From Candidatus Edwardsiibacteriota bacterium (lineage in GTDB: Bacteria; Edwardsbacteria; AC1; EtOH8): 33,622 nucleotides of DNA. The stretch is from assembly GCA_020053305.1 (NCBI GenBank), contig JAGVNJ010000008.1, positions 1 to 33,622 on the forward strand, read 5' to 3'. Numbering within the stretch: position 1 is the stretch's first letter; every line of letters begins with the position of its first letter. The position numbers and the translations under genes are program-made. Positions 1 through 33,622 of the stretch are shown here, in pieces. The notes under the pieces were generated by a model. It was not told the origin of the DNA and did no database searches. It saw only the letters and a program-made list of their open reading frames with translations.

Positions 1-63
1 CAGGTTGGTGAGCCAGGCATTGAACTGCCCCGCATCCTTCTGTTTGTCTTCCGGTGGTACCAT
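1..63 (-). CDS. N-terminus of an unidentified protein, cut by the window edge
   Basis: An ATG at 63 opens a minus-strand frame that stays open to the window edge and gives 21 residues, MVPPEDKQKDAGQFNAWLTN followed by Leu. A good ribosome binding site (AAAGG, about 8 nt before the ATG) supports a real start. It lies 34 nt after the small zinc-ribbon membrane gene and probably belongs to the same transcript. Too little is visible to name a family. Confidence 0.5.
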   Translation of the reverse strand, partial: MVPPEDKQKDAGQFNAWLTNL

Positions 64-97
64 ATATCTAACCTTTCAAAATTTCAAATGCTTCAAT

Positions 98-433
98 CTA
101 TTTAATTTTTACGATCTCCACAGCCCACTGGAATTTTTGGCATTTTGGACACTTCAAATATTTTTTCCGCCAGATATGCGGTGTCAGAAAAGCGGCTTTC
201 ATATTGATGTCAAACTCATGATTGCATACAGAACACTGGTATCCGAATTTGTTGATCTGCCAGTTGGTCAACAACACCAGCATTATGATTACCAGGCCCA
301 GAAAAAGAACTATACCCACCGGCCATCTCAATGGGGCTAGAAAGACGCCGCCAATTACAATTAGCGCAAAAGAGAATAGAAACAGAAACAGGTTGTTTCT
401 TTTATCCGCTTTATTATGTTCTCTATACTGCAT
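98..433 (-). CDS. small two-TM membrane protein with zinc-ribbon tail
   Basis: A 111-residue protein. A charged N-terminus is followed by two hydrophobic segments (about residues 15-34 and 38-57), then a short cytosolic-type domain with two CxxC pairs, C67/C70 and C95/C98, spaced like a zinc ribbon. I recognise no named family. The fold suggests a membrane-anchored metal-binding protein, but the function is unknown. It starts 58 nt after the secA stop codon in the same direction and is probably co-transcribed. The SD (GAGAAAG) is weak. The spacer to secA holds a 6-bp inverted repeat (GTAAAT/ATTTAC) that is not followed by a U tract, so it is not a convincing terminator. Confidence 0.75.
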   Translation of the reverse strand: MQYREHNKADKRNNLFLFLFSFALIVIGGVFLAPLRWPVGIVLFLGLVIIMLVLLTNWQINKFGYQCSVCNHEFDINMKAAFLTPHIWRKKYLKCPKCQKFQWAVEIVKIK

Positions 434-491
434 TTCTTTCTCTTTAACCTATCTGCGTAAATCAATTTACATCAGCCTGATCCGCGTTCCG

Positions 492-3554
<3,063 letters not shown>

Positions 3555-3640
3555 AATATCTTATAACATTCTTAAAATTTAAACACTTATCCAAGCAAAT
3601 TTAACATAATATTGATGATTTTGCAAGCAAATAAGAAAGA

Positions 3641-3664
3641 GGGAACGGCATTAACTCCGTTCCC
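3641..3664 (-). terminator. intrinsic terminator after the SulP-EIIA gene
   Basis: On the minus strand, GGGAACGG and CCGTTCCC form a perfect 8-bp stem around an 8-nt loop and are followed by TCTTTCTTATTT. It lies 22 nt past the SulP stop codon and separates that transcript from secA. Confidence 0.85.
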
Positions 3665-3685
3665 CTTGTGTTTTGGAACTATCAC

Positions 3686-5803
3686 CTACTCCATAGAACT
3701 GTGAAAGACATCCATCACCTGATTTGGCGAAAGGACTTGTTTCAACTGCAGGCGGACCGATTCCCTGCCCATGGCCTGGCCTATCAGCTTCAGTACTTTC
3801 AGATATCCCTGGATGTTCTCTCCGGCCGAGATCATCAGTATAACCTTGACCGGCTGGCCGTCGTCGCAGACATATCCCGGTATGGGCTTCTTGAGCGTGA
3901 TGTAGATCACCACCACCTCGTCGGTGGCCGCCCCGGACCGGGAATGCGGTATGGCGACCCCCTGTCCCAGGGTGGTGGGCGAATCCTGCTCCCGGTGCCA
4001 TAGGCTTTCCAAAAACGCCTTCCGGTCGAATACGTATCCCTTTTCTACCGCCAGATCAACCGCCTTTTCGAACAATTGCTTCTTGTCCGACACCTCGGCT
4101 TCCAGCATTATCAGATCGCTTTTTAAATAATCGGACAGGTTCGGCTGGCGGTTCTCGGCCAGGGAAACGGCGTAATCTATGGCCTTCTCCAGATCGTCGG
4201 GGAAGCTATCGGCGCCAACGTTCTGGATGATCTCCAACTCGTGCAGGATCTTCCTAACCTCGGGGCGCATCCCGGATATCAGCACCCTCTTTTTTCTGCC
4301 CCTCATTTTCTGGATGATGCTCTCCACCGCCTGGGCCCCGGAGGCGTCCACTATGGAGACCCCCTTCATGTCCAGGATCAGTGTGTCCGGCATGGCATTG
4401 GTGATCGCTTTGGAAAAACTCCGCACCGCCCCGAAGAACAGCGGCCCCTCGATGCCGAATACCGATATCTTATGCCGTTGCATTACCTTTTTGGTCTCTT
4501 CGGAGATGGATGAAATATCCCGTTCCAAAGCCGGGATGATGCCCAGTTTACTTACCCGGTTGATGAACAGGAAGGTGGCCATCAGCATGCCGATCAGAAC
4601 GGCGGAGATCAGATCGGCAAAAACGGTCACCAGCATGGTGGTGACAAAGACCAGGGAATCGGCCAGCGGGGTCTTGGGCAGCATTTTTATCGGCTCCCAT
4701 TCGAACATGCCGACGGCCGCCATCATCAGCACCCCGGCTAGGGCAGCCAGCGGTATCCTGCCGGCAACGGGAGCCAGGGACAGGATAACAACCACCAGGA
4801 TCAGTCCGCAGATTATTCCGGACAGCTTGGTCTTTCCTCCGGAACGGATGTTGATCATGGTCCGGACTATGGCTCCGGTGCCGGCTATCCCGCCGAACAG
4901 GGCGGCCGCCGAATTGCCGATGCCCTGCCCCACCAGTTCCCGGTTGCTGTTGTGCTCGGTGTTGGTGACGCTGTCCACCACCACGCTGGCCAGCAGGGTC
5001 TCCAGGTACCCCAGCATGGCAATGGCGAACCCGGCCGGGATGGCCCGGTGCCAGCTGGCCCAGCTGGCGTTCGGCCAGGCGGGAAGTTTCAGGACATTGG
5101 GAATGCTGCCGACGATTCCGACGGCCTGTGATCTTATAAAAGCCAAACTTTTCCAGTCGAAGCTGTACAAAAAAGCCCCGATCCGATCCCCCAGGAAAAA
5201 GGTGATCAATGACCCGAACAAAAGGCCCAGAAACAGTTTAGGAAGCGATCGGTTGATCAAAGGGACGATTATTATGAATGCTATGGTGATCAGGGCCACC
5301 AGCGGGGCGCTGAAAAAGGTCTTCAACTGCTGGCTGAAGATCAGGATGGCGATGCCGTTGGTGAAGCCGGAGATCACCGGCTGGGGGATGAAGCTGACGA
5401 ACTTGCCCAGCTTGAAAAGCCCCATCACAATCTGCAGGATCCCGGCGATCAGGCAGGCCAGCAGCAGGGCATTGATATCGTGGAACTGCACAAATATCTG
5501 GGTCAGGATCACCGTCATGCCGCCGGTGGGGCCGGTGATCTGCTGGGGTGTGCCGCCGAACAGCGAGGCGAATATTCCGGTAAACACCGCTCCGTACAGC
5601 CCGGCCACCGCACCTCGGGGATCGCCGTTGGTGGCCAGGATCCCAAAGCCCAGGGCCAGGGGCAGGGCCACGATGGCCGAGGTCAGCCCCCCGGAGAGAT
5701 CGCCCTTAAAGTTGGTAAAGTCGAATTTTAGATAGTCCCTGAAATCGAATTCCCTGAAATATTCTACAGGATCGAACTTTTTAGCCAATGCCTGGAGCCT
5801 CAT
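3686..5803 (-). CDS. SulP anion transporter fused to STAS and PTS EIIA-like domains
   Basis: A 705-residue fusion. Residues about 30-420 are a SulP/SLC26 transporter with the usual multi-TM core, including QQITGPTGGMTV near 87-98 and TNTEHNSNRELVGQG near 280-294. Such proteins carry sulfate, bicarbonate or dicarboxylates; the substrate cannot be read here. Residues about 443-550 form a STAS domain with the VDASG site (Ser488). Residues about 556-705 are an EIIA(fructose/nitrogen-type) domain, with the phosphoacceptor His620 in GVAIPH. SulP-STAS is the standard architecture, while an appended EIIA is less common and suggests that transport is gated by phosphotransferase state. The gene starts 16 nt after the GT2 stop. 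The GGAAGGG SD is about 10 nt upstream of the ATG. Confidence 0.92.
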   Translation of the reverse strand: MRLQALAKKFDPVEYFREFDFRDYLKFDFTNFKGDLSGGLTSAIVALPLALGFGILATNGDPRGAVAGLYGAVFTGIFASLFGGTPQQITGPTGGMTVILTQIFVQFHDINALLLACLIAGILQIVMGLFKLGKFVSFIPQPVISGFTNGIAILIFSQQLKTFFSAPLVALITIAFIIIVPLINRSLPKLFLGLLFGSLITFFLGDRIGAFLYSFDWKSLAFIRSQAVGIVGSIPNVLKLPAWPNASWASWHRAIPAGFAIAMLGYLETLLASVVVDSVTNTEHNSNRELVGQGIGNSAAALFGGIAGTGAIVRTMINIRSGGKTKLSGIICGLILVVVILSLAPVAGRIPLAALAGVLMMAAVGMFEWEPIKMLPKTPLADSLVFVTTMLVTVFADLISAVLIGMLMATFLFINRVSKLGIIPALERDISSISEETKKVMQRHKISVFGIEGPLFFGAVRSFSKAITNAMPDTLILDMKGVSIVDASGAQAVESIIQKMRGRKKRVLISGMRPEVRKILHELEIIQNVGADSFPDDLEKAIDYAVSLAENRQPNLSDYLKSDLIMLEAEVSDKKQLFEKAVDLAVEKGYVFDRKAFLESLWHREQDSPTTLGQGVAIPHSRSGAATDEVVVIYITLKKPIPGYVCDDGQPVKVILMISAGENIQGYLKVLKLIGQAMGRESVRLQLKQVLSPNQVMDVFHSSME

Positions 5804-5819
5804 GGGGTGGCGCCCTTCC

Positions 5820-6659
5820 TTAGTCTAAAAGTTTATGTATGAATAATCCGGCCTTTAAATAAATTTTCTGGATAAAAGACGGATTATAATGTTTCCCAAA
5901 ATAATAATAGACCGATCGGCGGTGCTCCTCGGCCATTTCCTGTTTTTCCTGTTCGGTGCTCTTTCCCCAGTGATGGATCAGCTCGGCCTGGGGCACCACC
6001 CAGCTCTCCCAACCTTTCAAATGGGCCCGATAGCACAGGTCGGTATCCTCCAGGTACATGAATATATTTTCATCGAATTTACCGACCTCTTTCAGCATCT
6101 CTTTTCTCAGGATCAGGCAGACCCCGCCCAGGGCCTCCACCTGGCGCGGTCGGTCCAGAGGCATTTCCTGGTGGAGGTATTTTTTAGAACCCGGGTTATC
6201 CGGCAGAATCGTTGATAGGGGCGATTTGCGGGAAAAGATGATATTTGAATAGGTGGGGAACCGGCGAAAGGTCGGTTGAAGACTGCCATCCGCATTTAGA
6301 ACCTTTGGCCCGGCCAGGCCCGCCCCCGGCGTATGATCCATAAACTCTATCAAGGATCGAAACAAACCTTTTCGTATGACCGTATCCGGGTTGAGTACCA
6401 TGATATAACGCCCTGATGATAAAGCTACCCCTTGGTTGCAGGCTCGCCCAAAGCCGAGATTATCAGGGTTCCTTATCAATTTAACATCGGGAAAATCGGC
6501 GGATATGGTTTCAGCGCTACCGTCGCCGGAGGCATTGTCCACAACGATCAGTTCCAGCCCCTTGTCCGGCCAGGGCCATTGTGAACGGATCGATTGCAGG
6601 CACTGCCTGAGCAATTCCTTGACGTTCCGATTGACGATAATTACGCTTAGTTCGATCAT
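5820..6659 (-). CDS. GT2 family glycosyltransferase (rhamnosyltransferase-like)
   Basis: A 279-residue GT-A fold enzyme of the WbbL-like GT2 group. It begins with a nucleotide-binding strand (ELSVIIVNRN), then VVDNASGDGS, NLGFGRACNQG and the DXD-equivalent LNPDT. A later GG.....R segment and YLEDTDLCYRAHLKGW carry the catalytic-base ED pair. These enzymes add a deoxysugar, often rhamnose, to a polysaccharide or lipid-linked glycan on the cytosolic face; donor and acceptor cannot be assigned. An ATG two codons earlier (6665) abuts the AGGG SD directly, whereas the ATG at 6659 has 6 nt of spacing, so I chose 6659. A hairpin lies just upstream, between this gene and the polyprenol-phosphate mannose synthase gene. 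Confidence 0.9.
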   Translation of the reverse strand: MIELSVIIVNRNVKELLRQCLQSIRSQWPWPDKGLELIVVDNASGDGSAETISADFPDVKLIRNPDNLGFGRACNQGVALSSGRYIMVLNPDTVIRKGLFRSLIEFMDHTPGAGLAGPKVLNADGSLQPTFRRFPTYSNIIFSRKSPLSTILPDNPGSKKYLHQEMPLDRPRQVEALGGVCLILRKEMLKEVGKFDENIFMYLEDTDLCYRAHLKGWESWVVPQAELIHHWGKSTEQEKQEMAEEHRRSVYYYFGKHYNPSFIQKIYLKAGLFIHKLLD

Positions 6660-6677
6660 TTTCATCCCTAAAGAAAA

Positions 6678-6701
6678 TAGAGACGAATATTTCCGTCTCT
6701 A
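6678..6701 (-). terminator. hairpin with U-rich tail between the DPM-like and GT2 genes
   Basis: On the minus strand TAGAGACG pairs with CGTCTCTA across an 8-nt loop and is followed by TTTTCTTT. The shape is that of an intrinsic terminator. Only 18 nt separate it from the next start codon and no promoter fits there, so it may be a leaky, attenuator-like terminator that lowers expression of the two downstream genes. Confidence 0.7.
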
Positions 6702-6726
6702 AAATATTGTCTAAAAATTGTACCGA

Positions 6727-7440
6727 TTATAAGCGGCCCAGCAGTCTGATCAGCTGGAGGCGCCACACCATCCAGGCCGCCTCGTAGATGATCTTCCGGG
6801 ACATCTTGGACTGTCCCACCTTGCGCTCCTCGAAGATGATCGGCACCTCCACCACCTTGAATTTCTTGTAATAGGCGTTGAAATGCATCTCTATCTGGAA
6901 GGCATAACCGTTGGATTTTATCCGGTTAAGGTTGATGGCCTCCAGCACCGGCCGGCGGTAACATTTGAACCCGCTGGTCAGATCCCGCACCGGCACCCCG
7001 GTAACGATCCGGGCGTATATGTTGGCGAAGTAGGACAGCAGCAGCCGCTTGAGGGGCCAGTTGACCACGTTCACCCCGTTCAGGTAGCGGGAGCCGATCA
7101 CCAGATCGTATTCCTTGATCTTCTCCAGGAAGACCGCCAGGGTCTTGGGCGGGTGGGAGAAGTCGGCGTCCATCTCGCAGACCAGATCGTACTTGTGCTC
7201 CAGCGCCCACTTGAAACCGGTCACATAGGCGGTGCCCAGACCCATCTTGCCCGGCCGGTGGATCGCGTTGACCCTGGGATTCTTAGCCGAGATATCATCG
7301 ACTATCTGACCGGTGCCGTCGGGGGAATTGTCGTCAATGATCAGCACGTTGATGATCGGATCGATCGACAATATCTGCTCGATGATCGGGGAGATATTCC
7401 CTTTTTCGTTGTAGGTCGGGACGATCACCAGACAATTCAT
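6727..7440 (-). CDS. polyprenol monophosphomannose synthase-like GT2
   Basis: A 237-residue glycosyltransferase resembling dolichol/polyprenol-phosphate mannose synthase. It shows VIVPTYNEKGNI at the N-terminus, IDDNSPDGTG near 35-44, the metal-binding DADFSHPP, GSRY, and TSGFKCYRRPVLE. The family transfers mannose (or glucose) from a nucleotide sugar to polyprenyl phosphate on the cytosolic face. It has no C-terminal TM domains, so it is the short bacterial Ppm1-like form. Its ATG overlaps the stop of the YfhO-like gene in ATGA, which indicates coupled translation. Together with ManC elsewhere in the window (GDP-mannose supply) and the YfhO-like GT-C-type protein, it suggests a lipid-linked sugar used for glycosylation outside the membrane. 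The mannose specificity is inferred from the family. Confidence 0.9.
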   Translation of the reverse strand: MNCLVIVPTYNEKGNISPIIEQILSIDPIINVLIIDDNSPDGTGQIVDDISAKNPRVNAIHRPGKMGLGTAYVTGFKWALEHKYDLVCEMDADFSHPPKTLAVFLEKIKEYDLVIGSRYLNGVNVVNWPLKRLLLSYFANIYARIVTGVPVRDLTSGFKCYRRPVLEAINLNRIKSNGYAFQIEMHFNAYYKKFKVVEVPIIFEERKVGQSKMSRKIIYEAAWMVWRLQLIRLLGRL

Positions 7441-9842
7441 TTTCTTCTCCCTATGATCGCTAATGTGAGGATACCGGACAAAATGATTATAGCAGAAATT
7501 ATGCTGATTGTTAACCCCAGTATGAAATATTTCGAATGATATTTGAACTCCACCCGGTGTCTCCCCTCCGGGATCGGAACCGCCCGAAAGGTGTAATTGG
7601 CCCGCAACACCCTGACCGGAACCCCGTCGACAAATGCCTGCCAGGCCGGGTAATGATTGTCGCTGAAGACCAGTATGCCGGGCTTGTCGGACTCGGCGGT
7701 CATCATCACTTGATTGGGCTGGTAGGAATCAATGACCACCTGGCCCGCCACATTTTCCGAAGGGATAAAATCAGCCAGATCCTCCTCCAATATGACTGAT
7801 TTCGAGGGGTCGAAATCAGGCTGTTTCATTCTTTCAAGGATGCCGTTGCTCTGGGCAATGTTTTCATAACGACCCACCATCCAGGCCCGGGGAAGGACGG
7901 TCTGATTTTTAAATATCTTCACCCGGCCATTATAACAGGAATCGGCCAGCACGAAGCTGGGGTGGTTCACCGGCTGCTGCATCAAAAGATATTTGACGTT
8001 GAGGATGTTGAGGAATGTCGGCGCTTGGAAGAGATTATGAAAGTCGGGCAGCAGCCTTTTGGGGTCGGTCCCCACGAACTCGCCGTATCGTTTTAAAGGG
8101 TTGGGGTGCTCCCCCCCCACAGTCTGCACCCCGAACAGCGAGAGGTAGTTGCCCTGCTGGTGAACCTGCAGGGGCCAGGTCCGGTGGATGCCGGCGTCTT
8201 TCTCCAGGGTCCGAACCACCTCATCCTTGGCGAAATATTCCTCCGGCCCGGCTACGATCTTGATGAATTTTGCATCAACCCGCCACAGCTCAAGGAAGAT
8301 CAGCAAAGCAATTGCAATTGACCACCACTTGAAGGGCAGTCGTTTCCTGGCCAGCAGTACCGTCAGGATAGCGCCGGCAGCCAGGAAGGCGTAGGCGATC
8401 CAGAAGCCCCTGACCATCTCGGGGAAGCTTTGCCACAGGGCCTGGGCGCCCCAGCCCTTGGCGGCAAAAGCGGAGAGCAGGGAGGTCATTCCGTCCTTGG
8501 CCGCAGAGAACATGATGCCAAAAAGCAGGACGATTCCCAGAAACATCAACAGCCCTTTCTTTATCTTCTCCTTGTATTCCCCGTTCATCAGGGCCTGAAT
8601 GCCCATAGCCGACAGTACGATCACCGAAAAGGAAAAAATATTGAAGATCATGGCCGGGCTGCGGAATTTGGCCATTCCCGGGATAAGGTAGTAGACCAGG
8701 TAATATAGCGGAGTGAAACCTCCAAAGGCTACAATTAAGGCAAAGCCCCCCAGGCCGAGGAAGAATATCTTCAGTTTCTTTCTCCGGCTGTATAACAATC
8801 CCAGCAGGGCCAGCAAGAACGGAATGACACCGAGGAATTCGGTATGAAGCTTAAGGTCCCTCCGCCCCCAGTACCAGTGGGTGGGTCCCTGCTCGGAGTT
8901 CTTATCTATCATCCCGGAGAACTCCGGCCAGACGATATTTATTATCTCCTCCGGCGGCATGGAATAGGAGGTGGCAAACTGGTATCCCTTGTCCTGTCCC
9001 CGGGGGGAGAATTTCAGGTAATGGTTCAGGGGGATGGCCTGCACCGCATACAGGGAGAAACCGAAAATCAGGATTATCGCGCCCCTGATCAGGCCGGATG
9101 ATAAAACTTTTCTAAACGGCAGGCCGTTCTTGTATCTGGAGTACAATCTGGCCACGGCAAAGAAGAACCCGGAGATCAGCAGATAATAGGTCATCTGCAC
9201 ATGGGGGGAAAGCAGGGACAGCCCTATGACCAGCGCCGAGCATAGCGACCACAACAGCCATTTTCTCCAGGCCTCAGACTCTATTGATCGGTAGATGAAC
9301 AGCAGCAGCCAGGGCAAAAGACTGGATACGATGATCTTTCCGTCGTGGCCGGCATAGATCAGACTGACCATGGCTCCGGTGAACATATAGGCCAGACCGG
9401 AAAGGAATGAGGCCGTCCCGGAGAACCTGAGGCTGCGCAGAAAAAGATAGGTCCCCCACCCGGCCAGGCAGACATGGATAAAATAGTTCCAGGCTGTCAT
9501 CTGGTGAGCCGGCATAAATAACCTTAACACCAGAGACGTTGGATAGAAAAGATCTCCAGCCACGGCATCCACATACGGCAGGCCGCCAAATACGTTGGGG
9601 TACCATAGCGGAAATTGATGCAAATTGTTTAAGACATGAGCGGCAAAGCTACGGCTCATAAACGCCCCGGCCACGAAATCGGTACCAAAAACCATAAAAC
9701 TGGACAAAAGACCCTTGCCGAACAGTACACCGGAAAATATTGTCATTATCAGCAATGCCGTCCAGGGTTTATCAAATATATCGATATAATCGATGCCCTG
9801 GGGTATTTTATTTATGGCTGTTTTTAATTTATTTTTTTTCAT
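7437..9842 (-). CDS. YfhO-like polytopic membrane protein (putative GT-C glycosyltransferase)
   Basis: About 801 residues from the ATG at 9842 (a frame start at 9854 adds four residues and has no SD). The N-terminal two thirds holds about a dozen hydrophobic segments. The C-terminal part is an extracytoplasmic domain ending in the signature VFSDNHYPAWQAFVDGVPVR with RANYTFRAVPIPEGRH, then one last TM helix. This layout matches bacterial YfhO-type proteins, predicted GT-C glycosyltransferases that take sugars from polyprenyl phosphate. The start lies inside the end of the flippase-like gene and the stop overlaps the DPM-like start, so the three genes form one translational unit. The function is predicted by family and context only. 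Confidence 0.85.
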   Translation of the reverse strand: MKKNKLKTAINKIPQGIDYIDIFDKPWTALLIMTIFSGVLFGKGLLSSFMVFGTDFVAGAFMSRSFAAHVLNNLHQFPLWYPNVFGGLPYVDAVAGDLFYPTSLVLRLFMPAHQMTAWNYFIHVCLAGWGTYLFLRSLRFSGTASFLSGLAYMFTGAMVSLIYAGHDGKIIVSSLLPWLLLFIYRSIESEAWRKWLLWSLCSALVIGLSLLSPHVQMTYYLLISGFFFAVARLYSRYKNGLPFRKVLSSGLIRGAIILIFGFSLYAVQAIPLNHYLKFSPRGQDKGYQFATSYSMPPEEIINIVWPEFSGMIDKNSEQGPTHWYWGRRDLKLHTEFLGVIPFLLALLGLLYSRRKKLKIFFLGLGGFALIVAFGGFTPLYYLVYYLIPGMAKFRSPAMIFNIFSFSVIVLSAMGIQALMNGEYKEKIKKGLLMFLGIVLLFGIMFSAAKDGMTSLLSAFAAKGWGAQALWQSFPEMVRGFWIAYAFLAAGAILTVLLARKRLPFKWWSIAIALLIFLELWRVDAKFIKIVAGPEEYFAKDEVVRTLEKDAGIHRTWPLQVHQQGNYLSLFGVQTVGGEHPNPLKRYGEFVGTDPKRLLPDFHNLFQAPTFLNILNVKYLLMQQPVNHPSFVLADSCYNGRVKIFKNQTVLPRAWMVGRYENIAQSNGILERMKQPDFDPSKSVILEEDLADFIPSENVAGQVVIDSYQPNQVMMTAESDKPGILVFSDNHYPAWQAFVDGVPVRVLRANYTFRAVPIPEGRHRVEFKYHSKYFILGLTISIISAIIILSGILTLAIIGRRK

Positions 9843-10776
9843 ACTCTGTATCATATGTTTTTAATTTTCTAAATTTTAACCCGATAAGAGCCATAATTAT
9901 TTCGAACAGGGTCATCCACAATCTTGCCAACGCGGAAAGAATAATGGCAATAGGTAGCGGCATATAGAACTTAGAAAGAACCGTCAAGGCCCCTTCCCGG
10001 ATACCCAGACCTCCAGGTGCAATAAAACTCAAGAAACCCACCGCCCAGGAACCGTTGTATATGCCGATGATGTCGGGAAGCAAACGATATTCGATACTAT
10101 AGAAAGATCGAACCAATAAGAAAAAAGCGCCCCCCTGAATGATAGCAGATATGACGAACAAGCAAAAAGCATTGAAAAGGTGTGCTTGTTTTATTTCAAG
10201 CTTGATTTCCCTCTTCAAGAAACTGCTGGCCAGCCATTTTAAAGAGATTGGTAAAAGTGGTGAAAAATATATTGCCAGGGCAAAAGGGATCGGAACCAGC
10301 AGATACCATATCCAAGAAGGCAGGCCGTGTTTTATCAGAAAGGGCAACGTGAAGCAAAAGGCGGTCAGAGAGCCTAATAACAGGGCCGTCATTTCCAAGA
10401 TCATTGCCGTACCGCTGATCTTCTCGGAAATCCCTTCAGCTTTGCATAAATAAACTCTCCCACCTATCGACCAGATGTGTCCAGGTATATATTTTGCCAG
10501 ATAAGAGCCGGTTATCACCCACCAGGACTTGCGGAATCCCATACCGCCGCCCAGAGCCTTTAAGATATACTGCCAGGCGATTACCGAACAGAAAAAGGAA
10601 CCAGCCAATCCGGCAAAAGAAAGAACGATAAGGGTATAGTTCAGTTTTATTTTATCAAAAGGGATGTCGTTCCAAGTGAAATACAGTTTCCGGCTCAGAT
10701 AAATGATGATTATTGAGACCAAAACCAAGCCTATCCCTTTTGTCAGGGATCTCAATGTTTTTTTCTCTATTTTCAT
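9829..10776 (-). CDS. flippase-like membrane protein (LPG-synthase TM region family)
   Basis: A 315-residue polytopic protein with about eight hydrophobic helices, matching the lysylphosphatidylglycerol synthase TM region/UPF0104 group. Typical segments are WQYILKALGGGMGFRKSWW, GSYLAKYIPGHIWSIGGR and FIAPGGLGIREGALT. It lacks the soluble aminoacyl-transfer domain, so it is not a full MprF. Members of this TM family sit beside glycan genes and are thought to move or present lipid-linked substrates. It lies 24 nt after the methyltransferase gene and its end overlaps the start of the YfhO-like gene. Codon use is AT-richer than that of the surrounding housekeeping genes. No strong SD is seen before the ATG. 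Confidence 0.85.
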   Translation of the reverse strand: MKIEKKTLRSLTKGIGLVLVSIIIIYLSRKLYFTWNDIPFDKIKLNYTLIVLSFAGLAGSFFCSVIAWQYILKALGGGMGFRKSWWVITGSYLAKYIPGHIWSIGGRVYLCKAEGISEKISGTAMILEMTALLLGSLTAFCFTLPFLIKHGLPSWIWYLLVPIPFALAIYFSPLLPISLKWLASSFLKREIKLEIKQAHLFNAFCLFVISAIIQGGAFFLLVRSFYSIEYRLLPDIIGIYNGSWAVGFLSFIAPGGLGIREGALTVLSKFYMPLPIAIILSALARLWMTLFEIIMALIGLKFRKLKTYDTEYEKK

Positions 10777-10800
10777 AATAAGTCGTACGATTATTTAATT

Positions 10801-11445
10801 CTATTTCGGCTCAGCCACGACCAGTATATCATAACAAACCCCCGGGTGCTTGGAAAAATATCTTTGTAGGGCTCTGATCGGTATAAAACCCAGCTTCCCT
10901 CTGACATGGGTGATGTTGAAATATTTACCGCAAATCTCCATCAACTCAGTCAGAGATAATTCCGTATAATGTGTCGGATCAGGGGATTTCCCGCCGAACC
11001 AGGACCAAAGCTGGACGGCATACTTATAAACCGCCTTATTTGGCGTTGTCAGGACCAGCCGTCCATTGGGCTTAAGAATCCTGATGAATTCTTTTAATGC
11101 CACCTCCTGGGCCTGTTTATTTGGCAGATGCTCCAGGACCTCAACGAATAAAATCGTATCAAAAGAATTATCTTTAAATGGCAGGATCAGTGCATCACAT
11201 TCAGCCAGCCTTCGATTGATCGATTTTGTGCTTTTCAACCTTTTGTGTGACAGGTCCGCTGAAATGACATTTAAGCCTTTTTTGATTAAGGGAAGACTAA
11301 ATGCTCCATCACCGCTGCCCAAATCAAGGATGTCTCCAGCAGCATAGGATAAAATATCTTCAACCCAGTCTGAATACTTCGAAGCATTATATTCCCTGGT
11401 CTGCGCTTCGCTTTCAATCAACTTTTTTCTTGCATCAACGGTCAT
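10801..11445 (-). CDS. class I SAM-dependent methyltransferase
   Basis: A 214-residue Rossmann-fold methyltransferase. Motif I is ILDLGSGDGAFSLPL, the acidic end of strand 2 is ISADLS, and motif IV and the following part read PFKDNSFDTILFVEVLEHL, with RILKPNGRLVLTTPN after it. This is the general UbiE/Methyltransf_11 pattern; the acceptor is unknown. As the first gene of a glycan-related block, a sugar or lipid-linked substrate is plausible. A GTG at 11451 could also start the frame, but the AGGTG SD is correctly spaced only for the ATG at 11445. A promoter-like pair lies at 11472-11501. The gene is AT-rich relative to its neighbours. Confidence 0.88.
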   Translation of the reverse strand: MTVDARKKLIESEAQTREYNASKYSDWVEDILSYAAGDILDLGSGDGAFSLPLIKKGLNVISADLSHKRLKSTKSINRRLAECDALILPFKDNSFDTILFVEVLEHLPNKQAQEVALKEFIRILKPNGRLVLTTPNKAVYKYAVQLWSWFGGKSPDPTHYTELSLTELMEICGKYFNITHVRGKLGFIPIRALQRYFSKHPGVCYDILVVAEPK

Positions 11446-11471
11446 ATTCACCTATAACATAATTGTTTGCA

Positions 11472-11501
11472 ATAATATCATAATACAACAACTTGCGTCA
11501 A
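11472..11501 (-). promoter_or_regulatory. sigma70-type promoter for the methyltransferase-flippase-YfhO block
   Basis: Minus-strand TTGACG (11501-11496) and TATTAT (11477-11472) are separated by 18 nt. Each box matches the consensus at 5 of 6 positions. It lies immediately beyond the terminator of the FG-GAP gene and predicts a 5' leader of only about 20 nt. Confidence 0.6.
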
Positions 11502-11507
11502 TAAAAA

Positions 11508-11530
11508 AGGCATGCCGTATAAGCATGCCT
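11508..11530 (-). terminator. intrinsic terminator of the FG-GAP gene
   Basis: AGGCATGC and GCATGCCT form a perfect 8-bp stem around a 7-nt loop, followed on the minus strand by TTTTTATTG. It lies 18 nt past the stop codon. Confidence 0.9.
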
Positions 11531-11548
11531 CTGTCATTCAAAGCCAAA

Positions 11549-13450
11549 TTATTTTATGAATGGTATTTTTTTCGTATAAGTCTCGCTGGCGATGCTTATT
11601 CGGCATATATAAATTCCGGAAGATACTTTGCTTTGATCAGTATTTATGCCGTCCCATTTTATTGTATAGCTGCCCGCCGGCTTAACATCATCAAGGATTA
11701 ACTTAATCAGTCTGCCGGTGACATTATATATTGCGATCTTGACTTTTTGGCTGCTGTTAAGATTGTATTTTATATTTGCGCCTTTAAAATTGGGCAATAA
11801 ATTAAATTCTATCTTGTCATTATTGTTGTCAAATAAACCGGAGACGCCGGAAGCCAAGGTGTAATCTATTGTCACTTCGTCTATAGCCGGACACTCGAAA
11901 TACTTGTTAGCTGTGGATGTAAGTTTGTACTGCACATATTTGGAGTTGGGGATTCCTGCTTTGCTTCCCTTTGCGGCGACGCCCATCCAGGTTGACCAGG
12001 TACCATCTTCTGGGTCAGTGGTATCGCCCGATCTCAATGAAACATCCAGGCCGGAGCTGTCCGGAACTTCAGCCGACCATGCCACATTTCCCCACTCATA
12101 AGTGTTTACCCCGTCTCCAAATACTGACGACCCGTATTCTTCAACATTGCTTTTATTATGGACGTTCCCGTTATCCTTGGTGGAGATATGGCCATAGGAA
12201 GACGGGATGGAATCATAACTTAGATACCCTGTTTTAGAAACGCCGTGAAATATGTAACTCCACCCCCCGTAACTATTAGTAATTAAAACATCATTGACGC
12301 TGTTATTTGAAATTTTTCCCACCAGTGCGCCATGGGCCCCGTTGGTAGGAAGCTCGGTTCGAGTGGCAAAACTAGGCCCCCAATAAACATACGAATTGAT
12401 CTTGTGTGATACGTCGTTATACCAATTGGCAAAGATTATATCGTTATTGCCATCCCGATCAAGATCAATAATCGTGTTCCCAATGGCAGAATGGGTTTCA
12501 AGCTCTTTTCGCGGCCTGGTTCTGAATCCTGTGGCACTGCCCCAATAAATATACGAATTGATGTTATAGGTTGATCCATTGTGGTGATTGCTGAATACTA
12601 TGTCAAGCCAGCCGTCCTTGTCAACATCACCGACAGAAACACAGTAGGTGCCATATGTTTCCAGCGAATCTTTGGAATTATCATTATAAAATATGGAATC
12701 CTGTATTTTCTGTCCATAATATATATACGAAGGAATGCTGAATGTAAACCCACCTGCTGGGGGGTAACTACCCTGTTTATTTGGAACCACAATATCCAAA
12801 ATGTCATCCTTGTTCAAATCTGCCACAGCTATATCAGATGAACTAAAACCGCCAAGGGTTGTTCTGTTAAAGCTCCGCCGGTTGTGTTTATTGCCCCAAA
12901 ATATATACACCTGCGTGCCATACATGCTCGAAATCAGAAGATCAAGCGCACCGTCATGGTTCAAATCTGCCAGGCAGTTGCCGGTCCCGCCAGAAGCCTG
13001 AAGCAACGTTGTGTCGCTGTTTGTAAACCCGATCTTACTCCCCCAGTAAATTGTAGAATAGCCCCCGTAAAAATTGCTTATTAATATATCAAGATTGCCA
13101 TCCCTGTCAATGTCGTCAATGGAATTTCCAGTTGAACCATTGGACGGCAAAGACTGACGGCTATCAATGGAATAGGTCCAGTCATGTTTGCCCCAATAAA
13201 TGTAAGTATTGGAACCCTCAAGGTTGCAGATCACCAGATCCGCCCTTCCATCCTTATTGAGGTCATACAGAGCGCCAGGCGCCGTTTTAATGCAGCCGCT
13301 GTCGGCTCCATCGGTGGAGGTGAAAACATTGGCGTTGAAATCGCCGTCGGCGAAATCGGCCTGGCTGGCCTCGCGCCAGGTCCCGGCCACTGCATTTTGC
13401 CAGGCTACAATTAGGCAGACTATGCTGAAGATTACTGCTATTTTTCTCAT
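11549..13450 (-). CDS. secreted FG-GAP/VCBS propeller protein with T9SS-like sorting domain
   Basis: 633 residues from the ATG at 13450, which has an AGGAG SD 7 nt upstream; an upstream in-frame start at 13489 lacks one and would precede the signal peptide. The order is: signal peptide (MRKIAVIFSIVCLIVAWQNAVA, cut before GTW); about seven FG-GAP/VCBS repeats carrying calcium-loop sequences such as DLNKDGRADL, DIDRDGNLDI and DVDKDGWLDI, each with a YIYWG-type strand, likely one beta-propeller; a spacer; and an 85-90 residue C-terminal module (YNVTGRLIKLILD, PAGSYTIKWDG, SSGIYICRI) of the FlgD-like/T9SS type A class. It is probably exported and attached to the surface. It has its own promoter and terminator and is AT-rich. 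The ligand is unknown. Confidence 0.9.
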   Translation of the reverse strand: MRKIAVIFSIVCLIVAWQNAVAGTWREASQADFADGDFNANVFTSTDGADSGCIKTAPGALYDLNKDGRADLVICNLEGSNTYIYWGKHDWTYSIDSRQSLPSNGSTGNSIDDIDRDGNLDILISNFYGGYSTIYWGSKIGFTNSDTTLLQASGGTGNCLADLNHDGALDLLISSMYGTQVYIFWGNKHNRRSFNRTTLGGFSSSDIAVADLNKDDILDIVVPNKQGSYPPAGGFTFSIPSYIYYGQKIQDSIFYNDNSKDSLETYGTYCVSVGDVDKDGWLDIVFSNHHNGSTYNINSYIYWGSATGFRTRPRKELETHSAIGNTIIDLDRDGNNDIIFANWYNDVSHKINSYVYWGPSFATRTELPTNGAHGALVGKISNNSVNDVLITNSYGGWSYIFHGVSKTGYLSYDSIPSSYGHISTKDNGNVHNKSNVEEYGSSVFGDGVNTYEWGNVAWSAEVPDSSGLDVSLRSGDTTDPEDGTWSTWMGVAAKGSKAGIPNSKYVQYKLTSTANKYFECPAIDEVTIDYTLASGVSGLFDNNNDKIEFNLLPNFKGANIKYNLNSSQKVKIAIYNVTGRLIKLILDDVKPAGSYTIKWDGINTDQSKVSSGIYICRISIASETYTKKIPFIK

Positions 13451-13499
13451 TGCTTTACTCCTATGTAATGTTTTCCCGAGTACAGCCATTTACACTAGA

Positions 13500-13528
13500 A
13501 ATATACCTCTAATGATAGTCTCTGTCAA
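13500..13528 (-). promoter_or_regulatory. strong sigma70-type promoter of the FG-GAP gene
   Basis: Minus-strand TTGACA (13528-13523) and TATATT (13505-13500) have a 17-nt spacer. The predicted start gives a leader of about 43 nt before the ATG at 13450. With the terminator at 11508-11530 this makes the gene monocistronic. Confidence 0.75.
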
Positions 13529-13545
13529 GCAAAAAATAAACATTT

Positions 13546-14619
13546 TTATCCGAAGATTTTTTTATAAACGGTCAAGGTCTCTTCCGCCGTTCTCTTCCAG
13601 GTGAAATCCTTAGCCCGAAGCAATCCTTTTTGGATCAATTCTTCAGTTAATTTGCTGTTCTCCAGCAGTTCCATTATTTTGTCCTTCAGAGATTCCTGGT
13701 CGGTGGGATTTATCATTATCCCGGCATCGCCGGCCACTTCGGGCAGCGAGGAAGTGTTTGAGGTTATCACCGGACAACCCGAGGCCATGGCCTCCAGAAC
13801 CGGCAGACCGAATCCTTCGTATAGCGAAGGAAAGGCCAATATATCCGAGGCGGCGTAATAAAGCGGCAGGTCATCGCCTGGGATATTATCCCTGACCAGG
13901 ACCCTGTTGGAAAGGTCATTCAATGATATGTATGCCTGCTCCGCATTAGATATCCGGCCCACCTTAAGCAACATAACATCCTGCCGGGACTTGGTTATTT
14001 GATCAAAGGCTTTAAGAACCGTAATGAAATTTTTCCTGGGGGCCGGGGTGCCGACATGCAGAATAATTTTATCTTTGACCGAAAGGCCCAGCTTCTGCCG
14101 GCATTCTATCTTGTCTCGGGGGTGGTATTCCGGGGAGACCCCCAGCATGATGGGCGTGATCTTCTCCGGCTTTATATGATATATCCGGATCAGGTCATCC
14201 TTGGTGGCCCGGGAGATGGAGATGATGTGATCGGCTTGTTTTAGGCCCGAATATAATATCCGGCGCCAGTATTTTTCAAAAAGGGACTCTGGCATTATCA
14301 GCGGGATTAAATCCAGGCAGGATATTACCCGCCGTTTGCCTGGCTTAAGAAATGACAGGTTCTGGCTGAGAATATGGATATTTTCGCAGTGATCATAGGC
14401 CCGGCCGCAATTTTTCCAGAAAAAAGGCTTGGCGATTGATCTGGCTACCGAGAGTCTGCTGTCCCTGCCGTTTTTGCCGTAAATATCGCAGGAGCCGCCC
14501 TGGTGATTATAATGGACGAATCTTATACCGGCCTGATCCTTTAAGGCCCGGTACAGATTCCAGGCATATACCCCGGCCCCGCTGTGTTCGGGCTGATCGT
14601 TGATGATGTCTATTTTCAT
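13546..14619 (-). CDS. GT4 family glycosyltransferase
   Basis: A GT-B fold glycosyltransferase of about 357 residues. The N-terminal half holds MKIDIINDQPEHSGAGVYAWNL, where the glycine-rich loop binds substrate. The C-terminal half has LHVGTPAPRKN and the E-x7-E donor-binding motif in FPSLYEGFGLPVLEAMASG. GT4 enzymes use nucleotide sugars, often GDP-mannose, to extend lipopolysaccharide, O-antigen or capsule chains. The start at 14619 gives the canonical N-terminus with a modest AGG SD; an ATG at 14637 adds six residues without an SD. A terminator sits just upstream, and no clear promoter of its own is visible, so it may rely on read-through. Confidence 0.9.
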   Translation of the reverse strand: MKIDIINDQPEHSGAGVYAWNLYRALKDQAGIRFVHYNHQGGSCDIYGKNGRDSRLSVARSIAKPFFWKNCGRAYDHCENIHILSQNLSFLKPGKRRVISCLDLIPLIMPESLFEKYWRRILYSGLKQADHIISISRATKDDLIRIYHIKPEKITPIMLGVSPEYHPRDKIECRQKLGLSVKDKIILHVGTPAPRKNFITVLKAFDQITKSRQDVMLLKVGRISNAEQAYISLNDLSNRVLVRDNIPGDDLPLYYAASDILAFPSLYEGFGLPVLEAMASGCPVITSNTSSLPEVAGDAGIMINPTDQESLKDKIMELLENSKLTEELIQKGLLRAKDFTWKRTAEETLTVYKKIFG

Positions 14620-14651
14620 GATAACCTGATTTCTCATTTAGGAATTGGAAT

Positions 14652-14678
14652 AAAAAACGGGCGGTCAAAGCCGCCCCG
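14652..14678 (-). terminator. intrinsic terminator after the PorV-family gene
   Basis: On the minus strand GGGCGG and CCGCCC pair around a 6-nt CTTTGA loop and are followed by G and TTTTTT. It lies 14 nt past the stop of the PorV-like gene. Confidence 0.85.
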
Positions 14679-14691
14679 TGATCAAGACACT

Positions 14692-15669
14692 CTATATCTC
14701 AAGCGATAGATCCAGCCTCATGGGATGGCCCAGTCCCGGGAAAGGCGTATAGGCAAAGTCTATGGAATATTTTTTATATTTGATGCCGAAGCCGGCGCCC
14801 AGCCCGGCAAAATCGTCCAGGTCGGAACCGTTCTGGATATCCCCCAGGTTCCCGTTATATCCCAGCCGGAGCGACAGATGTTCTATAAAATTCAATTCCG
14901 TGCCGAAATTCATTTTAAAAGAATTATCGACCGCCTTGTTGCCGGCCAGCAAAACTACCAGCCGGTCGGAGAATGGCCGGTATTCCATTCCGGCCCGCAC
15001 CGTCAAGGGCATCTTTTCCTTGGTGGCGACGAAAGCCTTGGCCGCCGTCCCGATGTTGTTAACTGAGAACCCCAGTTTCAGGCTGGTTCCGTAGTTCCTT
15101 TTCTTTTTGGCCATAAAAATCTTTTGAGCCACCGTGGCCGGGTCCAGCTGGTAGATACAGCCCAGATCAACCGCCCCGCCGGCCGCCGAATAATCCAAGG
15201 TCTTATCGTAGATGCCCTTGAGGCTGGCTCCGGCATAAAGGTCATTAAGCAGCTCCCGGCCGTAACTGGCCTGGAGGACAAAAGACGAGTAGCTGAAATC
15301 CCCCAGCCCGGCCCCGGTGGGATCCAGCAGGGTGGTCTGTTTGATATCACCGCTGTTCAAGTAGGACAATGACAGCCCGGCGGCGGATTTTTCCTTTAAG
15401 GGATGGATGTAGGTTATATTGCCGATCTGGATGTCGGCGATATAATTGACATATCCGGCCGAGATCTTTTTGATATTACAGTAAGGCAGCGCCCCCGGAT
15501 TGTAAAGAATACACGACGCGTCGCCCCCCATGGCCACGGTGGCCTCACCCAGCGAGGCCGGCAGGGCCTTGACCGGCACCCGCAGGAAAGAGAACCCGCT
15601 GTCCTCGGCCCAAGCCGGCAGGGTGGCGGCGGCCAAGGCGATAATCAGTATGCCGATCCTTTTGATCAT
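14692..15669 (-). CDS. PorV/PorQ-family outer-membrane protein
   Basis: A 325-residue protein with a signal peptide (MIKRIGILIIALAAATLPAWA, cut before EDS). It carries the PorV/PorQ (UPF0164) N-terminal pattern: VPVKALPASLGEATVAMGGDASCILYNPGAL followed by a VNYIADI strand, then alternating beta strands ending in FDFAY-like aromatic segments. These are FadL-like outer-membrane barrels. PorV is a type IX secretion component that shuttles substrates to the sortase; family members outside Bacteroidota are less well characterised. Its ATG overlaps the stop of the 112-aa gene (ATGA), and a terminator closes the pair. The nearby protein with a sorting-domain-like C-terminus fits a T9SS context. Confidence 0.85.
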   Translation of the reverse strand: MIKRIGILIIALAAATLPAWAEDSGFSFLRVPVKALPASLGEATVAMGGDASCILYNPGALPYCNIKKISAGYVNYIADIQIGNITYIHPLKEKSAAGLSLSYLNSGDIKQTTLLDPTGAGLGDFSYSSFVLQASYGRELLNDLYAGASLKGIYDKTLDYSAAGGAVDLGCIYQLDPATVAQKIFMAKKKRNYGTSLKLGFSVNNIGTAAKAFVATKEKMPLTVRAGMEYRPFSDRLVVLLAGNKAVDNSFKMNFGTELNFIEHLSLRLGYNGNLGDIQNGSDLDDFAGLGAGFGIKYKKYSIDFAYTPFPGLGHPMRLDLSLEI

Positions 15670-16004
15670 TCCTTGATATCCCCCTGGTTATTGGGCGACA
15701 GAAAGAACACTTTCTGCCAGCGGTCGTCCGAATCGATGATCTGGCTGTTGTCGAAATTGAACGACGGGCGGGCCAGCACCGAAGCGAACTCCTGGCGGTG
15801 CATCCACAGCCAGTCCTGAACCTCCTCGTGCTCCAGGTTGTTCAAAAAATGCACGAACTCCTCCAGGGCGAACCCGCTCTGAGAGCGGCTCTCAAACCAA
15901 GCCTCGATCTCGGAGCTGTCCAGACTGGACAACAGTTCGAACAGGTCGCCCCAGTCCTTCTCCAAACCGATGGTGTTTCTATTATAGCTTTTGAAATAGG
16001 TCAT
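15666..16004 (-). CDS. hypothetical acidic helical protein upstream of the PorV-like gene
   Basis: A 112-residue protein with no signal peptide, TM segment or known motif. It is acidic and rich in Trp, Phe, Glu and Leu; the middle (about 20-75) looks like paired amphipathic helices. It has a good SD (GAGGA, 4 nt spacing) and its own promoter-like sequence, and it is translationally coupled to the PorV-family gene. A role tied to that protein is possible but is not shown by the sequence. Confidence 0.75.
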   Translation of the reverse strand: MTYFKSYNRNTIGLEKDWGDLFELLSSLDSSEIEAWFESRSQSGFALEEFVHFLNNLEHEEVQDWLWMHRQEFASVLARPSFNFDNSQIIDSDDRWQKVFFLSPNNQGDIKE

Positions 16005-16037
16005 TATATCCTCGATGATGTGAATGCTTCCGGTCTA

Positions 16038-16066
16038 ATGTTACCCGAAAAAGACCCGATTGTCAA
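16038..16066 (-). promoter_or_regulatory. sigma70-type promoter of the 112-aa/PorV pair
   Basis: Minus-strand TTGACA (16066-16061) and TAACAT (16043-16038) have a 17-nt spacer. The -35 box is perfect and the -10 matches 4 of 6. It predicts a leader of about 27 nt before the ATG at 16004. Confidence 0.6.
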
Positions 16067-16101
16067 CACAACCGGCGCCCGGCAGAACAGGATCTGCAAT
16101 T

Positions 16102-16265
16102 TAGACACTGGACTAAAGACTAAAAATCCGAAATTCCAAATCCAAATGACCCAAACAACGACCCACTTCGTGAGTGCCGCGGTTTTGAATATTTGTATTT
16201 TGTCATTTGATATTGTTTCGTGTTTCGGTTTTCGTGCTTCGTATTTAAAAAAAGTCTACTGTCTC
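16102..16265. repeat. imperfect inverted-repeat (MITE-like) intergenic element
   Basis: The ends TAGACACTGGACT and, on the other strand, GAGACAGTAGACT match at 10 of 13 positions. Inside, CAAATGAC (left) faces GTCATTTG (right) within longer A/T-rich arms that begin with CGAAA. It fills most of the 282-nt gap between the ComFB-like gene and the 112-aa gene and has no coding content. Confidence 0.5.
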
Positions 16266-16286
16266 AATCACAGAAAACAGGATGCT

Positions 16287-16589
16287 CTATTTTCGGGATA
16301 CGGTATTAAGGCCTTTCCTTTTATTATGCCGGGGATGCCTGGCTACTGCGTCTATGGCATTGACCAGCGCGGCGATGACCTGCACCTTCAACTGGGAGGT
16401 GGACATATTGACCATGGTATGGATATGCCCCCCCTCGCTGGCCACATAGTGGGGCGGGAGTTTATTAAGGGCATGGGTCATGATGTCAAGCTGGCAGGTG
16501 CGGCAGTGACAAAGGTCGCCCCGGGCCAGCAATACATTTTTCAGCTCCTCTTTTACCAGCTTTTCGGTATAGTTGGTGAGCTTTGCCAT
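16287..16589 (-). CDS. ComFB-like late competence development protein
   Basis: A 100-residue protein matching the ComFB family. It starts NYTEKLVKEELKNVL and carries the diagnostic cysteine cluster CHCRTCQLDIMTHALNKLPP (C-x-C-x2-C), then YVAS and a C-terminal helix ending in a basic tail. ComFB was first found in the Bacillus comF operon; relatives elsewhere have been linked to cyclic-nucleotide binding, and the cysteines bind metal. It has a strong SD (AGGAG) and follows the Na/Pi symporter gene by 18 nt, so it is the last gene of the envelope operon. No competence pilus genes are seen nearby. Confidence 0.85.
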   Translation of the reverse strand: MAKLTNYTEKLVKEELKNVLLARGDLCHCRTCQLDIMTHALNKLPPHYVASEGGHIHTMVNMSTSQLKVQVIAALVNAIDAVARHPRHNKRKGLNTVSRK

Positions 16590-16607
16590 CTGTTTCTCCT
16601 TTTATTT

Positions 16608-18629
16608 TTATTTGGCCCGGCCCAGCAGGGCGGCCCCTATCTGGCTGGCATGAAAATTTATCCGTTCGAAATCGCTCAGCAGATCCAGATGCATGGTGCT
16701 GGTCTCCCGGGACTCCTTGAATCCCGCCTGCAGTCTCCCCAGATGCTTTTTGTACAGCTCCTTTTCCAGCGCCAGCACCTGATCCTTGCGGTTATGGGCC
16801 TTTCTGGCCAGCTCCAAATCGCCGGAGGCCAGGGCCCCTATGGCCAGGTCCAGGGTGGCCAGGGCTTCCCGGTAGAGCGATTTGATTTCATCCAGCCCTT
16901 CCTCGGAAAAGGCCAGATGCTGTTCGATCTTCTTGGCGGCGTGGCCCATGATGTTCTTGCTGATCACATCGCCGATATTTTCGATATCATTGACGATATA
17001 CAACAATTCCACCCCGCGGCTGGACTGGTCCCCGGAGATGTCCTCCTGGGTTATCTTGACCACGAAGGGGGTTATGGCCTCCTCCAGCAGGTCCACCTTG
17101 TCGTCATCGGCCACCAGCTGGTTTCTCAGGCTGATATCGTTCTTCTCCAGGGCCTCACAGGAGCGGACCAGCATATCCTTGACCAGGTCGGCCATCCGCA
17201 GGATCTCCTGGGCCACCTGTCCGATGGCCAGCGAAGGCGTCTCCAGGGCCCGGTCATCAAGGTATTTGGGACCGAACATTTTTTGCCGGGGGGAGACCAT
17301 GGGAATCATCCGATTGAGGAATTTTTCAAAAGGCTTAAGCCAGGGCAGGAAAAGCAGCGAGGCCAGCACGTTGAAAATGGTGTGGGCATTGGCTATCTGC
17401 CTGGCGGTATCGCCCCCGAACCTCTGGATCAAGGTTATAAAAGGAGCGATAAATATCAGGGCCGCTATTCCAGCCAGGATCTTGAATATGGTGTGCCCCC
17501 AGGCCGCCTTGATCGATTCCTGATTGCCGCCCCAGGCCGCCATCAGGGCCGCTCCGCAGGTGCCGATGTTGGCCCCGATGATTATGGGCATGGCGGCCGG
17601 CAGGGCTATAATATCCTGAAAGGCCAGGGTCAGCATTATCCCGATGGTGACGGCCGAGGACCTCACCAGCAGGGTGAACATCACTCCGATCAGCACCCCC
17701 AGCAGCGGGAGGGAACCCATCCCGGCGAACAGGCTCAGGAACCAGGGCATGGATTTCAGCGGCAGCAGCGAATCGGCGGTCAGTTTCATGCCGTAGAAGA
17801 TCAGTCCGAAGCCGAATACTATCTGGGGATAATATCTCCAGGGCCGTTTTCCGGCCAGCATCATGGCCAGGAATCCGCCCACCACCAGGGCCAGGCAGTA
17901 ATCGGACAGTTTGAAGGCGATCAGCTGGACGGTGATGGTGGTCCCGATGTCGGCCCCCAGGATCACCCCCAGCACCTGTCTTAAGGATATCAGCCCGGCG
18001 TTGGTCAGGGACACCAGCATCACGGTGGTGGCGGTGGACGACTGGACGATGCCCGTCACCAGGATCCCCACCCCCAGGCCCTTCCAGCGATTGTCGGTCA
18101 GGTTCCACAGCATCTGCTTCAGTTTGGTGCCGGCGGCCTTCTGCAGGCCCCGGGAGCAGAATCTGATGCCGAACAGAAAGAGCGCCAGGCCGCCTACGGC
18201 CCCCAGCAATGATATCAGCCACCAGTGGTTCTGGTAGGAGTTGAAAGAAAAGGTGACCGCCTTTTTGGGGTCGGCGGCCAGGTGGGCCTGGACGTAAATT
18301 ATCTCCAGTTGCCTATGGGGAATGATCCGACAGATGGCATTGCCCTTGAGGTCGGAGACCGCGGTATCGGGTTCCAGCCGGGCGGTGCCCTCCCCCACCG
18401 GGACGAAGACCACCCTGGCCCCGGCCACCGGCCGGCCCCGGGCATCGGTGATCTGCACCACCAGGGGCTGCCCGGCCGGCTTCCCGATGGTCACCGCCTG
18501 GCGGTCGCCGGAGACATCGTTGCCCAGAGCGTCCACCGCCTTGCTGATGCGGTGATCGGCTCCCCACAGCGGCATTGAAAAAAGCCATGCCGCCAGGCCT
18601 AACAGCAGTATTTTTGGGATCCGGCTCAC
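16608..18629 (-). CDS. Na/Pi cotransporter-family protein with N-terminal Ig-like and C-terminal PhoU-like domains
   Basis: A 673-residue protein. A signal peptide (cut after PLWGA) is followed by a Big_1-type Ig-like domain at about 40-130 (PLVVQITDARGRPVAGARVVFV) that should sit in the periplasm. The NptA/NaPi-II core follows, with inverted repeats GIVQSSTATTVM plus GADIGTTIT, and VRSSAVTIGIML plus GANIGTCGA. In the second repeat the usual QSS is RSS. The C-terminal 200 residues are PhoU-like helices (LLYIVNDIENIGDVISKNI). The core imports phosphate with sodium and the PhoU part probably regulates it. The start overlaps the stop of the SPOR lipoprotein gene (ATGA). The attached Ig domain is unusual. 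Confidence 0.9.
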   Translation of the reverse strand: MSRIPKILLLGLAAWLFSMPLWGADHRISKAVDALGNDVSGDRQAVTIGKPAGQPLVVQITDARGRPVAGARVVFVPVGEGTARLEPDTAVSDLKGNAICRIIPHRQLEIIYVQAHLAADPKKAVTFSFNSYQNHWWLISLLGAVGGLALFLFGIRFCSRGLQKAAGTKLKQMLWNLTDNRWKGLGVGILVTGIVQSSTATTVMLVSLTNAGLISLRQVLGVILGADIGTTITVQLIAFKLSDYCLALVVGGFLAMMLAGKRPWRYYPQIVFGFGLIFYGMKLTADSLLPLKSMPWFLSLFAGMGSLPLLGVLIGVMFTLLVRSSAVTIGIMLTLAFQDIIALPAAMPIIIGANIGTCGAALMAAWGGNQESIKAAWGHTIFKILAGIAALIFIAPFITLIQRFGGDTARQIANAHTIFNVLASLLFLPWLKPFEKFLNRMIPMVSPRQKMFGPKYLDDRALETPSLAIGQVAQEILRMADLVKDMLVRSCEALEKNDISLRNQLVADDDKVDLLEEAITPFVVKITQEDISGDQSSRGVELLYIVNDIENIGDVISKNIMGHAAKKIEQHLAFSEEGLDEIKSLYREALATLDLAIGALASGDLELARKAHNRKDQVLALEKELYKKHLGRLQAGFKESRETSTMHLDLLSDFERINFHASQIGAALLGRAK

Positions 18630-19060
18630 TCGGCCAGGTTGACCTCTATCACAAAGACCCCTTTATATCCCAGGACCTTGGCCCGGCGCTTGAGATTATC
18701 GGCGTCCTGGCGGGTAAGGTTGTTTCCCACCTGAACCTTGTAATAGGGCTCGGCCTCGGAGACGTAGATCTGCTGGTCGCCGAACTTCCACCGGGCATCC
18801 TCGGCCACCTTGCGGGCGTTCTCCAGGGTGGCCGAGGCGAATATCTGGACCCTCCACCCCCAAACGCTCTGGACCGCCCCCTTGCTGCCGACATACTGGC
18901 CCTCCGGGGCCGGAGCGGCCGGAGTGACCTCGGTGAACGGCTGCTTGGCCGGCTCCTGGACAACCGGTTCCTTGACCGGCTCCTGCACCGCCTCCTTTTT
19001 GGCGGAGCATCCCGCCAGCGCCGCCAGGATCAGGACCATTGATAAATGTTTGATCTTCAT
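18626..19060 (-). CDS. SPOR-domain lipoprotein
   Basis: A 144-residue protein with a lipoprotein signal (lipobox LAGC, Cys18). A Pro/Glu/Val-rich linker (about 22-58) leads to a C-terminal SPOR domain (about 68-144): WGWRVQIFASATLENARKVAEDARWKF, then YYKVQVGNNLTRQDADNLKRRAKVLGY. SPOR domains bind glycan strands stripped of peptides, usually at division sites. As a lipoprotein it would link the outer membrane to peptidoglycan. The SD is excellent (AGGAGG, about 6 nt). It starts 28 nt after the ManC stop and overlaps the Na/Pi gene. Confidence 0.9.
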   Translation of the reverse strand: MKIKHLSMVLILAALAGCSAKKEAVQEPVKEPVVQEPAKQPFTEVTPAAPAPEGQYVGSKGAVQSVWGWRVQIFASATLENARKVAEDARWKFGDQQIYVSEAEPYYKVQVGNNLTRQDADNLKRRAKVLGYKGVFVIEVNLAE

Positions 19061-19088
19061 TCCGGCCTCCTTCGCCCATGAAAATTGT

Positions 19089-20159
19089 TTATAGATATCC
19101 CTTCAGGTCTTTATTGGCCCTTACCTGCTCCAGCAGTTTCCTTACCTCCTGGACCTGCGCCCGGGGGCAGACCATCACCGCATTGCCGGATTTGACGATG
19201 ACCAGGTCGTTGACCCCCACCGCCGCCACCAGGCCCTCATCGCACAGGACGATATTGTCCTGGCAATCCAGCATTTCCACCTGGCCCAGCTTGATGTTCC
19301 CCCGGTCGTCACGGGGATGAAATCTCTCCAGGGCCTCCCACGATCCCAGGTCGTCCCAGCCGAACTCCCCCTTGATCACCGCCACCTGGTCGGCCTTTTC
19401 CATGATCCCGTAGTCGATGGATATCTTCTCCACCGCCTGGTAGAATTCGGCGAACTTTTCCCCGCCGGCCGACAGGCCGCCCTGGGCCTGCCACTCCATC
19501 AGCTGCCCGTAGAGTTTTGGCATGTGCTGCTTGAAGCTCTGCAGGATGGCGGCCGCCTTCCAGATGAAGATCCCGCCGTTCCAGTAAAAATATCCGCTGC
19601 GGTAGAATCTCCGGGCGGTCTCCATGTCCGGTTTCTCCCGGAAGCTTTTTACCATGAAGCAGGGGATGCGGCATTCCGGCAGGACCTCCCCCCGTTCGAT
19701 ATATCCGTAACCGGTCTCCGGCCGGTCGGGCTTGAGGCCGATGGTGACCAGGTAGTCCTTTTCAGCCAGCTCCGCCCCCTGCAACAGCACCTGGCGGAAC
19801 ATCTCCAGATCCCCTATGTGGTGGTCAGAGGGCAGCACCATCATCACTCCGGAGGGATCCTCCTTGAATATCTCGGCCGCCGCCACCGCGATGGCCGGGG
19901 CGGTATTGCGCCCCACCGGCTCGCCGATCAGCCTGACTTCCCTTATCCCGCTCTGCTTGATGGGCTCTATCAGGTCGGCGCTGGTCACCACCCACTGCCG
20001 TTCCCGGCTGGTCAAAGGTTCCACCCGATCCAGGGTCTCCTGCAGCATGCTGTTCTGGCCGGCCAGGGCCAGCAGTTGTTTGGGTTTGTTCTCCCGGCTT
20101 TTGGGCCAGAAACGCTCGCCCTTGCCCCCGGCCAGGACCACGGCATAGATGTTGCTCAT
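19089..20159 (-). CDS. manC: mannose-1-phosphate guanylyltransferase
   Basis: A 356-residue single-domain GDP-mannose pyrophosphorylase that makes GDP-mannose from Man-1-P and GTP. The NTP loop is VVLAGGKGERFWPKSR (about 7-22) with KPKQLL after it; then VLPSDHHIGD, ETGYGYIERGE, REKPD, WNGGIFIWKA and WDDLGSWEAL all match the family. It lacks the C-terminal isomerase cupin found in bifunctional ManC/AlgA. Its ATG overlaps the DHS-like stop (ATGA) behind an AAGGGG SD. The product could serve the GT4 enzyme, the polyprenol-phosphate mannose synthase-like enzyme and O-glycans. Confidence 0.95.
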   Translation of the reverse strand: MSNIYAVVLAGGKGERFWPKSRENKPKQLLALAGQNSMLQETLDRVEPLTSRERQWVVTSADLIEPIKQSGIREVRLIGEPVGRNTAPAIAVAAAEIFKEDPSGVMMVLPSDHHIGDLEMFRQVLLQGAELAEKDYLVTIGLKPDRPETGYGYIERGEVLPECRIPCFMVKSFREKPDMETARRFYRSGYFYWNGGIFIWKAAAILQSFKQHMPKLYGQLMEWQAQGGLSAGGEKFAEFYQAVEKISIDYGIMEKADQVAVIKGEFGWDDLGSWEALERFHPRDDRGNIKLGQVEMLDCQDNIVLCDEGLVAAVGVNDLVIVKSGNAVMVCPRAQVQEVRKLLEQVRANKDLKGYL

Positions 20160-21115
20160 TTTCCCCTTCTGCTGATATGTTGGCTCTTTATCATGGCCGC
20201 CAGCAAGGGCAGCATTATCTCATGATGGCCGGTGATGGAATATCCCTTGCCGCCCGATGCCACCGGCCGGCCCACCACGTTGACATTGGGCCGGTAGTGC
20301 TGGATCATGTCGAAATTGGCGGTGGTGAAATTTTTCACCGAATGCCCCAGGTTGCGGGCCACGGTCAGCGCTTTAAGGAAGACCTCCGGCAGAACCACCG
20401 AGGACCCCAGATTGATGACCACTCCGCCGGACAGCTTCGAGACCTCTTCCGCCAGTATCCGGAAATCCCGGTGGCTGGCGCTGCCTATCGAGGCTCCGTC
20501 GGCCGAAGGGTGCTGGTGAATGATGTCGGTGCCCACCGCCACATGAACCGTAACGGGTATTTTCAGGCGATAGCCCTCGGCCAGCAGGCTGTGGTTGATA
20601 TAAGGGAATTTTCCCTCGTTCAGCATCAGCCCCAGGGTTTCCCCGAAGCCCAGGTCCTGGGCGTCGCCCTGGATCACCGCCCCGTTGATCAGGTCGGCCG
20701 TCTCCCGGGCCATGCCGAATGATCCGTCCTCCAGCCCTATTTGAACATCCTCCGATGTCCGCCCCCAGCAGGCCATCTCGAAATCATGGATGGCCCCGGC
20801 CCCGTTGGTGGCCAGGCCGGTGATGAAGCCCCGTTTCATCAGGTCTATGATCACCGGGTTCAGGCCGCATTTTATGGGATGGGCACCCGTCATCAATATC
20901 ACCGGACGCTTCCTCCGGCGGGCCGTAGCTACGGCCGCCGCCACCTCCCGCAGTTCCCGGGCCTTGAGGATGTCGGGCAGGCCATTGATGAAATCCTCCA
21001 GCGGCTTGCCGGGATCGGGTATCGAAGCCAAATTGTTTCGTCCCACCCGGCTGGTTCTTTTGGCTATCGAGTGGCGCTTGACCAGGCCCAGGTCGGCCTC
21101 GGGGTATCTTCCCAT
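20156..21115 (-). CDS. deoxyhypusine-synthase-like (DHS-like NAD-binding fold) protein of unknown function
   Basis: 319 residues from the ATG at 21115, which has an AGGA SD; the frame is open for 66 more codons upstream, but that stretch lies over the spacer and the DUF3108 gene and has a shadow-like composition. Conserved-looking segments are ILMTGAHPIKCGLNPVIIDL, GLATNGAGAIHDFEMA, VAVGTDIIHQHPSADG and GGVVINLGSSVVLPEVFL, which resemble the nucleotide-binding loops of DHS-like folds. Eukaryal and archaeal deoxyhypusine synthase modifies eIF5A, which bacteria lack, so the substrate here must differ. The stop codon overlaps the manC start. The family assignment is my reading of motifs and is moderate. 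Confidence 0.6.
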   Translation of the reverse strand: MGRYPEADLGLVKRHSIAKRTSRVGRNNLASIPDPGKPLEDFINGLPDILKARELREVAAAVATARRRKRPVILMTGAHPIKCGLNPVIIDLMKRGFITGLATNGAGAIHDFEMACWGRTSEDVQIGLEDGSFGMARETADLINGAVIQGDAQDLGFGETLGLMLNEGKFPYINHSLLAEGYRLKIPVTVHVAVGTDIIHQHPSADGASIGSASHRDFRILAEEVSKLSGGVVINLGSSVVLPEVFLKALTVARNLGHSVKNFTTANFDMIQHYRPNVNVVGRPVASGGKGYSITGHHEIMLPLLAAMIKSQHISRRGK

Positions 21116-21135
21116 AAAAAATCCTAAAATAATTA

Positions 21136-21942
21136 TTACTTTTCGGTGATGCCGGGGCTGTATTCCTTTAGCACCGCGTTGATGGAGCCGATGAGGATCT
21201 TGCTCTTCATCAGCACCGGGATCTTCCTCTCGTCGTTGGTCAGCCATACCCACAGCCGCCCTTTGTTCTCGAACAGTCCCGGGGTCCTTAAGACCGGCTC
21301 CACCATCAGGCACTCCACCTTGCCGAAGATGGTCTTCATCATCTCCTTTTTGTAGACCTTGACCTCCAGAGGGTAATTCTTCTTGTCGGTGTGGTTGTCT
21401 ATGTAGATCGACTTCCCCACCTCCAGCGGGAAAAGCCGGGCCCAGTACAGGGAGATCAATATATCCTTGGCCTCCGGGAACAGGTCGACCTCCTGGCCGG
21501 TGCTGTAAAAAGCTTTTCCTCTCTCCTGGTCGAACTCCACCGATTCCTGATGGTGATAACCGCCCTCGTTGAGCATTTTCTGGTAACGCAGGGAGTACAG
21601 CTTCTCGTGATCAGCGAAAGATTCTATCCGGTCGTGAACCCGGTAGAAGAACGAGAAGGTGGGGTTGGACCAGGTCTCGTTGACGATGTGATAGGCCCGA
21701 CGGTCCCGGGCCCAAGTCAGCGCGCTGTCCACCCTCATGTATGACGTTCCGGCTTTGATGAATGTTATCCCGGCCCCCTTCCATTCGATGGAGTACTCCA
21801 TCTTCTCGCCGCGCTTCAGCTTTTTTCCGGTGATGGTCGATTTCAGGGTATCCGCCACCGGGATGCCAGCCCAGGCGATATTTGACAATCCAAAAACCGT
21901 TATCAAACAAAGCAAAGCACGAATGCTTTTTGATGATCTCAT
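21136..21942 (-). CDS. DUF3108 family exported protein
   Basis: A 268-residue protein with a signal peptide (cut after NIAWA). The body is beta-rich: KLKRGEKMEYSIEWKGAGI, FFYRVHDRIESFAD, then a late VKVYKKEMMKTIFGKVECLMVEP segment and GRLWVWLTNDERKIPVLMKSK near the end. This is the DUF3108 pattern, a periplasmic lipocalin/LolA-like fold of unknown function that is often found near LPS or envelope genes. It lies between the GT9 pair and the DHS-like gene, 10 nt after the GT9 stop, and should be part of the same operon. Confidence 0.85.
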   Translation of the reverse strand: MRSSKSIRALLCLITVFGLSNIAWAGIPVADTLKSTITGKKLKRGEKMEYSIEWKGAGITFIKAGTSYMRVDSALTWARDRRAYHIVNETWSNPTFSFFYRVHDRIESFADHEKLYSLRYQKMLNEGGYHHQESVEFDQERGKAFYSTGQEVDLFPEAKDILISLYWARLFPLEVGKSIYIDNHTDKKNYPLEVKVYKKEMMKTIFGKVECLMVEPVLRTPGLFENKGRLWVWLTNDERKIPVLMKSKILIGSINAVLKEYSPGITEK

Positions 21943-21952
21943 AATTTAACGT

Positions 21953-23008
21953 TTATTCCCGATTAATGTTTTCGTTTATTGACTGGTTTATTTTCGAAAA
22001 AACCTCTTCCACCGTGACCTTATCCATGCAATCGTATTCGGGACATTTTCGGTCGGTGCATTTTCGGCATAATTCCACCGGCGGGATAAGCGTTGAATGT
22101 CCCGGGCCGTAAGGCCCCCAGCGTTTGGGGTGACAGGGGATCATCGGGCAGTACAGGCCTATCACCTTGGTCGTTACCGCCGTAGCAATATGCAGCGGCC
22201 CGGTGCTGTTGGCCACCATTAATTTTGCCTGCGACAGAAAAGCGGCCAGCTCCGGCAGGGAAAGACCCGACACCCAGGCCGGCTGGGTTTTAAGATAAGC
22301 CCGTAGTTTTTCTTTGATGCGTTCTTCGCCCGGCCCCAGGGTCACGGCCACTTTTATTTTCTGAATTCTGAATTCTGAATTCTGAATTCGATCTATCACA
22401 TCGGCAAACTTTTGGATCGGCCAATCCCTGGCCGAGCCCCCGCTGCCGGGATGGATGACTATGAACGGCTGGCTGAGGTCAATTTTTCCGGATAGTTTTT
22501 TTGTGATCTGCTCCTTCAACTCCCCGGTAACCGATATCTCCGGCAGATATTTTTTCTCGGAATAAGATTCGATGCCTAATCCCGAGCGCACCAGATCCAG
22601 GTTATGCTCCAGTTCGTGCTTCAGGCTGAACTTGCGGTGCTGTTTCACCCGGCGGTTGAACAGCAGGCTGTATGACCGGTAGGCGGTGCCGATCCTGACC
22701 GGGACCCCGGCCAGCCGCAGGGCCCAGGCCAGCCGGCCGGTGGGGTGCAGCAGGACAGCCAGATCGAAATCATGCGTCTTTAGGATTTTGGCCAATCCCC
22801 GGGCATTCAGGTTTGGATGGTCATTTATCACCGCATCCACCGATTTTGAGAGCGCGATCAGCGGGGCGGTGTATTCCCGGGCCAGAAAAGTGATCCGGCA
22901 TCCGGGATAAATATCCTTTAAAAGAGCGGCGGCGGAAAGCGACAGGATAACGTCCCCTATCCGGTCGGTCCTTACCAGCAGTATGTTTTTATATGCTTTA
23001 TCAGACAA
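21953..23008 (-). CDS. GT9 family glycosyltransferase (ADP-heptose:LPS heptosyltransferase-like)
   Basis: A 351-residue GT-B enzyme of the heptosyltransferase family. It has ILLVRTDRIGDVILSLSAAALL at the N-terminus, FIVIHPGSGGSARDWP in the donor half, VANSTGPLHIATAV and a Cys-rich end (CRKCTDRKCPEYDC). It probably adds a heptose or related sugar to the LPS inner core. The start codon is TTG at 23008, since no ATG fits before the first strand; the SD is weak. An insert at residues about 207-217 (RIQNSEFRIQK) is encoded by a 7-bp tandem repeat and looks foreign to the family. It is separated from the other GT9 gene by a 75-nt palindromic spacer. Confidence 0.88.
   Translation of the reverse strand: MSDKAYKNILLVRTDRIGDVILSLSAAALLKDIYPGCRITFLAREYTAPLIALSKSVDAVINDHPNLNARGLAKILKTHDFDLAVLLHPTGRLAWALRLAGVPVRIGTAYRSYSLLFNRRVKQHRKFSLKHELEHNLDLVRSGLGIESYSEKKYLPEISVTGELKEQITKKLSGKIDLSQPFIVIHPGSGGSARDWPIQKFADVIDRIQNSEFRIQKIKVAVTLGPGEERIKEKLRAYLKTQPAWVSGLSLPELAAFLSQAKLMVANSTGPLHIATAVTTKVIGLYCPMIPCHPKRWGPYGPGHSTLIPPVELCRKCTDRKCPEYDCMDKVTVEEVFSKINQSINENINRE
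22359..22389. repeat. 7-bp tandem repeat (TTCTGAA x4.4) inside a GT9 gene
   Basis: Four and a half direct copies of TTCTGAA. Because 7 bp is not a multiple of three, three units encode a heptapeptide in any frame; here it reads NSEFRIQ on the minus strand. The same repeat occurs in frame inside the aspartate-semialdehyde dehydrogenase gene at 29478-29505. Confidence 0.95.
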
Positions 23009-23029
23009 TTTATTAAGAAATAATTTAAT

Positions 23030-23086
23030 TTCAACCTCGCCCTTCCCTCTCTTTAAGCATTAGGAGAGGGGTAGGGAAGAGGTCAA
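23030..23086. repeat. imperfect palindrome between the two GT9 genes
   Basis: The left arm (CAACCTCGCCCTTCC...) and the complement of the right arm (GACCTCTTCCCTACCCC...) align over about 25 nt with a few mismatches around a TTAAGCATTA centre. The right end includes the TGA stop of the upstream GT9 gene. The transcript would fold into a long hairpin with no adjacent U tract. Confidence 0.6.
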
Positions 23087-24204
23087 CGATTTGCCTTGAG
23101 ATGATTATGCCCCTTCTTGGCCGCCTTGAAGATGGCATCCATATCCAGCTGTTTGATGCATTCCAGGCTGTCGCAGGATTTCTTCCAGCAGGGGCTGCAG
23201 TCCAGGTCGGGCACGATCCGTTCTCCCCGCCCGAACAGCTCGATCTCGCCGGCGCAGGACAGTCCGAACCACACCACCACGTATTTTTTGAGGGCGATGG
23301 CCATGTGCATGGCCGAGGTGTCCCCGGTGATCACCAGGTCGCAGGCGTCCACGTAGACCACGCCCCGGCGAATGCCCTGGTCGGTGGGGCTGTTGATGAC
23401 AAAGGCCCCGGCCCGGTCCTTGATCTCCTTGTTGCGCTGGCTCTCGGCCTTCCCGCCCAGCAGCATTATCCGGGCATTGGGCAGTTCGTTCTGTATCCGG
23501 CCGATCAGTTCCAGATGCTGCTCGACGGTCATCTTCTTGTTGGGGAAAAGGTCGGAACATCCGGTGTTGAACCCGATGACGATATCGTTCTTTTCGATCC
23601 CGTTGTTCCGGCGGTAGGCCGCGGCCCAGGCCTTCTCCTCCGGAGTCAGCTCCAGCACGTAATCCTCGCCCTGATAATCCAGCGCCATGGCCTGGGCCAG
23701 AAACTGTATCCCGGTCACCTGGTTCTTCTTGAACTTCAGGTCGTCGTCGATGCCCAGCCGGTAGGCGTATTCGGCCTCGGGGTTGAAATAGGTGATGGCC
23801 CCGTTCTGGTCCAGGGCGAAGCCCAGCTTCTCCTCGGCCTGAACCAAATTGGCCAGAGCATCCGAGCGGTAGGCCTTGTCGATGGAATAGATCTTGTCGT
23901 ACTTGATGGCCTGCAGGATGCTGACGGTCTCGAAGTCGTAGGGCCATATCTTGTCGATGTAAGGGTTGTTCTGCAGCAGGGGAATGGCCATCGGCAGGGT
24001 CACCCAGTGGATGGCGCTCTGGGGGTCCTGGCGCTTGATGGCCGGCAGCAGGGCGGTGGTCATCAGCACTGCGCCCAGGGCGTCCAGGTTGATGATCAGG
24101 ATCTTTTTGCCGCGGGGCTTTTGCTCCTGGCAGGTCTGGCACAGCCAGCCCGGCCGGCAGGGCTTGTAGCCGTTAAAATCCTTGCAGTCAATGGTGGGAT
24201 TCAA
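23083..24204 (-). CDS. GT9 family glycosyltransferase with Cys-rich N-terminus
   Basis: A 373-residue heptosyltransferase-type enzyme. A short leader with four cysteines (C7, C16, C22, C25 in DCKDFNGYKPCRPGWLCQTC) precedes the usual core start KILIINLDALGAVLMTTALLPAI. Later come IVIGFNTGCSDLFPNKKMTVEQHLELI, IMLLGGKAE, VITGDTSAMHMAIALKKYVVVWFG and a second Cys cluster (CSPCWKKSCDSLEC). Both Cys groups could bind one metal or cluster. It probably builds LPS core or another heptose glycan. The start is TTG at 24204 with an AGG SD about 9 nt away; no ATG occurs before the core. It is the first gene behind the promoter at 24259-24286. Confidence 0.87.
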   Translation of the reverse strand: MNPTIDCKDFNGYKPCRPGWLCQTCQEQKPRGKKILIINLDALGAVLMTTALLPAIKRQDPQSAIHWVTLPMAIPLLQNNPYIDKIWPYDFETVSILQAIKYDKIYSIDKAYRSDALANLVQAEEKLGFALDQNGAITYFNPEAEYAYRLGIDDDLKFKKNQVTGIQFLAQAMALDYQGEDYVLELTPEEKAWAAAYRRNNGIEKNDIVIGFNTGCSDLFPNKKMTVEQHLELIGRIQNELPNARIMLLGGKAESQRNKEIKDRAGAFVINSPTDQGIRRGVVYVDACDLVITGDTSAMHMAIALKKYVVVWFGLSCAGEIELFGRGERIVPDLDCSPCWKKSCDSLECIKQLDMDAIFKAAKKGHNHLKANR

Positions 24205-24258
24205 ATTTCGTAACCTATAAGTAAGTTAATATATTACAATTTACGACGTTAGTGTTTT

Positions 24259-24286
24259 ATTATAACAAAATAAAGGGAAAATGCAA
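24259..24286 (-). promoter_or_regulatory. sigma70-type promoter of the GT9-to-ComFB envelope operon
   Basis: Minus-strand TTGCAT (24286-24281) and a perfect TATAAT (24264-24259) are separated by 16 nt. Predicted transcription starts about 48 nt before the TTG start. This is the only clear promoter for the eight co-directional genes down to 16287. Confidence 0.65.
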
Positions 24287-24354
24287 CAGAAATATGCATG
24301 GTATGAACTTCAAAGATTCATTCTTTATTTACACGAGCTTTTATTATTCCTTTT

Positions 24355-24468
24355 GTCATTGCGATTTACTTTCCTTGACACAAACGAAGCAATCTCCGAG
24401 CTGCTTGCTTGTTTGTTAGCCCGGAGAAGATCGCTTCGCATGCAAAATAAAAGCTGTCTCGCGATGAC
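24355..24468. repeat. palindromic dispersed element with GTCATTGCGA-type ends
   Basis: Termini GTCATTGCGA and TCGCGATGAC are inverted repeats with one mismatch. Inside, GAAGCAATCTCCG faces CGGAGAAGATCGCTTC in inverted orientation. It fills much of the 368-nt gap between a GT9 gene and the 65-aa gene; the rest of the gap holds the GT9 promoter and a terminator. A plus-strand open frame crossing it is not a gene. Confidence 0.7.
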
Positions 24469-24521
24469 CATTCATTTCTCGATCAACAGCTCGACTGTGA
24501 ATATGCTATCAACGGTAAAAC

Positions 24522-24545
24522 AAAAAGACGGCCCCTTCGGCCGCC
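24522..24545 (-). terminator. intrinsic terminator of the dnaX-ybaB-recR-65aa transcript
   Basis: On the minus strand GGCGGCC and GGCCGTC pair over 7 bp (one G-U) around GAAGG, followed by TTTTTGTTTT. It lies 28 nt past the stop of the 65-aa gene. Confidence 0.8.
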
Positions 24546-24572
24546 TGCGGATGTAAGATGTAATATCTTTAT

Positions 24573-24770
24573 TTAATCATCTACTGTTAAATCTGGATGG
24601 AGCGGTACACTTTTAACCACCTTAAGTAGAATGCATTTTCGGTGACAAAATAATTGTTGTGTTTCATCATAGTCGGGCTTAGGGTAAATAATTAGTTTGA
24701 CTGCTTTGTTGAAATCTAAGGTTTTGCCACAAAAACAACAAATGACGTTTTGTTTTCTCTTTTCAATCAT
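24573..24770 (-). CDS. small Cys/His (zinc-binding-type) protein
   Basis: A 65-residue protein. The start VICCFCGKTLDF has a CxxC-like pair (C11/C12 with C14), and a second ligand group follows in LFCHRKC near 46-52, ending with VPLHPDLTVDD. The spacing suggests one zinc site. It lies 40 nt after recR in the same direction and just before a terminator, which supports a real gene at the end of that operon. The SD is weak and the gene is AT-rich. The function is unknown. Confidence 0.65.
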   Translation of the reverse strand: MIEKRKQNVICCFCGKTLDFNKAVKLIIYPKPDYDETQQLFCHRKCILLKVVKSVPLHPDLTVDD

Positions 24771-24810
24771 AACTCACGTCTTCTTATATAAAGATTTATG
24801 ATATAAAATC

Positions 24811-25410
24811 TCACATCTCCTGCCGGCCGGTCAGGGCCCGGCTCAATGTCACCTCGTCGGAGAACTCCAGATCGCTGCCCACCGGCAGTCCCCGGGCGAT
24901 CCGGGTCACCTTTATCCCCAATGGCTTGACCAGCTTCATCAGGTACAGCGCGGTGGCCTCGCCCTCGGCATTGGGGTTGGTGGCGATGATCATCTCCCTG
25001 ACCTCGGTCTTCTCCAGCCTCTGCATCAGCTCACGGATACGCAGGTCGTCCGGGCCGATGCCGTCTAAGGGCGAAAGATGCCCCTGCAACACATGATACA
25101 GCCCGTGAAACTCCGAGGTTTTTTCTATGGCCAGCAGGTCGTTGGTCTCCTCCACCACGCAGATCAGGGCCGGCTCCCGCTTTACGTCCCGGCAGATGGT
25201 GCACAGGTCGTTCTCCGAGGCGTTGAAGCACTGGACGCAGAAGCGGACCTTTTCCTTCAGCTCCACGATGGCGTTGGCCAGGGCCACCGCGTCCTCCTGG
25301 CTGGACTTGAGCAGATAGAAGGCCAGACGCTGGGCGGTCTTCCGCCCGATGCCGGGAAGCTTCATCAGCTCGTCTATGGTGCGCGACAGTATTTCCGATC
25401 CGTAATGCAT
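24811..25410 (-). CDS. recR: recombination mediator RecR
   Basis: 199 residues from the ATG at 25410. The open frame runs 16 codons further up across a palindromic spacer, but MHYGSEILSRTIDEL is the family N-terminus. It has a helix-hairpin-helix (LPGIGRKTAQR, 18-28), a zinc finger (C58, C61, C70, C73), and a Toprim domain starting at ICVVEETNDLLAIEKT with IIATNPNAEGEATA. RecR works with RecO/RecF to load RecA on SSB-coated gaps. The order dnaX-ybaB-recR is the conserved bacterial arrangement. Confidence 0.97.
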   Translation of the reverse strand: MHYGSEILSRTIDELMKLPGIGRKTAQRLAFYLLKSSQEDAVALANAIVELKEKVRFCVQCFNASENDLCTICRDVKREPALICVVEETNDLLAIEKTSEFHGLYHVLQGHLSPLDGIGPDDLRIRELMQRLEKTEVREMIIATNPNAEGEATALYLMKLVKPLGIKVTRIARGLPVGSDLEFSDEVTLSRALTGRQEM

Positions 25411-25431
25411 AATTCTTTCTACCCCACCCGT

Positions 25432-25455
25432 ATCCCTCCCCTCGAGGGGAGGGAT
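25432..25455. repeat. perfect 24-bp palindrome in the ybaB-recR spacer
   Basis: ATCCCTCCCC-TCGA-GGGGAGGGAT is fully self-complementary over 24 bp and centred on an XhoI-like CTCGAG. It occupies most of the spacer between the ybaB stop and the recR start. It resembles the pyrimidine/purine palindrome at 23030-23086 in sequence style. Confidence 0.9.
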
Positions 25456-25468
25456 CAAAGGGAGAGGT

Positions 25469-25783
25469 TTAAAACATCCCCGGGAGGCTCATCCCGCCGG
25501 TCAGGGCGGACATCTCCCTGGCCGCCAGGTCGCGGGACATTTTTACGGCCTCCTGCACCCCGCTCAAGACCAGCTCCTGCAGCATCTCGGCTTCCTCGGG
25601 CTTGACGATCTCCGGGGAGATCTTTATATCCAGAACATTCTGCTGGCCGTCGGCAATGACCTTGACCATGCCGCCGCCCACCGAGGCCTCCACCCTCTTG
25701 TCGGCCAGTTCTTTCTGGATGCTTTCCATCTTCGACTGCATCATCTGGGCCTGCTTTAAAATATCCCCCATTCCCTTGGCCAT
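25469..25783 (-). CDS. ybaB: YbaB/EbfC family nucleoid-associated protein
   Basis: About 104 residues. The N-terminus MGDILKQAQMMQSKMESIQKELADKRVEASVGGGMVKVIADGQ and the later DIKISPEIVKPEEAEMLQELVLSGVQEAV match the YbaB/EbfC family, small dimers that bind DNA and coat the nucleoid. Two adjacent ATGs occur at 25786 and 25783; the AGGAGG SD is one base from the first and four from the second, so the second is preferred. It lies between dnaX and recR as in most bacteria, but here separated from dnaX by a dispersed repeat. Confidence 0.95.
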   Translation of the reverse strand: MAKGMGDILKQAQMMQSKMESIQKELADKRVEASVGGGMVKVIADGQQNVLDIKISPEIVKPEEAEMLQELVLSGVQEAVKMSRDLAAREMSALTGGMSLPGMF

Positions 25784-25824
25784 CATGCCTCCTTTTATAA
25801 TTTCAAGACAACATCGACAATATT

Positions 25825-25908
25825 GTCATTCCCATGTAAATGGGAATCCAGCAAGCCCCTGGATACCTGCTGGAGTTTATGCTGAATGTAATGAAGTGCA
25901 GGTATGAC
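25825..25908. repeat. GTCATTCC-type dispersed repeat between dnaX and ybaB
   Basis: Begins GTCATTCCCATGTAAATGGG, a short hairpin, and ends GCAGGTATGAC; the outer ends (GTCAT.CC / GG.ATGAC) are inverted. It belongs to the same family as the elements at 28652-28713 and 28775-28906. Confidence 0.75.
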
Positions 25909-25931
25909 ATTACAAGTCAAACCTTATAGCC

Positions 25932-27578
25932 TTACACCACCTCGCCGTCCACCGCATCCATGAAATTCTTCAGCTGGGGCGATTCCATGACCTCGGATTT
26001 CCTGCGGTCTACCTCATCCTGCCGGCTCAGGCGCTGGGGGGCCTCCTTTACCTGCGGCGTCTGGGAGGTCTGCCCTTTTTCGATCTGGCAGATGACCTTG
26101 AGTTTCTGCCCCCATAATTTCAGGGTCTCCTCCTGGATCAGCTCCTGGTAGCTCTTGTCCTCCAGGGATTTTTTATGAAAGTTGGCCTGGGGACCGAAGC
26201 TCAGGATAAGGCTGCCGTCGCTGACTCCCACCGGACGGGCCGAGGCCAGGCAGGTCCCGGCGGTCATGTGCCGCTCCTGGACCGCTGTTATCAGCCTCTG
26301 CCACAGGGATTCGAAATCCCGGCTCACCGGCTCGGCGGAAACTGTGTATTCAGCCGGTTCTTCTTTTACCGGGCTGGCATCCAGTTTAGACTGCTTGGGA
26401 GGCTTTGCGGCCGGAGCCGACTGTTCCTCTTTCTCCGGATTGTCCCCGCCCTGGTCCAGCAGTTTTATCACTTCCTCCAGCCGGACGGTGGAGTCAAGGT
26501 TGCACAGCCTTAAGGCGGCCATCTCCAGTATCAGCCGGGCCTGGGAACTGCGCTTCATAGTGGCCTCGGCGTCTATCAGGATGTTGACCATCCGCAATAT
26601 ATCCCGGTCATCCAGGCCTTCGGCCTGTTTTGTATACTTATCCACTTCCTCGGGGGTCATCTCCCCGGCCGCGGTCCGGCCGGAGCCGGCGGCTATCAGC
26701 AGCAGCTTGCGCAGGTGGGCCAGCCATCCCAGGATGAACTCCTGCAGATCGTAGCCGCCAACTGCCACCTGGTCGATCAACGACAGAATACCCGGCTTGT
26801 CGTGGGCCCTCACCAGTTCCAGGGTCTTGAAATACATCTCCTCGTCCACCAAACCCAGCACCTGCCGGGCGTCTTCGGCTTTGATGCTGTTGCCGCTGAA
26901 GGCGATCAGCTGGTCCATCAGGCTGATGGAATCGCGCATGGAGCCCTCGGCCTTCTTGGCCACGATATACAGGCACTCGTCATCGGCCTGGACCTCCTCG
27001 CCGGACAGCATCTTCTTGAGATGGGCCACGATCTCGTTCAGCTGGATGCGGCGGAAATCGAAGCGCTGGCAGCGGGACAATATGGTGATGGGCACCTTGT
27101 GCACTTCGGTGGTGGCGAAGACGAACACCACGTGGGCCGGCGGCTCCTCCAGGGTCTTCAGCAGGGCGTTGAAGGCCTCCTTGGTCAGCATGTGGACCTC
27201 GTCGATGATGTAGATCTTGTACTTGCCCTGGGTGGGGGTGTATTTGACGTTCTCCCGCAGGTCGCGGATCTGGTCGATGCCGCGGTTGGAGGCGCCGTCT
27301 ATCTCCAGCACGTCCATGCTGCGCGAGCCGGTGATCTCCAGGCAGGAGGTGCACTGGTTGCAGGGCGTCTCGGTGGGCCCCTGGGCGCAGTTGAGGGCCT
27401 TGGCCAGGATCCGGGCGGTGGTGGTCTTGCCCACCCCCCGGGCCCCGGCGAAGATGTAGGCGTGGGCGGTGCGCTTGGTGCGGATGGCGTTGCGCAGGGT
27501 GGTGCTTACGTGCTCCTGGCCCACGATCTCCTCGAAGTTCTGGGGCCGCCACTTGCGGGCTAAAACAAGGTATGACAT
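25932..27578 (-). CDS. dnaX: DNA polymerase III subunit gamma/tau
   Basis: A 548-residue clamp-loader ATPase. Walker A GARGVGKT (45-52), four zinc cysteines (C64, C73, C76, C79), Walker B DEVHML, and the SRCQRFDFRR sensor/arginine-finger region are all present. A domain III follows, and a shorter C-terminal region from about residue 370 (acidic linker, then a DUF-type tau tail). It loads the sliding clamp and holds polymerase cores at the fork. I saw no A-AAA-AAG slippery site, so a frameshifted gamma form is not evident. The SD is AGGA, 9 nt before the ATG. The SRP RNA gene lies immediately upstream, as in many bacteria. Confidence 0.97.
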   Translation of the reverse strand: MSYLVLARKWRPQNFEEIVGQEHVSTTLRNAIRTKRTAHAYIFAGARGVGKTTTARILAKALNCAQGPTETPCNQCTSCLEITGSRSMDVLEIDGASNRGIDQIRDLRENVKYTPTQGKYKIYIIDEVHMLTKEAFNALLKTLEEPPAHVVFVFATTEVHKVPITILSRCQRFDFRRIQLNEIVAHLKKMLSGEEVQADDECLYIVAKKAEGSMRDSISLMDQLIAFSGNSIKAEDARQVLGLVDEEMYFKTLELVRAHDKPGILSLIDQVAVGGYDLQEFILGWLAHLRKLLLIAAGSGRTAAGEMTPEEVDKYTKQAEGLDDRDILRMVNILIDAEATMKRSSQARLILEMAALRLCNLDSTVRLEEVIKLLDQGGDNPEKEEQSAPAAKPPKQSKLDASPVKEEPAEYTVSAEPVSRDFESLWQRLITAVQERHMTAGTCLASARPVGVSDGSLILSFGPQANFHKKSLEDKSYQELIQEETLKLWGQKLKVICQIEKGQTSQTPQVKEAPQRLSRQDEVDRRKSEVMESPQLKNFMDAVDGEVV

Positions 27579-27631
27579 AAAATATTTTCCTGAATTGTCA
27601 GATTATTTTCACTTTACGAGCCTCTACAAAA

Positions 27632-27735
27632 CTAACCACGGAAGCACGGAAGTATGGAAAACACGGGATATTCCCAACTAATAGTTTATCCTTAGGGTAT
27701 TCTCTTTTCATAAATTCAGTGGTTCAGTGGTGAAA
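27632..27735. repeat. ~105-bp dispersed element, copy 1
   Basis: Starts CTAACCACGGAAGCACGGAA and ends with TAAATTCAGTGGTTCAGTGG then TGAAAG. The ends ACCACGGAA and TTCAGTGGT are inverted repeats (8 of 9). The other strand of 30313-30417 carries a homologous element along its whole length. It sits between the SRP RNA gene and dnaX. Confidence 0.8.
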
Positions 27736-27779
27736 GACAACTGGGCAGATTTATTTTTGCATTTTGATTTAAAGAAAGA

Positions 27780-27878
27780 GGGCCAGGCTTATCCGATAAC
27801 AAGGAGAGATTTTGCGTACCGTTGCTACCTTCCGGTCCTGGCGGGATTGGCAGTCTTCGCTTCCATCGGGCCCGGCCC
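27780..27878 (-). ncRNA. ffs: signal recognition particle RNA, small bacterial (4.5S) type
   Basis: The minus strand contains CAGGACCGGAAGGTAGCAAC, the conserved SRP domain IV: GGAA tetraloop plus the CAGG/AGCA internal loop that binds Ffh. The ends GGGCCGGG and CCTGGCCC pair over 8 bp (one G-U), closing a hairpin of about 99 nt, so there is no Alu domain. A near-consensus promoter places its start at 27878, the first G of the stem. With Ffh and FtsY, this RNA targets membrane proteins co-translationally. The position upstream of dnaX is common in bacteria. Confidence 0.95.
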
Positions 27879-27885
27879 ATATTCA

Positions 27886-27914
27886 ATTTTATCAGAGCAG
27901 GGGTGGTTTGTCAA
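27886..27914 (-). promoter_or_regulatory. near-consensus promoter of the SRP RNA gene
   Basis: Minus-strand TTGACA (27914-27909) and TAAAAT (27891-27886) have a 17-nt spacer. Seven bases separate the -10 from the G at 27878 that begins the closing stem. It lies just past the stop of the Yip1 gene. Confidence 0.85.
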
Positions 27915-27930
27915 CGATTGGCCTTGCCGT

Positions 27931-28614
27931 TTACTGCACGCCCACCTTGAACAACCCGCCCACCGCCGACAGGATCAGGATGAAGACAGCCCAGCAGGCG
28001 AACACCGTCCAGTAGCTCTTTTTGCGGGGCGCCCCGGAAAAGACCGAGAAGCCGATGGCCATCACCACCAGCGACCAGATGGTGAAAAAATCTATGTGGT
28101 TCAGCAGCCGCACCAGGAAACCCTCCTCCATCTCGGCCGGAAGCATCAGGCCCAGGGAGGTGCTGACCTTGGCGGTCTCCTTTAGGAACATCAGCGGGAC
28201 CTTGACGATGGCACCGGGAATGTTTATCAGCGAGCCCAGGACAGCCGCGGTGAACATCTGCTTGAATTGGGCCTTGTGGCCCGCCATGGAGAATATCCAC
28301 CAGAAGACCAAGCCCACCAGCAGCAGGCCGGCCGGCATCATGATCAGATTGCCGGCCAGCCCGGCGATCAGGGGGATCGGTCCGCTCATCCTAGCCTGGA
28401 TGGCCTCCACCTGTTCCGCCGGAATGTCGGGGTTGCCGGCGATCTTGGCTATCTGCTCCGGCATAACTATGGTGGGCAGGATGATGGCCGTCACTATCAG
28501 GGTGAAGACCACGCTGACGATCAGGGGAATCAGCCAGCGGGGCTGGTCCTTCATCCCTTCAAAGACCTTGTCGGGCTGGTAATAGGTGCCGAGGATGTCA
28601 TTCAGCCATTTCAT
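27931..28614 (-). CDS. Yip1-family membrane protein
   Basis: A 227-residue protein. A short N-terminal part (WLNDILGTYYQPDKVFEGM followed by PRWLIPL) is typical of bacterial Yip1-domain proteins; five hydrophobic helices follow, including LIVTAIILPTIVM, GNLIMMPAGLLLVGLVFWWIF, and a C-terminal pair. The helix 1-2 loop holds a charged segment (IAKIAGNPDIPAEQVEAI). The role in bacteria is unknown; eukaryotic Yip1 proteins act in membrane traffic. It has a strong SD (AAGGAG). It stands alone between repeat-rich DNA and the SRP RNA promoter. Confidence 0.85.
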   Translation of the reverse strand: MKWLNDILGTYYQPDKVFEGMKDQPRWLIPLIVSVVFTLIVTAIILPTIVMPEQIAKIAGNPDIPAEQVEAIQARMSGPIPLIAGLAGNLIMMPAGLLLVGLVFWWIFSMAGHKAQFKQMFTAAVLGSLINIPGAIVKVPLMFLKETAKVSTSLGLMLPAEMEEGFLVRLLNHIDFFTIWSLVVMAIGFSVFSGAPRKKSYWTVFACWAVFILILSAVGGLFKVGVQ

Positions 28615-28651
28615 GCTATTCTCCTTCCTTGATTAATTAACCCTAGGTTTC

Positions 28652-28713
28652 GTCATTCCTGCGAAAGCAGGAATCCACATCCTTAGTTGGATGCCCGTCT
28701 GCACGGGCATGAC
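28652..28713. repeat. GTCATTCCTGCGAAAGCAGG-type dispersed repeat
   Basis: A 62-bp unit opening with GTCATTCCTGCGAAAGCAGG (hairpin) and closing with GCCCGTCTGCACGGGCATGAC, a second hairpin; the outer GTCATtCC and GGgcATGAC are inverted. It lies upstream of the Yip1 gene in the 385-nt gap before the ASD gene. Confidence 0.8.
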
Positions 28714-28774
28714 AACAAGAGTGTGGTCCATACGTATAACTTTTACCGCAAAGGTCACAGCGTGCGTAAAGTAT

Positions 28775-28906
28775 GTCATACCTGCAAAGCTTGTCCTCGC
28801 GAAGGCGGGGAGCAGGTATCAAACTTATCTTTTTATGGATTCCCGCCTTCCCCCGGCCCCGCTTTGGCGGAGCCTCGACTTTGTCGGGGCGTGGCGCGGG
28901 AATGAC
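28775..28906. repeat. second, longer dispersed repeat of the GTCAT family
   Basis: About 132 bp opening with GTCATACCTGC and closing with CGCGGGAATGAC, with internal hairpins. It lies in the same gap as the 62-bp unit. Apart from these two elements I see nothing coding between 28615 and 28999; the last 90 nt are AT-rich. Confidence 0.7.
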
Positions 28907-28999
28907 ACGGTAGCCTTTAATGTTTAGGAAGACTACAGCGACTCTTTCTTTTTAATAATTCTCAACACAAAGAACCCTAAGACGGCAAAGATTATATGA

Positions 29000-30040
29000 T
29001 CACACGTTGGATGCCGTTCTCAATATTTTATTTTTGATTTTTAATTTTAAAAGAAGCTCCGCTATCTGGACCGCATTGGTGGCCGCGCCTTTGCGCAGGT
29101 TATCCGCCACCACCCACATCACAAAGGCGTTCTTTTTAAAAGGATCGGGCCGCAATCGGCCGACATAGGTCAGGTCGGAATCCTTCAATTCCGCCGGGGT
29201 AATATAATCCTTGTTGCTGAAAACCACGCCCGGCGCCGTGGCCAGCAATTGTTCGATCTGCTTTAAAGTGCAGTTCTTCCCGGTCTCGAAGTAGACCGAC
29301 TCCGAATGTCCGGTCATCACCGGGACCCTGACCGTGGTGGCGTTGACGGCGATATTTTTGTCGTGCAGTATCTTCTGGGTCTCTTTTACCATCTTCCACT
29401 CCTCGCCGCTGTAGCCCAGCTGGGAGAAATCCGATATCTGTGGTATCACATTGTTGGCAATTGCGCGAGGGAATGTAGAATTCTGAATTCTGAATTCTGA
29501 ATTCTTTGCCTGCCTTTCCAGTTCCGCCACGCCCGCCCTTCCCGCCCCCGACACCGCCTGGTAGGTGGACACCACTATCCTCTTGACCCGGTATCTTTTA
29601 TGGATCGGCGCCAGGGCCGCCACCATTTGGATGGTGGAGCAGTTGGGGTTGGCTATCAAGCCCCGTTGCTTTTTGACATCCTCGGGGTTGGCCTCGGGCA
29701 CGATCAGCGGCACGCTGGGATGCATCCTGAAATCCGAGCCGTTGTCTATCACCACCGCCCCGGCCGCTATGGCCTTTTGAGCATAGAGCCGGCTGGCGCC
29801 CTTTTCGCCCTCGGTGCCGGCAAAGAAGATGATATCGCAGCCGGAGAAGTCGGCCGTCTTCACCGACATCACCGGATAATTTTTTCCCTGGAACTTTATC
29901 CGCCTACCGGCCGACCGGGAAGAGGCCCACAATTTAAGGCCCGCCAGGGGAAATTTTCTTTCCTCCAGAACCTTGAGTATGGTCTGGCCCACCAGCCCGG
30001 TGGCGCCCACTAGACCTACTATCATCGATCCCTTGGTCAT
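29000..30040 (-). CDS. asd: aspartate-semialdehyde dehydrogenase
   Basis: 346 residues from the ATG at 30040, which overlaps the stop of the 78-aa gene (ATGA); a second ATG five codons in (30025) has a better SD and cannot be excluded. NADP loop VGLVGATGLVGQTIL, active-site Cys134 in NPNCSTIQ, and a histidine-region motif near PVMTGHSE fit Asd, which reduces aspartyl phosphate to the semialdehyde for Lys, Met, Thr and DAP synthesis. It follows the aspartokinase gene in the pathway. Oddities: an in-frame NSEFRIQN insert (about 180-187) from a 7-bp tandem repeat, and a tail after AELLLK of low-complexity AT-rich origin (LKIKNKILRTASNV). Confidence 0.95.
   Translation of the reverse strand: MTKGSMIVGLVGATGLVGQTILKVLEERKFPLAGLKLWASSRSAGRRIKFQGKNYPVMSVKTADFSGCDIIFFAGTEGEKGASRLYAQKAIAAGAVVIDNGSDFRMHPSVPLIVPEANPEDVKKQRGLIANPNCSTIQMVAALAPIHKRYRVKRIVVSTYQAVSGAGRAGVAELERQAKNSEFRIQNSTFPRAIANNVIPQISDFSQLGYSGEEWKMVKETQKILHDKNIAVNATTVRVPVMTGHSESVYFETGKNCTLKQIEQLLATAPGVVFSNKDYITPAELKDSDLTYVGRLRPDPFKKNAFVMWVVADNLRKGAATNAVQIAELLLKLKIKNKILRTASNV
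29478..29505. repeat. 7-bp tandem repeat (GAATTCT x4) inside the ASD gene
   Basis: Four exact copies of GAATTCT encode NSEFRIQN in the minus frame, in the same heptapeptide register as the repeat in the GT9 gene at 22359-22389. Confidence 0.95.
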
Positions 30041-30273
30041 TCCAGCGGTCTTGATTTTAGGGCCGCCTCGGCCATCACCAGGATGGAGCACTTGCCCATG
30101 ACCTCCTCTTCGGCCGGACCGTCATTGGCCTTGTTCACTCCCAGCAAAGCGGTGAACCTCTTGGGCTCCTGGCTGCTTTCCGGCAGAAGTGAGCCGTCCA
30201 CCCAGAAACTGCATTTCTCCTTGATGCACTCCGACTCCTCCGGTTTCCTGATGAACCTGATGGGACAGATCAT
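30037..30273 (-). CDS. small Cys-containing protein between lysC and asd
   Basis: A 78-residue protein with cysteines at 3, 16, 21 and 62; the stretch CPIRFIRKPEESECIKEKCS followed by FWVDG looks like a small metal- or Fe-S-binding head. The rest is not recognisable. A strong SD (GGAGG, 7 nt) and the ATGA overlap with the asd gene support it as real and co-translated. Its placement between aspartokinase and Asd may be operon position only. The function is unknown. Confidence 0.7.
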   Translation of the reverse strand: MICPIRFIRKPEESECIKEKCSFWVDGSLLPESSQEPKRFTALLGVNKANDGPAEEEVMGKCSILVMAEAALKSRPLE

Positions 30274-30312
30274 GGTGGCCCTCCAATTTTGTGGTTGGGA
30301 AAGACTGCTTTA

Positions 30313-30417
30313 CTTTTACCACTGAAACACGGAATTTATGAATATATTTTTGGGATTGTCAACTGAAACTTAGAAATATCCCCTGTTTCCAAAATTTCCG
30401 TGATTCCGTGGTTAACC
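30313..30417. repeat. ~105-bp dispersed element, copy 2 (opposite orientation)
   Basis: Reverse-complement homologue of 27632-27735: starts CTTTTACCACTGAAACACGG and ends with TTCCGTGATTCCGTGGTTAA. It fills the spacer between the lysC stop (30428) and the 78-aa gene. The two copies are most alike at their ends. Confidence 0.8.
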
Positions 30418-30427
30418 CCGGGAAGGA

Positions 30428-31633
30428 TTATCCGATGAAACTCTTGTGCAGGGCCAGCACCGCCTTCTCGATGTCCTTGCGGGCCACGAAGCAGCTTAGC
30501 TTGGTCTCGCTGGTGGTCATGCCCTCGATATGGATCTTGACCTTGCCCAGCTGGGCCAGCATCCTGGCCATGACGGCCGGCTCGCTGCCCACCCCGCTGC
30601 CGATCAGCGACACTGCGCCGATGTCCTGGTTGACGTACAGGCCGGCCCCCTTCATCTTCTTCAGGTTCTTTTCCATGATCTCTTGGGCCGCCTTGAGGTC
30701 CGCCTGGTTGACGATGAAGTTGAGGTCGGTCTTATCCTTGTCGCCCCCGCCGTGGAAATAGGACCTGATGTATATCCCGGCCCCGGCCAGCTGGGTGACC
30801 ACCTGGCTTAAAAGGACGCTCCTGCGGGGCACCGCCTTCATGGCCAGCATGGCCAGAAATTTATCGTGGGCAATGGCTTTGACGACCACCCTCTCCATCT
30901 TAGAACCTTTCCCTACTATCGTTCCCGGTTTATGGTCGAAACTGCCGCGGCAGACCAGCGGCATTTTATATTTGGCGGCCAGCTCCACCGCCCTTAAGTG
31001 CAGCACCTGGGCCCCGCAGCTGGACAGCTCCAGCATCTCGTCGAATGATATCTCTTTTATCGGCCGGGCGGTCTTGACCAGCCGGGGGTCGGCCGAAAAA
31101 ATTCCCGGAAAGTCGCTGTATATCTCGCAGGCGTCGGCCTCCAGGGCCACCGCCAGGGCCACCGCGGTGGTGTCCGAGCCGCCCCGCCCCAGGGTGGTGA
31201 TCTCCCTGGCCAGGCTGACCCCCTGGAAACCGGCCACGATCACTATGCTATCATTTTTAAGGGAATCTTTCAAGCGTTCCGGCTTTATTTCCAGGATCTT
31301 GGCCCGGGTGTGGCTGGAGTCGGTGATGATGCCCACCTGCGACCCGGTGAAGGATACCGCCTTTTCGCCCAGCTCGTGGATGGCCATGGCTAAAAGGGCC
31401 ATGGAGATCCGCTCTCCGGTGGTCAGCAGCATGTCCATCTCGCGCCTGGGCGGGTCGGAGGATATCTGGCGGGCCAGGGTGCTCAGGTCGTCGGTGGTGT
31501 CGGCCATGGCCGAGACGACTACGACGACTTTGTTGCCCCGGCGCTTAGCCCGGACGATCCGGGCGGCCACCGCTTTGATGCGCTGGACGTTGGAGACCGA
31601 ACTGCCTCCGTATTTTTGGACGATTATCGGCAT
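30428..31633 (-). CDS. lysC: aspartokinase
   Basis: 401 residues from the ATG at 31633; an upstream in-frame extension of 35 residues lies over the preceding gene's tail and is not family-like. It opens with the signature VQKYGGSSV, has [13 protein letters not shown] and [13 protein letters not shown] in the kinase domain, and two C-terminal ACT domains (about 265-400) for feedback by lysine or threonine. It phosphorylates aspartate, the entry to Lys/Thr/Met/DAP synthesis. The gene follows pyrF by 28 nt. The first 18 bases of coding sequence and its leader are duplicated near 33338-33377. Confidence 0.96.
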
Positions 31634-31655
31634 ATGTTTGACAGGATTAACATGA
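31616..31655. repeat. 40-bp repeat covering the lysC start
   Basis: Shares 37 of 40 bases with 33338-33377. It contains the lysC start (MPIIVQ in reverse) plus the TTTGACAGGATTAACATGA leader and the beginning of the pyrF-lysC spacer. Confidence 0.9.
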
Positions 31656-31661
31656 TTATTT

Positions 31662-32480
31662 CTAATTCTTCCAATTCTCAGATATTTCTTTCCAATTACT
31701 TTCTGCCACTTCTTTGGCCTTCTCCGCAAAATCATCATTTTGACTTGCGTGAATTATCGCCCGCGAAGAACTGATGATTATTCCCAGCCCGTCATCACGA
31801 AGCCCGTTATTCATCACTTCCCTGACCGATCCGCCCTGGGCGCCCAAGCCGGGGACCAAAAATGTAACAGTAGGCGCAATTTTTCTTATTTCCCGTAATT
31901 GTGAAGGGAACGTCGCCCCGACGACAAAAAGAATATTTCCGTTATAATTCCATTCTGTCACAGCTTTTTTTGCCACAGCGATATATACCGGTAGGCCATT
32001 GATCATTTCATCCTGAAAATCCCTGGAGCTTGGATTTGACGTTTTACATAAAATGATGACCCCTTTTTCCTTCCTGTCCGTGAAAGGCTTAACAGAATCG
32101 AACCCCAGATATGGATTTACAGTGACCGCATCCGCCTTATACCTATCGAAGGCCTCCATGGCATACATTTCCGCAGTAGGTCCGATATCGCTTCTTTTGG
32201 CATCAAGGATTACCGGGATTCCGGGATATTCATCATGGACATACTGGATCGTCATTTCCAATTCTTTTTCCGCACCGATAGCGCCGTAATATGCGGCCTG
32301 AGGCTTAAAGGAACAAACATAGGGATGGGTTGAGTCAATTATCGCTTTATTGAATTCAAATATTGGGTTTCCCTTCGCCATTATTGACTGCGGTATTTTC
32401 TCTCGCGATGGATCAAGGCCAACGCAGAGAACTGTCTTTGCCTTTTTTTGACGGGATTCTAATTTTTCAAGAAATGTCAT
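31662..32480 (-). CDS. pyrF: orotidine 5'-phosphate decarboxylase (type 2)
   Basis: 272 residues. It decarboxylates OMP to UMP, the last step of de novo pyrimidine synthesis. Motifs: [27 protein letters not shown], the catalytic [13 protein letters not shown], and [17 protein letters not shown] before the phosphate-binding GLGAQGG. This is the longer type 2 form. An in-frame TTG three bases up is possible, but the AGGA SD fits the ATG at 32480. It lies between the E2-like gene and lysC, and is AT-richer than the flanking genes. Confidence 0.94.
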
Positions 32481-32505
32481 CAATTATTGCTTTCCTGTTT
32501 TTAGC

Positions 32506-33336
32506 CTAAAGAAATCGAGATTTACCTGACCTTTCGGCGGCCAAGCCGCCCATCCCCTGGCCGTTCTCGATGGCCCGGGTCAAATCGTTCAGGAATCTCA
32601 CCATCGGGGCGCCGTCTATCACATCGTGGTCTATCAGGACGGTCATGTTCAGGATATCCCTGATCTTGATCTCGTTATCCACCACTTTGGGCTTTTTTAA
32701 CACCGAGCCCACCCCGAAAGAGACCGGATGTATGGACCGGTGAATGAACCAGCCGTTTATCCGGCCCATCATGCCCAGCGAGGTCACCACGGTGTTGCCC
32801 ATCTTTTTATAAGCGAACCTGGGATTTTTCAGTATCATCCGCCAAACGGCCCTTCGTAAAAAGCCCGGCAGGTGATAATACAGGTTCTGGTAGGCGGCGG
32901 TCCGCTTTTTAAGGACCACATCCCTGCCCGATAATTCCTGGTCCTTGGCGTTCTCGATCTCCCGGGTTATTTCCAGGGGGCTCTTCTTGTCGGCCCTTTC
33001 GATGACCATGGGGATGGGGACCTTGTTGTCGCCGATGGTCTTCTCGACCAGCATCGAGACGTTGATGTCGTTGAAGATGATAAGTTTCTTTTTGCTGTAT
33101 AGATATGCCGAGGCCTCGGGGTGCTTTTGCAGGACCACGCTGATGACCTTGATAAGCCAGGCATTGAAGGATATATTGAGGCCGCTTTTTCTCAGGTCCT
33201 TTAGTTTGCCTCGGCTGTCGGTGACGTCGAACTCCAGCAGGGCGGTTACATGGTGTTTTGATGCTCCGATGGATGAGATGTCAAAGGTTGCTATTCGTGA
33301 TCGGGGGATATTTTGGTATTGGTATGGAGTGTTCAT
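32506..33336 (-). CDS. stand-alone 2-oxoacid dehydrogenase E2-type acyltransferase domain
   Basis: A 276-residue catalytic domain with no lipoyl domain or E3-binding domain. It has TALLEFDVTDSRGKLKDLRK, NISFNAWLIKVISVVLQKHPEASA, VPIPMVIERADKKSPLEITREI and the active site VLIDHDVIDGAPMVRFL, where the family motif is DHRxxDG: the catalytic His and the Asp-Gly are kept, but the Arg is Asp. The CAT-like fold transfers acyl groups from CoA or lipoamide; no E1 or E3 gene is in view, so the acceptor is unknown. It is the first gene of the pyrF-lysC-asd strand block. A copy of the lysC leader lies just upstream, out of frame. Confidence 0.85.
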   Translation of the reverse strand: MNTPYQYQNIPRSRIATFDISSIGASKHHVTALLEFDVTDSRGKLKDLRKSGLNISFNAWLIKVISVVLQKHPEASAYLYSKKKLIIFNDINVSMLVEKTIGDNKVPIPMVIERADKKSPLEITREIENAKDQELSGRDVVLKKRTAAYQNLYYHLPGFLRRAVWRMILKNPRFAYKKMGNTVVTSLGMMGRINGWFIHRSIHPVSFGVGSVLKKPKVVDNEIKIRDILNMTVLIDHDVIDGAPMVRFLNDLTRAIENGQGMGGLAAERSGKSRFL

Positions 33337-33337
33337 C

Positions 33338-33377
33338 TTGGACGATTATTGGCATATATTTGACAGTATTAACATGA
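33338..33377. repeat. copy of the lysC start region upstream of the E2-like gene
   Basis: Matches 31616-31655 at 37 of 40 bases, including a minus-strand ATG at 33355 that would read MPIIVQDEHS in a frame one base off the E2-like gene. It is not a full lysC; only the leader and six codons are shared. The remaining 240 nt to the window edge are AT-rich, with one 48-aa minus open frame and the start of a plus frame. Confidence 0.9.
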
Positions 33378-33436
33378 GTTTCAATTTGTTTTAAATGTAT
33401 TGTAAGATAAAAGTCAACGTCGAATTTTTGTATTTT

Positions 33437-33583
33437 TTAAAATTTGCTTTCCTGCATTAACTTGATAATTTTCACAAACCGCTTGTTACTTTTTAAAGTA
33501 CTCCACTCTTTACCATTTTCAATTTTATTAACCCGGCAAATAAATATATCAAAATGATCTGGTTTGTGATATAATTGGTGCAT
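33437..33583 (-). CDS. possible small protein or C-terminal remnant
   Basis: A 48-codon minus frame from an ATG at 33583 to a TAA at 33437. The product is Lys- and Ile-rich, beginning MHQLYHKPDHFDIFICRVNK and ending with IIKLMQESKF. There is no SD and no recognisable motif. It could be the broken 3' end of an older gene, a short real gene, or chance in AT-rich DNA. Its ATG shares the CATG palindrome with the plus-strand start at 33582. Confidence 0.25.
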   Translation of the reverse strand: MHQLYHKPDHFDIFICRVNKIENGKEWSTLKSNKRFVKIIKLMQESKF

Positions 33584-33622
33584 GAAACAAATAGATGCAC
33601 GCAAACACAGTACAGAAGTTCA
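33582..33622 (+). CDS. possible N-terminus of an IS630-like transposase/HTH protein, cut by the window edge
   Basis: The only plus-strand start worth keeping. An ATG at 33582 reads MKQIDARKHSTEV to the edge. This beginning resembles the N-terminus of helix-turn-helix transposases of the IS630 type, from memory of that family. TGATATAAT, an extended -10 box, ends at 33575, so a transcript might begin at or next to the ATG. No terminal inverted repeat can be confirmed. Confidence 0.4.
   Translation, partial: MKQIDARKHSTEV

Follow-up and report, generated by a model that had tools for sequence, protein, structure and literature searches.

Two tandem arrays of a 7-nucleotide unit lie in frame within unrelated enzyme genes of the stretch of DNA analyzed here (33,622 nucleotides; referred to below as the window). 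They are probably heptanucleotide repeats that form loop-encoding DNA and that have been rewritten in place since the ancestor of the family to which the organism belongs, by concerted evolution at constant length. Across this family, the position, register, and length of the arrays are conserved, and the unit turns over and is homogenized; at a hairpin of LeuRS, arrays originated in parallel.

Two heptanucleotide arrays in the window

The arrays and their host genes are listed below.

21953 to 23008, minus strand: GT9 (heptosyltransferase-like) gene, an open reading frame (ORF) matching PF01075 (E value, 6e-30) and host of the first array
22359 to 22389, minus strand: GT9 array, perfect period 7, 31 bp, GAATTCA on the coding strand in 4.4 copies, peptide RIQNSEFRIQK
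29000 to 30037, minus strand: aspartate-semialdehyde dehydrogenase (ASD) gene, matching PF01118, PF02774, and PDB 2qz9 (E value, 9e-82) and host of the second array
29478 to 29505, minus strand: ASD array, perfect period 7, 28 bp, AGAATTC on the coding strand in 4 copies, peptide KNSEFRIQNS
29022 to 29048, minus strand: period-7 stretch with imperfect units that encodes KLKIKNKI at the C-terminal end of ASD (3.9 copies and 80% match according to TRF), probably a decayed array of the type found in GT9 and ASD

A preliminary description of the sequence had reported (GAATTCT)n in both genes, and TRF recovered both arrays with period 7 and 100% match, with 4.4 copies in GT9 and 4.0 in ASD. A 14-mer of the repeat was found 7 times with at most one mismatch versus 0.01 expected from shuffled windows, and the arrays have the (near-)perfect 7-nucleotide tandem unit, well above chance, of bacterial heptanucleotide long simple sequence repeats (LSSRs). 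As had been noted, (GAATTCA)n encodes one identical heptapeptide from all three frames without a stop, read as NSEFRIQ on the coding strand. On the opposite strand, TGA is met in every frame. The predicted structures agree with the proposed placement between secondary-structure elements in both proteins: for GT9 (mean pLDDT of the model, 88), the array covers the last part of helix 198-209 together with the turn preceding strand 219-224, and for ASD (mean, 76), it falls within the only long low-confidence stretch, which follows helix 168-178. The idea of a slippage-type microsatellite, tolerated by genes because it is stop free in one orientation and located in loops, is supported. Elsewhere in the window, outside the main ORFs, a degenerate period-7 array (TGTTTCG, 4.7 copies, 73% match) is present at 16214-16246.

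Orthologous loops with a fixed site and a changing unit

We retrieved the orthologues of GT9 and ASD from all ten genomes of the family (the window genome is G000) and compared these two sites with four sampled ones, namely, the LeuRS hairpin, HypE, the FtsY linker, and the Tmk N terminus. The six sites mostly bear 11 to 12 codons of period-7 DNA at equal position and register and usually at equal length, and the heptamer varies by genome, with about a dozen units such as AATTCAG, AATTCAA, AATCAAA, AATTCGA, and AATTTCA. (i) The ASD loop has one length in 8 of the 9 complete sequences, within two residues of that in the Vibrio ASD of known structure (PDB 2qz9). Its units are AATTCAG (G000), AATTCAA (G001 and G006), and AATCAAA (G003), along with the degenerate AATTGCA (G002), AATGAAA (G004), and AATGCAA (G005). 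(ii) At the GT9 site, GAATTCA occurs in G000 and G001 and AATCTCA in G002 and G003, and the units of G004 and G007 are decayed and richer in GC. The loop is 5 residues longer in the array-bearing genomes than in G005, G006, G008, and G009, which represent two other genera. (iii) The Tmk N terminus carries AATTCAG, AATTCGA, AATTCAA, or AATTCGG in one register in six genomes of four genera; the array is absent from G000, G003, and G008. (iv) HypE has three consensus units, some decayed, and FtsY has three units, each protein at a single length. Within a single genome (G001, G002, or G003), the ASD and GT9 sites usually hold unlike units.

These data do not support the initial view that one peptide had been inserted into two enzymes: at the same two sites, the relatives bear other heptamers in a shared register and mostly at equal length. 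Relative to the two other genera, the array adds residues in GT9; it adds none in ASD, where, judging from the sequence comparison, it takes the place of part of a loop of normal length and has not been inserted. As to copy number, FtsY of G009 (L326; G009:C108) falls short of most orthologues by exactly 14 bp, or two units, when measured between anchors and is out of frame. This deficit is either the footprint of unit-wise slippage or an assembly collapse.

Homogenization of units within arrays

At homologous register, consensus units are on average 1.6 of 7 positions apart, versus 4.6 at random registers (P < 2e-4). The changes that separate orthologous arrays tend to hit one unit phase in several units at once, in 637 pairs versus 111 with the columns permuted (maximum, 147). 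For these tests, array cores were cut by hand at flanking codons, and the genome pairs, drawn from ten genomes of one family, are non-independent. Differences between genomes are homogenized through every unit of an array. Units within an array are more alike than are those of orthologous arrays, and the register is shared, as in concerted evolution; the concentration of differences on particular phases is the pattern expected from repeated copying within an array. Part of the agreement in register could be due to selection acting on the peptide, above all in the LeuRS hairpin, and perfect arrays of differing unit could be fresh births at a permissive site.

A 6-bp palindrome is contained in 7 of the 13 distinct units of the family versus 8% expected. 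A writing process that is dedicated to this task or has a strong sequence bias (such as hairpin-primed or template-switching synthesis favoring heptamers with a 6-bp palindrome) might rewrite a fixed set of protein loops with period-7 DNA, an explanation that we consider improbable. If it were true, bacteria of several phyla would be using a microsatellite to renew parts of essential enzymes again and again. The palindromic unit was rejected as a general cause, since Bacteroidota LeuRS arrays of other units lack a palindrome (assessed by eye), and it is taken as a hint only.

Occurrence of the GAATTCA unit

The suggested search beyond the two genes returned more copies in the window genome, in relatives, and in other phyla. 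In the window genome (2.59 Mb, 77 contigs), one further GAATTCA array measures 20 bp or more; it lies where a dihydroorotase-like gene starts. GAATTCA arrays occur in 6 of the 10 genomes of the family, and all 18 distinct ones examined lie within a gene in the stop-free orientation; the hosts are GT9, ASD, HypE, LeuRS, GuaA, LpxK, tRNA nucleotidyltransferase, Tmk, FtsY, and dihydroorotase. A 20-mer of the repeat was found in none of 51 genomes outside the family in the search of relatives, and the array was found in none of 251 genomes of the order of G071, where the unit is rare or absent. A 27-mer scan of GTDB contigs gave at least 118 matching stretches, and the phyla among the matches listed are Cyanobacteria, Ignavibacteria, Patescibacteria, Planctomycetota, Bacteroidota, Verrucomicrobia, Chloroflexi, Acidobacteria, and others. 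Of the GAATTCA arrays found, 62 of 68 cyanobacterial ones are outside long ORFs, and 40 of 54 non-cyanobacterial ones are inside them. Housekeeping hosts outside the family include IleRS, CarB, MurD, GuaA, AroA, MnmE, FolC, RecG (two arrays), LpxB, UvrA, and LeuRS; the MnmE arrays, from two unrelated genomes, are at about equal position along the protein. In phase-variable contingency loci, a surface or host-interaction gene has its expression switched by frame. The arrays described here are in housekeeping genes (ASD, LeuRS, Tmk, FtsY, GuaA, LpxK, IleRS, MurD, MnmE, RecG, UvrA, and AroA) and are in frame in nearly all genomes.

Rickettsia palindromic elements are repeated DNA fitted in frame inside unrelated protein genes. 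A short mobile (GAATTCA)n element that copies itself into coding DNA in a comparable manner would explain why one unit recurs unchanged in 9 or more different genes of the family and in many phyla, and why all 18 family arrays examined lie in genes. However, different sites have no flanking sequence in common, arrays end at varying unit phases, and there is no target duplication or defined end. Empty orthologous sites with added length, as left by such elements, are not seen in ASD and only in part in GT9 (the 5 extra residues), LeuRS lengths are likewise equal, and unlike units occur at different loci of one genome. Mobility is largely refuted by the turnover of units at fixed sites, where relatives have other heptamers, and we regard it as very improbable; of the earlier proposal of a mobile or slippage-driven microsatellite, the slippage-type part stands.

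A sequencing-adaptor or assembly artefact might be suspected, since GAATTC is the EcoRI site, many of the genomes are short-read metagenome-assembled genomes (MAGs), and FtsY of G009 is frameshifted. It is scarcely credible given that arrays come from isolates and MAGs of many independent projects and that diverged copies occupy equal sites.

Two host genes showed additional features. In tRNA nucleotidyltransferase of G001 (L016), a second heptamer-type peptide, EIQNPKSKIY, stands beside the NSEFRIQ array, and in LpxK of G008 (L010), two opposed GAATTCA runs meet head to head to form a palindrome, with the reading frame still open.

Period-7 arrays in the LeuRS CP1 hairpin

We examined 79 LeuRS loci (224 kb) chosen by kinship or LeuRS similarity, not by the repeat. 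The CP1 hairpin (7.4 kb) contained 11 period-7 arrays, whereas the rest of the loci contained none, and no other short period was enriched in the hairpin (period 14 being the double of 7). The hairpin is a general hot spot for period-7 arrays. GAATTCA arrays occupy one hairpin position in the family, Bacteroidota, and Patescibacteria; units outside the family include AAAGTCG, GTTCAAG, GGTCACA, and CCTCAAA. A LeuRS tree from which the hairpin was omitted requires at least 5 changes for GAATTCA, four of them forced by supported branches. The carriers of this unit were mostly found via the repeat, which biases their number but not their scatter. The presence of any heptamer requires at least 9 changes, eight of them forced. 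In eight GAATTCA-bearing LeuRS genes of the family, Patescibacteria, and Bacteroidota, flanking synonymous third positions differ by 35 to 78% and the array by 0, so the array is younger than the gene or has been homogenized relative to it.

Permissive loops might instead regain fresh period-7 arrays by repeated independent births, with no continuity between related species. The several units of the hairpin arrays in different lineages, with the changes on the tree just given, speak for such births, as do the Bacteroidota of f227, in which 4 of 5 species have LeuRS arrays with mostly different units. Against it, within the family of the window organism, the register is common and units are mostly 1 or 2 substitutions apart; births must hold between phyla and are unneeded within the family. 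We consider this unlikely as the general account.

Native hairpins follow the pattern [VI]xFx[IV]x6[ILF]x[VI]F at equal length, and EFRIQNSEFRI fits it, as would be expected if this peptide had been selected by convergence as a good beta hairpin. However, genes of different phyla have the same codons over 33 bp despite the divergence of flanking synonymous sites, the DNA period is 7 and not 21, and the units and peptides at other sites differ. Convergence at the protein level is refuted as the sole cause by the period of the DNA and is highly improbable as the explanation of the arrays, but it may act as a filter: because the peptide satisfies the native pattern, selection would choose which heptamers survive, yet it cannot create a DNA period of 7. 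In LeuRS of G002, whose unit AAATTTG has a stop in one frame, the altered copy is, by our reading of the sequence, the one that would otherwise give an in-frame TGA. Longer heptamer-bearing LeuRS loops have 7 or 14 additional residues by our count.

Further small repeats were noted in the hairpin (L260, L261, and L306), namely, TTCGAGCGnAGTCGAGAA palindromes and a palindrome of the PPLSPFKGGE type. Short repeats in general appear to land in this hairpin.

Relation to known repeats

In 400-kb samples of two relatives (800 kb in total), period 7 was the enriched short period and accounted for 11 arrays, periods 4 to 6, 8, and 10 to 12 for 0 to 2, and the frame-keeping period 9 for 5. In other samples, period 7 was also enriched in a Flavobacteriaceae genome (3 arrays, all noncoding) but not in a fourth genome, which had none. 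This enrichment agrees with the published abundance of heptanucleotides, which, in PMC4679880 (citing Mrazek and colleagues 2007) and PMC4692102, are given as the commonest repeat class in most genomes, with polymerase slippage proposed. The arrays share the 7-nucleotide unit, the abundance of the class, and the proposed slippage with these prokaryotic LSSRs. LSSRs have been described through genome-wide statistics, with multiples of three favored in coding regions, whereas the arrays described here are in the middle of conserved housekeeping proteins, in orthologous loops whose unit turns over while the length stays constant.

The closest analogue of the unit replacement is the P6b region of the Nostoc trnL intron (PMC4476775), where a fixed structural site holds 7-nucleotide repeats of class I (TDNGATT) or class II (NNTGAGT) and separate lineages have repeatedly switched from one class to the other; unlike the loops studied here, it is a length-variable stem-loop of a group I intron RNA and is not protein coding. 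One heptamer recurs over distant phyla, as GAATTCA does, in the short tandem heptanucleotides of Calothrix (cited in PMC4692102) and in the TAACTGA repeats shared by Beggiatoaceae, Cyanobacteria, and Bacteroidetes (PMC4679880). Both are mainly intergenic and proposed to be regulatory, and the translation of TAACTGA has stops. Palindromic amphipathic repeat coding elements (PMC2996958) resemble the arrays as in-frame repeat DNA within unrelated protein genes, but these and the Rickettsia elements are longer, defined, and spreading to new sites, whereas the arrays studied here lack element boundaries and gave no sign of spreading. Our literature search returned no paper on NSEFRIQ, on the GAATTCA repeat, or on conserved in-gene heptamer loops. 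This variant of the bacterial heptanucleotide repeat, with in-place turnover of the heptamer in conserved protein loops, appears not to have been described before.

In a domain-wide sample, the density of heptamer arrays was very high in G056 (L348 to L357), with 17 in 200 kb, of the AGGCAAN and CCTATTN families, inside and between long ORFs; period 7 was enriched in this genome, too.

Proposed course of in-place rewriting

The ancestor of the family would already have had period-7 DNA at the loop sites, the loops being old. A point mutation in one unit would pass to the remaining units via slipped mispairing inside the array, with a net length change of zero or one retained only as a multiple of 21 bp. 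Length would be held by selection against frameshifts, in-frame stops, and loops of wrong length. The outcome would be a short in-gene array of fixed position, register, and length with a changing unit, and GAATTCA would be one frequent state of such arrays, attained independently in many lineages, and not a transposing element. We infer net-zero slippage as the molecular step from the length quanta, the homogenization, and precedent; selection as the filter and the way in which the first array arose are likewise proposals.

If this account is true, (i) microsatellites with a non-triplet unit, which would be expected to destroy genes, continually supply essential enzymes with loop sequence; as 7 and 3 have no common factor, the same heptapeptide results from each frame, so selection need hold only the total length. 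(ii) The arrays offer a testable instance of concerted evolution within single coding sequences. (iii) The recurrence of NSEFRIQ, NSKFKIQ, and ISNLKSQ in unrelated proteins of unrelated phyla is explained, with the warning that such shared motifs are no evidence for homology or horizontal transfer.

A 42-bp repeat within heptamer arrays

A linked 42-bp element (CTTGTCCTGAG...) was considered as a part of the heptamer arrays and rejected, being a separate repeat that is absent from the window. The 42-bp repeat (CTTGTCCTGAGnnnGGCnGCnnTGCC...GCGAATGG; peptide SCPEHGGFAKHANG) lies in frame within heptamer arrays at two unrelated sites, LeuRS of G000 (L202) and FtsY of G008 (L025) and G006 (L030), and imperfect matches occur elsewhere in G000, G006, G008, and G009.
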